Source of the DNA: Fodinibius salicampi
GTDB taxonomy: Bacteria > Bacteroidota > Rhodothermia > Balneolales > Balneolaceae
Direction: 5' to 3'
NCBI RefSeq assembly: GCF_039545095.1
Contig: NZ_BAABRS010000002.1
Location: forward strand, 434,001-498,000
Length of the DNA: 64,000 nt
A program made the translations under genes and the position numbers. This document shows positions 1-64,000 of this stretch, piece by piece. Each line of letters opens with the position of its first letter. Within the stretch, counting starts at the first letter, position 1. The notes beneath the pieces are model-generated. The model made no database searches, was not told where the DNA came from, and was given only the letters and a program-made list of their open reading frames with translations.

Positions 1-1058
1 TCTAATGCGTCGGGAGTGTGAGCATAGTCTACTAAAACCAAGGGCTGAGTTTTTTCCTTACGCGGGAGTCGTTCAAGTCGTCCCGGTGCTCCATTAGCTT
101 TGCCAAGTGCTTCGGCAATGGCTTCTTTCTTAAAGCCAAATGATCGACATATCAGGAAAGCTTCCGTTATGTTATAAGCATTAAAAGTACCCATCAAAGA
201 GCTTTCAATAAGTATTTTCCCTATGCGGATAACAAGGCCTTCCGTGTTGTTGGACAATACCTGGCATTCTACCTCCAGAGCTTTATTGAAGCTAAAGCGA
301 ATAATTTCAGCCTGGCATTCTTCGATCATATGAATGGCGTACTCATCATCACCGTTGATGATGGCTTTAGCTTGCGGATTTAATGAGATAAAAAGCTTGG
401 CCTTGGCTTGTGCATAATTGTTCAGATCTTGGTGGTAATCGAGATGATCATGGCTTAGATTCGTAAAAGCAGCGATATCAAAATCAATACCGTTTACCCG
501 CTGTTGATCAAGCGCGTGCGAGGAAACTTCCATTATCAAATGCGTGGCGCCAGCTTCCTTTGCCTGCTGCATATCTTTGGCCAGCTCCACCGGATCGGAA
601 GTGGTGAGATTGCTATCCATTGTTTGGCCTCCTACCCATTTCCCCGTAGTCCCCAAGAGGGCAGGGGTTACATTTAGTTGCTGGAGTATTTGGTAGGTTA
701 ATGTGGCTACTGTTGTCTTGCCGTTAGTACCGGTAATACCAATGATCTTCATTTTCTGAGCGGGATTGCCGGCAAAAGCCTGAGCAAGGGGACCTAAAAG
801 GCCTCGTGTATCTGCGACCTGTATTATGCAAACTTCTTCTTCAGTTGAAACTGGTTCTTGAATGATAACAACGGAAGCTCCTCGTGCAACGGCCTCTTTG
901 ACGTACTCATGTCCATCCGCCTGGATACCTCGAATAGCAATAAATACATCGTCCGGGCTTACTTTCCGTGAGTCGTGCTGAAGCACACCAATATCATTCG
1001 GCTCCGGACCGGAGACGTTTGTGGGATTACAAAGCGATATGAGTTCGTTAAAATTCAA
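1..1058 (-). CDS. murE: UDP-N-acetylmuramyl-tripeptide synthetase MurE (3' part cut by window edge)
   Basis: This is the N-terminal portion, about 352 residues, of a Mur ligase that adds the third amino acid to the cytoplasmic UDP-MurNAc-dipeptide precursor. The reverse strand reads through the ATP-binding P-loop GITGTNGKTT, the TTSDP substrate loop, the HLDYH stretch and, at the window edge, DYAHTPDAL, which is typical of MurE. The C-terminal domain that decides between diaminopimelate and lysine lies outside the window. No ATG fits. The best start is TTG at 1058, giving MNFNELISL, which resembles MurE N-termini; a CTG lies two codons upstream. It follows ftsI by 26 bp in the same direction, as in many division clusters. 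Confidence 0.93.
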   Translation of the reverse strand, partial: MNFNELISLCNPTNVSGPEPNDIGVLQHDSRKVSPDDVFIAIRGIQADGHEYVKEAVARGASVVIIQEPVSTEEEVCIIQVADTRGLLGPLAQAFAGNPAQKMKIIGITGTNGKTTVATLTYQILQQLNVTPALLGTTGKWVGGQTMDSNLTTSDPVELAKDMQQAKEAGATHLIMEVSSHALDQQRVNGIDFDIAAFTNLSHDHLDYHQDLNNYAQAKAKLFISLNPQAKAIINGDDEYAIHMIEECQAEIIRFSFNKALEVECQVLSNNTEGLVIRIGKILIESSLMGTFNAYNITEAFLICRSFGFKKEAIAEALGKANGAPGRLERLPRKEKTQPLVLVDYAHTPDAL

Positions 1059-1084
1059 GTCCAGTATTTAGCTTCAGTAGTTTG

Positions 1085-3238
1085 CTATTTGCTTACAAGA
1101 TTATTGAGAGATTTTGCTTTTCCCCGGATCGTAATCGTGCGTCCTTTCTGCATTTGATCACCAGGACGAGGAAATTGAGTATATACAGTTCCCGATCCGA
1201 TTCGCTTAACTTCGTAGCCACGACCGGCGATTAGACGGCTTGCATTGCGCATGCTCATTCCTCCAACATCCGGGATGATGGAATATCCATCCGGAAGTTC
1301 AGTCGTATCAACTTCAGCTGTTTGATTAGAGAGCTGAAGAGTGATCTGATCCGTTGGAGAAAGACCCGTTCCTGCAGTGGGAGTTTGGGTAGCAATCCAA
1401 TCGCCACTCCCTTCTATATTAAATGGGATATCCTGTTTGTTGAGCAGGGTAGCAGCTTCTTGCTTTGTAAGTCCTGTTAAGTCCGGGGCCATAGCCCAGG
1501 TTTCGGTGGCAATCTCTTGGTCTAAAATTTGTTTTTCGATATCGTTATCGAGTCCTGCAATGCGATTGGCCGCCTGCTGGAAAATAGGCCCGGCTGTATG
1601 CCCGCCATAAGGGGGATATGTATCTGGATTATCTAATAAGACCAGAGTTACATATTTAGGGTCATTAGCCGGGAAAAAACCGACAAAAGATGACCGGTAA
1701 GAGTTGGTATAGCGACCATTGACGAGCTTTTGGGCTGTTCCTGTTTTTCCCGCAATAGAGAGTCCCTCCACTTGGGCAAGATCTGCCGTACCGGAGTCAG
1801 AGACTACACGCTGAAAAACCGGGAAAAGCTTATTAATTGTTTCTTCTTTAGCGATCTGACGAACCGTAACCTGATCCTGCTTCCATACTGTGCTGCCTTC
1901 GCTGTTAACAACCTTATCAACAATATAGGGGCGCATCATCTTGCCCTTGTTTGCAAAAGCGGCATAAGCCTGTGCTATTTGGAGGGGCGTAACCTGAACC
2001 TCGTACCCAATAGACATCCATGGGAGAGTTACCTTACTCCATTCATAGGGCTTGGGCAGACGCCCTGGCTCTTCACTGGGTAAATCAATATTAGTCAGCG
2101 TTCCAAACCCCAGGTTTCGGGCGTACTGATAGAAAGTGTCCTCATCAAGTCGCATAGCTATCTCAGAAGTAGCAACATTTGAGGATTGTTCAATAACTTC
2201 GGGAAATGAGAGCGTACCCAATGGATCATGATCACGCATCCATTGTCCATGGATTTTTGTTCGTCCGTTCTCCGGCGTTTCAAAACTTTCATTAAAGTCA
2301 ACCTTCCCCTGTTCAACAGCAGCAATGGCGGTTACAAGCTTGAATGTAGAGCCGGGTTCAATCATGTCTGAGATAGCAAAGTTCCGCCGGTTGTTTTTAC
2401 CCAGTGTCGAAGGATCATTAGGATCGTAGGTAGGATAGTTGGCCATTGCTTTGACGGCTCCTGTTTTCGGATCCATAACAATAGCAGATCCATAAGCGGA
2501 TGAAGTTCGTTCGATCCCTGCCTTTAACTCTTCTTCAACAATAGCTTGTATATGCGAATCGATGGTGGTATAAAGAGAATGTCCCTGCTGAGGTTGCTTA
2601 CGAGGCGCACCTACATAGGCATAAATGCTTCCGTTGCGCTCTCGCCGAACCTGTTGGACACCATCTTCGCCATGCAGCTGTTCATTGTATTCCTTTTCAA
2701 GGCCCGTTACTCCTGTCATTTTGTAATTTGTAAACCCCAAAACATGTGCTGCAAGTGAATTAAAGCTATAGCGCCGCTCATAATTTTCTTCCAGAATGAC
2801 CCCTCTGATATCCATCTGTCGAAGCGCTTCGTATGCCTGGGCTTTCACGTTCTTATCCAGAACCACATATCGGGATCGCTGAGAGGCCCGGTTAATTTTT
2901 TGAAAATAGCCTTGGGATGATAAATAGCCATATTTTCCAAGTGTATCACAGACTTGGTGGATCTCTCCCTGTGTAAGTCCTGATATCTTGGGATCAATAG
3001 CTACTTTATAGGCAACGGAGTTGGTTGCAAGAAGACTGCCGTCGGCATCGTAGATATTGCCGCGCTGGGCAGGAATAGAAATATAGTCAATGGCCTGTTC
3101 GCTCCATAGCTGTCGTAATTCAGGTCCTTCGATAAAGTTGATGCGGAAAAGCTGCATACCAATGGCACATGGTACTAATAGTACCAGTCCAAAGACTACA
3201 AACATTCGGTTTAATATGCCGGAATGTTCTTTTGCCAT
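1085..3238 (-). CDS. ftsI: Division-specific penicillin-binding protein (FtsI/PBP3) with PASTA domains
   Basis: This is the class B transpeptidase that cross-links septal peptidoglycan. The 717 residues show one N-terminal membrane anchor (about 12-31), a PBP dimerisation domain (about 50-220) and the transpeptidase domain. The active-site motifs are visible: STFK with nucleophile Ser297, SSN at 352-354 and KTGTAQ from 498. Two PASTA repeats follow from about residue 580 to the C-terminus; PASTA tails are common in this group and bind peptidoglycan or regulate the enzyme. The start ATG immediately follows the stop of the ftsL-like gene, which argues for translational coupling. The murE gene lies directly downstream. 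Confidence 0.95.
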   Translation of the reverse strand: MAKEHSGILNRMFVVFGLVLLVPCAIGMQLFRINFIEGPELRQLWSEQAIDYISIPAQRGNIYDADGSLLATNSVAYKVAIDPKISGLTQGEIHQVCDTLGKYGYLSSQGYFQKINRASQRSRYVVLDKNVKAQAYEALRQMDIRGVILEENYERRYSFNSLAAHVLGFTNYKMTGVTGLEKEYNEQLHGEDGVQQVRRERNGSIYAYVGAPRKQPQQGHSLYTTIDSHIQAIVEEELKAGIERTSSAYGSAIVMDPKTGAVKAMANYPTYDPNDPSTLGKNNRRNFAISDMIEPGSTFKLVTAIAAVEQGKVDFNESFETPENGRTKIHGQWMRDHDPLGTLSFPEVIEQSSNVATSEIAMRLDEDTFYQYARNLGFGTLTNIDLPSEEPGRLPKPYEWSKVTLPWMSIGYEVQVTPLQIAQAYAAFANKGKMMRPYIVDKVVNSEGSTVWKQDQVTVRQIAKEETINKLFPVFQRVVSDSGTADLAQVEGLSIAGKTGTAQKLVNGRYTNSYRSSFVGFFPANDPKYVTLVLLDNPDTYPPYGGHTAGPIFQQAANRIAGLDNDIEKQILDQEIATETWAMAPDLTGLTKQEAATLLNKQDIPFNIEGSGDWIATQTPTAGTGLSPTDQITLQLSNQTAEVDTTELPDGYSIIPDVGGMSMRNASRLIAGRGYEVKRIGSGTVYTQFPRPGDQMQKGRTITIRGKAKSLNNLVSK

Positions 3239-3664
3239 TTATTTTTCCACCTTAATTACTTTTTCTGCCGGACCACCGTTAATGAATCCGTTTTCTTTTG
3301 CTTTATCATAGATTTCTGCGGGACCGATCATGCGGTCGTATGTAAGCTGATAACTGCCGTGCAACCGCTTGGCCTGATTGTATTCGCGTTCCAATTGTTG
3401 CACCTCGCGTAGGAGCTCCTGGGTTGCAAAGACATGATTTAAATACAACATGCCCAATATTCCCAACACCACGGCCCCGAGGATTACTTTCCAGGGTTTA
3501 AGTGTAACTTTTGGAAGCGAAAAACGACTCTTCTTGCCATTATTATTTACTCGTTTACCATATACTTTCTTTTTGGATTTAGATGATTGTTTACTGCCCT
3601 CGCTGCTTTTTTTGCGTTTGTTGGGTCGAACCTTTTTTTTCTTCATCGGAGATTTTATCAGCAT
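3239..3664 (-). CDS. ftsL: FtsL-like bitopic division protein
   Basis: This 141-residue protein has a very basic Lys/Arg-rich N-terminus (1-45), a single hydrophobic span at about 59-80 and a C-terminal segment with heptad-like Leu/Val spacing that should form a coiled coil. The architecture and the place between rsmH and ftsI are those of FtsL, which holds FtsB/FtsQ and activates FtsI and FtsW at the septum. FtsL diverges strongly in sequence, so the call rests on topology and synteny. A second possible start is Met7. The gene fills the space between rsmH and ftsI with almost no intergenic bases. Confidence 0.8.
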   Translation of the reverse strand: MLIKSPMKKKKVRPNKRKKSSEGSKQSSKSKKKVYGKRVNNNGKKSRFSLPKVTLKPWKVILGAVVLGILGMLYLNHVFATQELLREVQQLEREYNQAKRLHGSYQLTYDRMIGPAEIYDKAKENGFINGGPAEKVIKVEK

Positions 3665-3666
3665 AA

Positions 3667-4602
3667 CTACACCTCCGGGGGATCTATGATTTGAGCTACC
3701 CGCATCTTGGCACTTCGGGCAGCCGGATTTTGTTCGACTTCTTCTTCAGAGGGACGGATAATACCTCCCGATATTTCTTCGATGGGAGAGAGGGGATTGC
3801 CATAAAAATCTTTCTCTATTTCTCCCTTGTGGTTTCCTGCTCTGAAGAATCTTTTGACAATTCGGTCTTCCAGCGAATGATAGCTGATCGCTACAATACG
3901 TCCGTCGGTCTTTAGCAACTCGAGCGATTGGTCGAGGACCTGGCGCAGCATATCCAATTCCCGGTTTACTTCTATCCGGATGCCTTGAAAAACACGTGCT
4001 ACGCTTTTGATTTGGTGTTTGCCATATACTACGGCCTCAACGGCGTCGCGCAGCTCAGTTGTCGTTTCAATAGGACGGCGATCAATAATTTCGCTTGCGA
4101 TTTCGCGGCTTAACCGTTCTTCGCCATAATGATAGATCACATCACGGAGTTCTTCATAGGAGTACTCATTTACAACCTGATATGCTGTGATTCCCCGAAG
4201 GTTGCTCATCCGCATATCTAACGGACCCTCTTTTTGAAAGGTAAATCCGCGGTCGGCTTCTTTTATTTGATGAGTTGAAACACCGAGATCGAGAAGGATT
4301 CCGGATATCTCACCGTGTAATTCTGGGGATAATAGCCGGGTGAGATATCCGAAATTGCCTTTTATGGAAGAAAAACGGTTATCTTGGCCAATGCGTGCAT
4401 TTGCTGCAGACAGGGCTTCGTCATCCTGATCTATACCAATGAGTTGAGCGTTGCTGTCGAGATGAGATAACAATGCCTGGCTGTGTCCTCCACCGCCAAG
4501 TGTAGCATCGATATAGATACCCTGGGAGTCCGTAATTAAATATTCTACGGACTCTTCCAGCAATACCGGCTGATGCTCGTAATATGTATCATTCTTGGTC
4601 AT
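3667..4602 (-). CDS. rsmH: 16S rRNA (cytosine(1402)-N4)-methyltransferase
   Basis: RsmH (MraW) uses S-adenosylmethionine to methylate N4 of C1402 in 16S rRNA. The sequence starts MTKNDTYYEHQPVLLEESV, with the conserved HxPVLLxE opening. It then shows the SAM-binding TLGGGGHS loop, the RGFTFQKEGPLDMRM segment and SYHSLEDRIVKRFF near the C-terminus, all hallmarks of the family. Length is about 311 residues, as expected. I chose the internal ATG at 4602; an ATG three codons upstream (4611) is also possible. Either way the start overlaps the end of mraZ, which suggests coupled translation. Confidence 0.95.
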   Translation of the reverse strand: MTKNDTYYEHQPVLLEESVEYLITDSQGIYIDATLGGGGHSQALLSHLDSNAQLIGIDQDDEALSAANARIGQDNRFSSIKGNFGYLTRLLSPELHGEISGILLDLGVSTHQIKEADRGFTFQKEGPLDMRMSNLRGITAYQVVNEYSYEELRDVIYHYGEERLSREIASEIIDRRPIETTTELRDAVEAVVYGKHQIKSVARVFQGIRIEVNRELDMLRQVLDQSLELLKTDGRIVAISYHSLEDRIVKRFFRAGNHKGEIEKDFYGNPLSPIEEISGGIIRPSEEEVEQNPAARSAKMRVAQIIDPPEV

Positions 4603-5056
4603 GGTTATCATCGTCGCCCATTACCCGCTCAAAAAGTTCTTGGTACGATTCGAAATCTAAGCCGGAATCGACCTCTTCTAGTTTTTCAGGCGACCATATT
4701 TCTATGCGTTCGCCGCTGCCAATAAAAATGGCTTTGCCATCGATGCCGGCCCAGTCTGTCAGTTGTGAAGGTAGAGGAATGCGGTTTTGGTTATCCAGAG
4801 ACAGGTCTTCTGCAAAACGCAGGAAATTGCGCTTTACGGTTCGACCTTCCTTGGTAAAGCTGTTGATCTGGGCAAGTTGGTCTTCTACTTTTTGCCATTC
4901 ATCCTCTGGGTAGAGATAAAGGCAGGGTTCAAGACCTCTCAATATGGTAAAACGCTCTTGTGCCTGGGGGCTGAGAGCTTTACGCAGTTTAGCCGGGAAG
5001 CTAACGCGTCCTTTATTATCGACACTATGTTCGTATTGGCCTTTAAAGCTCGGCAT
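4589..5056 (-). CDS. mraZ: Transcriptional regulator MraZ
   Basis: MraZ is an AbrB-fold DNA-binding protein that heads the division and cell-wall cluster and represses its own operon. The 155-residue protein begins MPSFKGQYEHSVDNKGRVSF and contains two repeats with the DxKGR- and DNQNRI-type motifs. An in-frame reading extends 28 codons further up, but MPSFKGQYEHS matches family N-termini and is preceded by GGGGAC, a plausible ribosome site. The longer reading would also translate through the operator boxes. The 3' end overlaps rsmH. Confidence 0.95.
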   Translation of the reverse strand: MPSFKGQYEHSVDNKGRVSFPAKLRKALSPQAQERFTILRGLEPCLYLYPEDEWQKVEDQLAQINSFTKEGRTVKRNFLRFAEDLSLDNQNRIPLPSQLTDWAGIDGKAIFIGSGERIEIWSPEKLEEVDSGLDFESYQELFERVMGDDDNHDQE

Positions 5057-5113
5057 TATAAGGTCCCCAGAATTACAGCAATTGTTATCGAATTCGACAA
5101 GTGGATTTGAACT

Positions 5114-5138
5114 CCCACATTCTCCCACTTCACCCCAC
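5114..5138 (-). promoter_or_regulatory. MraZ operator: three phased GTGGG boxes
   Basis: On the minus strand, GTGGG occurs at 5134-5138, 5124-5128 and 5114-5118, exactly 10 bp apart. This is the layout known for MraZ binding (TGGGN repeats with about 5-nt spacers, one per helical turn). The boxes lie about 60-80 bp upstream of the mraZ start codon and just downstream of a -10-like hexamer, where a bound oligomer would block transcription. The match is seen directly; the autoregulatory role is inferred from known MraZ systems. Confidence 0.8.
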
Positions 5139-5168
5139 AATGTACCCCGAAAGGTTATAATATGTCAA
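5139..5168 (-). promoter_or_regulatory. Probable mraZ operon promoter
   Basis: The minus strand reads TTGACA (5168-5163), an 18-nt spacer, then TACATT (5144-5139), directly followed by the GTGGG boxes. The -35 is a perfect match and the -10 is partial. It is the only good promoter candidate in front of mraZ. Confidence 0.5.
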
Positions 5169-5599
5169 GAATTTATTGCAGAAATATCAAATAATTATTT
5201 TTGGAGCTAGTTTAAGGATGAGTTTTTGGATAAAAACCTTCTTGATCAGCTTTAAAAGGTCTTATTAAGATTTAAATCGTATTTTTGGTCATTTTAGGAT
5301 AAAAAGTGGTAGAGAGTGGGATATTATTGGGAAATCTTGCCAACAAAGATATGACTGAATTAAAGTAGTTGTTCCCTAATAACTTTCTTTTGTGTCAAAA
5401 ACCTTGCGGTTTATGATAGCTCTCTTTATTACAACTCCACGATGTGTCCCGACCGATTAATTTTAAGAATGGAGACTGAAACAAATAAAGTAGTAACTCC
5501 GGCAGTTAAATATTTTTATTTCTTTTAACCATTTTTTGTCATCACAAGCATACTCCTCAGCAAATAAAGAATGCTGGTGCGTGAGGATGGCAATTTTAT
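5169..5599. other. Non-coding stretch between mraZ and the 5600 gene
   Basis: About 430 AT-rich bases lie between the mraZ promoter and the stop codon of the next minus-strand gene. I find no convincing ORF, tRNA or strong terminator hairpin. Part of it must be the 3' UTR of the gene ending at 5600. Confidence 0.5.
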
Positions 5600-6469
5600 T
5601 TATTCGCTGCCAAAAGGAATTGTGACGCCAAGCCACGGAATTCCGATAAGGCCGCCGGCATCGACAAGGGGACGGAACAACCCAATATCGAGAGCGAAAG
5701 ATTCTGGAGCCCATCGAATACCCGCAGAAATGATTCCACTCTCATCCACACCCGGGACAAAATAATTCTCAGTCAGCAGATAAAATTTACGTCCGGTTCG
5801 TATCAATCCACTGATATTAATAACCGGCGTGTTCGAGATGTCACTGCCTGCATATCCGTAACCCAGAGATACACTTAGGTTTCTATCGCGATTTCCAAAA
5901 GTTCCAACACCGTATAAAATCCCAAGAGCTTCCGTATCTGCTCCCACAATTCCACCAATCATTGCTCCACCACCTAAGTATAGCTTTTCTGCAACAACAG
6001 GAATCGAAACTTTCGGTAAAAGCCAAACTGGAGTTTCTCCAGTTCCAAAAAGAAACAACGGAACTAAGCCTCCGCCAATAGAAAGGTTATCCGAAATTCC
6101 ATAGTTCACATTATTAAACAAAACCCATGTGTTTTGGTAATACCCCTTGCCTTTCCGTAGGCTAATGGCATTTGGAGAGAAAAAGTATCTTGTAGACTGT
6201 GGATTTTCGAACCAGTACCCACCATTCTTGATTCGATCGGCACTAATTTTTTCTATGCTTTCAATGTTTACCCGCTCAATGGTCACCCGGCTCAGGGACT
6301 CCGTTTGTAAAGTTATACTTTTATCATCTTCAGAAATCAACTCCCCGACAAATGTTTCGTTCTGTACCGTAATAACTTTATAAAATTCCGGTTGATTTTG
6401 GGCCTGCAATCTACCGGCATTCACGATACAAAGAAGACATAAAAAAAGTAAAAACAGTCGTTTTTTCAT
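5600..6469 (-). CDS. Secreted protein of unknown function, probably an outer-membrane beta-barrel
   Basis: The 289-residue product starts MKKRLFLLFLCLLCIVNAG and has a clear signal peptide ending near LQAQ. Residues about 25-75 form a small polar domain (FVGELISEDDKSITLQTE). The rest alternates short hydrophobic strands with Gly, Asn and aromatic residues (NYGISDNLSIGGGLVPLF, SVSLGYGYAG) and reads like a small transmembrane beta-barrel. An in-frame start 16 codons earlier is unlikely because it would bury the signal peptide. It appears to be a single gene, with long non-coding DNA on both sides. I do not recognise a named family. Confidence 0.75.
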   Translation of the reverse strand: MKKRLFLLFLCLLCIVNAGRLQAQNQPEFYKVITVQNETFVGELISEDDKSITLQTESLSRVTIERVNIESIEKISADRIKNGGYWFENPQSTRYFFSPNAISLRKGKGYYQNTWVLFNNVNYGISDNLSIGGGLVPLFLFGTGETPVWLLPKVSIPVVAEKLYLGGGAMIGGIVGADTEALGILYGVGTFGNRDRNLSVSLGYGYAGSDISNTPVINISGLIRTGRKFYLLTENYFVPGVDESGIISAGIRWAPESFALDIGLFRPLVDAGGLIGIPWLGVTIPFGSE

Positions 6470-7039
6470 GATATGAAAAGGCAATTGAGAATTTAACGGA
6501 GAATAAATTTTACACAATTAATTCATCACTTTCTAAGTAAAATGCGTTTATCCGGTTGAATGCTACTCATGGAAGCTTTCCCTCAGAAAGTTTGAACTTA
6601 TGATAGGCAGAATCCTTTTTCAAGGTTAATACGATGTGTTCCTCCCGCTTCTAGGGCACTTTATTGACATGAATCATGAGTCCGCACCCGAGCTATTTGT
6701 CTCTCAATTTTTTTTAGGATCGACTACTTATGGAGATATAAATCTGATAGGGCAACAGAGTAAATGGAAAAGATATTAAAAAAGAAAAGGCCAATCTCCC
6801 GATCGGCCTTTTGATCTCTTTATGTAATAAGCTTTATATAGATGATTAGCTTTTGATGCTCTGAATATTACTAATTTTTTTAAGTAAGCTTTCCTGATGG
6901 TTAATACTCTCCAGCATCTCTGAGAGTAAACTGCAAAATATCCAGATCAAAAGCTTAATTATGAATGAAATTTAACCAAGGTTAGAAAGTCCTATAAGAA
7001 CCTAGTAATTTCCTCCCAATTAAGATGTAATTCCAATCA
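6470..7039. other. 570-bp gap downstream of gltD with a terminator and an inverted-repeat element
   Basis: No full gene is visible. The gap holds a strong minus-strand terminator (6785-6812). It also holds a 10-bp inverted repeat (AGCTTTTGAT at 6848-6857 and ATCAAAAGCT at 6946-6955) enclosing a smaller hairpin (ACTCTC...GAGAGT near 6906-6927) and a 23-codon minus-strand reading frame (6846-6917). The part nearest 6470 should hold the promoter of the secreted protein gene. Confidence 0.5.
6785..6812 (-). terminator. Rho-independent terminator after gltBD
   Basis: The minus strand has AAAAGGCC pairing with GGCCTTTT around a short loop (extra GAT/ATC pairs with one bulge), followed by TTTTCTTTTTTT. 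It lies 228 bp beyond the gltD stop, facing the same way, so it most likely ends the gltBD transcript. Confidence 0.75.
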
Positions 7040-8521
7040 TCAGGGAAGTTCGGTTTCGCCCATAAGGTAGCGGTCGCATTCACGGGCGGCTCCGCGTCCT
7101 TCATTAATTGCCCAAACGATCAGGCTTTGTCCCCGGCGCATATCACCGGCCGCGAACACCCCATCTACACTGGTGTGATAATCCCCATGCTCTGCTTTGG
7201 CATTGGATCGCTCGTCGCGTTCAACTTCAAGCTGTTCCAGGACTGGACTTTCAGGTCCCAAGAATCCCATTGCCAGCAGTACGAGGTCAGCCTCCCAAAC
7301 TTTTTCGGTTCCCGGAATTTCACGAGGAACTTTGCGACCGTCTTCATTGGTTTTCCATTCAATCCGAACGGTATGCAATTCCTTAACATTACCTTCTCCG
7401 TCACCTACAAACTTTTTGGTCATAACCAAGTATTCCCGGGGGTCGTCCCCAAACTCAGCCTTGGCTTCTTCCTGGCCGTAATCCAGTTTGTAGATACGAG
7501 GCCATTCGGGCCACGGATTATCTTCTGCCCGATCCTCGGGAGGTTGGGGTAAGATCTCGAATTGAGTGATGCTTTTGCAATCATGACGCATAGAGGTGCT
7601 TACACAGTCTGTTCCCGTATCTCCACCGCCAATGACAATGACGTCTTTATCTTTTGCAGAGATAAACTCATTCTTGTGCTCATCATCGAGGAATTTTTCG
7701 ACGTTGGCATGGAGAAATTCCATTGCAAAGTGAATGCCGTCCAATTCACGTCCTTCTATTTCGAGATCTCTTGGGTTGGTTGCCCCACCAGCCAAAATAA
7801 CGGAATCGTACTCTTGATTGAGTTCAGTAGCATGAATATCCGTACCTATTTCAGTTTCTGTAACGAAATTCACGCCTTCCTCAGTCATTAGGTCGACCCG
7901 GCGTTGGACGACAGATTTCTCTAACTTCATATTGGGGATGCCATACATAAGCAGACCGCCAATGCGTTTATCCCGTTCGTAAACCGTTACATTATGTCCT
8001 GCCTTGTTGAGCTGATCGGCAGCGGCTAATCCCGCAGGACCAGATCCCACAACAGCCACTTTTTTGTCGGTACGCTCTTCAGGGGGATTTGGTTGCATCC
8101 ATCCTTCCTCATAACCTTTGTCAATAATGGCCTGCTCAATACTTTTTATAGCAACGGGAGGATCAATAATGCCAAGAACACATGAACCTTCGCAGGGAGC
8201 CGGACAGGCACGCCCGGTAAATTCAGGAAAATTGTTTGTTTTGAGAAGACGATGCAGCGCTTCCTTCCACTTGCCTTTATAGACCAGGTGATTCCATTCC
8301 GGAATAAGGTTTTTGACAGGGCAACCCATGGTTGCTCCATTTTTAGCTTCCCCGGTCTGGCAGAAGGGAATACCACAGTCCATACATCGGGCGCCTTGTT
8401 CTTCGAGCTCTTCCTCACTTAAAGATTCATGGAGCTGATCCCAATCTTTGGTTCGCTCTTTGGGATCTCTTTTCGGATACGGTTTACGTTCGAACTCCAT
8501 GAAACCGGTTATTTTACCCAT
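7040..8521 (-). CDS. gltD: Glutamate synthase small (beta) subunit
   Basis: GltD takes electrons from NADPH through FAD and iron-sulfur clusters to the large subunit, so that glutamine and 2-oxoglutarate give two glutamates. The 493 residues show an N-terminal cysteine-rich domain (CMDCGIPFC, then GCPVKN and CPAPCEGSC) for two 4Fe-4S clusters. A first nucleotide-binding loop [13 protein letters not shown] lies near 155 and a second, [11 protein letters not shown], near 295. The C-terminal [14 protein letters not shown] segment is typical of the FAD site. Length is normal. It lies 65 bp downstream of gltB and is surely co-transcribed. Confidence 0.97.
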
Positions 8522-8586
8522 AATATTAAATCTATATTATTACAATATTCTTTATTTACTGTTGTACAATGAAATCGATTAGATGA

Positions 8587-11500
8587 TTATCTGTTCTGCA
8601 GAAAGGCTTCCATTTCGGCTTCATCTTTGTCGAGTCCTTTTTCTTCGGCCTCTGTAATGGATTGCTGCATTTTTTTGAAGTCTTTGGGCATAACCTTTAC
8701 AAAACGATGAATCATTTCATTCCATTTGCCCAATACTTTCCAGCCCCGGTGACTATCGGTGTATTCTGCGTGTCGGCGGATCATCTCATAGACTTGTTTA
8801 ATCTCATCCTCGTCCTGCAGGCGTTCCAGTAATACCCGGTCGGTATTGCATTTTTTATGGAACTGTTGATTGAGATCAAGGATATAGGCTATTCCACCCG
8901 ACATCCCGGCTGCGAAATTACGTCCTGTTTCACCAAGAACGACTACACGTCCTCCGGTCATATATTCACAGGCGTGATCTCCTACAGCTTCAACCACAGC
9001 ATGGACGCCACTATTACGGACACAGAAACGTTCTCCCGCTTTTCCACGGATATAAGCCTGTCCTTCAGTAGCACCGTAAAATGAGACGTTTCCGACAATA
9101 ATGTTTTCCGCCGGATCAAATCGGGCATTTTTAGACGGGTAGAGAATAAGCTTACCCCCAGAAAGACCTTTGCCAAAGTAATCATTGGCATCGCCTTCCA
9201 GTTCAAGTGTCATTCCATTTGGTATAAAGGCGCCAAAACTTTGTCCCGCCGAACCATCAAACTTAATGTGGATGGTATCTTCGGGAAGACCTTTTGCCCC
9301 GTATTTACGTGTAATTTCACTGCCCAGTATAGTACCAACAACGCGGTTGGTGTTTTTGATGGGCAAGGTGGCGCGTACACTTTTACCGTCCTTAAGGGCT
9401 GGTTGTGAAAGATCCATAAGGGTCTGGATGTCCAACGCGTTTTCCAGCCCGTGATTTTGGGTTCTTGTGCGTCGAATACCAACACTTTTATCAACATCGG
9501 GCTTATGAAGTACCGGCGATAAGTCGAGATATTTGGCTTTCCAGTGATCGGTATCCCGTTGATAAAGCTTGTCGGTACGACCAATCATCTCGTCAACTGT
9601 GCGGAAACCTAATTTTGCCATATACTCGCGCAAGTCCTGGGCCATAAACTTCATGAAATTGACCACATACTGGGGATCGCCGGTAAATTTCTTACGCAGT
9701 TCGGGATCCTGAGTGGCAATACCCACGGGACAGGTATTTAAGTGGCATACACGCATCATGATACAGCCGAGCGTAATGAGAGCACTGGTGCCAAATCCAA
9801 ATTCCTCGGCTCCCAGAAGTGCAGCTATAGCAATATCGCGTCCGGTTTTAATCTGTCCATCCGTTTCGAGTTTGACCCGGCTTCGCAGATCATTCAGAAC
9901 CAGGGTTTGATGGGTTTCTGAGATTCCCAGCTCCCAGGGCAAGCCAGCGTGTTTGATACTGGTTTGCGGAGAGGCCCCGGTACCCCCATCGTGGCCGCTT
10001 ACGAGAATAACATCAGCATGTCCTTTGGCAACCCCGGTGGCAATAGTACCTACGCCCACGGCCGCTACCAGCTTCACATTGATGTCGGCATTTTTGTTAG
10101 CATTCTTCAGGTCATGAATTAGCTGAGCAAGGTCTTCGATAGAGTAGATATCGTGATGCGGTGGTGGCGAAATAAGTCCCACTCCCGGAGTTGAAAACCG
10201 TACATCGGCAATCCATGGGTAAACCTTTTTGCCGGGAAGCTCGCCGCCTTCACCGGGCTTGGCTCCCTGTGCCATTTTAATTTGGATTTCATTGCTGTTA
10301 GTCAGGTATTCGCTGGTTACACCGAAGCGACCAGAGGCAACCTGTTTAATGGCACTGTTTTTTGAATCGCCATTGGGTTCCGGGGTAAAGCGTTCGGGAT
10401 CTTCGCCGCCTTCACCGGTATTGCTTTTTCCTCCAATGCGATTCATGGCAATGGCCAATGCTTCATGCGTTTCCTTACTAATTGATCCATAAGACATAGC
10501 ACCAGTTTTAAAGCGCTTACATATGCTCTCAACCGATTCAACTTCTTCAATAGGAATAGACTGCGATTCATCAATATCAAAGTCCAGCAAACTCCGCAGG
10601 GTGGGAGGCGGATCGAAATGATCATCTATTAAACTGGCATACTCTTTATAGAGTTCATAGTCTCCATTTTTGGTAGCTAATTGAAGCGTATGGACCGTTT
10701 CTGGATTATATGCGTGATATTCACTGTCTTTTCGCCATTTATAGGCCCCGCCCTCATCGAGTACCTGTCCATTTGTGCGATATTTAGGATAGGCCTGCTG
10801 GTGGCGAAGCTTGGCCTCTTCGGCAATCGTATCCAAACCGATACCTTCAATACGAGAGTCGGTCCAGGTGAAGTACTTGTCGATCAGTTCTTTATTCAGG
10901 CCAAGCGCTTCGAAAATTTGGGCGCCTCGGTACGATTTAATCGTTGAGATACCCATTTTCGACATCACTTTTACAATACCTTTAAGAACGGCTTTGTTAT
11001 ATCCTTTTTGTGCCCGCTTGAAAGAAAGATCAAGGTGACCCTGTTCAATAAGGTCATGGATACTTTCGTAAGCCATATATGGGTTTACCGCCTCTACGCC
11101 ATATCCGAGCAGCGTACAGAAATGGTGTGTTTCCCGGGGCTCACCCGACTCCAGTACTAACCCAACGTCCGTTCTGTTTCCTGAACGAATGAGATGATGA
11201 TGCAGTCCTGCTACAGCCAGCAGCGCCGGAATAGGAGCTTTCTGGCGATTAAAGTTTCGATCAGAAAGAATCAGGATGTTAACTCCTTCTTCAATAGCGG
11301 CATCGGCCGCGGCAAAAAGTTCATCCAGTGCTTTTTCCAGGCCATCACCTCCTTTATCGACATCAAAAAGGATGGGAAGCGTTTTGCTTTTGAATCCTTC
11401 CAGATCAATATCCTTGAGCTGGGTAATTTCCTCATTCTTAAGTATGGGGGACTTTAAACGTATCTGCCGGCAGTTTTCCGGAGAAACATCCAAAATATTC

Positions 11501-13143
11501 CCCTGCGATCCTAAAATAGTTTCGGTAGAAGTAATGAGCTCTTCCCGTATGGGATCTATCGGTGGATTGGTAACCTGTGCAAAAAGTTGTTTAAAGTAAT
11601 TATAAAGCAGCTGCGGTTCATTGGAGAGTACGGCAATAGGGGCATCATTTCCCATAGCGCCGACCGGTTGCAGCATGTCTTCGGCCATCGGACCTACATT
11701 CACATTAAGGTCTTCATAAGTATAGCCAAATACTTTTTGTCGTTGGATAATCTCATCATGCTCAGGGGGTGACTTCTTTTCTTCCTCGAAAGGAATATCA
11801 TGGAAGTCAACCATATTTTCATCCAACCACTCTCGGTAGGGGTGCTCACGGGCAATTTCATGTTTGATTTCTTCGTCACTTTTTATGCGCCCTTCCTCTG
11901 TATCAATGAGGAGCATGCGACCCGGCTGCAGGCGATCTTTGTATACCACATCTTCTGGTGGAATATCAAGCACGCCTACCTCCGAAGAAAGGACAACCAT
12001 GTCATCGCTGGTCACATAGTACCGGGAAGGACGGAGTCCGTTCCGATCCAGCGTAGCTCCCACAATTTTTCCATCTGTAAATGCGATAGAAGCAGGGCCA
12101 TCCCATGGTTCCATCAGGCAGCTGTGGTATTCATAAAAAGCTTTCATCTCGTCGTCCATGCTTTCATGTTTTTCCCAGGGCTCGGGAATCATCATCATCA
12201 TAGCATGAGGTAGAGAACGTCCGCTTAGTAAAAGGAATTCCAGGCAATTATCAAATTTTGCCGAGTCACTTCCATCCTCCTGGATAATAGGCGTAATCTC
12301 ATCCAGGTCTTCATCAAAAAGATCGGTTGAGAGCTGAGCTTCGCGAGCGTGCATCCAGTTTTGATTCCCCCTCAGCGTGTTAATCTCACCATTATGGATA
12401 AGATAGCGGAAGGGATGCGCCAGTTTCCAGTTGGGGAATGTATTGGTACTGAAACGAGAGTGTACCAGTGCGAGTGCCGACTCCATACGGGGGTCGGATA
12501 AATCAGGATAAAAAGCTTTCAGCTGAGTAGACGTCAGCATCCCTTTATAGATAAGGGTGCGTGAAGAAAGGCTCGGAACATATACGAAATCCTTTTGATT
12601 AAGATCACTTTCTTCAATTCGCTTGGATATTTTACGACGAATGACATACAGCTTTCGCTCAAAATTAAGTTGGGTTTCGATATCCGGGTTTCGGCCGATA
12701 AACAACTGACGGACCGATGGTTCAGAATCTTTAGCAGATTGTCCCAGGTAAAAGTTATCAGTGGGGACCTTACGCCATCCGAGTACTTCCTGTCCTTCTT
12801 TACGGACAATATCTTCAATTACTTCTTCGCAGGCCAGGCGGTCTTCTCGTTCTTGTGGCAGGAAGATCATGCCTACCCCATATTGGCCGCGGCCCGGCAG
12901 GTCAATACCCAATCCCCTGCAGGATTCGGTCAGAAATTTGTGTGGTATTTGTATTAGAATTCCGGCACCGTCTCCGGTATTGCTTTCACTTCCGGTAGCA
13001 CCACGGTGGTCAAGATTGTGAAGCACGGTAAGTGCTTGGTTTATAATCTTGTGCGATTCTTTACCCTTGAAATTTACTACAAATCCTATGCCGCATGCGT
13101 CATGTTCGTGGCGGGATTGATATAAACCCTGATCTTGAAACAT
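8587..13143 (-). CDS. gltB: Glutamate synthase large (alpha) subunit
   Basis: The 1518-residue protein is full length for the bacterial NADPH-type enzyme. It begins with a short propeptide followed by ACGIGFV, so Cys17 is the likely nucleophile of the type II glutamine amidotransferase domain after processing. The central and FMN domains follow, including [12 protein letters not shown] and [10 protein letters not shown]. The 3Fe-4S motif is [16 protein letters not shown]. The C-terminal part is the Gly-rich beta-helix GXGXG domain (about 1250-1500). With gltD it forms the main ammonia-assimilation enzyme at low ammonium. The 64-bp gap to the upstream thrA-like gene shows no clear terminator, so read-through from the met operon is possible. 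Confidence 0.97.
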
Positions 13144-13207
13144 GTTATGTCTAATTTAGTTTGTTTTGATGGAGGTGAAATGATTGATTGCTAAAAAATA
13201 ATAACCC

Positions 13208-15616
13208 TTAAGTCAGCGATTTTGCTGTTTTGACAATATCACTAAGAACGCCCGCAGCCGTCACTTCCTTACCTGCTCCGGGACCTTGGATAATTAAAGG
13301 TGTTTTGTTATAAAAATCAGAAATAATTTGAATTAGATTATCAGTGCCTCGAAGTTGCCCGATAGGGGAATCTACCGGTACTTTTTGAACACCTATTTTG
13401 ATAGTACCATTAGTTAACAGGGCAGTATGGCGGAGTGTCTTATTTTCTTCTTGTGCTTCTTGCATCCGCTGTTCCCAGTAATGATCATATTCTGCTAATC
13501 GGTTTAGAAATGTTTCTCTGTCAACATCCGCAAGCTCGTCAGGTATAAGTGATTCAACCTGTAATTCATTGCGTTCAATCTTATATCCAAGGGTTCGGGC
13601 CAGTGTCAGAAATTTTCTGGCTACATCTTCCCCGGATAGGTCGTCACGCGGATCAGGTTCTGCATATCCGAGTTCGCGTGCCTTGACGGTAGCTTTACTA
13701 AACGGTACGCCCTCTTCCAGTTGATTAAAAAGATAAGTCATGGTACCTGATGCAACTCCCGATATTTCCTGAATCTGATCACCGCTATCCAGCAACTTTT
13801 CAATAGTAGAAATAACGGGGAGGCCAGCTCCGACAGTCGTTTCATATCGGAAATAGGCATTATTTTTCTTTGCCTCGGCTTGTAACTTATCGAAAAATGA
13901 TTGTTCAAAAGTATTGGCCAGTTTGCTGGGAGTCACAACATGTATGCCGTGTGTAAAAAGTTTAGGATATAATCTTGCTACTTCTTCGCTTCCGGTAGCA
14001 TCTACAAAAATCAGGTTGTGGCGGAATGGCTGGATAAGTTTATCCAATAAAATATTCCAGTCGGTTTCTGATGCATCCGACCAGTCCAGGTCAGAATTAA
14101 TATTCAGACCCCGGTCATCCCAAAGGGCATATCGGCTGTTGCAGCTTCCCAGTAAGCGGAACTGGTGCTTGTCGGTATCCATTGTCTGGAGCTTGTTAAG
14201 TAGTGTTTGTCCAACAGCTCCGGTACCGGCAATAAAGAGATCAATCGTTGTTCGATGATGCTGCAGGTAATCATTTAACAAGCGGGCGGCGCGACGAGCT
14301 TCATCTTCTTCAAACAGGAAAGAAATAAAACGTTCATCTCTATTTCTGTTAATATGAAGCGGTCGTAGATTGTTAGAAGCTAAAAGGTTCCAAATTCGTT
14401 CGGTTAGCTGTTCATCCTGGAAGTGATTACTGAATTTTTTGACCTTATAAATATCTTTCTTCGGCTCTAGCGTTATGTCTTGCTTTTCTGCCCATTTTTG
14501 GAGCCGGTCTTTATGTTTTTCATACAGCGATTGTCGCAGTAAAAAACGGGCCGGTTCAAATGCAGAATTTCGATTATAGGAAAGTGCTTCGGAGTCGGGT
14601 TCTTCCTGCAGCCACTGTTCCAGATTTTTCAGCAAGTTGTAGCTATACTGGTCATCGGTCTGGAGGCGAATAAAAGGTCCCGTCACGGTAATTGTTTTAA
14701 AAGAACCATTAGATTTGTGCGTAGCATTAATACGAGTTCCCGGATGAGACGGATTATAACTGTTTTTAACAAGAATTGAGGTATCCTTGTCATTTAAAGG
14801 GCGAATGGTTTTGGGATGGATCACCTTGGCCCCATGAGCTGATAATTCACCAATATCAGTAAAACTGAGTTCTTCAATAGGTTCGGCAGTAGGGACCCAT
14901 CGTGGGTCAGCTGTCAGTACTCCATTTACATCGGTCCAGATTTCCAGTTGATCTGCATTAAGGGCATCAGCAACAAGTCCGGCCGTATAATCAGATCCCG
15001 ACCGCCCCAATGTAGTGATACGTTGTTGCGCATCCGAACCGATAAAACCGGTGACCACCGGAATGGCATTTGATTCCTGGAGAAATTCACGCACCAGCTT
15101 ACGGGTGGAGTCGGCCTGCACGTTCGCCTGTCCAAAGGTGGAGTCTGTTTTAATAAACTGATAAGCCTCAAAAGCCTTGCCAGGGAGTCCCTTGTTAGAA
15201 AGGGTAGCGGCAAATATATTTGCGGAAGCGCGTTCGCCAATTGATAAGATACGATCTTTCCACGCCCGAAAGTCAGAAGTTTTCAACTGCACATCATCAA
15301 TCGTTTGGCGAAGTTCTTCAAAAAGATTTAGCAGTTGTTCGCGGCGGGGATCGGTGGGGTCTGCAAGCTGATCGTACAGATCCAGATGTTTCTGCTTTAA
15401 TTTATCGATTTTGCTATCGATAGTCACAGTATCTTTATCCCCTTCCGTCAATTCAATGAGCGCATCTGTGACCGTTTCGACCGCAGAGACAACTACCACA
15501 GGCATTACCGATTTGGCACGGTCGATTACAATTTGGGTGGCCTGTTCAATAAAAGCTTTGTTCTGCAGCGAGGTACCACCAAATTTCAGGATATGTTTTG
15601 AAGAGGATTTCTTCAT
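13208..15616 (-). CDS. thrA: Bifunctional aspartokinase / homoserine dehydrogenase
   Basis: This 802-residue fusion carries the first and third steps from aspartate to homoserine. The N-terminal kinase domain opens with KFGGTSL (about 11-17) and includes TTLGRSGSDYTA. A regulatory ACT-like region covers roughly 300-450. The dehydrogenase half starts with the NAD(P)-binding loop FIAGTGAVGQT near 460 and continues through SGVASGTMTY, YAEPDPRDDLSGEDVARK and the C-terminal GPGAGKEVTAAGVLSD. It is the last gene of the SAM-controlled operon and its start overlaps the metX stop by 4 bp. The aspartate-semialdehyde dehydrogenase is not in the window. By context it could be called metL; thrA is used for the fusion architecture. 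Confidence 0.93.
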   Translation of the reverse strand: MKKSSSKHILKFGGTSLQNKAFIEQATQIVIDRAKSVMPVVVVSAVETVTDALIELTEGDKDTVTIDSKIDKLKQKHLDLYDQLADPTDPRREQLLNLFEELRQTIDDVQLKTSDFRAWKDRILSIGERASANIFAATLSNKGLPGKAFEAYQFIKTDSTFGQANVQADSTRKLVREFLQESNAIPVVTGFIGSDAQQRITTLGRSGSDYTAGLVADALNADQLEIWTDVNGVLTADPRWVPTAEPIEELSFTDIGELSAHGAKVIHPKTIRPLNDKDTSILVKNSYNPSHPGTRINATHKSNGSFKTITVTGPFIRLQTDDQYSYNLLKNLEQWLQEEPDSEALSYNRNSAFEPARFLLRQSLYEKHKDRLQKWAEKQDITLEPKKDIYKVKKFSNHFQDEQLTERIWNLLASNNLRPLHINRNRDERFISFLFEEDEARRAARLLNDYLQHHRTTIDLFIAGTGAVGQTLLNKLQTMDTDKHQFRLLGSCNSRYALWDDRGLNINSDLDWSDASETDWNILLDKLIQPFRHNLIFVDATGSEEVARLYPKLFTHGIHVVTPSKLANTFEQSFFDKLQAEAKKNNAYFRYETTVGAGLPVISTIEKLLDSGDQIQEISGVASGTMTYLFNQLEEGVPFSKATVKARELGYAEPDPRDDLSGEDVARKFLTLARTLGYKIERNELQVESLIPDELADVDRETFLNRLAEYDHYWEQRMQEAQEENKTLRHTALLTNGTIKIGVQKVPVDSPIGQLRGTDNLIQIISDFYNKTPLIIQGPGAGKEVTAAGVLSDIVKTAKSLT

Positions 15617-16671
15617 TGCTGAGGATAAATCGTCGATGTTGGTTTTTCAGTTAAAAAAGGTACCAGAATATTATTGAGTTGTTCAAATTCAATAAGAAAC
15701 GCATCGTGTCCGTGTTCTGATTGTATCAGCCGGTAACGGCCATTGGGTAACAAATCAGCCAGCTCCTTCTGCTCCTGTACCGGATAAAGCAAATCAGTAT
15801 CGATCCCTACAACCATAACCGGAATATCAATCTTACCCAGAACCTGTCTATATGAGGAGCGATTCCGAGCGATATCGTGTGAATCCATCGCTTCTGTAAG
15901 TCGAACGTATGAAACAGCATCAAAGCGTTCTACCAGCTTCTTGCCCTGGTAGTTCAAATATGATTCTACCTGGTATTGATCCGTTTCCGGTTGGGGTTCT
16001 CGTCCAAATTTGTTTTCATAATCGGCATCGGTTCTATAGCTGATCATTGCAATCATGCGGGCCAATCCAAGTCCTTCTTTGGGAGGATGTTCTTCCGAGT
16101 AGTAGCCTTCTTTCCAGTTGGGATCGTTGTAAATGGCTTGTCGCTGGGCATGGCTAATTCCAATTGCCCAGGGGCTGTGAGCTTTTCCCATGCCGATGAG
16201 AACAGCTGATTGCGGTCTGTCATCCATAATGGCCCATTCCAAGGCCTGCATTCCGCCCATTGAACCACCGATTACCATCTCTATACCGGTAATTTGAAGT
16301 TCATCCATTAATCTTTGCTGCAGTCGAACCATGTCGCGTATCGTAATTGTCGGGAAGTCCGCCCGATATGGTTCGCTCGTTTCCGGGTTGATACTGGTAG
16401 GACCGCTGCTACCGTAACAGCTGCCCAATACATTGGGACAAATAATAAAATGTTGTTGGGGATCAAGTGTTTTTCCTTTACCCCAAATACCTTTAAACCA
16501 TTCATCAGCTGCCGTATTACCGGTTAACGCATGGCATACAAGTATAACATTGTCACGGGTTTTATTAAGCTCACCCCAGGTCTGGTAAGCCACTTCCGGT
16601 TTGGAAATAGCTGAACCCGATTCGGTAACAAAAGGTTCTTTAAACTTATATTGCTGTATGCCTTTACTCAT
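15613..16671 (-). CDS. metX: Homoserine O-acetyltransferase
   Basis: MetX acetylates homoserine with acetyl-CoA, committing it to methionine. The 352-residue alpha/beta-hydrolase shows VCHALTGN near residue 45, the nucleophile elbow GGSMGG (Ser137), the acid in DTDLLYP (Asp293) and the catalytic His in GHDAF (His322). The oxyanion-associated GSCYGSSGPTS is also present. Acetyl versus succinyl preference cannot be proved by reading, but the downstream use of an O-acetylhomoserine sulfhydrylase fits acetyl. It overlaps the next gene by 4 bp and lies 53 bp after the OsmC-like gene. Confidence 0.95.
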   Translation of the reverse strand: MSKGIQQYKFKEPFVTESGSAISKPEVAYQTWGELNKTRDNVILVCHALTGNTAADEWFKGIWGKGKTLDPQQHFIICPNVLGSCYGSSGPTSINPETSEPYRADFPTITIRDMVRLQQRLMDELQITGIEMVIGGSMGGMQALEWAIMDDRPQSAVLIGMGKAHSPWAIGISHAQRQAIYNDPNWKEGYYSEEHPPKEGLGLARMIAMISYRTDADYENKFGREPQPETDQYQVESYLNYQGKKLVERFDAVSYVRLTEAMDSHDIARNRSSYRQVLGKIDIPVMVVGIDTDLLYPVQEQKELADLLPNGRYRLIQSEHGHDAFLIEFEQLNNILVPFLTEKPTSTIYPQQ

Positions 16672-16724
16672 AACTTTGTATCGCTGTCAGACAGATCTAA
16701 ACAGTTTAGTCAATTTAACACATT

Positions 16725-17261
16725 TTAATTAACGAAATTAATACTGCCTTGAACTGGGACGGGATTTTGTATAATGTCCAAAACCGGACAGTTTTTGAAG
16801 GAAATTTCTTTAAGCTGATTTAATTTTTCTTGATCCTTCTCATCTGTTTCAATTTCAGTCGATAATTCAACATTCTTAAAGCCTGCTCTTGCATCGTCTG
16901 ATAAATTTAGAAATCCTTGCAAATCTAAATCTCCAGTCGCTTGAACCGTAACAGACTTTACCTCTATTCCAAGTGCCAGCGCATGTGCTTTAATTACAAT
17001 TTCCTGACAGGCAGCTAATGCACCAAGAACGTATTCTACCGGACTCGCCCCCAAGTTAGTTCCGCCCAGACTTTCTGGCTCATCTGAAATAAAATGAAAA
17101 TCACGGATATTGACCTTTGATTGTAAGCCCTGTTCCAATTTTGATTCGGCTTTAAAAGTTACATCCGCATTTTTAGGGTTGCCTTTTATATCTTTGGCCA
17201 GTGTTTGTACCGCCTTGATGATATTTTTATCAAGACTGTTTTTTTCTTTAACAGTGCTCAT
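16725..17261 (-). CDS. OsmC/Ohr-family protein in the methionine operon
   Basis: The 178-residue product has the OsmC fold signature: GASPVEYVLGALAACQEI with one conserved cysteine, and KNCPVLDI with the second. OsmC/Ohr proteins are cytoplasmic thiol peroxidases. Relatives found in sulfur operons may handle persulfides or organic thiols. I chose ATG at 17261 (MSTVKEKNSLDK) rather than the in-frame start 17 codons upstream, which lies inside the gap to metY. It sits between metY and metX and shares the SAM-regulated transcript. The operon position suggests a role in protecting or handling reactive sulfur; that is inference. Confidence 0.85.
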   Translation of the reverse strand: MSTVKEKNSLDKNIIKAVQTLAKDIKGNPKNADVTFKAESKLEQGLQSKVNIRDFHFISDEPESLGGTNLGASPVEYVLGALAACQEIVIKAHALALGIEVKSVTVQATGDLDLQGFLNLSDDARAGFKNVELSTEIETDEKDQEKLNQLKEISFKNCPVLDIIQNPVPVQGSINFVN

Positions 17262-17329
17262 AAGTTGATAATAAATGTTATATATGGCCTTACAGGGATT
17301 CCTGCAAGGCACATATGATGTATTGAGTC

Positions 17330-19155
<1,826 letters not shown>

Positions 19156-19203
19156 TACCGCTTGTTATTTATGTATCAATTTCAAAAAATCATTAAATCA
19201 AAA

Positions 19204-19258
19204 AAGCCCCTTTCGAAATCTGCCGGTAGTCGTCGGGAGAAGATTTCGAAAGAGGCTT
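19204..19258 (-). terminator. SAM-riboswitch expression-platform terminator
   Basis: The arms AAGCCTCTTTCGAAATCT (minus sense, from 19258) and AGATTTCGAAAGGGGCTT (ending 19204) pair over about 18 bp with one mismatch. They are followed by a run of T on the minus strand. The hairpin lies between the aptamer and the first gene, as expected for transcription attenuation. Confidence 0.85.
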
Positions 19259-19290
19259 ATGTTAATTTTACCTTTTATGGTAACCTCTCG

Positions 19291-19402
19291 CTTATCTTCC
19301 TCCGAGCTACCGGAGCAGGATGTAGCACCTAACCTTGGCGCTAACGCACCAAGCGGTTGCTAAGGCTTCTTCGGGCCTGATCCCTCAGCCTTTCTTGATA
19401 AG
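19291..19402 (-). ncRNA. SAM-I (S-box) riboswitch aptamer
   Basis: On the minus strand the element opens with CTTATCAAGAAAGGCTGAGG and continues with GGCCCGAAGAAGCC and GCAACC. It then has GGTGCTACATCC and closes with GGAAGATAAG, which pairs with the opening CTTATC as helix P1. These are the invariant pieces of the S-box/SAM-I riboswitch, including the kink-turn and the SAM core. It precedes the five-gene methionine operon and a terminator hairpin. By the known class mechanism, high SAM should favour termination and shut down homocysteine synthesis. Confidence 0.95.
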
Positions 19403-19416
19403 ATCATTCACTAAAT

Positions 19417-19452
19417 CAAAAAAGCCCTTCGGGATTTTCCGAAGGGCTTTTT
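19417..19452 (-). terminator. Rho-independent terminator between leader ORF and riboswitch
   Basis: A stem with core CCCTTCGG/CCGAAGGG, extended by AAAAAG/CTTTTT pairs, ends in TTTTTT on the minus strand. The symmetric A/T flanks could let it work in both directions. It lies upstream of the SAM aptamer, downstream of the 26-codon leader ORF and 167 bp after the M1 peptidase stop. It may end the peptidase transcript or act as a first attenuator. Confidence 0.75.
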
Positions 19453-19466
19453 AAACTGTCTCAAGA

Positions 19467-19557
19467 ATGAAACAAATTAGTCCTTCGGATGTGTATTAGG
19501 CATACATAGCCGTATAATGCACATCCAGCAGGCAATATGTTTAATAATTTGTTTCAT
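19467..19557 (-). repeat. Long nested inverted repeat (leader hairpin)
   Basis: Outer arms ATGAAACAAATTA (minus sense, from 19557) and TAATTTGTTTCAT (ending 19467) are perfect 13-bp complements. Inner arms GGATGTGCATTA (from 19526) and TAATACACATCC (ending 19487) pair with one mismatch, extended by GGC/GCC. The stem encloses the whole small ORF, so its start codon is inside the outer helix. Confidence 0.8.
19477..19557 (-). CDS. Possible 26-residue Cys/Met-containing leader peptide
   Basis: The frame runs from ATG at 19557 to TAA at 19477. The peptide starts MKQIIKH and holds cysteines at 10, 13 and 18, methionines at 1, 12 and 19, and Trp at 11, in a hydrophobic middle (ACWMCIIRLCMP). It lies just downstream of a good promoter and upstream of a terminator and the SAM riboswitch. 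Cys and Met codons clustered in a short ORF before sulfur genes resemble amino-acid attenuator leaders. No clear Shine-Dalgarno is seen, which is common in this lineage. Whether it is translated is unknown. Confidence 0.45.
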   Translation of the reverse strand: MKQIIKHIACWMCIIRLCMPNTHPKD

Positions 19558-19578
19558 AGGTCGTTTTTAATTTCAAGC

Positions 19579-19610
19579 CTAACATAACTTATTTTCGTAA
19601 ATCTTACAAA
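19579..19610 (-). promoter_or_regulatory. Probable met-operon promoter (Bacteroidota-type)
   Basis: The minus strand has TTTG (19610-19607), a 20-nt spacer and TATGTTAG (19586-19579), one base off the TAnnTTTG consensus. It lies immediately after the M1 peptidase stop and would start transcription near 19570, so the leader ORF, terminator and riboswitch are all in the 5' UTR. Confidence 0.6.
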
Positions 19611-19618
19611 TGTAAAGA

Positions 19619-21316
19619 TCAATTGTTCCCATTGACCGACTCCTCGTTGGATATGCGCTCTGTATCAATATAGAAGTTGGGATCTGTCTTGAAATCTTTT
19701 CCTTTGTCTACCTTTGTTATTTTCCAACGGTTAGATACCGGATAGATAAAATAATAATCTCCTTTACCCTCGGCTATCTTCAGTGGCATATTGAAATGCG
19801 AAATGTCTGCTTTCCATCGGTAGTGCAGGCGATTTAGATCATCAATATAGTATTGGAAAACCGGAATGCTCGCATAATGCAGGTACTGGTCAAACAGATC
19901 ATCCAGATCTTTGCCCGACTGTTCTATAATATACTTCTCAACTTGATCAGCAGTTACAATTTGATGACGGAAATCCCGGTTGATTCCCCGGAGAATTTCT
20001 TTCCAGGTAGAATCATTGTCTACAATCTGGCGAATAGTATGGAGCATATTATGTCCTTTATAATACATGTCCCCCGACCCTTCATTATTAAGTCCGTATT
20101 GACCGGTCACGGGCTCCCGGTTCTCAATGTTAGCGCGTAATCCAATAGTGTATTCCCGTGCGGCTTCTTTTCCAAAGCGACATTCGGTATAGATAGATTC
20201 CGAATAACTGGTAAAGCCTTCATGGACCCACATATCGGCAATGTCATTGGTTGTGATATTGTTGCCCCACCATTCATGAGCAGCCTCATGGATAATGATA
20301 AAATCCCATTTAAGTCCCCAGCCGGAACCGGAAAGATTCCGGCCCATATATCCGTTTTGATATTGATTCCCATAGGCTACCGCACTCTGATGCTCCATGC
20401 CCAGGTGAGGCGTTTCTACCAGCTTAAAGCTGTCTTCATAAAAAGGATAAGGTCCAAACCAGTCTTCAAAACAGCGCATCATCGGTTTAACTTGCTGGAA
20501 TTGTTTCTTTGCTTTGTCGAGATTTTGTTCCAGAACCCAATAGCTGAGATCGAGCGTGCCGTCTTCGCCATCAAAGATTTCGCTAAAGTTTACATAATTG
20601 CCGGCATTAACGGCGATATTATAGTTATTAATGGGATTGGAAATGAACCAATGCCAAGTGGTCATGCCATTATCATGCCGAGTGGTATCTCTTAATCGAC
20701 CATTCGAGACATTTTTAATTTCATCAGGCACCGTAATATTGATGCTCATACTGTCGGGCTCGGCGGACTGGTGATCTTTATTTGGCCACCAGACGCTGGC
20801 ACCAAGTCCTTGGTTGGCAGTAGCGATCCAGGGATTGCCGAGTGAATCCTGTGCCCATATAAAGCCGCCATCCCAAGGTGGATTTTCAGCTACTTTCGGT
20901 TTTCCCTGGTAATATACGGAAAGGGTGTAAAGCGAGTCTTTTTGCAGATTATTAGGCATATTCACAAAATAAGCGTAGCTATTCTTTGCACGCTCATAGG
21001 ATAATTCTTCCCCATCCTGCTTAATCTGATCAATTTTCAAGGGGTCCTGCAGATCAACTTGCAGCCGGGCAGGTTGATCGGTGACACGATAGGTAATATT
21101 ATTATATCCACTGATCGTTGAATCTTCAGGCATAACGGCCACATTCAGATCATAATAGACCACTTCCCACCAGGCGCGCTGTGGCGTGATGGATCCCCGG
21201 AGACTGTCGGCTTGAGTAGCAAGTACGCCGGAGTTCTGAGCGGTAGCCGGCAAGGTTATGGCTGTAATAAGTAACAGTAGGAAACTGCAATACAGAACTA
21301 TAGAGATATTTTTCAT
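19619..21316 (-). CDS. Secreted M1-family zinc metallopeptidase
   Basis: The 565-residue protein has a signal peptide (about 1-27, ending ATAQ), an N-terminal beta domain and the M1 catalytic domain. The exopeptidase-like motif is HLGMEHQSA (304-312, the counterpart of GxMEN). The zinc site is HEAAH (343-347) plus Glu366 in WVHEGF. It is shorter than classical aminopeptidase N, having lost most of the C-terminal helical domain, as in many secreted Bacteroidota members. It should trim peptides in the periplasm or outside the cell. The end sits directly against the met leader promoter. Confidence 0.92.
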   Translation of the reverse strand: MKNISIVLYCSFLLLLITAITLPATAQNSGVLATQADSLRGSITPQRAWWEVVYYDLNVAVMPEDSTISGYNNITYRVTDQPARLQVDLQDPLKIDQIKQDGEELSYERAKNSYAYFVNMPNNLQKDSLYTLSVYYQGKPKVAENPPWDGGFIWAQDSLGNPWIATANQGLGASVWWPNKDHQSAEPDSMSINITVPDEIKNVSNGRLRDTTRHDNGMTTWHWFISNPINNYNIAVNAGNYVNFSEIFDGEDGTLDLSYWVLEQNLDKAKKQFQQVKPMMRCFEDWFGPYPFYEDSFKLVETPHLGMEHQSAVAYGNQYQNGYMGRNLSGSGWGLKWDFIIIHEAAHEWWGNNITTNDIADMWVHEGFTSYSESIYTECRFGKEAAREYTIGLRANIENREPVTGQYGLNNEGSGDMYYKGHNMLHTIRQIVDNDSTWKEILRGINRDFRHQIVTADQVEKYIIEQSGKDLDDLFDQYLHYASIPVFQYYIDDLNRLHYRWKADISHFNMPLKIAEGKGDYYFIYPVSNRWKITKVDKGKDFKTDPNFYIDTERISNEESVNGNN

Positions 21317-21400
21317 GAAAATTTTAGTATGTCAGTCAAATAATATTTGATAAAGAGAGTTAAGTGGGAAAATAAGAGTGGGCTCTTTTTGGCTGGTAGT

Positions 21401-22288
21401 TTAATATCCATAATGACGCACATGGCTTGGATTTTCGCGCCACTTTTCGCGCACCTTTACGTGTAAATCCAGGTATATTTTTTTATCAACAAACTTCTGG
21501 ATGACTTCCCGTGCATTTTTTCCAAGCTTTTTGATTGCTTTGCCTCCCTTGCCAATGAGGATTCCTTTCTGTGATTCACGGTTTACAATAATATCCGCAC
21601 TGATATAATCCAGATCATCGCGTTCATCGTACTGCACGATATTAATGGTGGAGGAATATGGTATTTCCTGGTGGTAAAGCAGAAAAAGCTGTTCCCGAAT
21701 CATTTCGGCCACAAAAAAGCGCACTGGCTGCTCGCTGAGCATGTCTTTGGGATAGAATGGCGGTCCGGATGGGATATCTGCCTTAATCGTATCCATCAAG
21801 TTCTGGAGTCCCTCCCCGTTGAGGGCCGAAACGAAAAGCGTGTCATCAAAATCAAATCGTTCCTGAATGTTGTTGGCAACGACTTCCGCCTGCTGTTCCG
21901 AAGTTTTGTCAATCTTGTTAATTACCAGGAAAATCTTCTTGTTTTTCATCGAGGAGAACATTTTAAAAATACGTCCCGGTACTTCATAATCCGTTACATC
22001 CACAATCAGTAAAATGATATCGGCATCGGTACGGGCACGATCTACCGTCTTCATCATCGCTTTTTGGAGTTCATAACTCGGGTCAATAACGCCGGGCGTA
22101 TCCAGAAAGATAATCTGCATGTCTTCTTCGGAGTGGATGCCCAGAATCTGGTGGCGTGTAGTTTGGGGTTTGTGTGTGGTGATCGAGACTTTACTGCCGA
22201 GCAGGCGATTCATCAGCGTGGATTTGCCGGCGTTGGGTTTGCCGATGATAGCTACGTAACCGGATCGATGATCTTTGGTATTTTCCAT
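21401..22288 (-). CDS. era: GTPase Era
   Basis: Era is an essential GTPase that binds the 3' end of 16S rRNA during small-subunit assembly. The 295 residues show G1 GKPNAGKS (16-23), the switch region KPQTTRHQILGI, G3 DTPGV and G4 NKID. The C-terminal KH RNA-binding domain includes ESQKGILIGKGGKAIKKLG and the final LHVKVREKWR. Length and order are canonical. It lies 47 bp downstream of pdxJ on the same strand. Confidence 0.97.
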   Translation of the reverse strand: MENTKDHRSGYVAIIGKPNAGKSTLMNRLLGSKVSITTHKPQTTRHQILGIHSEEDMQIIFLDTPGVIDPSYELQKAMMKTVDRARTDADIILLIVDVTDYEVPGRIFKMFSSMKNKKIFLVINKIDKTSEQQAEVVANNIQERFDFDDTLFVSALNGEGLQNLMDTIKADIPSGPPFYPKDMLSEQPVRFFVAEMIREQLFLLYHQEIPYSSTINIVQYDERDDLDYISADIIVNRESQKGILIGKGGKAIKKLGKNAREVIQKFVDKKIYLDLHVKVREKWRENPSHVRHYGY

Positions 22289-22335
22289 AGGTAATAAACT
22301 TAATGATGGGAAACATCAATTGCTCCCATTAGGGG

Positions 22336-23058
22336 TTATGCATTCTCCATAATTTGCAAAAACTTCTTAACGGTCGTATCCAATCCATAAAAAAGGGCCG
22401 AAGAGACCAGGGCGTGGCCAATACTGATATCATGTAGATGGGGTACGGTTTCCACCAGCGGTTTCAGGTTCGTAAGATTAAGTCCATGGCCGACATTCAC
22501 TTTCATGCCAAGATCGTGGGCTAAAACCGCTCCCTTTCTTAACCGCTCCAGCTCGTGCTTTTTCGACTCTTTGTTCGGAGCGTTCGCATAGGTTCCTGTA
22601 TGCAGTTCAATGGCATCACTGCCTAACTCAGCCGCTAGTTCAATATCTTTCTTATTCGGATCAATGAAAAGACTAGTAGCAATATCGGTTTCCCGCAGCC
22701 GGGAAAATACCCGCTGTTTAAAATCCTCAAAAACCGATGCCATATCTAATCCGCCTTCCGTGGTCAGTTCCTCCCGGCTTTCCGGAACCAGTGTAACCAA
22801 ATGGGGATCTACCTCAATGCATACATCCAGCATCTCGTCAGTAGCCGCCATCTCAAAATCGAGCGTACCCTGCACCTGTTTTTTTAATTTGTGTACATCT
22901 TCATCTCTGATATGCCGCCGGTCTTTTCGCAAGTGAAACACAATGCCGGTTGCACCTGCTTTTTCGCATACTTCTGCGGCCTCAGTGGGATCGGGATATC
23001 CTTCTCCGCGGGCATTACGGAGTGTCGCAACATGATCAACATTTACCAAAAGTTGCAT
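22336..23058 (-). CDS. pdxJ: Pyridoxine 5'-phosphate synthase
   Basis: PdxJ condenses 1-deoxyxylulose 5-phosphate with 3-amino-2-oxopropyl phosphate to give pyridoxine 5'-phosphate, the last ring-closing step of the DXP-dependent B6 pathway. The 240-residue TIM barrel begins LLVNVDHVATLRNARGE and contains YPDPTEAA, HLRKDRRHI, VTLVPESREELTTEGGLD, ELHTGTYA and VNVGHGLN, all diagnostic. It heads a short minus-strand set with era, and is divergent from the NlpC/P60 gene across 92 bp. Several PLP enzymes in the window depend on its product. Confidence 0.97.
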   Translation of the reverse strand: MQLLVNVDHVATLRNARGEGYPDPTEAAEVCEKAGATGIVFHLRKDRRHIRDEDVHKLKKQVQGTLDFEMAATDEMLDVCIEVDPHLVTLVPESREELTTEGGLDMASVFEDFKQRVFSRLRETDIATSLFIDPNKKDIELAAELGSDAIELHTGTYANAPNKESKKHELERLRKGAVLAHDLGMKVNVGHGLNLTNLKPLVETVPHLHDISIGHALVSSALFYGLDTTVKKFLQIMENA

Positions 23059-23150
23059 ATATTTATGCGCCTTATTTTTTATAGTTGTAATTAAACCTTT
23101 AAATATAGATCATTTAGTGGAGTAGTTTAAGCTGTAATACAAAGAAAATC

Positions 23151-23720
23151 ATGATTTCTCCGAAGAATATTGTTAACATTTTCCTGGCAGGATGCCTGTT
23201 GATCGGGTGCGGAGTGGCCCGCCAGACGGGCAAACCGGTAGCCTCGCAAGCTTCTGAGGATTCACAATCCCCGAATAAAGAAGAAAGAACCGAGGATAAA
23301 GCCGGGTTTGGGCAAGATTCCATCACGGCAATGAGCGTTTCCTCGAAGGCGAATAGCACCGAATCATTATTGGAGCAAGCCTACAGCGAATGGAAGGGCA
23401 CGCCCTATGTTTTAGGTGGTTACTCTTCCAATGGAGTCGATTGTTCCCGTTTCGTCAACATTGTATTTGATGAGTATTTTGGAAAGGAGCTGCCAACCAA
23501 TACCCGTACTCAGCTGAATGTGGGGAATGGCATCCGGCGGGCTGCTATCCAAACCGGTGATTTAATTTTCTTTCGAACGGGACGAAAAACGCTCCATGTG
23601 GGCATTGCCATGGATGAGAAACAATTTATGCATGCTTCAACTTCAAGCGGGGTAACTATAAGCAAGCTGAACAAAAAGTATTGGGCCAATAGATACCTTG
23701 GGGCCAGAAGAGTCTTGTAA
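23151..23720 (+). CDS. NlpC/P60 family lipoprotein, MepS/Spr-like endopeptidase
   Basis: The 189-residue protein has a lipoprotein signal with lipobox LLIGC (Cys near 20), a polar linker to about residue 70 and an NlpC/P60 domain. The catalytic Cys is in GVDCSRF, the His in LHVGIAM, and a further polar residue in MHAS. This is the typical Spr/MepS layout of a membrane-anchored murein endopeptidase that cuts the peptide cross-links to allow wall growth. It is divergent from pdxJ. No partner gene is next to it. Confidence 0.9.
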   Translation: MISPKNIVNIFLAGCLLIGCGVARQTGKPVASQASEDSQSPNKEERTEDKAGFGQDSITAMSVSSKANSTESLLEQAYSEWKGTPYVLGGYSSNGVDCSRFVNIVFDEYFGKELPTNTRTQLNVGNGIRRAAIQTGDLIFFRTGRKTLHVGIAMDEKQFMHASTSSGVTISKLNKKYWANRYLGARRVL

Positions 23721-23838
23721 ACGAATTGTTGTGCACGAGTAATTCTCATGCATGTCAAAACTGCTGTTACATATTTATTCATAACAATGTTAGAAAGTCA
23801 TACACTAACACTAATTTTTTCCTCTTAACTTGTTTTCT

Positions 23839-24984
23839 ATGCGTTCATATATTCGAATACTAGTATCTCTTTTAATCGTTGGAAGTGTTGTTGCCTGTAC
23901 TAATGAAGATCAATCCCCGAACTATGTTCCTGTGGAGCAGTCTGAATTCCGTACCGAACACGATGGGAAGCAGATTGATCTGTATACGCTGGAGAACGAA
24001 GAAGGTATGAAAGTGCAAATTACCAACTACGGGGGAAAGATCGTTTCCTTGTTAGTGCCCAACCGCAATGGTGAGCTTGGCGATGTAGTACTGGGATATG
24101 AAACGGGTCAGGAATATATTGACGGTATAGCTTCTCTTGGAGCCACTATGGGACGCTATGCCAACCGGATTGCGAATGCCCAGTTTAATCTCAATGACAG
24201 TACGTATTACCTGGATGAAAATAATGGTGCACATTCCATTCATGGAGGGGAACAAGGCTTCAGGCACCAGGTATGGGATGCTGAGCAGATAAACGACCAG
24301 ACCCTTAGGCTGACCCTTTTCTCAGAGGATGGGGAAGGAGGATATCCGGGGAATCTGGATGTGAGTGTTGTCTATACGGTCACCGATGATAATGAACTTA
24401 AACTTGAATACTCTGCCAGCACCGACAAGCCTACCTTCCTGAATATGACGAATCACGCCTTCTTTAACTTGAAAGGAGAAGGGGAAGGAAAAATTTTGGA
24501 TCATGAGCTTTATGTAGATGCTGATCAGTTTACGCCGGTAGACTCGACTGCCATTCCCATCGGTGAGTTGCGCGATGTAGAAGGAACGCCCTTTGACTTC
24601 AGGGAAACCACGCCCATTGGTGCCCGTATTGATGCTGATAACCAGCAGCTTGAGCATGTAGGAGGTTATGATCATAATTTTGTACTAAATAAGGATTCGG
24701 GAGAAATGGATCTGGCCGCCCGATTAATAGAGCCCGAAACCGGACGCATTATGGAAGTGTTTACCACCGAACCCGGATTGCAGGTATATACCGCTAACGG
24801 ACTTACCGGCGAAGGCAACCAGGTTGGGAAAGGAGGACATGCTTACGGTCCGCGATCGGCCGTTTGTCTGGAAACCCAGCATTTCCCCGATTCGCCCCAT
24901 CATTCCCATTTTCCTTCTACCTTAATAACTCCGGATGATGATTACAGTTCTACCACTATTTATAAATTCGATACAATGGATTGA
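23839..24984 (+). CDS. galM: Aldose 1-epimerase, lipoprotein form
   Basis: The 381-residue protein starts MRSYIRILVSLLIVGSVVAC with a lipobox (VVAC), so it is probably a periplasmic or outer-membrane lipoprotein. The galactose mutarotase domain shows VQITNYGGKIVSLLVP, GATMGRYANRIAN, GAHSIHGG, NMTNHAFFNL with the catalytic His, GGYDHNFV, and the C-terminal Glu in SAVCLETQHFPDSP. It interconverts alpha and beta anomers of aldoses. A TTG three codons upstream could also start it; ATG at 23839 is preferred. It stands alone in this stretch. Confidence 0.92.
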   Translation: MRSYIRILVSLLIVGSVVACTNEDQSPNYVPVEQSEFRTEHDGKQIDLYTLENEEGMKVQITNYGGKIVSLLVPNRNGELGDVVLGYETGQEYIDGIASLGATMGRYANRIANAQFNLNDSTYYLDENNGAHSIHGGEQGFRHQVWDAEQINDQTLRLTLFSEDGEGGYPGNLDVSVVYTVTDDNELKLEYSASTDKPTFLNMTNHAFFNLKGEGEGKILDHELYVDADQFTPVDSTAIPIGELRDVEGTPFDFRETTPIGARIDADNQQLEHVGGYDHNFVLNKDSGEMDLAARLIEPETGRIMEVFTTEPGLQVYTANGLTGEGNQVGKGGHAYGPRSAVCLETQHFPDSPHHSHFPSTLITPDDDYSSTTIYKFDTMD

Positions 24985-25108
24985 TGATTGCGGAATCGGT
25001 TTTAAAGAGAAGGGGGGCATATAAATAAGGAAAAACCGCTCTTAAAATTTTAAATGGGACCGATACTGCTGATAAAATATTTGATATTGCGAGAGCAATA
25101 TATGATCA

Positions 25109-26017
25109 ATGAGTATATGGCAACATCATGAACTGTATAGAGATTTGAATAAACTCTGTAACTTAGACTTTTATAATACTTGTTTTAAGCCGTGCTTTTT
25201 TTGTGGTGCGAAACTTAACTCAAGGGCTCTAGATGTTACTGAGTTTACCCATGCCCCGGATCTTATTTCAATGTTCAAAACAGATCTTCTTGATGTAACA
25301 AGAAGAAAATTTCCAGAATATTTCACAGATCTTCCAGATTCATATTTTGAGATCCTGGATAAGGAATCTTCTGATTTATATTCATATTGTTATGCATGTG
25401 AATTTTGCGGTTGGTGGATTGCTGACTATAGAGGATTTCTTGCAGCTAAAGATATGATTTGGGAGGTTATAGCAGGAGTATCAGCTGTACTAAAGGAATT
25501 CGATATATCTGATATATCTACTCCCATTCAGGATATTCGATCTTTCCTGTCCGGAAGATATAAGACTCGGAATATATTGCATCCCATTAAATATGAAGAA
25601 GTGGTTGCAAGTGTTTTTTCAGATTTGGGATATGATGTTAAGTTGACAAGTTATAATCATGATGATGGGATTGATATTTTACTTGAAAACGACTCAGATT
25701 GTATAGGAGTTCAGGTAAAAAGGACCAAAAATAAAATTCAGATTGATACAATTCGCTCATTTGTTGGGGCATTGATATTAGGAGGATTTACAAAAGGAAT
25801 CTTTGTGACGACTTCGGATTTCACCAAAGTTTCTAGAGCCACTGCCGATATAGCAAATAAAAGTATTATACCCATTGAGCTTTGGGATGCTTCCAGTTTT
25901 CTAGAGGTATTGAAAGTTGCACAAGTATCTTGTTTCGATTTTGATTCTATTCTTAACTCAGTTTTAAAAACTGAGTTTTGGACTCCAATTGCTTTTTGTA
26001 ATCTAAATTCGCTCTAA
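25109..26017 (+). CDS. Mrr-like restriction endonuclease with N-terminal Cys pairs
   Basis: The 302-residue protein has two CxxC-type pairs, CFFC near 30 and CEFC near 98, which suggest a zinc-binding N-terminal module. The C-terminal half is an Mrr-type PD-(D/E)xK nuclease domain: YEEVVASVFSDLGYDVKLT, then DDGIDILLE and the QVKR catalytic lysine motif near 200, ending with GIFVTTSDFT. Mrr domains cut modified or foreign DNA. No methyltransferase lies beside it. The gene is visibly AT-richer than its neighbours and stands alone, which hints at acquisition. A perfect 11-bp palindrome (25955-25977) lies inside its 3' end. Confidence 0.75.
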   Translation: MSIWQHHELYRDLNKLCNLDFYNTCFKPCFFCGAKLNSRALDVTEFTHAPDLISMFKTDLLDVTRRKFPEYFTDLPDSYFEILDKESSDLYSYCYACEFCGWWIADYRGFLAAKDMIWEVIAGVSAVLKEFDISDISTPIQDIRSFLSGRYKTRNILHPIKYEEVVASVFSDLGYDVKLTSYNHDDGIDILLENDSDCIGVQVKRTKNKIQIDTIRSFVGALILGGFTKGIFVTTSDFTKVSRATADIANKSIIPIELWDASSFLEVLKVAQVSCFDFDSILNSVLKTEFWTPIAFCNLNSL

Positions 26018-26122
26018 TATTTCAGATTTAGATTTAGCAAACTAACTAGTCAAAATTGCACAGGTATTTTAATGTTCATAAACGCTTTAATGATATCATA
26101 TAGATTTTAAAGTATCTCCATT

Positions 26123-27299
26123 ATGAAAACGCTGTTAACGGTTATTTTGTGCCTGCTTGTTTTCGGCTGCTCTCAGCATAAAGAAGGAGAAATCCAAGTA
26201 GATCTAGAAAGGGTAGTGACGGAAGCTGAGTCCGGGGAACGGGGATATGGAAGAAAGAGCAATATCTTCTTTGAAGATTTGAATAAGGACTTTATCTATC
26301 CCTCGCAATGGGAATATCCGGAGGTTGCTGTTTTATCGCGAGGGGATGACTTTAAGAACATTCATGTATTGAGACATGAAAATAATAAGGGTGATACTAC
26401 ATATTATGTAGATACAAACGCTAATTCGGACTTTACTGATGAAGATAGTCTCTATTTTGTCCGTCAGGGAGATCGTTTGGTTGCAGATGCTTTAGTTGAT
26501 ATTTATCCGGAATCGTTAAATGTCGACAGCATTCGGGTACATTTTCAGGTTGTAAAAATCGATGATTGGAGATACGGCCGAATTAGCGAACATAGAACGG
26601 GCACGCTCAATTTGGGTGGAGAATCTTTTGATATTCTTCTTCGTCCCCGCTCTAAAGAAAAGCCCATATATCAACGAGACTCTGGAACTGTCTTATTTCT
26701 TGACGCTAATAAAAACGGGGAGTTTGAAGGCCAATGGCAGATTACCGATGAGGGGGGCATTAGTATCCAGCGAAAAGATTGATATTACCCAACCTTTTCT
26801 GATTAATGGGAATACGTATGAAGTCAGTTACATTGATTCAACGGGATTCCAAATTTTTCTGCAACCAAGTAATGAAACAGAAGCCCCGGTTCGCGGGTTA
26901 ACGGCACCCAACTTTCAGGCAACAGATCTGGAAGGTAACGAGCATAACCTGCATTCGTATTTTGGGGAACCGGTCCTCTTGGAGTTTTGGTCTAAATACT
27001 GTCCTTATTGTAAAGAGGTAAGACCTGATTTAAACCAACTGCAAGAAGAATATTGTGAGGATTTTACACTTATGACGATGGCCCGGGAAACAGACCGGAA
27101 TGAGCTGAAGGAACATCTGAAAAAGAATCCTAAGCAAGGCATATTTGTTCTTCGTAACGATGAGGCCTGGAATACCTTTAATCCCATTACCGCTACACCT
27201 ACTTTTTATTTAATCGACAGTGACGGGACTATCAAAATGAAAGGGATAGGAGCGGAAAAAATTGAAGTCGTTGAGAAAATGCTGCAGAACCTATTATAG
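26123..27299 (+). pseudogene. TlpA/ResA-like thioredoxin lipoprotein interrupted by a frameshift
   Basis: A lipoprotein start at 26123 (MKTLLTVILCLLVFGC) reads to a stop at 26782. From about 26750 the next frame carries the rest to 27299, including a thioredoxin-fold domain APNFQATDLEGNEHNLHSYF with active site CPYC. The two readings join smoothly at a run of six G (26752-26757): removing one G gives DEGALVSSEKIDITQPF and one protein of about 390 residues. The family (membrane-tethered periplasmic thiol-disulfide reductases with an AhpC/TSA-type domain) fits the joined product. The break could be a real mutation, homopolymer phase variation or a sequencing error. Confidence 0.75.
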
Positions 27300-27480
27300 A
27301 GAGGGATATTTAAAGTTCGTCACTTGGTTAAGTGTTGTCTTTTTATTGCTTATCATAGTAAAAAACTGTTCTTTGATTGGATTTCTAAAACAAATCTGTT
27401 ATAGTGGGAAAAAAGCACTAATTTTTTAAATAAGCCTTTATAGATAAGGGCTTATATCATATGCAGGATTGGGGGTCGCT

Positions 27481-29964
27481 ATGCAGGTACGGTATAAAAA
27501 ACAAGCGTATCAGTTGGCTAACATCGGACACTGGGAGCTGGATATAGAAAATGAAGAACTTTACTGGTCTGATGAAATAAAAAAGCTCCACGAGGTTGAT
27601 TCCGATTATACCCCGGATTTAGAACGTGCTATTGAGTTTTATAAAGAGGGAGAGTATCGTAAAAAAGTTCGTTCGGCTGTAAATTTGGCCATTGAAGCAG
27701 GAGAGCCATTTACTTTTGAGTCCAAAATTATTACACACAAGGGCAATGAGCGATGGGTTAGAGCAATAGGTGAGCCTAAGATGAAGGAGGGCAAGTGTAT
27801 TCGCCTCTTCGGAAGTACACAGGATATTACCGAGCTTAAAAAGACGGAAAAGAAAGCCCGGAAAGCTCAGCAAAAGCTGCGCGACATCATTGAGCATAGT
27901 ACGGTAATGTTTTATCGACACGATACTGATCACCACCTACAGTATCTCAGTCCACAGTCAGAATATTTTTTAGGATGTACGCCTGAAGAAGGAAAGCAAA
28001 AGTGGACGTCATTTGTTACAGATCATCCTAAAAATAAAGAAGGTCTTAAGAAGACCGAAAAGGCTATTAAAACGGGTCATCCCCAGCCTCCTTATGAGCT
28101 GCAGTTAAAAAGAACTGATGGTCGGACAATTTGGGTCAAAGTCAATGAATCTCCTATCACCGATGAGGGAAAGACTGTGGCAATGGTAGGGTGTATGACG
28201 GATATCACAGAGCTTAAAGAAAAGGAATCTCAGCTGCGAAATATAGCCAATAATATTGATGGTATGGTTCATCGATACCAGCGATTTCCGGATGGACATG
28301 ATGAATTTATTTATGTTAGCGAGGGCGTCAGAGAGTTGCATGAAGTTACTCCCAAAGAAGTGCTGGCTGATTCTGGTGTCTTGTGGTCACAGATTGATGA
28401 CGGATACATTGAGGAGGTGAGAAAATCGGTAGATATTTCGGCCAGGAATTTAAGTAAATGGAATCAAAAGTGGAAGATAGAAACACCGAGCGGAAGGGAG
28501 AAATGGATCCATGGCCGGGGAACGCCCCAAAAGAAAGAGGATGGAAGTATTATCTGGGATACCATTCTGTTGGATATAACAGAGCAGGAACAGGCAAAAA
28601 ATAAGCAGCAGGAGCTTTATCGCATTATAGAAGAAAGTCTGAATGAAGTTTATATTTTCGAAACAGATTCTCTGGAATTCGTCTACTTCAATTCATTGGC
28701 CAAGGATCATACCGGCTATACAGAAGATCAGATGCAGGAAATGACACCGTTGGATCTTATTGAAGATGCAGAAATTTGTCAGAATTTTGATAAATATCTA
28801 AGACCGTTAGATCTTGCTAATAAAGAAGTAGTGACATTTAGCACAATCCACAAGCGTTCTGATGGGTCTGTATATCCGATAGATGTACGATTGCGGAAAG
28901 AGGGATACAATGGCAAGCCAGTATATGTGGCCGTAATACTGGATATTACCAATCAGAAAGAATTGGAAGATCATATTAAAAGGCAGGTCTCGCTTTTGAA
29001 CCATATTTTGGATAGCCTGCCGGGACTATTCTATATGGTTGGTGAAGATCTTACCTTTTCCAGAACAAATAAAAATGTTGAAAAGTTGTTTGGGTTATCG
29101 GCTGAGGAATTACAGGCAACAAATGCGTTATCTCTTGTAGCACCCCGCGAGCAGAAGAGGGCAAAACGACTGATAGGAAAAGCATTTCAGCAAGGATACG
29201 CCGAGCTGGAAACGATATTAATAGGAAAGGACGGGAAAGAGTATCATTACTACATGAATGGAAGTCAGATAAAACTGGCTGATAAAAATTACGTAATAGG
29301 CAGTGGAATTGATGTCACAAAGCGGATAAGAACAGAAGAAGAAAACCGGGTATTACTTCAGGAAATTCACCACCGGGTAAAGAATAATTTGGCTATAATT
29401 TCTGGTCTCCTGTCTCTTGAGTTGCAGGAATTATCACAAGATAGTTACGGCCAAATGCCTCTTGAAAGAAGCATAAATCGTATTCATTCCATTGCCAAAG
29501 TTCATGAACTTTTGTATCAGTCCGCAAGCTTTTCATACGTCAACGTCAAAAGATATATATCTGAGTTGACGGATACGGCTATGATGACTCTCCAAAAAGG
29601 CGATAATATTCATATCCACCTGGAGTTAGATGACATTGATATGAATATTAATGAAGTAATTCCCTTGGGAATGTTGATGAATGAATTATTGACAAATTCC
29701 CTGAAATATGCCTTCAGTGAGGAGGGGAAGGGTGTTATAGAAGTTAATGTTTGCAAGAGCGGAGATCGCTACGAGGTACATTATCAGGATGATGGACGGG
29801 GATTTGACAGGAGGGATTTTGATAATTCAGAAACCCTTGGCCTAACCATTGTTAAAATGTTGTTAAAGCAGCTCGAAGCAAAATTTGATGTGGATACAGA
29901 AGATGGATTTGAATTAAAATTCAGCTTTAAGGAAAAGAAAACCGGATCCCATTCAAATATGTAA
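27481..29964 (+). CDS. Multi-PAS sensor histidine kinase, HisKA_2 family
   Basis: About 827 residues without membrane segments. Five PAS/PAC units can be counted by their C-terminal signatures (GSTQDITELK, GCMTDITELK, TILLDITEQ, AVILDITNQ, GSGIDVTKR). The kinase core has LLQEIHHRVKNNLAIISGLL with the phospho-His near residue 630 (HisKA_2), then an ATPase domain with NELLTNSLKYAF and DDGRGFD. This is a soluble cytoplasmic sensor of the light/redox/small-molecule type. No response regulator lies nearby, so it is an orphan. I chose ATG at 27481, preceded by GGGGG; TTG at 27469 is in frame. A 9-bp hairpin (27431-27454) lies in the 5' UTR. Confidence 0.88.
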   Translation: MQVRYKKQAYQLANIGHWELDIENEELYWSDEIKKLHEVDSDYTPDLERAIEFYKEGEYRKKVRSAVNLAIEAGEPFTFESKIITHKGNERWVRAIGEPKMKEGKCIRLFGSTQDITELKKTEKKARKAQQKLRDIIEHSTVMFYRHDTDHHLQYLSPQSEYFLGCTPEEGKQKWTSFVTDHPKNKEGLKKTEKAIKTGHPQPPYELQLKRTDGRTIWVKVNESPITDEGKTVAMVGCMTDITELKEKESQLRNIANNIDGMVHRYQRFPDGHDEFIYVSEGVRELHEVTPKEVLADSGVLWSQIDDGYIEEVRKSVDISARNLSKWNQKWKIETPSGREKWIHGRGTPQKKEDGSIIWDTILLDITEQEQAKNKQQELYRIIEESLNEVYIFETDSLEFVYFNSLAKDHTGYTEDQMQEMTPLDLIEDAEICQNFDKYLRPLDLANKEVVTFSTIHKRSDGSVYPIDVRLRKEGYNGKPVYVAVILDITNQKELEDHIKRQVSLLNHILDSLPGLFYMVGEDLTFSRTNKNVEKLFGLSAEELQATNALSLVAPREQKRAKRLIGKAFQQGYAELETILIGKDGKEYHYYMNGSQIKLADKNYVIGSGIDVTKRIRTEEENRVLLQEIHHRVKNNLAIISGLLSLELQELSQDSYGQMPLERSINRIHSIAKVHELLYQSASFSYVNVKRYISELTDTAMMTLQKGDNIHIHLELDDIDMNINEVIPLGMLMNELLTNSLKYAFSEEGKGVIEVNVCKSGDRYEVHYQDDGRGFDRRDFDNSETLGLTIVKMLLKQLEAKFDVDTEDGFELKFSFKEKKTGSHSNM

Positions 29965-30016
29965 CTTATGATAAACTTTGAATACCGGATGATGTTGTTC
30001 CTTGTTTAATATTATT

Positions 30017-30475
30017 ATGGCAATAAAGGAAGCGGATATACTGGCCAATACAGAAACGCTAAACGAGTCTTCGCTCAGGGAGTTATACTATTGGCTGCAG
30101 TACGAAAAGCACACGTGGATGTTGGGAGGAGGAATTGTTTGGTTTCCCTATGGCTTAATTATGCTGGGTCTTAGTGTATTAGCGGTTTTGTTTACCCCAT
30201 TTATGCTTTGGCAATTGTTCAGGGCAAAATGGTACAAGTCAATTATCGTCTTTTTGGCAGTCGTGATTCTGCCATTCGTTATTAATCAGTTTATTCCGTT
30301 GGAAAGTTCTGTTTTCGGTTTTTTGTTGTCAGTGCTCCCTCTTTTGAATTTCTATATTTATACCTGGCTACTTAGTTATATGGTTGGGGAATACCTTTCT
30401 AAATTTGACTTTTTTAAAAGGTTTGATCTGGAGCAAAAGATAAAAGATAAAAATCTGGGTAAAGAGCATTCTTAG
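30017..30475 (+). CDS. Membrane protein of unknown function
   Basis: The 152-residue product has a polar N-terminus (about 35 residues) and three to four hydrophobic segments (IVWFPYGLIMLGLSVLAVLF, IIVFLAVVILPFVI, FGFLLSVLPLLNFYIYTWLL), then a charged C-terminus. ATG at 30017 is preferred over a TTG five codons upstream. It starts 52 bp after the kinase and may be co-transcribed with it. I do not recognise a family. Confidence 0.65.
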   Translation: MAIKEADILANTETLNESSLRELYYWLQYEKHTWMLGGGIVWFPYGLIMLGLSVLAVLFTPFMLWQLFRAKWYKSIIVFLAVVILPFVINQFIPLESSVFGFLLSVLPLLNFYIYTWLLSYMVGEYLSKFDFFKRFDLEQKIKDKNLGKEHS

Positions 30476-30859
30476 ATAGAAAATAAAGGGATTTCAATAT
30501 TGTCTATGTGGCTACCTGACGTTCTTTTAGGGAAAACTACTAATCCTAAGTACAGGAGAAGACGAGAATTTGGATGTTTTTCAGCTCGTATTTGTTTAAA
30601 AAAATATCTTTTTGCATAAAAGGATTTGATATTGTACTCTTTTTTTCTGGGATAGGTTGCCAAGTACTAATGATCCTCTTAGTTATAATCCTCAATGTGT
30701 TGGGGGATGATACTGTTGGCGACAAGCCAAATATTTGAATTTGACGGGATACTAAGTCTTATAATACAAATTAATTCTTTTGGTTCATGTTGAGGGAATA
30801 TCTTCCCCTATCATTGATTTGATAAATAATCTTAATCGTTTTAAAATCTTTCTGAAAAA
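30476..30859. other. Intergenic stretch without recognised genes
   Basis: About 380 AT-rich bases between the membrane protein and the RraA-like gene. A 63-codon minus-strand reading frame exists (30472-30663) but its composition and lack of a domain do not support it. The right end should hold the promoter of the exported RraA-like trio; no consensus match is convincing. Confidence 0.5.
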
Positions 30860-31831
30860 ATGACAAAAAAGAACATAATTTTCTCTTCGGTTGTTACACT
30901 CCTATTTTGCCTTTTTATTCAGGCATCTGTAATAGCTCAGGATGTGGATGTGCAGATGTCAGAACAGGAAGTCATTGCACTAACACCTGAGTGGGAGGGA
31001 GAGCGCTATCCGGATGGACGCCCGAAAGTTCCTGAAGGAATCCTGGAACGCATGGAAGAAGTGACGCTCGAGGAAGCCTGGGCAGTACTGCGTAATGAGA
31101 ACTTTGAGCACCAGTATACCGAAAATTGGGAAACCATCAACCCAGATAGTGTACTGGTTGGACGGGCGCTAACCGCAACTTTTATGCCCGGCCGGCCCGA
31201 TGTGCAGAGAGTACTTGAACGTGCAGGAGAAAAAGCCGGTCGGACGGGATCCCAAAACGCCTGGCCGGTAGCGATGCTTAAGCAGGGGGATGTTTATGTG
31301 GCTGACCAATTCGGAGCTCATGAAGATGGGCCCACTATCGGCGATAATGTCGGAAATGCTATTTATACCAATTCCGGTAATGGCATTGTCTATAATGGGG
31401 CCCTCCGTGATGTAGCGGGGCTGAAAGAAATCGAAGATTTTACTTCCTTTTTCCGCAGTTACCATCCGTCTCATCATCTTAATAATCCGGAGGGTGAACT
31501 CAATACTACCCTGGTAAGCATTAATGCCCCAACCCGCATTGGAAAAGTGATGGTAATGCCGGGTGATATAGTGCTGGGACGAGATGGAGGAGTTATATTT
31601 ATTCCGCCGCATCTGGCCGAGCGAGTAGTTACAACCTCAGAGATCGTACGGCTTCGGGATATGTTTGGCCAGCAGCGAATACGGGAAGGGGTTTACGGGG
31701 CCGATCAGATTGATGCCCGCTGGACGGAAGAGATCGAAAAAGATTTCTCACAATGGCTCGAAGATCATATGGATGAACTGCCGGTTCCGAAAGAACAGAT
31801 ACAGGAGTTGCTGGATGAGCGAACCTGGTAG
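30860..31831 (+). CDS. Exported RraA-family (aldolase/decarboxylase-like) protein
   Basis: The 323-residue protein has a signal peptide (MTKKNIIFSSVVTLLFCLFI, cleaved near SVIAQ) and an RraA-like domain. Visible motifs are GRALTATFMPGRP, KQGDVYVADQFG, GPTIGDNVGNAI, GIVYNGALRDVAGL with the GxxRD-type motif, and MPGDIVLGRDGGVIFIPP. RraA relatives include 4-hydroxy-4-methyl-2-oxoglutarate and other 2-keto acid aldolases or decarboxylases; others regulate RNase E. The export signal rules out an RNase E role. It lies 63 bp before a Tat-exported enolase-superfamily enzyme, suggesting joint action on sugar acids in the periplasm. Confidence 0.82.
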   Translation: MTKKNIIFSSVVTLLFCLFIQASVIAQDVDVQMSEQEVIALTPEWEGERYPDGRPKVPEGILERMEEVTLEEAWAVLRNENFEHQYTENWETINPDSVLVGRALTATFMPGRPDVQRVLERAGEKAGRTGSQNAWPVAMLKQGDVYVADQFGAHEDGPTIGDNVGNAIYTNSGNGIVYNGALRDVAGLKEIEDFTSFFRSYHPSHHLNNPEGELNTTLVSINAPTRIGKVMVMPGDIVLGRDGGVIFIPPHLAERVVTTSEIVRLRDMFGQQRIREGVYGADQIDARWTEEIEKDFSQWLEDHMDELPVPKEQIQELLDERTW

Positions 31832-31894
31832 GTGACACAGGTGAATGGCTGCCATTCAGGAAATGTAATTTATAAATCTTAATACAATTCTATC

Positions 31895-33193
31895 ATGGAA
31901 AATTCAGACAATAAGTATTCCCGAAGGTCTTTTTTATCTAAGGGTGTGCTGGGAGCGGGAGCGCTTGCAGCGGCACCCTTTGCCGGTATGGGCAAGGAGC
32001 TGGAAAGTGCTGTGAAAAATACGAAAAAATACTCCCGCCCCTCTGATCTCGAGATCACCGATCTAAAGGTAGGGTACATTCGCGGCGGCAGCCATCTTTT
32101 TGTCAAGATCTATACCAATCAGGATATCGTTGGCCATGGTGAAGGGGCCGATGCTGTTCGTGGAACCGATCAACTTGTATTAGGATGGGGAAGGAGATTA
32201 AAGGGGCGAAATCCTTTAAATGTGCATCGTCTGTTTTACGAGATACGGAGAAGTGGGGTTTTTGGCGGCGCTCAATCGGGGATGTATCTGGCAGCCCTGG
32301 CAGCGGTGGAAACGGCTCTGTGGGATCTGGCAGGTAAAGCGTTGGAAGTTCCGGTATATCAAATGCTGGGTGGAAAATTTCGCGACCGGGTACGGGTGTA
32401 TATGGATACGGCTCTGTATCAGTCGAGTCAGCCTTCTCCCCAGGATTTTGCAGAAAATGCCCAAACGGCTGTGGATTACGGAATGACGGCTGTTAAATTT
32501 GATCTGGATCAAGCCAATGATCCAAATAGGTGGGACCGGTATAACTGGACGGCCAGCCAGGGAGAAGTGGAACGAATGTATAACCAGATTGCGGCTGCCC
32601 GCGAACAGGTGGGGCCCGATGTTGACCTCTGTTGCGATATGCACGGTCGTTATGATCTTCCCTCGGCCAAACAAATAGCCCGTAAATTGGAGCCCCTGAA
32701 TTTAATGTGGCTGGAGGATCCAATTCCGGCCGAAAATCCTGAGGCGTACAAGTATATCCAGGAGGAAACCACTACCCCTTTGTGTACCGGGGAGAATCTA
32801 TATCTCGCTAATGACTTTCGCGAGCTTTTTGAGATCGGAGCCATTGACATGATTATGCCGGACCTGCAGAAGTGCGGGGGGCTGGGAGAAGGGCAGCGGA
32901 TCGCTAATCTTGCCCAACTCTATTACATTCCCTTTGCACCACATATGGTGTCTTCCTACCTGGGGGCGATGGCTTGTGCACATGTCTGCGCCTCTGTGCC
33001 TAATTTTATGATCATGGAGTGGCAGATCTATTTCCACGAAGATGAAATGTTCAAGGAAATCGTTGATTTTGAGGGCTCGATGGTTGATGAGGATGGATAT
33101 CTGCCGGTATCCGAAAAGCCCGGTATTGGGGTAGAGATTAATGAAGAAGGAATGCGCAAGTATGCTACGGAGGGATATCCCTTTTTTGAATAA
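31895..33193 (+). CDS. Tat-exported mandelate racemase/muconate lactonising enzyme family protein
   Basis: The 432-residue protein begins with a twin-arginine signal, YSRRSFLSKGVLGAGALAAA. An enolase-superfamily domain follows. The metal ligands are Asp in CCDMHGRYD (near 248), Glu in WLEDP (near 273) and Glu in CTGENLY (near 299). A Lys-x-Asp pair (VKFD) sits near 201, the His of DMH is next to the first ligand, and APHM (His near 350) is on the last strands. The DxH pattern is seen in sugar-acid dehydratases such as the D-mannonate type. Substrate is not readable. It sits between the exported RraA-like gene and a BASS transporter. Confidence 0.85.
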   Translation: MENSDNKYSRRSFLSKGVLGAGALAAAPFAGMGKELESAVKNTKKYSRPSDLEITDLKVGYIRGGSHLFVKIYTNQDIVGHGEGADAVRGTDQLVLGWGRRLKGRNPLNVHRLFYEIRRSGVFGGAQSGMYLAALAAVETALWDLAGKALEVPVYQMLGGKFRDRVRVYMDTALYQSSQPSPQDFAENAQTAVDYGMTAVKFDLDQANDPNRWDRYNWTASQGEVERMYNQIAAAREQVGPDVDLCCDMHGRYDLPSAKQIARKLEPLNLMWLEDPIPAENPEAYKYIQEETTTPLCTGENLYLANDFRELFEIGAIDMIMPDLQKCGGLGEGQRIANLAQLYYIPFAPHMVSSYLGAMACAHVCASVPNFMIMEWQIYFHEDEMFKEIVDFEGSMVDEDGYLPVSEKPGIGVEINEEGMRKYATEGYPFFE

Positions 33194-33358
33194 CCAATCG
33201 ATTTAGTCGGGTGCTTCCATGTGATCAGTCCGGCTGCAAATCAGCATGGAGAAGTATCCGGTATCTTTAACTCTCACCCGGATCGATTTTATCCAGGCAC
33301 TATTTGATAATCTTTTTGAAGTATAAAATGTAAAATTATTAAAGATAATTACCTTTAG

Positions 33359-34477
33359 ATGAATCTACTGTACAAGATTTTACGATTTGTAAGCCTTATT
33401 TGCTTTGGGTTGATATTTGTGCTGTTAATGTTGGGTTACAGTTCGGGAATAATTGGGATATTTGTTGTTGCCATGTTTATAGCCTTGGCAATAGGAGTTC
33501 GGGGCACGGATACGATATTCAAAGATTTCGCCTTTTCCATTTGGGTATTTGCTTCTGTAGCAGCGGCTATGTTTTATCCAGGGTATTTTACTGAACTTCG
33601 TGGTTTTGAGTTGAGTGCTCTTATTGTGCCACTTATCCAGATTATTATGTTTGGCATGGGGACCTCGTTGAGTATTCAGGATTTTGTGGAGGTAGTAAAG
33701 ATGCCCAAAGGAGTTTTGATTGGACTTCTTTGCCAGTTTACGATTATGCCCGTTCTCGGAATTACGTTGGCTCTGAGTTTTGGATTTTCTGCGGAAATAG
33801 CAGCCGGTATCGTATTGATAGGTTCTTCTCCCGGAGGAGTTGCTTCAAATGTGATGGTTTATATTGCCGAGGCAAATTTGGCTCTGTCGGTCACCTTAAC
33901 AGCTGTCGGTACCTTGTTGGCTCCTATACTCACTCCATCACTTATGCAGCTCTTGGCCGGACAATTTGTCCCCATCAACTTTTTGGAGATGATGTGGAGT
34001 ATCATCAATATGATTATTCTGCCTGTTGTGCTTGGCATTTTGTTTAATCGCTATCTGCACGGCAAAGCCAAATGGCTGGATGACATCATGCCCACTATTT
34101 CAATGACGGCCATTGTCGTAATTCTTGGCATTATGACGGCTGGAGGTCGGGATTCCATTCTAACACTCGGATTTCTGATTATTCTGGCAGGCATACTCCA
34201 TAATTTATCCGGTTACTTTTTGGGCTATTGGGGATGCCGCCTGTTTGGAATGGATGAAAAGTCATGCCGTACCATCGCCTTTGAGGTTGGTATGCAAAAT
34301 GCCGGAATGGCGTCGGGTATTGCTGTTGAAATGGGTAAGATCGCAACAGTTGGGGTGCCATCTGTCATTTTTGGTTCATGGATGAATGTTTCAGGTTCCG
34401 CTCTTGCAAATTGGTGGCGTCGCAAGACACTGGTTGATGAGGCGGAACAGGACCATATTGCAGAGGAAGGACAGTAA
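33359..34477 (+). CDS. Bile acid:sodium symporter (BASS) family transporter
   Basis: The 372-residue integral membrane protein has nine to ten hydrophobic segments. The BASS signature region is FGMGTSLSIQDFVEVVKMPKG, followed by GIVLIGSSPGGVASNVMVYIAEAN (the crossover-helix motif with GSSPGG and N). GMQNAGMASGIAVEMGK is near the C-terminus. Members import bile acids, pyruvate or other organic anions with sodium. Following two exported sugar-acid enzymes, it may bring their keto-acid product inside. It lies 165 bp after the enolase-type gene; no terminator is evident between them. Confidence 0.88.
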   Translation: MNLLYKILRFVSLICFGLIFVLLMLGYSSGIIGIFVVAMFIALAIGVRGTDTIFKDFAFSIWVFASVAAAMFYPGYFTELRGFELSALIVPLIQIIMFGMGTSLSIQDFVEVVKMPKGVLIGLLCQFTIMPVLGITLALSFGFSAEIAAGIVLIGSSPGGVASNVMVYIAEANLALSVTLTAVGTLLAPILTPSLMQLLAGQFVPINFLEMMWSIINMIILPVVLGILFNRYLHGKAKWLDDIMPTISMTAIVVILGIMTAGGRDSILTLGFLIILAGILHNLSGYFLGYWGCRLFGMDEKSCRTIAFEVGMQNAGMASGIAVEMGKIATVGVPSVIFGSWMNVSGSALANWWRRKTLVDEAEQDHIAEEGQ

Positions 34478-34591
34478 GCTTCCTAAATTACTGATTCGAC
34501 TGCCATGTTGAATTTATTATATAAATTGTATTGGCCGTATCAGTACAATAAGAGGTAGCTTAAAGAAAAACTTTCCCTAAAAAACAAAGTG

Positions 34592-34604
34592 TGAAATTAA
34601 TTCA
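34592..34604. promoter_or_regulatory. Possible ArgR (ARG box) half-sites upstream of argB
   Basis: TGAAATTAATTCA resembles the ARG-box core (TGAAT, four A/T, ATTCA) with one base less between the arms. It lies 54 bp before the argB start, at a plausible repressor position. The match is imperfect. Confidence 0.3.
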
Positions 34605-34657
34605 TCCTAATTCTAGTTTTCTTTCTTCATAATAATCCATAATCCAATTAAGAAACC

Positions 34658-35527
34658 TTGGAAATAACGGAAACTTATAACGCTTCACTTGTTAAGAAGC
34701 TGCAGAATCAGATCGTGCTTATTAAATACGGCGGTAACGCTATGAGAGATGATAATGTAAAGAGGAATGTTATCTCTGATATCATAACGCTCAGGGATAA
34801 CGGGATAATACCAGTTATTGTGCACGGTGGCGGACTTGCTATCAAAAAGCTGCTGGATGAGGTAGACGTAGAATCGGAATTTATTGAAGGTCACCGCAAG
34901 ACTGACAGCCGGACAATGGGATATGTGGAAATGGCCCTAAGTGGCAGTGTCAATTCAGAGATCGTTAGGATGATCAATGCCGCCGGACATAAGGCTGTGG
35001 GAATATCCGGTAAGGATGGAGGCATGGTTACAGCACAAAAACGCGTCCATAAGCTAACGGTGGACTGTAAAGAACAGGAAGTTGATCTCGGTCATGTTGG
35101 TGATGTTAAACAGATTAATACGGCCCTTGTGAAAACACTTATTAAATCAGATTATATTCCTGTAATTTCACCTGTAGCCTCCGGCGAAGACAACCGTGAT
35201 TATAATATTAACGCCGATATGTTTGCTGGACACATGGCGGGCGCCTTAGATGCTGCATGTTATATTGCCCTGACCAATGTTGATGGCCTGCTTACTGACA
35301 AAGATGATCCAAAATCACTTGTAAAAGATATTACGTTGGAAAAAGCCGAGGCTGAAATGGGAAAGACCATCGTAGGTGGAATGATTCCCAAGGTAGAATC
35401 TTGTATAATTGCACTGAAGGGTGGCGTGGAGTCAGCTCGTATTATCAATGGAACCAAAAAGCGGAGTATCTTAGAGGAACTTTTTACAGAAGGGCGTTCC
35501 GGCACGCTCATCAGTAAGGAAACTTGA
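34658..35527 (+). CDS. argB: Acetylglutamate kinase
   Basis: ArgB phosphorylates N-acetylglutamate, the second step of arginine synthesis. The 289-residue amino-acid kinase shows LIKYGGNAM (phosphate loop), VIVHGGGLAI, EGHRKTDSRTMGYVEMAL, SGKDGGM, DLGHVGDV, NINADMFAGHMAGAL, LTNVDGLL and GGMIPKVESC. The first usable codon is TTG at 34658; no ATG occurs before the NAM motif, so a non-ATG start is needed. It opens an argB-D-C-J cluster. Confidence 0.95.
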   Translation: MEITETYNASLVKKLQNQIVLIKYGGNAMRDDNVKRNVISDIITLRDNGIIPVIVHGGGLAIKKLLDEVDVESEFIEGHRKTDSRTMGYVEMALSGSVNSEIVRMINAAGHKAVGISGKDGGMVTAQKRVHKLTVDCKEQEVDLGHVGDVKQINTALVKTLIKSDYIPVISPVASGEDNRDYNINADMFAGHMAGALDAACYIALTNVDGLLTDKDDPKSLVKDITLEKAEAEMGKTIVGGMIPKVESCIIALKGGVESARIINGTKKRSILEELFTEGRSGTLISKET

Positions 35528-35599
35528 TTAATATAAAAGCTGGAAATTTCTGTTTATACTACTGTCAAACTGATTAATCAAACATAAAATATTACACTC

Positions 35600-36799
35600 A
35601 TGCCAGATCACGCACAGGAAATTGCAAATGATTATCATGTTGATCTCTACGGAAGATATCCTCTAACTCTCACCGAAGGGAAAGGGATTTATGTTAAGGC
35701 AACAAATGGCAAAGAGTACCTGGATGCCCTGGCCGGCATTGCCGTGAACAGCGTAGGGCATTGTCATCCCAGGGTTGTTAAAGCGATACAAGATCAAGCA
35801 GCTAAGTTAATTCATATCTCAAACTTTTACTACAGCGAGCCCCAGAGCGAACTGGTGAAATTGCTGGCAGAAGTATCCGGACTTGACCGCGCCTTTCTGT
35901 GTAACAGCGGTGCCGAAGCGGTAGAGGGATCTATAAAACTGGCCCGAAAATATGCATCGACCAAAGAAAAGAAGGGATCAATTATATCAATGAAAAATTG
36001 CTTCCACGGGCGTACGCTCGGGACCATTGCCATGGGGAAGGAAAAATATCAGAAAGGATTTGGACCACTGCCCGGTGGATTTGAACAAGTGCCGGAGAAT
36101 GATATTAGTGCGATTAAAAGTAAGATTGATGATGAAACTATTGGAGTAATCATAGAACCTATACAAGGTGAGGGAGGTATTCATCAGATTGAATCAACGT
36201 ATTTAAAAGAAGTAAGAGCGTTATGTGATCAACACGATGCCCTGCTTATCCTGGATGAGATTCAGTGCGGTATTGGTCGTACGGGCAAGATGTTTGCTTA
36301 TCAACATTACGATATTAAACCTGACATCATAGCATCAGCCAAAGCTCTGGGCGGTGGATTCCCCATAGGAGCTGTTATCGCTCAGGAGAAAGTAGCTTCG
36401 GCTATCAGTCACGGTGAGCATGGAACTACATACGGCGGTAATCCACTGGCTTGTGCTGCTTCTCTTGCTGCATTAAATACCATTATCGATAACGATTTAG
36501 CCGAACAAGCAACCGAAAAGGGCGAATACTTTATGGATAAAGTCCGCACCGTAGCCAAAGATTGGGATGCCATTAAAGAAGTGCGCGGAAAAGGCCTGAT
36601 GATAGGCGTTGAACTTAACTTTGAAGGCGGAAAAGTTGTTGAAGAAATGATGGAGCGAGGAGTGCTTTCGAACTGCGCCTCCGATACAGTGATGAGAATT
36701 GTGCCGCCTCTAATTATCACAAAGGATGAACTGGACAAAATATTTGATGTACTCGTTGAATCTATAAAAGAAGTAGAGAAAGAACATGCCAAAGCATAA
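35600..36799 (+). CDS. argD: Acetylornithine aminotransferase
   Basis: This 399-residue class III PLP aminotransferase converts N-acetylglutamate semialdehyde to N-acetylornithine with glutamate. Visible motifs are ALAGIAVNSVGHCHP, FLCNSGAEAVEGSIKLAR, NCFHGRT, EPIQGEGGI, LDEIQCGIGRTGKMFAYQHY and ASAKALGGGFPIGA with the Schiff-base lysine, then HGTTYGGNPLACAA. Length is standard. It starts 72 bp after argB and overlaps argC by 14 bp, so translation is probably coupled. Confidence 0.95.
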   Translation: MPDHAQEIANDYHVDLYGRYPLTLTEGKGIYVKATNGKEYLDALAGIAVNSVGHCHPRVVKAIQDQAAKLIHISNFYYSEPQSELVKLLAEVSGLDRAFLCNSGAEAVEGSIKLARKYASTKEKKGSIISMKNCFHGRTLGTIAMGKEKYQKGFGPLPGGFEQVPENDISAIKSKIDDETIGVIIEPIQGEGGIHQIESTYLKEVRALCDQHDALLILDEIQCGIGRTGKMFAYQHYDIKPDIIASAKALGGGFPIGAVIAQEKVASAISHGEHGTTYGGNPLACAASLAALNTIIDNDLAEQATEKGEYFMDKVRTVAKDWDAIKEVRGKGLMIGVELNFEGGKVVEEMMERGVLSNCASDTVMRIVPPLIITKDELDKIFDVLVESIKEVEKEHAKA

Positions 36800-37823
36800 A
36801 ATAGGAATTGTTGGAGCTACCGGTTATACCGGTTCGGAACTGGTTCGTTTGCTGACGAATCATCCCAAGGTACAGATTGACATAATAACCTCGGAAAGCA
36901 AAGCAGGACAGAAGTTTTCGGAAGTAAATTCCCATTTTAACGGGTTGACCGACATGGTACTTGAACCGCTTGAAAAGCTTCAGGACTATGATCTCGATCT
37001 TGTTTTTCTGGCGCTGCCCCACGGCGTTTCCATGGATTTTATTAAGGATTGGGGATATGAGGATTTTCGGGTAATCGACCTTTCCGGGGACTTCCGTCTA
37101 CAGTCGGCAGAAATATATGAGCAGTGGTACGGGAAGAAACACTTAGATCCCGACTCCATCGACGACGCAGTTTTTGGACTTTCTGAATTGTTCCGGAACG
37201 AGATACGCAATGCCCAACTGGTAGCCAATCCCGGCTGCTATCCCACGTCGGCAATACTGGCTCTGGCTCCCCTGTTGAAAAATAATTTTATCAATCAGAG
37301 CAATATTATTGTCGATTCGAAATCGGGAGTGACCGGGGCCGGGGCAACGGCCAGCCCCAAAACCCATTTCCCCGATGTATTCGGAAATTTTTCGGCTTAC
37401 GGGCTTCGAAATCATCGTCATACTCCGGAAATTCAAACCTCACTTGAAAGGTACAGCGGTGATAAGACAGAAATTCTCTTTACTCCCCATCTGATTCCAA
37501 TCGACCGGGGAATTCTGACGACCACATATTCCACACCCAAACGGAAGTTAGATAAAAAATTTATTGAGGATACCTTGTTCAGCTTTTATGAAAAAGAGCA
37601 TTTTATACGGGTTGTTGATGATCCCCCGAATGTTAAAAATGTTCGTGGGTCCAATTATTGCGATATTTACGTTACTTATGATGAGCGAACAAACAAGATT
37701 GTCACCGTTTCTACGATCGACAATCTTGTAAAAGGAGCAGCGGGGCAAGCAGTTCAAAATATGAATATTATGTTCGGATATATTGAACGCACCGGACTTG
37801 ACATCATCCCGCTGAGTCCGTAA
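36786..37823 (+). CDS. argC: N-acetyl-gamma-glutamyl-phosphate reductase
   Basis: ArgC reduces N-acetylglutamyl phosphate with NADPH to the semialdehyde. The 345 residues show the nucleotide loop GATGYTGSELVRLL (near 9-22), ALPHGVS, DLSGDFRL, the catalytic cysteine in VANPGCYPTSA (near 146) and GVTGAGA. HRHTPEI and FTPHLIPIDRGILTT follow. It is the type 1 form of normal length. The start overlaps the argD end; argJ follows 57 bp later. Confidence 0.96.
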   Translation: MPKHKIGIVGATGYTGSELVRLLTNHPKVQIDIITSESKAGQKFSEVNSHFNGLTDMVLEPLEKLQDYDLDLVFLALPHGVSMDFIKDWGYEDFRVIDLSGDFRLQSAEIYEQWYGKKHLDPDSIDDAVFGLSELFRNEIRNAQLVANPGCYPTSAILALAPLLKNNFINQSNIIVDSKSGVTGAGATASPKTHFPDVFGNFSAYGLRNHRHTPEIQTSLERYSGDKTEILFTPHLIPIDRGILTTTYSTPKRKLDKKFIEDTLFSFYEKEHFIRVVDDPPNVKNVRGSNYCDIYVTYDERTNKIVTVSTIDNLVKGAAGQAVQNMNIMFGYIERTGLDIIPLSP

Positions 37824-37880
37824 TCCAATTGTATTTGTTATCAATACCAAATTATTAACCAATATACATTTTAGTCAGAC

Positions 37881-39092
37881 ATGCTGAATAATATTACTCA
37901 CGTTCGAGGTTTTAAGTGTTGGGGCGCTCACATGGGCATTAAATCCAAACGGAGAGATATTGCCCTCATCTATTCCGAAGTACCCGCGACGGCTGCGGCT
38001 GTATTCACCCAAAACGTATTTTGCGCTGAACCAGTGAAGCTAAGCCGCGAGCATATAAAAGGTGGCAAGGCCCAGGCTTTCATCATTAATTCAGGAAATG
38101 CAAATGCCTGTACCGGCGAAGAAGGATGGAAAGGGGCTGTAGCGATGGCGGAAACGACGGCAGAGCTTCTTGGTATCCCAAAAGAAAGTGTTCAGGTTGC
38201 TTCTACCGGACTTATCGGAGAACCCTTCCCGACCGAAAAAGTGCTGGATGGAATTCGCGAGTGCGTAAAAAAACTATCTGATCGTGAAATGGCGGGATCT
38301 CTGGCGGCCAACGCTATTTTAACAACCGACACCTACGCCAAAGAAGGATTCACTTCCTTTGATATCAACGGGACGAACATTAATATGGCCGGGATAGCTA
38401 AAGGATCCGGTATGATTCATCCGAATATGGGCACTATGCTGGGCTTTATTACTTGCGATATTGCTATCTCCCAAAGCCTATTGGATGAAGCACTCCGCAG
38501 TGCCGTCAACAAAACATTTAACATGATTACCGTTGACGGGGACACCTCCACAAACGATATGGTGGGCATTATGTGCAACGGGATGGCTGGCAATGAAAAA
38601 ATAACCGAAAAGGACAAAAACTACGAGAAATTCTATAATAATCTGGAAGAGCTTTGTACTCATCTGGCCAAGTTGATCGTTTCTGATGGTGAGGGATCCA
38701 CCAAGTTGATTGAGTATCAGGTACGACAGGCGGCTACCGAAGAGAAGGCGCGAAAGATCATACGGACCGTTTCCGATTCAAGCCTGGTTAAAACGGCTGT
38801 ATTCGGTTCCGATCCCAATTGGGGTCGAATTGTCGGAGCTGCCGGACGTGCAGGGGTAAGTTTTGATCCCGATAAACTTGACCTGTATATCGGTTCAAAT
38901 GCCGAGAACAGCGTGCAAATTCTTAAAAATGGGCAACCTATAAAAGAAGCCCGCTCCGAGGTCAAAGAAGCAATGAAGAATTCGAATATCGTCATAATCC
39001 TTGATCTCAACGAAGGATCGGTTAGCGCTACAGGATGGGGACCTGACCTTTCTTATGAATATATCCGTATCAATGCCGAATATACTACCTAA
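37881..39092 (+). CDS. argJ: Ornithine acetyltransferase / glutamate N-acetyltransferase
   Basis: ArgJ moves the acetyl group from N-acetylornithine back to glutamate, making the arginine pathway cyclic. The 403-residue precursor shows GIKSKRRDIALI, ATAAAVFTQN, INSGNANACTG, ASTGLIGEPFP and the self-cleavage region ANAILTTDTYAKE, where the second Thr region forms the N-terminal nucleophile of the beta chain. GSDPNWGRIVGAAGRA and SATGWGPDLSYEYI close the protein. Bifunctional versus monofunctional activity cannot be told by reading. It is the last arg gene here; argF, argG and argH are absent from the window. Confidence 0.95.
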   Translation: MLNNITHVRGFKCWGAHMGIKSKRRDIALIYSEVPATAAAVFTQNVFCAEPVKLSREHIKGGKAQAFIINSGNANACTGEEGWKGAVAMAETTAELLGIPKESVQVASTGLIGEPFPTEKVLDGIRECVKKLSDREMAGSLAANAILTTDTYAKEGFTSFDINGTNINMAGIAKGSGMIHPNMGTMLGFITCDIAISQSLLDEALRSAVNKTFNMITVDGDTSTNDMVGIMCNGMAGNEKITEKDKNYEKFYNNLEELCTHLAKLIVSDGEGSTKLIEYQVRQAATEEKARKIIRTVSDSSLVKTAVFGSDPNWGRIVGAAGRAGVSFDPDKLDLYIGSNAENSVQILKNGQPIKEARSEVKEAMKNSNIVIILDLNEGSVSATGWGPDLSYEYIRINAEYTT

Positions 39093-39292
39093 TGTTATAA
39101 ATTTAGTTTAGCTATAGTGAGCTGAATGTACTTCATCAGTAATATTGGGAGATTTCTATAAATCCGGAATTTCTGCCTGTTTATTATTAGAGGCAGAAAA
39201 GTTTAGGTATGAAAGAGTATAAACGATAAGCTTATAAAATTAGTTGTACAACCTTATCACGATCACGGGATTTTGAATCAAATATAATATTT

Positions 39293-40507
39293 ATGTCAAA
39301 TTGTGTTGTCCTGCTTGGATGGAGTCTCCCTGCCATTGAAAGCGTAGAGAAACTGGATAAACCTTATGTAGTTGTCAGTTTCCCCGATTTTGAAAATTAT
39401 GCCAACGAACATGATATTCCTTTTGTAAGCTGGGATTTTAATCACTGGGATGAAACCCAAAACTCCCTGCAGCTTGCTGAAAAGCTAAAAGCCTTTGATG
39501 CGGATTATGCGGTACCTCTTTTTGAGGAAACGGTGGAATGGGCCGGAGCATTAAATTCGATTTTCCGTGAAGATCCCAGGCTAATGAACCGGTCTTACCT
39601 GTTCCGAAATAAAGCTATGATGAAGCGGAAGGCACTATTAGCCGGTTTGCGGGTCGGTTTATTTGAAGAGGTATACAACACCTCGCAAATCCATCAGTTT
39701 ATGGACCGACTCAATGAAGCTAACCTACAGCTGGAGGGCGAAGAGGATGCATGGATACATCTGAAGCCTTTTGCCGCAGCCGGGACCGTAGGTCATAAAC
39801 TGCTGCGCTCCCGCAGTGATATACAGGATAAAGTTGTTGATAAGGATTTTCCCTGCTTGGTTGAGAGTCATCTACCTGGAAAGGAGTTTTCCTGTGAGGC
39901 TTTTATCCATGAAGGGGAGATTAAATTTTTGAATATTACTGAATATGTCCGTCTCGGATACTCCAATTTTGTACCGGCGGGTCCGGAATTGCAGGAAAAA
40001 CGTCCGGCAATCAAAAAGGCAATGCAAAAGCTGGTAGATTCTTTTGGTATAGAATACGGAATGATTCATCCGGAATGGTTTCTCACAGAAAACGATGAGT
40101 TGAGCTTTGGAGAGGTAGCCTGTCGCATACCGGGGGGACATATTCTGGAACTGGTGAGCAAATCATATGGATTTGATGCCATACAGGCTCTTGTTTTATG
40201 CAGCGATCCGGGTACAACTTCGGAGGAACTGGACGACTTTTTTCCTGATGATACTAAAACTGATGTCTATCACGGAAGCCTGATGGTGTATCCTAAACGA
40301 GGTCATATCACCAAGCTGGAATTTCCGAAAGAGCTGGAAGAAGACTCGTATTTTGAAGAGCATACGCTTTATCCGCCAAGTCCGCATAAAGTGAATGACC
40401 GCGAAGGATTTGGGAACCACTATGGCACTATTTTCTTTAAGGGAGAAGATCCGAAACGGATGCAGGAGTTACTTCGTCATTACCGAGAGGTTGACTTCTA
40501 TGTATAA
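39293..40507 (+). CDS. ATP-grasp domain enzyme, substrate unknown
   Basis: The 404-residue protein opens with a short Rossmann-like part (VVLLGWSLPAIESVEKLDKP) and then an ATP-grasp fold. The lid and ATP region is LMNRSYLFRNKAMMKRKAL, the central strand WIHLKPFAAAGTVGHKLL, the hinge FPCLVESHLPGKEFSCEAFI, and the metal-ligand region FGEVACRIPGG. ATP-grasp ligases join a carboxylate to an amine or thiol through an acyl phosphate, often making short peptides. It follows argJ by 200 bp, with a weak hairpin (39171-39198) between, and precedes the 659-aa Cys protein by 40 bp and alr. I cannot name a substrate. Confidence 0.8.
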   Translation: MSNCVVLLGWSLPAIESVEKLDKPYVVVSFPDFENYANEHDIPFVSWDFNHWDETQNSLQLAEKLKAFDADYAVPLFEETVEWAGALNSIFREDPRLMNRSYLFRNKAMMKRKALLAGLRVGLFEEVYNTSQIHQFMDRLNEANLQLEGEEDAWIHLKPFAAAGTVGHKLLRSRSDIQDKVVDKDFPCLVESHLPGKEFSCEAFIHEGEIKFLNITEYVRLGYSNFVPAGPELQEKRPAIKKAMQKLVDSFGIEYGMIHPEWFLTENDELSFGEVACRIPGGHILELVSKSYGFDAIQALVLCSDPGTTSEELDDFFPDDTKTDVYHGSLMVYPKRGHITKLEFPKELEEDSYFEEHTLYPPSPHKVNDREGFGNHYGTIFFKGEDPKRMQELLRHYREVDFYV

Positions 40508-40547
40508 GAAAATAATAGCAATACGAATTTAATTTTATCCCCATTTA

Positions 40548-42527
40548 ATGGAGATATCTGTTGACGCTCCTAAAAAGATTATTGCTCAATTTGATAAGGC
40601 ACTTAAAAATTTGAGTGAGGGGAAATCATTTGGTGTAGAACAGTATAAACCCCGGCTTATGAGTGCCGTCCATCGCCTGACGGAGAGCCCTGATGGTCTT
40701 CAGTTTCTATATAATCGTATTGAAGAGCTTTATGAAGCTCAGATCTTTCAGGGATCAGCTTGGGAAGATCCTCATTCATTAGTACCCACCCTGGTAGGGG
40801 GCACATTAAAATCAGGCGGCGAAGCAGCAGACTTTGAGATATTGAGTGAATTGCGCCTTCTCGCTATTGCCAAAGGCCGTATTGAGGATGAAAATATCAC
40901 TGCCGCTGAAGCCCGAACTTTTCTACAGAAAGTTTTGGCCAATAATTTGGAATTTCTTTTTCCGGAAAGTACGGAAGAAGCCCGCAAAACTTCAAAAGAA
41001 CAGTGGGCCAAGATCAGGCAATTGTTTGAGTTACTGGTAGAGGAAATTCCACTGGAAGGGATAAAGGAAAATCTTCTGGAAGAGGTAGAAATGATCTGTG
41101 CTCAGCGGCCGATTGTAACCGACCGCGTACAGCGTATTCTTCAGTTTGTTAAGGAAGAGCTTAGCCTTAATTCAGAATCGGCCACCGACCAAAGTCTTCG
41201 TGAATATGTGGATTGCCTGTACAGTCCCACACTTTATTTACGTAATAACCCGGAGTTATCTTTGGAAGCCTATGGGGAATATCTCGAACAGGCTGATCCT
41301 GAACAGCTTAAATCAGAATGCCTGCAACTGGGGCAGGCAATGAGTTCAACCGGTTTAACCACTCCGTGGAATAGTATTCTGCTTAACAAGGTGGTAAATC
41401 AACCGATACGAATCCATCAGGCGCTTGCTTTGAATCAATCCGGGAAGGCGGAACTGATGAAACATAAAGCATTTGTCAAAGAGCTGATTACCCGAGTTAT
41501 AACCCCGGCTACCCATAGCAGTATATATGGACTGGGTAAACTTTTAGAGAGAAATTTGTTGTCACACCAACCAGTTGAAACAGGGTTAAAACGCCTTTTA
41601 AATTTAAAGATGGACCCTTCGGTCAGGGAAAATATTCTTCAATCTACCCTTGCCCATAAGGCGGATAATCCAACACCGGAAGCACTGCTTACCGCAGATG
41701 CCCTGAGTGTGTTGGGACAACCGCTTGGCGTTGGCCAGGGATGGAATCCCACTTGTCAGTCGGCCCGTGGAATTAGTTTGTGGAGCAGTCACGCCCCAGG
41801 TAAGCTGCTGAATATGATTATTGCTGCCGCTACCGAGAATAATCTCTCTATGCGTTTCGAAGGAACCGAATTGAACTCATCTGAATTGCTCAAGGGGTTG
41901 GCTAAGGAGTTGGATTACCATCTGGATATGGTTTCTATTGTACTGGTACCCCATTTAGACCGCCTGTATAATGAAATGATGCGCCGCTGTGCACTCCGCC
42001 CTGAGGATGGCCATAAATGGGTAAATCCGGCAATGTACGGGCACTGGATTCCGAATGGGTTTATGTCGGCTTATAATGTTACGACTGATACTATTACGAA
42101 CTACGAGGAGTTCGTTCGAACCTTTTATGCTACACATCACCCATCCTATAACGGTGGTCACGATCTAGCCTATCCAAATCCTGTAGGTATCTTTATTACC
42201 TCATCAAGCGGTAAGCTTTTGGGATTTCATGCGGTTTCTATTCTTCGCGTCGCAGAACATGCGGGAGAGATGCGTGTTTATTTTCTCAATCCCAATAACG
42301 AAGGTCGGCAGACCTGGGGACCGGGACTCGAACCCACCGTGGCCGGAAAAGGTGAGCGCTATGGGGAGTCCTCACTTCCCTTTTACCAATTTGCTTCGCG
42401 GATATATGCTTTTCATTATTTAAAAGCTGATCTGGCTGATCCGCAGACCGTTCCGGATAAAAAAGTTTTGCAAATCATTGAAATGGCACGCAACAGTTGG
42501 GGCAAGTCTTATACGTGGTCTGATTAA
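40548..42527 (+). CDS. Uncharacterised protein with a papain-like Cys-His-Asn pattern
   Basis: The 659-residue protein has a helical N-terminal two-thirds (to about 380) without recognised domains. Then comes GWNPTCQSARGISLWSSHAP with Cys403 in a nucleophile-like setting, followed by DLAYPNPVGIFITSSSGK, LGFHAVSILRV (His561) and VYFLNPNNEGRQTW (Asn near 582). Cys, then HAxxI, then N/D-P-N-x-G is the order seen in papain-like peptidases and transglutaminases. There is no signal peptide, so it should act in the cytoplasm. It lies between the ATP-grasp gene and alr (24 bp gap), suggesting a joint pathway. Function is unknown; the catalytic assignment is inference. Confidence 0.7.
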   Translation: MEISVDAPKKIIAQFDKALKNLSEGKSFGVEQYKPRLMSAVHRLTESPDGLQFLYNRIEELYEAQIFQGSAWEDPHSLVPTLVGGTLKSGGEAADFEILSELRLLAIAKGRIEDENITAAEARTFLQKVLANNLEFLFPESTEEARKTSKEQWAKIRQLFELLVEEIPLEGIKENLLEEVEMICAQRPIVTDRVQRILQFVKEELSLNSESATDQSLREYVDCLYSPTLYLRNNPELSLEAYGEYLEQADPEQLKSECLQLGQAMSSTGLTTPWNSILLNKVVNQPIRIHQALALNQSGKAELMKHKAFVKELITRVITPATHSSIYGLGKLLERNLLSHQPVETGLKRLLNLKMDPSVRENILQSTLAHKADNPTPEALLTADALSVLGQPLGVGQGWNPTCQSARGISLWSSHAPGKLLNMIIAAATENNLSMRFEGTELNSSELLKGLAKELDYHLDMVSIVLVPHLDRLYNEMMRRCALRPEDGHKWVNPAMYGHWIPNGFMSAYNVTTDTITNYEEFVRTFYATHHPSYNGGHDLAYPNPVGIFITSSSGKLLGFHAVSILRVAEHAGEMRVYFLNPNNEGRQTWGPGLEPTVAGKGERYGESSLPFYQFASRIYAFHYLKADLADPQTVPDKKVLQIIEMARNSWGKSYTWSD

Positions 42528-42551
42528 CCAGTTTAAAGAAATTCATCTGAT

Positions 42552-43709
42552 ATGCAACGTCATTCATCCCGAATTGAACTAAGTCAGTCGGCGCTGCAAA
42601 ACAACCTTGATTTTATCCGCAGGAAAGCCGGTAATGATACGGTTATATCTTCCGTTGTAAAGGCCAATGCATATGGGCACGGTATACAAGAAATTGTTCC
42701 TATGGCTGAAAAGTGTGGTATCCGCCATTTTGCGGTAGCATCAAGCTATGAAGCGGAAGAAGTGATTGACGCCCGGACTACCGATGCAGATATCATGATC
42801 ATGGGGATATTGTATCCTGAGGACCTTCCCTGGGTAATTGAGCAACAGATTGAGTTTTTTGTCTATGATTACAATCGATTAAAACGTGTGATAGAAGTAG
42901 CTGAAAAGATAGATGAAAAAGCCCATATTCATCTGGAGTTGGAAACAGGTGGCAATCGTACCGGTCTGAAAGAAGATCAGTTGGATGCGGTTATCAAACA
43001 GATTAAAAAGCATTCAGACCAACTTATACTGGAAGGAGTTTGCACCCATTACGCAGGTATAGAGTCGCTTTCTAATCAATCTCGTATTCAACAGCAGCTA
43101 AAAAAGTTTGGGGGAATGGTCGATTATATCCAATCATCAGGTATTAATCCAAGGCTGCAGCATACGGCTTGTTCGGCGGCAGCGCTTGCTTTTCCGGAGA
43201 CGGTTATGGATTTAGTTAGGATTGGTACTGCACAGTACGGGCTGTGGCCAAGTCCGGATATTTATAATCTGCATTTGTTGGAGGAAAACAAGGTATCGGA
43301 TAATCCTTTACAACAAGTACTAAGCTGGAAAACTGATATTATGCATCTCAAGGAAGTACCAAAGGGTGATTTTATTGGTTATGGTACTTCCTACTGTGCA
43401 TCCCGTGACATGCAAATAGCGGTGATTCCAGTGGGATATGGAAATGGTTATGCACGTAGCCTTTCGAATCGAGGACATGTACTCATCAGGGGAGAACGTG
43501 CTCCTATTGTGGGATCTGTAAATATGAATGTTTTCATGGTAGATGTGACGGATATCGAAAATGTCCAGATCCGTGATGAAGTAGTAATGATTGGAAGCCA
43601 GGAAAAAAATGCCATTACTATTAAATCCTTTACTGAAGTAAGTGATGCTATAAATAACGAATTTATAAGTCGCTTGCCTGCAGCCATAAATCGGAAGGTA
43701 GTATCATGA
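42552..43709 (+). CDS. alr: Alanine racemase
   Basis: The 385-residue fold-III PLP enzyme interconverts L- and D-alanine. SSVVKANAYGHG near residue 35 holds the PLP lysine. Further motifs are ELETGGNRTGL, GVCTHYAGIES, TACSAAALAFPE, RIGTAQYGLWPSP, GYGTSYCASRDMQIAVIPVGY with the catalytic tyrosine region, and VNMNVFMVDVTDI. It is canonical in length. Its place directly after the ATP-grasp and Cys-protein genes rather than with wall genes raises the possibility that it acts on another amino acid or feeds D-alanine to that pair. Confidence 0.93.
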   Translation: MQRHSSRIELSQSALQNNLDFIRRKAGNDTVISSVVKANAYGHGIQEIVPMAEKCGIRHFAVASSYEAEEVIDARTTDADIMIMGILYPEDLPWVIEQQIEFFVYDYNRLKRVIEVAEKIDEKAHIHLELETGGNRTGLKEDQLDAVIKQIKKHSDQLILEGVCTHYAGIESLSNQSRIQQQLKKFGGMVDYIQSSGINPRLQHTACSAAALAFPETVMDLVRIGTAQYGLWPSPDIYNLHLLEENKVSDNPLQQVLSWKTDIMHLKEVPKGDFIGYGTSYCASRDMQIAVIPVGYGNGYARSLSNRGHVLIRGERAPIVGSVNMNVFMVDVTDIENVQIRDEVVMIGSQEKNAITIKSFTEVSDAINNEFISRLPAAINRKVVS

Positions 43710-44117
43710 TACAGAGATGTATCTTAAAACTTTATTAGTGAAAGATGTTGACCTGTCAGCAAATTTTTTGGTTAAATTCGGATTGGTCTTGGCCCTTGCC
43801 GTCGTTACGGTAATTGACTTCAAAGCCTTTCAGGGTAGCATTTGAATTATTCGGTAGTAAAATTAGGTATTGATAGATGTTAATATGATAGGCAATATAT
43901 TAACGAGTAGATAGATGAGAGGAGGTCTACAGGGATGATCATTCTTCTAATAAATAGTACAGTAGTTTGAATTTGTAGGGAAGTATAATTTGGGGTTTCG
44001 TAAAGAATGTCCGTAGATAATATTGTCTCATCCCGTATAATATTCATGTAGAAGTTAATAAATGTTGGCTGGAATGGGGATACTAACTTGCCACCGAATA
44101 TAATATAATATCATAAA
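43710..44117. other. Intergenic stretch of about 400 bp
   Basis: No ORF of convincing composition, tRNA or strong terminator is seen between alr and the patatin-like gene. A TTGCCACC motif occurs twice, at 44088 and overlapping the patatin start at 44118. Confidence 0.5.
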
Positions 44118-45824
44118 TTGCCACCAGAGCAAGAAAATAGAACTTTTGAAATCGGTTTAGTTATGGCCGGTGCCGTTTCGGCAGGAGCCTATACTGCAGG
44201 TGTGATAGACTTTTTGCTTCAGGCATTGGAGGAGTGGCAAAAAGCAAAGGATGCTGGAGAAGGTAGTGCCCCGATTCATGACGTTAAAATAAAAGTTATT
44301 TCGGGTGCTTCTGCCGGGGGAATGACGGGGGCCATATTTACGGCGATGATGAATGAAGAATTTTCACACATCACTTCCCTTCCCGGTAAAGAACCCACCC
44401 GTGATGAAATAAACAGAAATAAATTATACAAATCCTGGGTTGATGATATTGATATTAGAGACCTGCTTGAGAATAGCGATTTAAAAGAAAGAAACAGTAG
44501 TGTAAAATCCCTGCTGGACTCATCCGTACTAGATGAAATAGCTGAATCAGCCGTCAGTTTCTCACCTACTCAAGAATGGAAACCTTACATATCGAAGCCC
44601 TTCCATCTGTATCTTACTCTCACGAATCTTCAGGGAGTCCCATATGATATTCAGTTTCAGGGGAATACTGGAAGAGGACATTCCATTTCTCAGCATACCG
44701 ACTTTCTGCATTTTGTACTCAGTCAGAATAACCCGGAGTTAAAAGAAGCCGAGTGGTTGGATCCGGGTAACAGTAACACCAAAAATTGGCACCTGCTAAA
44801 ACGTACGGCTCTTGCCACTGGGGCATTCCCGGGTGGGTTAGCGCCCCGACAATTGCAAAGGAATTTTGATCATTATGAGTTTAGATCTTGGCCCGTCCCC
44901 CAGCGCCCAAAAGAATCGGACGGGGCTGCGGAATGCGTCAGGATGGTAAATATAAAACCAGCATGGCCTGCCGATCATACTGATCGGTTTAATTTCTTAT
45001 CGGTTGATGGAGGCGTCATGGATAATGAGCCGATGGAACTGGCACGCCGGACTCTGGCGGGTAAGCAGGGCTTCAATCCCAGGAAACCCGAAAGTGCAGA
45101 ACGTGCAGTAATTATGATCGATCCTTTTCCTAGTGAAAAGAAGACAGAGATGAAATCACAGGAAGAGCTGGAGAATTATGACATCGTTAGTATTTTTACT
45201 GAATTGTTTGGCAGCCTGATGTCACAGGCACGCTTTAAACCGGACGAGTTGATGCTTGCCAATTCAGATAGCATCTATAGTCGCTACTTGGTAGCTCCTA
45301 CCCGCAGAAATCCTGATGGGACAAAGGCTAACTATCCTATTGCTTCTGGATTTTTGAATGGTTTCGGGGGCTTTTTCTCCAAAAAGTTTAGGATGCATGA
45401 TTTTCAACTTGGCCGACGAAATTGTCAACAGTTTCTTCGGAATTATCTTTCAATACCGGTAGATAAAGCACGTCAAAATCCTGTATTTGCCGATTATACG
45501 GAGGCTGATTTTGAGCGCTTTTCTTTTCAAAAAGATGGGACTGATATTATCCCTTTGATTCCTCTGATGGGTTCTGCTAAAGAAGAAGTTTTTCCGCTTG
45601 GGTGGAATACTCTAAAGTTGGGTAGCCGGGAACTCGAGGAACTGAAGAGCTTGATAAGCAATCGGACGAAAGTGGTGATCAACCGGTTAATAGAACAATA
45701 TGTTGATGATGGTTTTACACGGTGGCTGGCAAAAAGAATTGCAGGCCTAAAAAGGGGCAAAATAGTAGATGCTATCATGGAAAAAATAAACACCGACCTC
45801 GAAGAATTTGACCTTAAATCCTGA
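44118..45824 (+). CDS. Patatin-like phospholipase
   Basis: The 568-residue protein has a patatin-type Ser-Asp lipase domain. The oxyanion loop is in VMAGAVSAGAYTAGVID, the nucleophile elbow is GASAGG (Ser65) and the catalytic Asp is in SVDGGVMDNEP (near 297). Length and the inserted regions resemble the large patatin/DUF3376 type. There is no signal peptide. The only available start is TTG at 44118: a stop lies four codons upstream and the next ATG would remove the first beta strand. It begins a tight plus-strand group with a lipoprotein, a small helical protein and an amidase. Confidence 0.85.
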   Translation: MPPEQENRTFEIGLVMAGAVSAGAYTAGVIDFLLQALEEWQKAKDAGEGSAPIHDVKIKVISGASAGGMTGAIFTAMMNEEFSHITSLPGKEPTRDEINRNKLYKSWVDDIDIRDLLENSDLKERNSSVKSLLDSSVLDEIAESAVSFSPTQEWKPYISKPFHLYLTLTNLQGVPYDIQFQGNTGRGHSISQHTDFLHFVLSQNNPELKEAEWLDPGNSNTKNWHLLKRTALATGAFPGGLAPRQLQRNFDHYEFRSWPVPQRPKESDGAAECVRMVNIKPAWPADHTDRFNFLSVDGGVMDNEPMELARRTLAGKQGFNPRKPESAERAVIMIDPFPSEKKTEMKSQEELENYDIVSIFTELFGSLMSQARFKPDELMLANSDSIYSRYLVAPTRRNPDGTKANYPIASGFLNGFGGFFSKKFRMHDFQLGRRNCQQFLRNYLSIPVDKARQNPVFADYTEADFERFSFQKDGTDIIPLIPLMGSAKEEVFPLGWNTLKLGSRELEELKSLISNRTKVVINRLIEQYVDDGFTRWLAKRIAGLKRGKIVDAIMEKINTDLEEFDLKS

Positions 45825-45834
45825 TTTTGTACTC

Positions 45835-46266
45835 ATGAATTCTAAAAGTTATAGAACCAATGCGTTGTATTGCCTTATCCTTTCTTTGTTTATAACAGGC
45901 TGCCAAAATATGCAGGCACTGTATAGTGAGCAAGCTTATCAACAAGCGGTAACATTGAAGGTTGAATCATTGAACTTAATGGACAAGGCAACAGAATCTT
46001 ATGACAACCATCAAGAGGAGGTAGAGGCATTAAGGATAGAGCTACAAAAAGCATACGAATATGCAAAAGGGCGTCCCCAAAATACGGAAAGCACCCAGCA
46101 ATGGGGGATTATGATTGATCCTGAAGGTTCACTTTTGGGAGGATTCCTTCGGATATGGGAAGAAAAAGGAGAAGTTTCTTCAACATTGATAGAGCAATCA
46201 AAGGGAAATATCGAAGAGGGATTTGATATTATTATGGAATTGGAAAGTGGTAAAAGAGAACAATAA
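45835..46266 (+). CDS. Small lipoprotein of unknown function
   Basis: The 143-residue product starts MNSKSYRTNALYCLILSLFI and has a lipobox ITGC with the cysteine near residue 23, followed by a mainly helical, Glu-rich domain. It starts 10 bp after the patatin-like gene and 11 bp before the next gene, so the three are almost certainly one operon. An in-frame TTG nine codons earlier is less likely because it would overlap the patatin stop. I do not recognise a family. Confidence 0.75.
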   Translation: MNSKSYRTNALYCLILSLFITGCQNMQALYSEQAYQQAVTLKVESLNLMDKATESYDNHQEEVEALRIELQKAYEYAKGRPQNTESTQQWGIMIDPEGSLLGGFLRIWEEKGEVSSTLIEQSKGNIEEGFDIIMELESGKREQ

Positions 46267-46277
46267 AAAGAAATGAT

Positions 46278-46604
46278 ATGCCCGACTTTAATGACTTTAT
46301 CGACCAATTAAAAAATGAGCTTGTAAATCGTGCCAGCAAGTTAGGTGATGAGGTTAAAGACGAATTTATAAAGGATGGGAGAACGTTTGCCGAAGAAGCC
46401 GAAGATGATCTTAAACGTTGGACTAAACTTATGGCGGAGGGGAAGCTCACAAAAGAGGACCTTAAATTTCTGGTAAATGGGAAAAAGGATCTTGCAAAAA
46501 TGGAAGCCTTAAAACACAAAGGAATTGCGAAAGCACAGCTGGATCAATATAAAAGTTCTATTGTAGATTCAGTGATAACCTCGGCCTCTGAAATGTTTGG
46601 ATGA
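46278..46604 (+). CDS. Small charged helical protein of unknown function
   Basis: The 108-residue product (MPDFNDFIDQLKNELVNRAS) is rich in Lys, Glu and Asp with amphipathic helices, lacks cysteine and has no signal peptide. ATG at 46278 follows an AAAGAAATGAT-type leader, 11 bp after the lipoprotein. It may bind one of its neighbours. No family is recognised. Confidence 0.7.
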   Translation: MPDFNDFIDQLKNELVNRASKLGDEVKDEFIKDGRTFAEEAEDDLKRWTKLMAEGKLTKEDLKFLVNGKKDLAKMEALKHKGIAKAQLDQYKSSIVDSVITSASEMFG

Positions 46605-46743
46605 AATCTTTTAGCTGTTCAATATAGAAACGTAAAAATTTTGTCGAATGGTCTCGACTTACCAAAATTAATTCTGGATGTAGCCAAGTAATTAAAATCA
46701 AGTGGTGACAAACAAAAAACTAAATTAGAAAATAGCTTGAGTT

Positions 46744-47571
46744 ATGAAGACACAAAATGGAAAGCTAGACGAAGAAACTGCAGATTTTGTTGAATCCCCC
46801 AATCATAGTGGAAAATTCTCCAAAGACTTACCGGATACAATTGTAATCCACTATACAGCAGGGAGTTCGGGAGAATCATCTATTCGAACTCTCACTAATC
46901 CGAATGTTAGGGCATCGGCTCACCTGGTGATCAGCCGCGATGGTTCCATAACTCAGCTAGTTTCCTTTGATACCATTGCCTGGCATGCTGGGAAAAGTGC
47001 TTGGGGAGATCGGCAGGGATTGAATAAATATTCTATTGGCATTGAACTGGATAACGCTGGTCGACTTACGAAAAGTGGTGATCAGTATATTTCTTGGTTT
47101 GGCCGCGCATATCCTGAAGACCAGACGATTGAGGCTGTTCATAGAAATGAAGAAGATCCCAGTTTCTGGCATCGCTTTACAGAAGAACAGATTACAAAAA
47201 CATACGAGATTTGTGAGCTGCTGATTAATGCCTATGATATTAAAACGATCTTGGGCCATGAAGAGATATCACCGGGCCGGAAGATAGATCCCGGGCCCGC
47301 GTTTCCACTTGATAAAATGCGGGATAAACTACTGCATGCCGACCGAAGTGAGCAAGAAGAGGAGGAAACAGAAGGTTTTGACAATCCCGGAGTTGTAACC
47401 GCATCATTGCTAAACATACGTTCGGGTCCTTCTGCGGAGAATCAAAAAATTTCCAATCCCCTTCAAAAAGGTACGCCTGTAAATATTGTAGATGAGTCTA
47501 ACAGGTGGTACCAGGTAGAAGTAAAACTTAAAGGATGGGTGGCTAAATCTTTCATTAAAAAAAATATTTAA
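46744..47571 (+). CDS. N-acetylmuramoyl-L-alanine amidase (amidase_2) with SH3 domain
   Basis: The 275-residue protein has an amidase_2/PGRP-type zinc domain. The zinc ligands are likely His36 in VIHYTAGSSG, the His of LGHEEISPG, and Asp in RKIDPGPAFP; YSIGIELDN is on the catalytic strand. After a Glu-rich linker (about 200-213), a bacterial SH3 domain follows (ASLLNIRSGPSAENQKISNP, WYQVEVKLKGWVAKSFIKKN). It should cleave the MurNAc-L-Ala bond. No signal peptide is seen, which is odd for a wall hydrolase and resembles phage endolysins or effectors. It lies 139 bp after the small helical protein. Confidence 0.9.
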   Translation: MKTQNGKLDEETADFVESPNHSGKFSKDLPDTIVIHYTAGSSGESSIRTLTNPNVRASAHLVISRDGSITQLVSFDTIAWHAGKSAWGDRQGLNKYSIGIELDNAGRLTKSGDQYISWFGRAYPEDQTIEAVHRNEEDPSFWHRFTEEQITKTYEICELLINAYDIKTILGHEEISPGRKIDPGPAFPLDKMRDKLLHADRSEQEEEETEGFDNPGVVTASLLNIRSGPSAENQKISNPLQKGTPVNIVDESNRWYQVEVKLKGWVAKSFIKKNI

Positions 47572-47709
47572 GCAGATGGCCCTAGATAATTCTTAATTTA
47601 AAATAGTTTTACCGTTGAAGCTGCTAGTCCAAAACAAGTGGTCCTTAATACTATGTTGGGGGAATAGGACTAGATAAATTATGAGGAAAGAAACATTCCT
47701 CACAAAGTA

Positions 47710-47769
47710 TTAGGAAATCCCTAAATAGATTAGAAGTCTCCTAAGTACGTTAGAAAGCTCCCATCTGCC
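47710..47769 (+). repeat. Three imperfect 20-bp tandem units
   Basis: Units starting at 47710, 47730 and 47750 each begin TTAG(G/A)A and keep a central TCC/TCCC, for example TTAGAAGTCTCCTAAGTACG. The period is 20 bp, about two helical turns. They lie in the gap downstream of the amidase. Confidence 0.4.
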
Positions 47770-47854
47770 TGTATTTGATTGCGAAATATTACATAATGTC
47801 TCAGGGCATCAAGGTAGAGTTCATTTAAAAGAAAATAATATTGGGGTAGCAATT

Positions 47855-48040
47855 ATGGAAGATATAGGAGAAAATAAAGTAGTAACGTATAACAAAGAAT
47901 ACGATAATCCGATATCAGGATGTAATCTCCGTCTTAGGTATATGATCGAGGACTTTGATGAATTGATCAACGCAGGTCATGATAATAATACGCAGACATA
48001 TACAACAGTTATGGAACGAGAGATTAAAATAGCATCCTGA
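47855..48040 (+). CDS. Possible small protein (61 aa), uncertain
   Basis: A 61-residue frame starting MEDIGENKVVTYNKEYDNPI with a hydrophilic composition. It has no domain, no strong ribosome site and sits in the 640-bp gap between the amidase and a secreted protein. It could be a remnant of a longer gene or a spurious frame. Confidence 0.3.
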   Translation: MEDIGENKVVTYNKEYDNPISGCNLRLRYMIEDFDELINAGHDNNTQTYTTVMEREIKIAS

Positions 48041-48215
48041 TTTTAGCTTTAGAAAGTTCTGATATCATAATAACAGATTTATTCCTAAAGGGTGATTACT
48101 AAATAGCTTTTAATTAGGATATTGATTTACTTGTAAATATATATTTACATATTGCTGTCATCTCCAGCGTCCTACCTCGAAAATACAACATATATAATAA
48201 TGTGGAGATATAGCT

Positions 48216-48812
48216 ATGAAAAAAAGAATCACTTTACTGTTTGGAATCATACTTTTTGTTGGTTCCGTTTATGCTCAGTCGCCTACCGGGGATAGCAGCG
48301 ATAAACAAGCCAAGATCAATAGCGCTATGAGTGCTGCTCCATACGCTATTGCAAAGAATGCAACCATTAGAGACTGGCCCGCAAGTGAAGGTGAAGAAAT
48401 GGCCTTGCTCCGTGAAGGTACTAATGAGTATACGTGTCTGCCCGATATGCCTGGTACACCCGGTAATGATCCTATGTGTTTGGATGAGCCCTGGTTAACA
48501 TGGGCGGACGCCTGGATGAATCAGAAAGAAGTAAATATATCAAAAATGGGATTCGGTTATATGCTGCAGGGTGGCACCCCGGAAAGCAATACTGATCCAT
48601 ACGCTGAAGGGCCAACTGATGACAATGAGTGGATAACTGATGCCGTCCCCCATTTGATGATTATTGTGCCCAATAATAGCATGCTTGAAGGGCTACCGGT
48701 AACCCCTGAGTCAGGCGGGCCATGGGTGATGTGGCGAAATACCCCTTACGTGCATGTTATGGCACCTATGCCTAAATATAATCCTTCAGATGTGCAGGAG
48801 GACAGTGACTAG
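48216..48812 (+). CDS. Secreted protein of unknown function
   Basis: The 198-residue product has a signal peptide (MKKRITLLFGIILFVGSVYA, cut before QSPTG). The mature part is acidic and rich in Trp, Pro and Met, with a cysteine pair (CLPDMPGTPGNDPMC) and repeated Trp-containing stretches (WLTWADAWM, GPWVMWRNTPYVHVMAP). The regular codon use and good signal peptide make it a real gene. An AGCT-rich purine leader (GGAGATATAGCT) precedes ATG. No family is recognised; it probably acts in the periplasm. Confidence 0.75.
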   Translation: MKKRITLLFGIILFVGSVYAQSPTGDSSDKQAKINSAMSAAPYAIAKNATIRDWPASEGEEMALLREGTNEYTCLPDMPGTPGNDPMCLDEPWLTWADAWMNQKEVNISKMGFGYMLQGGTPESNTDPYAEGPTDDNEWITDAVPHLMIIVPNNSMLEGLPVTPESGGPWVMWRNTPYVHVMAPMPKYNPSDVQEDSD

Positions 48813-49049
48813 TAATCATGAGATAGTCGGAGAAAAAAACAGGAGAGGGTACTTACTAGTTGAAAACCAATAGCTAGGAAGCGAGTTTAAGATAATATGG
48901 ATCGAGTAGGCATTGAGTAAAGTATACCATAGGCCCTAATTCCTGTGACGATCATACGCCAAGCCATTATACTCCTCAGCTACAAATAAAGAGGAGAAAT
49001 GAACTGGGAAATGAGATTTTAAAACGTGAACGGTCAAACTACAAAAACG

Positions 49050-50360
49050 ATGGAACGTAAAGAATTTTTGAAACAAACCGGCTTGATCCTCGGGTCATTG
49101 CCAACCTTAGGATCGGCTTCACTTACCGCGGCTTCCAAATCTGAGATTTCAACAACATATGATCCAATGAGCTGGTCGGAAATTCGCGATCAGTTTGAAC
49201 TTAGACGCTCTCATATACATATGTCTACTTTTTTGCTATCGAGCCATCCGAAGCCAGTGGCGGAAGCGATTGAACGGCATAGGAATGCCCTGGATGAAGA
49301 TCCGGCTCACTATTGGGAAGAACATTTTATGACGGCTGAACCACAGCAGCAGGCTGCTGCAGGCGAATATCTAAACGCCAATCCCGATCATATTGCACTT
49401 ACCGATAGCACCACGATGGGGCTGGGACTAGTTTACGGAATGCTGAAACTGCGGCCAGGACAAGAGATTGTTACTACCACGCACGGTCATTTTTCTACGG
49501 ATTTATCCCTCAAACACCGGGCAGAACGCACCAAGGCCAAGATTCGAAAGATCTCTCTATACGACAACCCGGCGGAAGCCTCGGTTGATGAGATTGTTTC
49601 CCGGGCAAAAAGTGCTATCACTGAACAGACACGAGTTATTGCGGTGACCTGGGTTCATTCTTCCACGGGAGTGAAGCTACCAATTAAGGAGATAGCACAG
49701 GTTTTGCAAGAGATGAACCGTTCTCGTGAGATGGCAGATCGTATATTGCTGTGCGTGGATGGCGTCCATGGGTTTGGCATTGAAAATATGAGGGTAGATG
49801 ATTTGGAATGTGATTTCTTTATAGCCGGGACCCATAAATGGCTTTTTGGTCCCCGTGGTACAGGTATTATCTGGGGGCGGGATGAAGCATGGGAAGCGCT
49901 CGATCCAATCATTCCAAATTTTGGCCCAAGCGCGGGTGTCTGGATCGGTGCACTACCGGTAGATACTCCACTCATTACTCCAGGCAACTTTTTTACCCCC
50001 GGAGGCTTCCATTCATTTGAACACCGCTGGGCACTGGCTGAAGCATTTCGGTTTCATCTCGATATCGGAAAGGAAAGGGTGCAAGAAAGAATTCATACGC
50101 TGAATACAATGACCAAGGAGGCACTCGCGGGAATGCCCCATGTACAGCTTCACACACCTATGAGTACTGAGCTTTCCTCAGGGTTAGTCTGTTTTGATGT
50201 AGATGGTTATTCACCAGAACAGGTTGTAGAGGAGTTTCACCGGCATAAGATTACCGCTAGTACGACCCCATACCGGGATTCTCACGCTCGGTTGGCCCCG
50301 AGTCTTATTAACAATGAGGAGGAGGTAGAGCGAACCGTTGAGGTGATCGCGAAGATGTGA
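49050..50360 (+). CDS. Exported class V PLP aminotransferase-like enzyme
   Basis: About 436 residues. The N-terminus (MERKEFLKQTGLILGSLPTL) resembles a Tat signal with an RK pair, ending near the ASAS/TAAS region. The rest is a class V aminotransferase/cysteine-desulfurase fold of the isopenicillin-N-epimerase-like type: LTDSTTMGLGLVYGML, WVHSSTGVKLPI, CVDGVHGFG with the PLP-binding Asp, and AGTHKWLFGPRGTG with the Schiff-base lysine. The substrate is unknown. GTG at 49026 is an alternative start in frame; ATG at 49050 is preferred. No operon partner is obvious. Confidence 0.85.
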   Translation: MERKEFLKQTGLILGSLPTLGSASLTAASKSEISTTYDPMSWSEIRDQFELRRSHIHMSTFLLSSHPKPVAEAIERHRNALDEDPAHYWEEHFMTAEPQQQAAAGEYLNANPDHIALTDSTTMGLGLVYGMLKLRPGQEIVTTTHGHFSTDLSLKHRAERTKAKIRKISLYDNPAEASVDEIVSRAKSAITEQTRVIAVTWVHSSTGVKLPIKEIAQVLQEMNRSREMADRILLCVDGVHGFGIENMRVDDLECDFFIAGTHKWLFGPRGTGIIWGRDEAWEALDPIIPNFGPSAGVWIGALPVDTPLITPGNFFTPGGFHSFEHRWALAEAFRFHLDIGKERVQERIHTLNTMTKEALAGMPHVQLHTPMSTELSSGLVCFDVDGYSPEQVVEEFHRHKITASTTPYRDSHARLAPSLINNEEEVERTVEVIAKM

Positions 50361-50805
50361 CAAAAAACGGTTGTATTTCTTGAGTAACTTAAATTTAGAA
50401 GCAAGAAGCTTTGGTAATTGATAGACATCCGCGTTCCCAGTTGATGCGCTTGGTGTTATTTATTTGACGATTAAGGCCATAATGGCAAGGATATGAACGA
50501 GATAGAAAAATTTCAGAAAATACCTATCAACTTTTTGCAGATATTGAAGATGTTGACCCTGTTCTTAAAAAATCCAAAACCAGTTATCTAATGAAGTTTA
50601 CTGGTTTTGGAGGAGTGGTGATCTTGAAAGTACACTTGGGCTGGAGTCAAAGAATAGGGCAAAATATTTTGACCAACGAATTAAAAGGGGAGAAAATTGG
50701 GAAAAGGTGGGTGATAGGCCTGAGGAGGTAAAAGAATTTATTAGCTGGATTAACACCCATTAGTTTTAAGTAATTGTTTGTACTAATATTTATACCTAAA
50801 ATAGT
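50361..50805. other. Gap with coding-like debris
   Basis: No intact gene. Between about 50530 and 50763 two overlapping frames look coding-like: one reads YQLFADIEDVDPVLKKSKTS, the other ends KRGENWEKVGDRPEEVKEFI and then a stop at 50763. This pattern suggests a decayed gene with frameshifts. No family is recognised. Confidence 0.35.
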
Positions 50806-50838
50806 AAATCCCTGTAAGTCAATAACTTACAGGGATTT
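50806..50838 (-). terminator. Terminator hairpin after tRNA-Leu
   Basis: AATCCCTGTAAGT and ACTTACAGGGATT form a perfect 13-bp stem with a short loop, starting 4 bp past the tRNA 3' end on the minus strand and followed by TTTACTATTTT. It fits the end of the tRNA transcript. Confidence 0.7.
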
Positions 50839-50841
50839 GAG

Positions 50842-50925
50842 TGCCCAAGAGAGGACTCGAACCTCCACGAGCGTTAGCTCACATGCTCCTGAAGCATGTG
50901 CGTCTACCAATTCCGCCACTTGGGC
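50842..50925 (-). tRNA. tRNA-Leu (anticodon CAG)
   Basis: The minus strand folds as a class II tRNA. The acceptor is GCCCAAG pairing with CTTGGGC, the D-arm is around GGCGGAATTGGTAGACGC, and the anticodon stem CATGC/GCATG carries loop TTCAGGA (anticodon CAG). A long variable arm (TGAGCTAACGCTCGT) and T-arm GAGGTTCGAGTCCTC follow. The long variable arm and anticodon identify leucine. CCA is not encoded in full. Confidence 0.97.
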
Positions 50926-51024
50926 TTGGGTTTAAAGCCCTCAAATATAGGAAGCTTTACAGAGAAAGTTCAACCTAAATTGAAAATATTTCTTTAAGTA
51001 CCTTATTTCATTCGCTGATTATTG

Positions 51025-52227
51025 TTATTGCTCCTGACGGTTATTAAAGATATTGCGCATCATATTTTTATAGCCCTCGGTAATTTTTACATCCCGGCGA
51101 TCCATCATGATCTCCATAGTTTCTAAGGCTTTATTTAGCTTGTAGGGTTGGATGACGTTGGATCCTACCCAACTGAATGAGCGGATAAGCTTAGGCGGAA
51201 AGTCCCGTGAAATAATATTGCAGTTGACACCAGTCACGGTGCCAGAATTAATAACCGTATTTATAGCCGTCTTGGAATGATCTCCCATGATCATTCCAAT
51301 AAATTGCTGACCACTGTCTTTTTCTTTGCCGTTTTCCCAATCATGAACTCTTACATTGCTGTAGTTCGTTTTTAGATTGGAGACGGTGGTGCCCGCACCG
51401 AAATTACACCATTGTCCCACTACAGAATTTCCTATATAGCCGTGGTGTGCTTTGTTTGAATAAGAGTGGAAGATAGTATTGCTTACCTCCCCCCCAACCT
51501 TACAAACCGGTCCGATGGTAGTGTCTTTATAGATTTTAGCCCCTGTTTTTACAATAGATCCTTCACAGACCGCTATGGGCCCACGGAGAACAGAGTCTGC
51601 CATAATTGTCACATCTTTTCCAATATATACCGGTCCTTTCCGGGCATCAATTACACAGCCTGCTTCAATCTCAGCACCACTTTTCAAGGTGATATCCGTT
51701 CGGTTTTCAAGGGTTGCTGCCGGGGAGATAGATATATTCTCTGAGTCATTGGAACCTGCAAGCCTAAAATCACCTATAATCTCCCGGCCATTAAATTGGA
51801 AGAGGTCCCAAAGATGCTCAAAGCAGTCGAAAGACTGGGATTCTACCACGAGCAGATTACTAAAATCAGGATTTCCTTCTGCTACCCATTTTTGGGATGT
51901 TTGGCCATCAACACGCGCGGCTATAACAGTAGAATCAAACCGAAGGCAAGTACCATTGTTTAGGTTTTGGACTTCATCCAGCAACGCGCCTGAGGGAAGA
52001 TAACGAGCATTAATCCATAAGCAGGCTTGGTCGGAATGTATTTTACCGGCTTCAAAAACACCTTCAAGGTTTGGCCGAACAGTGCGGGCAAAGGAATCTG
52101 CATCTAAAGCATGCATCCATTTTTGCCTGATTGTAAAGATCCCGATACGGAGATCATCAATCGGCCGGCTGAGGGTTAGAGGATGAAAATTAGGCAGTTT
52201 TTTATCTTCAAAAAAACACAACTGCAT
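51025..52227 (-). CDS. GlmU-family sugar-phosphate nucleotidyltransferase-like protein
   Basis: The 400-residue protein opens MQLCFFEDKKLPNFHPLTLS with the RPIDDLRIGI segment typical of the Bacteroidota 'GlmU family' proteins. These keep a nucleotidyltransferase-like N-domain and a C-terminal left-handed beta helix (hexapeptide repeats, about 170-350, for example VTIMADSVLRGPIAVCEGSI and GNSVVGQWCNFGAGT). The classical GlmU GGxGTRM loop is not visible. It may process an amino-sugar phosphate. It is divergent from glmS across 131 bp, which supports a role in UDP-GlcNAc supply; that is inference. Confidence 0.8.
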   Translation of the reverse strand: MQLCFFEDKKLPNFHPLTLSRPIDDLRIGIFTIRQKWMHALDADSFARTVRPNLEGVFEAGKIHSDQACLWINARYLPSGALLDEVQNLNNGTCLRFDSTVIAARVDGQTSQKWVAEGNPDFSNLLVVESQSFDCFEHLWDLFQFNGREIIGDFRLAGSNDSENISISPAATLENRTDITLKSGAEIEAGCVIDARKGPVYIGKDVTIMADSVLRGPIAVCEGSIVKTGAKIYKDTTIGPVCKVGGEVSNTIFHSYSNKAHHGYIGNSVVGQWCNFGAGTTVSNLKTNYSNVRVHDWENGKEKDSGQQFIGMIMGDHSKTAINTVINSGTVTGVNCNIISRDFPPKLIRSFSWVGSNVIQPYKLNKALETMEIMMDRRDVKITEGYKNMMRNIFNNRQEQ

Positions 52228-52358
52228 AAGCGATTTTCCCTTTTAATTATTTTAATACAACTATTTTAAAATCCCTGTCAGAATGATAAATTTAGTAGGT
52301 CATTTTTTTGACAGAGAGACAGTATAATAAAAAAGATCAAAAACTTTAGATACTATTT

Positions 52359-54203
52359 ATGTGCGGAATTGTAGGGTATATTGGAGAACAGCAAGCTAGT
52401 AATATTATTGTCAAGGGGCTTCAGCGGTTGGAATATCGCGGTTATGACTCTGCTGGCGTTGCATTGTTAAATGGTGAATTAGACATCAAGAAGGGCAAAG
52501 GTAAGGTTCAGATCCTGAAGAATAAGCTCGAGGCTAATCCTTCAAAGGGCAAAATAGGTATTGGCCATACACGGTGGGCCACACATGGTGAGCCCAATGA
52601 TATTAATTCGCATCCCCATGTCAGTGAATCTGGTAAGATCGCGCTCGTACATAACGGAATTATAGAAAATTATAATTCTCTAAAAAAAGAACTTATAAAT
52701 AAAGGACGAACTTTTCACACGGATACGGATACCGAAGTTGTTGCCCAGCTTATTGAAGAAATTTATGAGAACGGTAATGGCGATGATTTAACATTTGAGC
52801 AGGCTGTCCAGATGGCTTTGAAACAGGTTGTGGGTACGTATGGCCTAGCTATTTTACATACGGAAGAACCCGATCGGATTGTGGTGGCTCGAAAAGGTTC
52901 TCCGTTGTTGCTGGGGATTGGAGATGGAGAAATGTTTATAGCATCGGATGCCTCTCCTATTGTTGAACATACCAAAAAGGTGGTTTATCTGGATGATGGT
53001 GAGATAGCCGTGGTATCTAAAGATGGCTATGAAGTGAAGACTATTGAGGATGTACCGCTCACCAAGAAGGTTCATGAACTTGCCATGAGTGTTGAGGAGA
53101 TTGAGAAGGGCGGATATCCTCATTTTATGCTCAAGGAGATTTTTGAACAACCCCGTGCTATCGCCGATTGCCTGCGTGGCCGCCTGGATGTTGAGAACCA
53201 TTCTATTCAGCTTGGCGGTCTTGTTGATGTGTTGGATAAGTTGGTCAATGCCAAACGACTGGTTATTGCGGCATGTGGGACCAGCTGGCATTCTGGCCTG
53301 TTGGGTGAATACCTGTTTGAGCATCTGGCCAAGTTACCCGTTGAAGTAGAATACGCTTCAGAGTTTCGCTACCGGGAAGCCCTTATTGATGAAGATGATG
53401 TGATGTTGGTTGTTTCTCAGAGTGGAGAAACCGCAGATACACTGGCTGCATTGCGTACGGCAAAGGAGCGGGGAGCACTTACTTTGGGAATCTGTAACGT
53501 TGTCGGTTCAACCATTGCCCGCGATACCGATGCCGGGGTATATACCCATGCGGGACCGGAAATCGGGGTGGCCTCAACCAAGGCATTCACTACCCAGGTT
53601 TCTGTACTGGCTATGATGGCTATTTTGCTCGGACAAAAAAGAGGTGTTCTTGAAAAAGAATATGCCGCTCGGCTTATTGAAGAACTTGACAGGATTCCCG
53701 GAAAAGTAGAGCAAATTCTTGAAAACAGTGAGTCAATTGAGGAAATGGCAAAGCTATTCACCTATGCTCCGAACTTCCTGTATCTCGGAAGAACATATAA
53801 CTTTCCGGTGGCATTGGAAGGGGCGTTAAAGCTTAAAGAAATCTCCTATATTCATGCCGAAGGTTATCCTGCAGCAGAAATGAAGCACGGACCTATTGCA
53901 CTTATTGATGAAATGATGCCCGTCGTGGTTATTGCGGCCACCGATCATACCAATGATAAGATGATTAGTAATATCGAGGAGGTAAAGGCCCGAAAAGGAC
54001 GTATTATAGCTATTACCGGCGAAGACAATGAAGAAGTTATGGATCTGGCAGAATTTAATTGTCCGATACCGGAAACGGAGGATTGTCTTTCTCCACTGTT
54101 AACCTCTATTCCGCTTCAACTGCTGTCGTATTATATCGCAGTTAATCGTGGATGCAATGTAGATCAGCCCCGGAACTTGGCCAAGAGTGTAACGGTTGAA
54201 TAG
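52359..54203 (+). CDS. glmS: Glutamine-fructose-6-phosphate aminotransferase
   Basis: GlmS makes glucosamine 6-phosphate from fructose 6-phosphate and glutamine, the entry to amino-sugar and wall synthesis. The 614-residue protein starts MCGIVGYIGEQQ, with Cys2 the amidotransferase nucleophile after Met removal. The glutaminase domain includes GIGHTRWATHGEP and LVHNGIIEN. The isomerase half has two SIS domains (ACGTSWHSGLLGEYL, SQSGETADT, ASTKAFTTQ, EISYIHAEGYPAAEMKHGPI) and ends NLAKSVTVE. Length is standard. No glmS ribozyme-like element is evident in the 131-bp upstream region. Confidence 0.97.
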   Translation: MCGIVGYIGEQQASNIIVKGLQRLEYRGYDSAGVALLNGELDIKKGKGKVQILKNKLEANPSKGKIGIGHTRWATHGEPNDINSHPHVSESGKIALVHNGIIENYNSLKKELINKGRTFHTDTDTEVVAQLIEEIYENGNGDDLTFEQAVQMALKQVVGTYGLAILHTEEPDRIVVARKGSPLLLGIGDGEMFIASDASPIVEHTKKVVYLDDGEIAVVSKDGYEVKTIEDVPLTKKVHELAMSVEEIEKGGYPHFMLKEIFEQPRAIADCLRGRLDVENHSIQLGGLVDVLDKLVNAKRLVIAACGTSWHSGLLGEYLFEHLAKLPVEVEYASEFRYREALIDEDDVMLVVSQSGETADTLAALRTAKERGALTLGICNVVGSTIARDTDAGVYTHAGPEIGVASTKAFTTQVSVLAMMAILLGQKRGVLEKEYAARLIEELDRIPGKVEQILENSESIEEMAKLFTYAPNFLYLGRTYNFPVALEGALKLKEISYIHAEGYPAAEMKHGPIALIDEMMPVVVIAATDHTNDKMISNIEEVKARKGRIIAITGEDNEEVMDLAEFNCPIPETEDCLSPLLTSIPLQLLSYYIAVNRGCNVDQPRNLAKSVTVE

Positions 54204-54253
54204 GATATTTATCGGGTTTAAACGAAAAGAATACATCCGATGTTAAATACACT

Positions 54254-54826
54254 TTGTATTCGCTGAAAATTAAGAATATGGTCTGCGATCGCTGTATCTC
54301 AACGGTACGGCGTCTGTTGAACGATCTCGGATATGAGGTAAATTCCGTACGCTTGGGAGAGGCCGTCATATCTGAGACTCCTGCGGAGGATGAACTTCAT
54401 GATAATGCGGATAAATTACGTCAAGATGGATTCGAATTGATACATAAAAACCAGTCTGCCCTCACCGAGGATGTGAAGTCGAACCTTATCGGCTACTTAA
54501 AAAGGATTGAGAACGAGGTAGATCCGCCCAAATTATCAGCGTTTCTTTCGGATAAACTCCACCGCAATTACAGTTATCTGAGCAACCGGTTTTCGAAGCT
54601 TGAGGGGACGACCATAGAGCAGTATATGATCCGGCTGAAGATTGAACGGGTGAAGGAGTTACTAACGTATCAGGAAATGACGCTCAGTGAAATAGCGTGG
54701 AAGCTTAATTATAGCAGTGTCCAATACCTTTCCAACCAGTTTAAAAAGGTTACCGGCCAAACGGTCAGCGATTTTAGATCAGAATTGGATGAATTAGACC
54801 GTAAATCACTAGATGCTATCCGTTAA
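54254..54826 (+). CDS. HMA-AraC copper-sensing transcription regulator
   Basis: The 190-residue protein fuses a short heavy-metal-associated domain (KNMVCDRC, the MxCxxC metal motif, within about 1-70) to an AraC-type helix-turn-helix domain (about 90-180, LKIERVKELLTYQEMTLSEI, WKLNYSSVQYLSNQFKK). This fusion is known in Bacteroidota next to copper ATPases. Metal binding by the HMA part probably controls DNA binding. The start is uncertain: TTG at 54254 keeps the first HMA strand (YSLKIKN), while ATG at 54278 would delete it, so TTG is preferred. copA follows 149 bp later. Confidence 0.82.
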   Translation: MYSLKIKNMVCDRCISTVRRLLNDLGYEVNSVRLGEAVISETPAEDELHDNADKLRQDGFELIHKNQSALTEDVKSNLIGYLKRIENEVDPPKLSAFLSDKLHRNYSYLSNRFSKLEGTTIEQYMIRLKIERVKELLTYQEMTLSEIAWKLNYSSVQYLSNQFKKVTGQTVSDFRSELDELDRKSLDAIR

Positions 54827-54881
54827 TTATTAGCCCCCAGATTATTGAGAATACCTGAAAATTTTACACATCATTCCTAAT

Positions 54882-54896
54882 AGATTGTAACAATCT
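54882..54896. promoter_or_regulatory. Perfect palindrome upstream of copA
   Basis: AGATTGTAACAATCT is a perfect 7+1+7 palindrome, 80 bp upstream of the copA start and 56 bp after the regulator stop. It could be an operator for a dimeric regulator. AraC-type proteins usually bind direct repeats, so the protein that uses it is uncertain. Confidence 0.35.
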
Positions 54897-54975
54897 TGGG
54901 CGAGTTAAACATTATTTTATTATTCGCATTGGAAACTGATGAGTATGAATAATAACAAATCTGGCAATCTGGGTT

Positions 54976-57246
54976 ATGGCAACTAAAAAATCCCTCAAAA
55001 TAGAAGGAATGCACTGCGCTGGCTGTGCAAACAGTGTAGAAAAGCATCTCTCAGAGGTAAAAGGTGTACAAAAGGCATCCGTTAATCTGGCTACGGAAAA
55101 GGCTTTCGTTGAATTTTCTAATGGTGATGTTACGGATGAGGCTCTCATTCAGGCTATTCAAAAAGCAGGTTATGACGTAAAAGAAGAGCAAGAGGCAGTA
55201 CAGGATTCAACATCGGGGGTGGACTCTGATGATGAAAAATTTAAAAATGCCCGGAAGAATATGTGGTGGTCCTGGGGTGTCACGATCCCGATTATTCTCT
55301 GGATGCTTCCTGAAATGATATGGGGGTGGACATTAGGAGGGGAAACCGTTTATCACGGGACAATGATCTTGCTATCTGGTGTAGTAATTTTCTACCCCGG
55401 ATGGGAAACCTTGAGGGGAGCGTGGAAGTCAACTCGCGGAGGATCTCCCAACATGGATGTACTTATTGCAATGGGCACGCTGGCATCCCTGGCAACAGGA
55501 GTGGTCGCCCTTTTGCATACGTTTGGACTGGCTCCACCATTTCACAGCTTTGCCGGAATTGCTGGCATGATCATGGCATTTCATTTGACTGGACGTTATG
55601 TAGAGGCTAAAGCGAAGGGACGTGCTTCTGAGGCTATCAAGAAACTACTGACGCTCGAAGCCAAGGAGGCTACCATTATTAGGAACGGGAAAGAGGAAAA
55701 AATCCCGGTATCTGAGCTTGAGGCGGGACATGTCATGGTTGTAAGACCGGGTGATAAAATACCCACTGACGGAGAAGTCGTGGAGGGGGAGAGCCGGGTG
55801 GATGAATCACTTGCTACGGGCGAATCTATGCCCGTGCGCAAAGAAAAAGGAGATGAGGTAATCGGCGCAACTATTAATAAAAATGGAACCCTTAAGGTAA
55901 AAGCTACAAAAGTAGGTCGGGAGACTTTCCTGAATCAGGTTATCAGGATGGTAGAGGAAGCACAGAGTTCCAAAGTCCCGATACAGGAGTTTGCTGATAA
56001 GATAACGGCTATTTTTGTACCGGCTATTATCGGACTTGCAGTAGTTACATGGGCGGCCTGGATGCTTTTCCCAGACTTCTTTGGACAGATCGCGCTTTGG
56101 GCATCGGGATTTACTCCCTGGGTCAATCCAGAAATGGGTGCAGTCCCCCTTGCATTCTTTGCTGCAATTGCGGTACTGGTCATTGCCTGTCCCTGCGCAT
56201 TGGGACTTGCAACGCCAACAGCGCTCATGGTTGGAACCGGAATGGGAGCTGAAAATGGTATTTTAATTCGGCAGGGAAAAGCCGTAGAGCTTCTTCGGGA
56301 GATTGATCATATCGTACTCGATAAAACAGGAACTATTACCAAAGGTCATCCATCGGTGACCGATTTAGTTGCCTCAGAAGAATCTTCGTATGAAGAGGTT
56401 TTGCGCCTGGCTTCGGCTGTAGAGAAAGGATCGGAGCATCCAATTGGAGAAGCGATTGTTCGTCACGCCGATGAAAAAGAGCAAGAGATTCCCCAGGCTT
56501 CAGGTTTTGAGGCAGTTACGGGTCAGGGGGTATGCGCCCAAATAAAGGGGGAGGAAGTATTGGTGGGAAGGCCTAGTTTACTGAAAAGTCATGATATTGA
56601 TGTTGGAAAAGAAAAGATAGGCGAGGCCCGGAAATTAGAGGAAGAGGCAAAAACCGCTGTTTTTATTGCTGCTCGTAAGAAATGTATTGGTATCATAGCC
56701 GTAGCCGATCCAATTAAAGAGGACAGTATGGAGGCGATTTCTGCACTGAAATCCATAGGCATGAGGCCAGTTATGATTACAGGAGATAATGAGCGAACGG
56801 CTAGAGCTGTAGCCCAACAGGTAGGCATTGATGAAGTAATAGCAGGGGTGATGCCGGACCAGAAGACCGATGAGATTAAACATTTACAGGAACAGGGCAA
56901 GAAAGTAGCCATGGTGGGAGACGGTATTAACGATGCCCCGGCACTAACGCAGGCAGATATTGGTATCGCTATTGGAACCGGCACCGATGTGGCTATAGAA
57001 TCCGGAGATATTGTACTTGTTCGCGGAGATTTGACCTCAGTTGTTCAGGCGGTTAAGCTTAGCAATGCCACCTTTAAAAAAATAAAACAGAATCTTTTCT
57101 GGGCTTTTTTCTACAACGTAGTAATGATCCCGTTAGCTGTGATGGGTATGATGCATCCATTGCTGGCGGAAGCGGCTATGGCATTCAGCTCTGTGAACGT
57201 AGTTTATAACTCGCGCCGACTTCAAAATGCAGACTTATCCACATGA
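54976..57246 (+). CDS. copA: Copper-translocating P1B-type ATPase
   Basis: The 756-residue protein exports Cu(I) from the cytoplasm using ATP. It has one N-terminal HMA domain ([15 protein letters not shown], metal CxxC near 14-17), eight predicted membrane spans, the actuator motif ATGESMP, and the membrane metal site [12 protein letters not shown] (near residue 404). The phosphorylation motif is DKTGTIT (near 449), the nucleotide-domain motif EHPIGEA, and the hinge [22 protein letters not shown] before the third span is typical of the Cu/Ag subgroup. It is paired with the HMA-AraC regulator upstream. Confidence 0.95.
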
Positions 57247-57385
57247 ATCCACACCTTAGGATATGTTTGTGGAAAACTTTGTGGATAACCGGGATCCAAG
57301 AGTAAAGTTTAGTTCGCAATGTTTTCAAAACATTAAGGTAAAACTCCCGTAGAAGTAACAAAACCCAATAAAATAAGAGGAAAAT

Positions 57386-57703
57386 ATGATTACGAAAATA
57401 CTGGTGAACAGCATAGGAATTTTTGCTATTGGTTACATACTGAAGGGAATACACATAAAAAACTATTGGGCAGCACTTGGCGCCGCTATTTTACTTGCGA
57501 TTGTAAATGCTTTTGTTAAACCTGTAGTCATATTTTTGACGCTCCCTATTACTATTCTGACGATGGGGCTCTTTCTATTGGTAATCAATGCACTAATGCT
57601 GCTATTGATTGCCGCACTGGTAGATGGTGTGGATATCGATAACTTTTGGTGGGCGCTTGGCTTTAGTATTCTGCTTTCGCTGTTGAATGTAATTTTCTTT
57701 TAA
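57386..57703 (+). CDS. Phage-holin-superfamily / YvlD-like membrane protein
   Basis: The 105-residue protein is nearly all hydrophobic with four membrane segments (IGIFAIGYILKGI, WAALGAAILLAIVNAFV, LTLPITILTMGLFLLVINALML, FWWALGFSILLSLLNVIFF). The NAFVKPVVIFLTLPITILT segment is characteristic of the YvlD/holin family IV proteins, common chromosomal genes not tied to prophage. Function is unknown. It ends 1 bp from the convergent methyltransferase gene. Confidence 0.82.
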   Translation: MITKILVNSIGIFAIGYILKGIHIKNYWAALGAAILLAIVNAFVKPVVIFLTLPITILTMGLFLLVINALMLLLIAALVDGVDIDNFWWALGFSILLSLLNVIFF

Positions 57704-58336
57704 TCAGGCTACACTCAAATTATCGACAGCAGGGGTAGAGGTTTCTTCTCGGTTAACTTCAAGCGTGTATACTTTGGCCGGAGGTAAATTGAGGAGGACG
57801 AACTTTTTATTACGTCCGTATTTTCGGACAATTTCTTCTTCAAAATCACTCTTGAAATTCCGAAATTTCACGTATTTGAAATAGCTAATACAAGCTTCTT
57901 CAGTGCATAAGCTTAGCTTTTTTTTCCATATTTCCTGACTAACCTCAGCAGGCATATTTTCGTAGGGTAAGCTGGAAAAAATAAAATCGTATTTGTAGTC
58001 CGGCTGGAACTGTAAAATATCTGTATGGTATGCCTGGATATTAGATTGCCTATACCGGGTTTTAACAATTTGGAAAAACTTTTTATGGATTTCTACTACA
58101 TCCAGTTTATCCTGCGGACGTAAATATTTAACAATCTGTTTGGTTAGTGGACCCGTTCCCGGACCGATTTCTAAAATATTGAGGGGACTACAATTTCCAT
58201 CAGCCAACTCTTTTTTAAAGCGAGCTACCAAGTCTTTAGCAAGAAATTTAGAGCTGGGTGCAACAGCCCCAACCTGTTTTAAGTCTTTAAAAAAGTAGAG
58301 AAGGTGTTTAAGTGGTTTTGCCGGATTTTTTCCCAT
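57704..58336 (-). CDS. PmtA/rRNA-dimethylase-like SAM methyltransferase
   Basis: The 210-residue protein has a class I SAM methyltransferase fold. VGAVAPSSKFLAKDLV, typical of bacterial phospholipid N-methyltransferases (PmtA-like), is followed by LNILEIGPGTGPLTKQIV (motif I, near 67), LDVVEIHKKFF (motif II) and YDFIFSSLPYENMP. The family methylates phosphatidylethanolamine; some relatives act on other substrates. It is convergent with the YvlD-like gene and separated from the metzincin gene by 244 bp. Confidence 0.8.
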   Translation of the reverse strand: MGKNPAKPLKHLLYFFKDLKQVGAVAPSSKFLAKDLVARFKKELADGNCSPLNILEIGPGTGPLTKQIVKYLRPQDKLDVVEIHKKFFQIVKTRYRQSNIQAYHTDILQFQPDYKYDFIFSSLPYENMPAEVSQEIWKKKLSLCTEEACISYFKYVKFRNFKSDFEEEIVRKYGRNKKFVLLNLPPAKVYTLEVNREETSTPAVDNLSVA

Positions 58337-58580
58337 AGTTGCCTAAATGTAATAAAGCTGGAGGTATTTGACTAATAATGATATTCTTACTTTTAAAAAT
58401 TCCAATCTGATGAATTATAATAATGACAGAGGTTTTTGTATAGTTAAAAAATTTAAAGTATTCATTATTAAATTTTTTTACATCTAAATAAGCTTTTGTT
58501 GTTGACTCATTGTTGTTTTAAAAAGAACTTTTTGCACAATATCAGGCAATAAGAATAACTCTAATTAACGTCTAGCAAAT

Positions 58581-61094
58581 ATGGATTATTTGAATTTCAT
58601 GCGTCATAAAGGATGGGCAGTGTTACTGCTATCAATTGGTTTGGTAGCAGGTTGCGCCACTTCTAAAGAAACAACAAGTTCCGGTAAGTCCGCCTCGCAA
58701 GAAGAGAACGGTGAAAATGGAGATTATAAAGCTTATGAGAAGGTTATAACGGATGAGGCCCAATCGGATGAAGGGTTATTTACGGTCCATAAAGTAGACA
58801 ATAAGTATTACTATGAAATTCCTGATTCAGTCTTGAATCAGGAGATGTTGCTGGTTAGTCGTATTGCCGGTACTCAAAATGATCTCAGTTTTGGAGGAGC
58901 AGGAATGAAAGCCCGTTCCCAACAAGTAGTACGCTGGCAGATAAAGGATGATAATATTCTGTTGCGTCATGTCTCATATGAAAGTATCGCAGATGAAAAT
59001 AATCCCATATATGAATCTGTAAAGAATAATAATTATGAACCAATCGTACATAGTTTTGATATAGAAACTATAAAAAAGGATTCGGTTTCGGAAAATACCA
59101 AAGTTATTGAAGTTACCGACTTTTTTACTTCTGATGTACCGTTGATTAGTGGTTTAAGTGATGGACAGCGCAAGCAGTTTGAAGTACGTCGTTTGGATGG
59201 AGAACGTAGTTTGATTGACAGTATCCGTGCCTATCCGGAAAATATTGAAACCCGACATATCCTGACCTATGAGTCCGGTAGTCCACCGGATGACGCTCCT
59301 ACAGGGACTATTTCTTTGGAAATGAACCAGTCGATGATTCTTCTTCCGGATCAACAGATGGAGAAACGAGTTGTTGATGATCGTGTAGGTTATTTTTCGA
59401 TCGAACAAATTAAATATGGCGGTGAGCGGCATCGGGCTGATGAAAAACAGTTTGTGACGCGGTATGAATTGGTGCCTAAGGATAAGGAAGCCTATCTCGA
59501 TGGAGAGCTCGTGGAACCGGTGGAACCCATTGTCTATTATATAGATCCAGCAACACCCAAAAAGTGGCGTCCATATCTAAAACAGGGCGTAGAAGATTGG
59601 CAGAAAGCATTTGAGGAAGCAGGCTTTAAAAATGCTATTATTGCCAAGGATCCCCCCTCTGAAGAGGAGAATCCCGAATTTACGCCCGAAGATGTTCGCT
59701 ATTCAGTAATACGATATATAGCAAATGATATTCCTAATGCCCAGGGTCCGCATGTGCACGATCCGCGAACGGGACAAATTCTCGAGAGCGATATCCTGTG
59801 GTATCATAACGTGATGAATTTATTGAGAAACTGGTATTTTGTACAAACGGCCGCTGCCAATCCAGAGGCACGTTCGGTACAGTTTGAGGATGAAGTTATG
59901 GGAGAATTAGTTCGGTTTGTGTCGGCCCATGAAGTAGGACATACACTGGGCCTTCCCCACAACTGGGGTTCCAGCTATGCCTATCCGGTAGATTCACTGC
60001 GATCTCCAAGCTTTACAGAAGAGCATGGAACCGCTCCTTCTATCATGGACTATGCCCGTTTTAACTATATTGCTCAGCCAGGTGACGGCGTGGAAAGTTT
60101 TGGACCCGCCATCGGTGAATACGATGAGTGGTCAATTAAGTGGGGCTATACGTGGTTCCCCGAGGATATGAGTCAGGAAGAGCAGCAGGCTACCCTAAAT
60201 GAATGGACGCGCGAGCGCGCTGATGATCCTCGTTATTTCTATGGCCGACAAACGGGCAGTAAAATTGATCCCCGTTCTCAAAATGAAGATCTCGGTAATG
60301 ATGCCATGAAAGCAGGTGAGCTGGGTATTGAAAATCTGAAACGCATTACCGATAACCTTATCGAGTGGACCCACCGCGAAGGGGCCGACTACGATGAGCT
60401 GGAAGAACTCTATGATAATGTGGTGACCCAATGGGGGCGCTATATGGGACACGTAACCAAAAACGTGGGTGGTGTCTATGAAAATCATAAAACTTATAGT
60501 CAGAATGGACCTGTTTATCAGTTTGTGCCCAGAGAGACCCAGGAAAGGGCAATGACATTTCTGGGGGAATTTGCCTTTTCAACTCCTGAATGGATGCTCA
60601 ATGAAGACATCCTGGATCGTATAAATCAGTCTACGGTCGTTAATAATTTACGTAGCGCCCAGGTAAATGTGCTTAACGATCTTACCAATCCACAACGTAT
60701 TGCCCGGCTCATTGAGTTCGATGCCCGCAGTAGTGATGATACCTATGATACTTTTGAAATGATGGATGATGTCAGAAGCATTATCTGGAGCGAATTGGAA
60801 AACAATACTGCTATTGGAGTGCACCGCCGGAACTTACAGCGTGCTTATATTGAACGGATGGCGTACCTGATGACTGAGGAACTTCCGGATGTGTCCGGGG
60901 AGATGAAGGAATACTACGGATGGACCGATGTAGATGTTAGTCAATCTGATATCCGCCCCATCGTACGTGATCAGCTTGAAACGTTGCAAAGGGACATACA
61001 GCGCACTCAAAGTCGGGTCAGCGACCGGGCAACCCGTGTACACCTTGCGGATGCAGAACAACGAATTGAAAATATTTTGGATCCGAATAGCTGA
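58581..61094 (+). CDS. Zinc-dependent metzincin lipoprotein (DUF5117/DUF4953 type)
   Basis: The 837-residue protein has a lipobox (GLVAGC, Cys near 25) and a long N-terminal domain typical of these Bacteroidota lipoproteins (DEGLFTVHKVDNKYYYEIPD, GGAGMKARSQQVVRW). The metzincin catalytic motif is HEVGHTLGLPHN (HExxHxxGxxH), with YAYPVDSLRSPSF and the downstream Met in SIMDYARFNY as the Met-turn. It probably degrades proteins outside the cell or in the periplasm. ATG at 58581 is used; ATG at 58602 is in frame and also plausible. A clear terminator follows at 61130. Confidence 0.92.
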   Translation: MDYLNFMRHKGWAVLLLSIGLVAGCATSKETTSSGKSASQEENGENGDYKAYEKVITDEAQSDEGLFTVHKVDNKYYYEIPDSVLNQEMLLVSRIAGTQNDLSFGGAGMKARSQQVVRWQIKDDNILLRHVSYESIADENNPIYESVKNNNYEPIVHSFDIETIKKDSVSENTKVIEVTDFFTSDVPLISGLSDGQRKQFEVRRLDGERSLIDSIRAYPENIETRHILTYESGSPPDDAPTGTISLEMNQSMILLPDQQMEKRVVDDRVGYFSIEQIKYGGERHRADEKQFVTRYELVPKDKEAYLDGELVEPVEPIVYYIDPATPKKWRPYLKQGVEDWQKAFEEAGFKNAIIAKDPPSEEENPEFTPEDVRYSVIRYIANDIPNAQGPHVHDPRTGQILESDILWYHNVMNLLRNWYFVQTAAANPEARSVQFEDEVMGELVRFVSAHEVGHTLGLPHNWGSSYAYPVDSLRSPSFTEEHGTAPSIMDYARFNYIAQPGDGVESFGPAIGEYDEWSIKWGYTWFPEDMSQEEQQATLNEWTRERADDPRYFYGRQTGSKIDPRSQNEDLGNDAMKAGELGIENLKRITDNLIEWTHREGADYDELEELYDNVVTQWGRYMGHVTKNVGGVYENHKTYSQNGPVYQFVPRETQERAMTFLGEFAFSTPEWMLNEDILDRINQSTVVNNLRSAQVNVLNDLTNPQRIARLIEFDARSSDDTYDTFEMMDDVRSIIWSELENNTAIGVHRRNLQRAYIERMAYLMTEELPDVSGEMKEYYGWTDVDVSQSDIRPIVRDQLETLQRDIQRTQSRVSDRATRVHLADAEQRIENILDPNS

Positions 61095-61129
61095 TTTTCA
61101 AACTAAATAATTGCAAATATTAATTATTA

Positions 61130-61156
61130 AACCCCGGTTTATCACCGGGGTTTTTT
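61130..61156 (+). terminator. Rho-independent terminator after the metzincin gene
   Basis: AACCCCGGT and ACCGGGGTT form a GC-rich 9-bp stem with a 5-nt loop, followed by TTTTTT on the plus strand, 36 bp after the stop codon. Confidence 0.9.
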
Positions 61157-61260
61157 ATTGATTGAACACTGAATTTTATTTTGGATAAATTTTCGGAACA
61201 ACAAGTTTCAAAATGACTACTAACAGCTAAAAGATAATAACAATATTAACTTAGCAGCTG

Positions 61261-62355
61261 ATGAAAAACAGAATAGTTCTTTTTATAGCTATAATAGCGC
61301 TATTTACTGCATGTGATAATTCCAACAATAATTTTTCGTCAACTGTTGAAAGCTTGGAGGGATCAACCTATAGCAGCATTATTCCATGTGCAGACTGCGA
61401 GGGAATAGCGTTTGAACTTACTTTGAAAGAAAACCAAAAGTATGAAAGTTCATCAGTTTATATTGGGGAAAGTAGTCGTCCTTTTATAGAAAAGGGTACT
61501 TGGAGTGTAAAAGAAGATACCTTGCTGGCTTTGGAAGAAAAATCAGGTACTTCTAAAGAATTTACAATTGACGACAGCCTACTGGTAATGTTGGATCAGC
61601 AAGGAAAGGAAATTACAGGATCTCTCACTGATCGGTATATTTTAGACAAGCAGCCTTTAAAAACTGCAGAACGCCATTCCCAATGGACAGAGTTGCAAAA
61701 GGAAGGTGTTGACTTCCGCGGAGCGGGTAACGAGCCGTTCTGGCGATTAAAAATAGACTTTGATAATAATACCCGCTTCGAAGTTTTGGACGGAGATACC
61801 GTAGTAATATCAACTCCTGAGATAGAAAAGGATTCAACCAGTAAAGCACGTCTTATAAAAGCTGAAACAGAATCAGGATCTTTTACTGCTTTATTTTCTC
61901 CTATTGGATGTACGGATAGCATGTCGGGTATATTATTTACTCATCGTGTTATCGTAGAAATAGGAGAAGAAACGTATCGGGGATGCGGGAGCATGATCAC
62001 TGATCGCTATAAATTGCATGATTTCTGGACCCTTCATTCTTTAAACAATGCTGAAATATCCGAAGAGGCCTTTTTAAGGCAGTTACCGGCATTACAGATT
62101 AACCTTAATAAACAACAGGTTCATGGGCATACAGGCTGTAACCAGTTAAATGGCAAGTTGACAATTGGCCAGGATAGCTTGTCTTTTGGGGAACTCATTA
62201 CTACCAAAGTGGCATGTCAGGATCAGGATGCAAGGGAACTCGAATCACAGTTCAAGGAAGCCTTAAGCGAAACTAATAAATATGATATAAGCAACGAGCG
62301 GCTGCTTTTACTGCATGATGAGGATACAGTGATGACATTTCACCGATCGGAGTAG
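61261..62355 (+). CDS. NlpE / COG3650 / META-domain lipoprotein
   Basis: The 364-residue protein has a lipobox (LFTAC, Cys near 18) and three domains. First is a copper-resistance NlpE-like domain with IIPCADCEGI (CxxC near 41-44). Second is a COG3650-type domain starting FRGAGNEPFWRLKID, with a Cys near 220. Third is a C-terminal META (HslJ-like) domain with HGHTGCNQLNGKL and TKVACQDQ. NlpE senses copper and envelope stress in enterobacteria; here only the domain is shared. The copper block nearby makes a metal or redox envelope role plausible. It starts 104 bp after the metzincin terminator. Confidence 0.85.
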   Translation: MKNRIVLFIAIIALFTACDNSNNNFSSTVESLEGSTYSSIIPCADCEGIAFELTLKENQKYESSSVYIGESSRPFIEKGTWSVKEDTLLALEEKSGTSKEFTIDDSLLVMLDQQGKEITGSLTDRYILDKQPLKTAERHSQWTELQKEGVDFRGAGNEPFWRLKIDFDNNTRFEVLDGDTVVISTPEIEKDSTSKARLIKAETESGSFTALFSPIGCTDSMSGILFTHRVIVEIGEETYRGCGSMITDRYKLHDFWTLHSLNNAEISEEAFLRQLPALQINLNKQQVHGHTGCNQLNGKLTIGQDSLSFGELITTKVACQDQDARELESQFKEALSETNKYDISNERLLLLHDEDTVMTFHRSE

Positions 62356-62374
62356 AGCGGTATTTAGATTATTT

Positions 62375-63529
62375 TTATATGTCAATATCGGTTAATACAT
62401 CCAGCAGGGCATCGATATCTTTTTTCTCATTATATACATTGGGGGAAATACGAAGGGAACTGCCCCGCAGAGAAAGATGAATGTTCCGGTTGATTAAGCG
62501 ATTATTTAAATTATCCATATCTATCTTCTTCGGCAGCCGTATTCCAAACATATGATGTCCACGCCAGGCAGGGTCCTCGACCTGGTACCCGAACGTTTTT
62601 AGTTCTTGAATAAAATTTGTCGTTAATTTTTTGCAATATTGCTGGATGTTCTTAGGATTCCACTCCAGAATTAGTTTTAATGCCTCAATCATCATGGGAA
62701 CGAGAATAAAATTACTGCGTTCTCCCACATCAAATCGTTTGGCACCAGGTTGATATGCTTCCTTATAATCAATGAGTCCGCTGAAGTCTTCGCTGTTTTT
62801 ACGTACAATCCACCCCTCCTCGAGCGGTTGTCCCTCTTGTAAACGGGAACTAAAATAACCCAGTGCCATAGAGTAGGGGCCCATCAACCATTTGTAACCG
62901 GCGCAAATCAAAGCATCGGGCCGGACATTTTGCACGTCAATGGGAAGGGCGCCTACCGATTGCGTCCCATCAATCACAAAATATCCATCGTTTTTCCGGA
63001 TACGTTTTCCTATTTCTTCTACATCGAAAAGGGTACCATCCGTCCAGTGTACGTTTCCAAGTGCAACCAATAACGTGTTTGAATTTATAGCTTTCAGTAT
63101 GTGCTTGTTCCATTGTCGGCCCCGTCCTTCGGAAAGGGGAGGAGCTTCGATAATCTGTAGCTTGCAATCATGCTCATTACAAAACCGTTTCCATGCATAA
63201 ACGTTGCTGGGGAATTGTTCTCCGGCAATGATGACGGTATTTCCCTTTGAAGAATCGATATTCTGTGCTGCTGTTGCCAGTCCATAGGATACAGAAGGCA
63301 TAATGGCAATATCGGCAGACCGTTTGGCATTTATGAGTTGAGCAAATAATACACGCAGTCGGTTACTATCTGTAAAAAAATCTTCGGGAGCGGTTTCCCA
63401 GGGACGATTTTTTTGTCTGATTCCCCTTATACCTGCTTCTTCAACGGTCTTGGGGAGTGGTGCCAGGTAAGAACAGTTGATATAATGATGATTATCGGGA
63501 AGGGAAAACAGGTGCTTTTGACAATCCAT
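62375..63529 (-). CDS. Class V PLP aminotransferase (cysteine-desulfurase-like)
   Basis: The 384-residue protein opens MDCQKHLFSLPDNHHYINCS and has the class V aminotransferase fold: PSVSYGLATAAQN, AGEQFPSNVYAWK, NVHWTDGTLFDVEEIG, VIDGTQSVGALPIDV with the PLP-binding Asp, and ICAGYKWLMGPYSM with the Schiff-base lysine. There is no signal peptide. It resembles kynureninase/SufS-like relatives of unknown substrate rather than true IscS; no scaffold genes are adjacent. It is convergent with the NlpE-like gene. Confidence 0.85.
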   Translation of the reverse strand: MDCQKHLFSLPDNHHYINCSYLAPLPKTVEEAGIRGIRQKNRPWETAPEDFFTDSNRLRVLFAQLINAKRSADIAIMPSVSYGLATAAQNIDSSKGNTVIIAGEQFPSNVYAWKRFCNEHDCKLQIIEAPPLSEGRGRQWNKHILKAINSNTLLVALGNVHWTDGTLFDVEEIGKRIRKNDGYFVIDGTQSVGALPIDVQNVRPDALICAGYKWLMGPYSMALGYFSSRLQEGQPLEEGWIVRKNSEDFSGLIDYKEAYQPGAKRFDVGERSNFILVPMMIEALKLILEWNPKNIQQYCKKLTTNFIQELKTFGYQVEDPAWRGHHMFGIRLPKKIDMDNLNNRLINRNIHLSLRGSSLRISPNVYNEKKDIDALLDVLTDIDI

Positions 63530-63599
63530 TTTATTGCTGATGGTTAATGAGTGTAATTAAGTAATAAATTGAAATAAGAGTAACCGTTAAATTTTGCTT

Positions 63600-64000
63600 T
63601 TAACCTTTGAGTGTATCAGTTATCCGAAAGCTTTCTGGTCCAAATTGGAAAAGCACATCCAGAATACTACACCAAGGTTCAAATCCGTCAAAGTGTTGAT
63701 GATATTGAGGATGGCTGAAATCAAGAACCGATTTCAGCTCCGCTTGCCGCTGGTAATGGCGACTGTCATATTCTTGAAAGAGAGTCTCCGCTCCCAGCCG
63801 TTCGGCCAAGAGATTCGGATCAGAAGTATAATCAGCCAGGTTGCTTGCCAATTCATATTCCATGCTAATATCCATAAAACGAAACAGGCGTTTTTGCAGA
63901 TAGAGAATAAAGTCCATCAAATAGGTGTAATCCTTCGCCGATTTGAAATCGGCTTTTATTTCCGGTTCATAAAAATCATAATAGATGCTATTCCGGTAAT
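63600..64000 (-). CDS. Unidentified protein, 5' end beyond the window
   Basis: The frame is open from the right edge to the stop at 63600, about 132 residues. It includes YYDFYEPEIKADFKSAKDYT and FILYLQKRLFRFMDISMEYE, a mainly helical, soluble sequence. The start lies outside the window, since the frame continues above the first internal Met (63920). I do not recognise a family. It lies 71 bp upstream of the aminotransferase on the same strand and may be in its operon. Confidence 0.65.
   Translation of the reverse strand, partial: YRNSIYYDFYEPEIKADFKSAKDYTYLMDFILYLQKRLFRFMDISMEYELASNLADYTSDPNLLAERLGAETLFQEYDSRHYQRQAELKSVLDFSHPQYHQHFDGFEPWCSILDVLFQFGPESFRITDTLKG

Follow-up and report, generated by a model that had tools for sequence, protein, structure and literature searches.

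Why should a met operon that carries a SAM-I riboswitch also be preceded by a short open reading frame (ORF) rich in cysteine and methionine codons and enclosed in nested hairpins? This question is raised by a locus of Fodinibius salicampi (contig NZ_BAABRS010000002.1), which lies within a stretch of 64,000 nucleotides (nt) that we analysed as a whole and refer to as the window. An initial annotation, made from the sequence alone, had suggested that the hairpin and a first terminator respond to translation of the Cys and Met codons, as an added amino-acid checkpoint in front of the SAM switch, and our analysis provides comparative and structural support for that proposal. Here we propose, with a probability of about 0.84, that the leader is a ribosome-mediated transcription attenuator of the trp/his type, which would read charged tRNA-Cys and tRNA-Met and act in series with the SAM-I riboswitch.

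The locus is encoded on the minus strand and comprises, from 5′ to 3′, a promoter, the 26-codon Cys/Met ORF, a first terminator (terminator 1), the SAM-I riboswitch, a second terminator (terminator 2) and the met operon. The promoter (TTTG-N20-TATGTTAG, positions 19579 to 19610) is of the Bacteroidota type, for which the consensus TAnnTTTG at −12 to −5 is given in the available text of PMC9723704, and the sequence predicts a transcription start at about position 19574. A promoter-like TTG-N20-TAnnTT motif is found at −52 to −57 from the ATG in all 12 leaders of the genus, which speaks for a transcription start ahead of the ORF. The SAM-I (S box) aptamer (19289 to 19404) scores 78 bits with RF00162, for which the gathering score is 44.4; terminator 2 (19200 to 19257; −27.7 kcal/mol, z −6.0) constitutes its expression platform. 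The operon begins with a gene for a CoA-binding domain protein (18658 to 19155; PF13380), followed by metY, encoding an O-acetylhomoserine/O-acetylserine sulfhydrylase (17330 to 18646; 687.9 bits, cut-off 495.1, for TIGR01326, entitled O-acetylhomoserine aminocarboxypropyltransferase/cysteine synthase), a gene for an OsmC-like protein (16725 to 17312; PF02566), metX, encoding a homoserine O-acetyltransferase (15613 to 16671; NF001209, 413.3 bits, cut-off 331; TIGR01392, 430.3 bits, below the cut-off of 500), and a fused aspartate kinase/homoserine dehydrogenase gene of the thrA/metL type (13208 to 15616; PF00696 and PF00742; NF006959, 655.4 bits, below the cut-off of 726). The small CoA-binding protein (PF13380) between the SAM riboswitch and metY is present in other genera of the order as well as in the window.

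Known RNA families other than SAM-I gave little at this locus. A T box as the amino-acid sensor was rejected, as no model matched: RF00162 and one tRNA were the only window matches at gathering score, and no T box was present among the Rfam matches with E ≤ 5 across positions 19200 to 19700. Other families gave weak matches only, the best after SAM being L10_leader, which extends over the ORF and terminator 1 at 31.7 bits, below its 44-bit cut-off. A mobile repeat was likewise rejected, as the long matches lie at the met leader in genomes of the genus and the other matches were short, many of them covering the terminator part alone.

The leader ORF (19477 to 19557; MKQIIKHIACWMCIIRLCMPNTHPKD) has a conserved frame, with Cys at codons 10, 13 and 18 and Met at codons 12 and 19. 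Its start-codon arm, strand 1 (ATGAAACAAATTA, 19545 to 19557), forms a perfect 13-base pair (bp) helix with the 3′ part of strand 2 (TAATTTGTTTCAT, 19467 to 19479), which can instead pair with the upstream part of strand 3. Strand 2 as a whole (CCGAAGGACTAATTTGTTTCA, 19468 to 19488) overlaps the stop codon and forms the 5′ half of an antiterminator, the 3′ half of which is strand 3 (TGAGACAGTTTAAAAAGCCCTTCGG, 19439 to 19463). Strand 3 ends in GCCCTTCGG, the 5′ arm of terminator 1 (3:4; AAAAAGCCCTTCGG-AAAATC-CCGAAGGGCTTTTTT, 19418 to 19452; −22.9 kcal/mol, z −6.8), so that the CCGAAGG strand at the stop codon has the 5′ arm of the terminator as an alternative partner. The sequence features listed in the initial annotation are all present, namely the TTTG-N20 promoter (19610 to 19579), the 26-codon ORF with its Cys and Met positions (19557 to 19477), the 13-bp perfect outer arms over the start codon and the stop region (19557 to 19545 with 19479 to 19467), the nearly perfect inner arms and the terminator after the ORF (19452 to 19418); the decisive part that it lacked was the antiterminator, which extends over the stop codon and is in competition with the terminator.

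These structures are far more stable than expected from composition. The whole leader folds at −55.7 kcal/mol, compared with a mean of −29.6 for its shuffles (z −7.3); for the hairpin of the ORF alone, z is −4.0, and none of 200 shuffles was as good in either case. The antiterminator is a single 50-nt hairpin (19488 to 19439; −18.0 kcal/mol, z −4.9), again unequalled in 200 shuffles. Since strand 2 pairs with either strand 1 or strand 3, and strand 3 holds the 5′ arm of the terminator, formation of the antiterminator excludes the terminator and also the 1:2 helix. The trp and his attenuators have a 1:2, 2:3, 3:4 helix layout, and the arms described here follow the same layout. The 13-bp hairpin would therefore act as the protector (1:2) helix rather than as the switch.

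Within the genus, the arrangement is conserved. Terminator 1 is kept in all 12 leaders, in each of which a hairpin equivalent to the antiterminator is the energy minimum of the same stretch. When the outer arms were kept and the inner part was shuffled, the inner antiterminator ranked among the top 5% of its shuffles in 10 of the 12 leaders and was no better than shuffles in the other two (L003, 60/300; L004, 126/300). Pairs were counted on a codon-based alignment; a MAFFT alignment of the DNA misplaced the terminator arm by one base in some rows. Changes on both sides occur at 2 of the 11 protector pairs counted (five cells), a cell count reached by 2 of 2,000 shuffles, and the share of paired cells was reached by none, but 548 of the 2,000 shuffles reach the number of such pairs and 547 the number of types. 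The outer antiterminator arms show no covariation within the genus, their positions being invariant or A/G opposite U.

The ORF carries a coding signal of its own. It is intact in all 12 genomes of the genus, with 25, 26 or 27 codons and no frame-breaking insertion or deletion, the differences in length being whole codons and the stop codon lying within strand 2. The peptides contain from five (in the window) to eight Cys and Met residues after the start (for example, MKRIQKHICRLCCMCMCMPHLQPED). Codons that differ between leaders score +1.1 by BLOSUM62 in frame 0, compared with −0.4 and −0.2 in the other frames, and their synonymous share is 23% in frame 0, compared with 12% and 11%. Stop codons interrupt frame 1 in all 12 leaders and frame 2 in two, and the periodicity of variable columns is weak (18, 14 and 21 by codon position). 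Across the 82 leaders of the order described below, Cys and Met account for 14.9% and 12.5% of residues, the script set being counted on the reading that the script selected, in many cases one with an upstream start, compared with 0.5% and 1.5% in eight proteins of the window. Codons for the amino acids that the operon serves to make are thus enriched in this short ORF.

We modelled the effect of a ribosome on these alternatives by blocking, in the 12 leaders of the genus, the part of the RNA that it would cover, in transcripts that ended with the terminator's 5′ arm. When the ribosome was placed at the first Cys codon, an antiterminator of seven pairs (five in L002) remained in all 12 leaders, whereas with the ribosome at the stop codon no antiterminator pairs were left in any of them. 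With the ribosome at the last Cys or Met codon, seven pairs formed in eight leaders and two of seven in the remaining four (L002, L003, L004 and L010), because the Cys codon is close to strand 2 there. Without a ribosome, the unfinished RNA formed no antiterminator pairs in six leaders and five to seven in the other six, including that of the window; the protector state, in which a lack of translation leads to termination, is therefore doubtful in those six. The minimum of the full-length leader of the window consists of the protector and the terminator. When the whole terminator was allowed to form, it was the energy minimum in every modelled state, that with a stalled ribosome included. The switch would therefore have to be kinetic, with the antiterminator forming first; in the species of the window, the race would be between hairpins of −18.0 kcal/mol (antiterminator) and −22.9 kcal/mol (terminator). 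In silico, then, the antiterminator and the terminator would be mutually exclusive, and a ribosome that has reached the stop codon would hide the strand that decides between them.

To place the locus in a wider context, we searched 102 genomes of the order Balneolales, each at least 85% complete, with RF00162; 94 of them matched, and all 115 SAM hits listed were examined, 108 as a script set and seven, from members of the genus, separately. By their first long downstream ORF, 21 of the 108 script loci precede metH; the other 87 precede genes that are metY or the CoA-binding gene before it (assigned by eye for L064 and L120), except for a different PLP enzyme at L051; the seven genus loci lie outside this script classification, the window's own having the CoA-binding gene and metY. 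The leader score was the count of Cys and Met per 12 codons in the best ORF of 9 to 50 codons within 250 nt upstream, with at least two Cys, and we chose five as its threshold. Scores of at least five were found at 75 of the 87 non-metH script loci and at the seven further genus loci, but at none of the 21 metH loci, where the highest score was three; the genomes are related, and these counts are not independent. All 21 genomes with a metH SAM locus carry the leader at their other SAM locus. As background, a score of at least five was reached by 6 of 2,108 random real windows from the same loci and by 47 of 5,400 shuffles. Conservation in relatives, on which the initial annotation had staked its proposal, thus extends from the ORF and arms in all 12 members of the genus to a Cys/Met ORF at 82 of 94 non-metH SAM loci, and the leader is linked to metY rather than metH.

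The 12 non-metH loci below the threshold comprise six metY loci without a leader (genomes G015, G099, G101, G103, G081 and G109), one locus with another enzyme (G058) and five with weaker Cys or Cys/Met ORFs (G026, G029, G031, G033 and G034). By locus, those without a Cys/Met leader are four of genus g5 (L104, L111, L113 and L115) together with L081, L037 and L051, the last of which is not a metY locus; these seven are possibly losses. Our detector found an intrinsic terminator between the ORF and the riboswitch in 67 of the 75 script-set leaders. Five of the other eight (L035, L067, L082, L090 and L110) look like hairpins with broken T-runs, and three, from family f4 (L042, L061 and L091), have none by eye either. 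In genus g15 of this family, the ORF ends 22 to 23 nt before the aptamer at L042, L061, L076 and L091, and no terminator lies between the ORF and the aptamer in the three of these that score at least five or in L076, the ORF of which is weak. In four further genera, the start-codon arm pairs downstream of terminator 1 in the folds (L094, L134, L106 and L131; genera g22, g4, g6 and g10), which may represent a different protector topology.

The antiterminator can be followed across the order by its pairing. In 53 of 67 leaders, the pairing between the stop-codon region and the 5′ arm of the terminator beats 95% of the leader's own shuffles (median p 0.01 over the 67), and in 14 it does not. Relative to where the stop codon ends, the helix in those 53 lies between −12 and +10 nt; in 41 of them, it starts 7 to 14 nt after the last Cys or Met codon (range 4 to 18). 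A ribosome reading the stop codon would therefore cover the helix, whereas one at most of the upstream Cys or Met codons would not. The arms themselves differ by genus (CCGAAGG/CCTTCGG in Fodinibius, CAGAGGG/CCCTCTG in g26, AGGGTTC/GAACCCT in g31 and CAGCATAGGG/CCCTGTGTTG in g13). In a permutation test with one leader from each of 20 genera, the mean self-pairing was −13.5 kcal/mol, compared with −10.4 kcal/mol for permuted partners, a value reached by none of 20,000 permutations. The genus's own partner was the best of 20 in eight genera, the mean rank was 4.2 against an expected 10.5, and g33 alone paired with itself worse than with the mean of the others (rank 13). As arms from the same genus match best, the antiterminator and terminator arms change together across genera.

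Three other explanations of the leader have to be weighed against these observations. We consider it improbable that sensing, whether of copper, sulfide, redox state or SAM, is done by the Cys/Met-rich peptide, nascent or released, acting as an arrest or metal-binding peptide while codon supply goes unread. Runs such as CCMCMCM do resemble soft-metal ligands in our judgement, and the leaders inspected combine Cys with Met; however, the order, number and spacing of these residues vary by genus and the rest of the peptides are unlike by eye, which fits codon counting better, the downstream genes serve sulfur amino acid synthesis, and the anatomy equals that of codon-reading attenuators. More unlikely still is a translation-independent RNA switch, in which the hairpin and terminator would bind a protein or ligand and the ORF would be incidental. 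The strength and stability of the hairpin would suit it, but insertions and deletions of whole codons, the advantage of frame 0 and an approximately 30-fold excess of Cys argue against an incidental ORF, and the hairpin arm sequences differ between genera, in several of which the start-codon arm pairs beyond the terminator. Least credible is the idea that the hairpin and ORF are there by chance and that the terminator is simply the 3′ end of the transcript of the M1 peptidase gene, which in the window is found upstream in the same orientation, with its end 61 nt short of the leader ATG. Against this, the upstream open frame varies within the genus (by eye, it differs from the peptidase in L006, L007, L009, L010 and L012) while the leader stays, each of the 12 genus leaders has a promoter motif ahead of its ORF, and the Cys/Met ORF, the antiterminator and their closeness to the riboswitch recur across the order.

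We therefore return to the codon-reading attenuator, which would operate as follows. When Cys and Met are plentiful, the ribosome would reach the stop codon and cover strand 2, the terminator would form and transcription would stop near position 19418. When either amino acid is short, the ribosome would stall on Cys or Met codons and leave strand 2 free to pair with strand 3 before the second arm of the terminator is made. The polymerase would then pass terminator 1 and reach the SAM riboswitch, where SAM would decide at terminator 2. If the leader is not translated, the start-codon arm may sequester strand 2, so that the terminator would form; this is the least secure of the states. The operon would be fully on only if Cys or Met charging and SAM were both low. 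MetY fixes sulfide into homocysteine, and perhaps into cysteine, which fits the sensing of both Cys and Met, whereas MetH makes Met only and its gene lacks the leader.

A further element lies between terminator 1 and the aptamer. In the window, it is a degenerate boxA-like remnant with two mismatches, merged with the T-run (19408 to 19425); relatives have GTTCTTTTGATTTAGTGAGCA, and the boxA-like word of a relative with an intact motif is GTTCTTTAA. The boxA of Escherichia coli is TGCTCTTTAACA. The core word GTTCTTT occurs within 55 nt of the aptamer at 82 of the 87 non-metH loci, 79 of these at a distance of 15 to 23 nt, and by eye at six of the seven other genus loci, but before the aptamer at none of the 21 metH loci of the order. 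It also precedes metY riboswitches of neighbours that have no leader ORF and, outside the order, some metH riboswitches (L178, L210 and L295, at 17 to 18 nt), so that the tie to metY holds within the order only. Among six relatives in which 16S leaders were sought, four gave a 16S match; three of these have GTTCTTT and the fourth GTTCTCT, with other TTCTTT words in some. The assembly that contains the window gave no match to 16S rRNA and may be incomplete or masked there.

Nus sites occur upstream of genes other than those for rRNA, according to the available text of PMC5725501, and from its sequence we would guess that the GTTCTTT element serves as a boxA, that is, as a NusB/S10 site. It is a tentative and rather doubtful extension of this guess that the leader forms a three-part control line, in which the Cys/Met-tRNA attenuator is followed by a boxA that reloads the polymerase with Nus factors after the ribosome has been left behind, and then by the SAM-I riboswitch. 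If so, the polymerase, modified by Nus factors, would escape Rho termination on its way across the long untranslated riboswitch, and the three devices would form one logic unit; in genus g15 of family f4, which has no attenuator terminator, the leader ORF would act directly on access to boxA.

Outside the order, the tandem is less regular. Among 51 SAM loci of neighbours in the class and phylum, picked among the matches listed, two (L199 and L160) scored at least five. The leader at L199 looks real from its sequence, and that at L160 was taken as chance, as two loci of the same genus that were inspected lack a leader. In the class of the genome that carries L199 (G309), the leader was found at 2 of 30 loci among the matches listed (L286 and L312), and L286 coincides with L199. 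Of 71 metY loci in named genomes, 28 showed the SAM core by text pattern, although this pattern can miss the riboswitch (L240 has an Rfam match and no pattern) and loci without it were left unjudged. A score of at least five was reached by 21 of the 28; the other seven (L234, L237, L248, L256, L265, L266 and L284) have the SAM core and no leader. Ten of the 21 leaders are of the Balneolales type and 11 are others, from records named Bacteroidetes bacterium (eight) and Ignavibacteria, Melioribacteraceae and bacterium BMS3Abin03 (one each), with ...EAMCCCCMMMCMSSREDAA as an example. All 11 other metY loci have a SAM riboswitch by Rfam. Ten of them were folded, L247 being left out, and in nine, counted without a shuffle control, GGAAGGAC or a like strand starts 33 to 46 nt upstream of a GCCCTTC terminator; the pattern found no complementary strand in L233 and, likewise without a shuffle control, found one in L286. 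Judged by these sequences, the tandem is almost general in Balneolales, and its distribution outside the order is patchy.

The trp and his attenuators share with this leader an ORF with codons for the product of the pathway, a protector, an antiterminator over the stop region and a terminator. Unlike them, the leader described here has a mixed run of Cys and Met codons and is followed by a second, ligand-binding device with a terminator of its own. Leader-peptide attenuation before amino acid operons has been noted in a flavobacterium, in the available text of PMC9723704, and leader-like small ORFs in Bacteroides, in that of PMC7366714. The cysS leader uORFC-8-2 of Rhodobacterales is likewise predicted to be a Cys-codon attenuator; it differs in standing before the gene for cysteinyl-tRNA synthetase, in having two tandem Cys codons and in that no riboswitch is mentioned in the accessible part of the source (PMC8632094). 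Leaders of Mycobacterium cys and Bifidobacterium cbs genes share Cys runs near the stop codon of an ORF ahead of sulfur genes, but have no conserved terminator, Rho being suggested instead, and again no riboswitch is mentioned in the part available (PMC1262725). The tandem attenuators of Salmonella mgtCBR (PMC3641672) and the B12 riboswitches with upstream ORFs at metE and ppe2 of Mycobacterium tuberculosis (PMC11260477) similarly combine several devices with short ORFs; their inputs differ, however, and, as far as the accessible portions of these sources go, neither places an attenuator that reads Cys/Met codons in series with a SAM riboswitch. Nothing of this kind appears in the accessible portions of PMC2965389, PMC6429828 and PMC12452182. 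Our survey of the literature covered open-licence PubMed Central and found no leader peptide in series with a SAM riboswitch.

Tandems of a T box and a SAM riboswitch have been studied before, with examples that are reportedly from Firmicutes. As described in the available text of PMC9481103, T box–SAM-I tandems resemble the present arrangement in placing a checkpoint for uncharged tRNA before SAM-I, in standing ahead of met genes including metX and metY, and in their logic, tRNA uncharged and not SAM; such pairs also appear in PMC12452182, the accessible part of which places them under Bacillota. The amino-acid sensor differs, being a T box in those tandems and a translated leader peptide here, where Cys as well as Met codons would be read. 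The same portion of PMC9481103 gives two tandems in the T box-first order and seven in the reverse order, compared with 82 leader loci here. A classical attenuator and a classical riboswitch are each known, and it is their arrangement in series that we did not find in the open-licence papers searched, with a codon-reading peptide attenuator placed before the riboswitch for a downstream metabolite of the same pathway. The arrangement comes with a built-in control, in that the 21 genomes that lack the leader at their metH SAM locus carry it at the other, and this makes it testable why an operon that makes homocysteine from sulfide would watch Cys, Met and SAM, whereas a gene that makes Met only would watch SAM alone.
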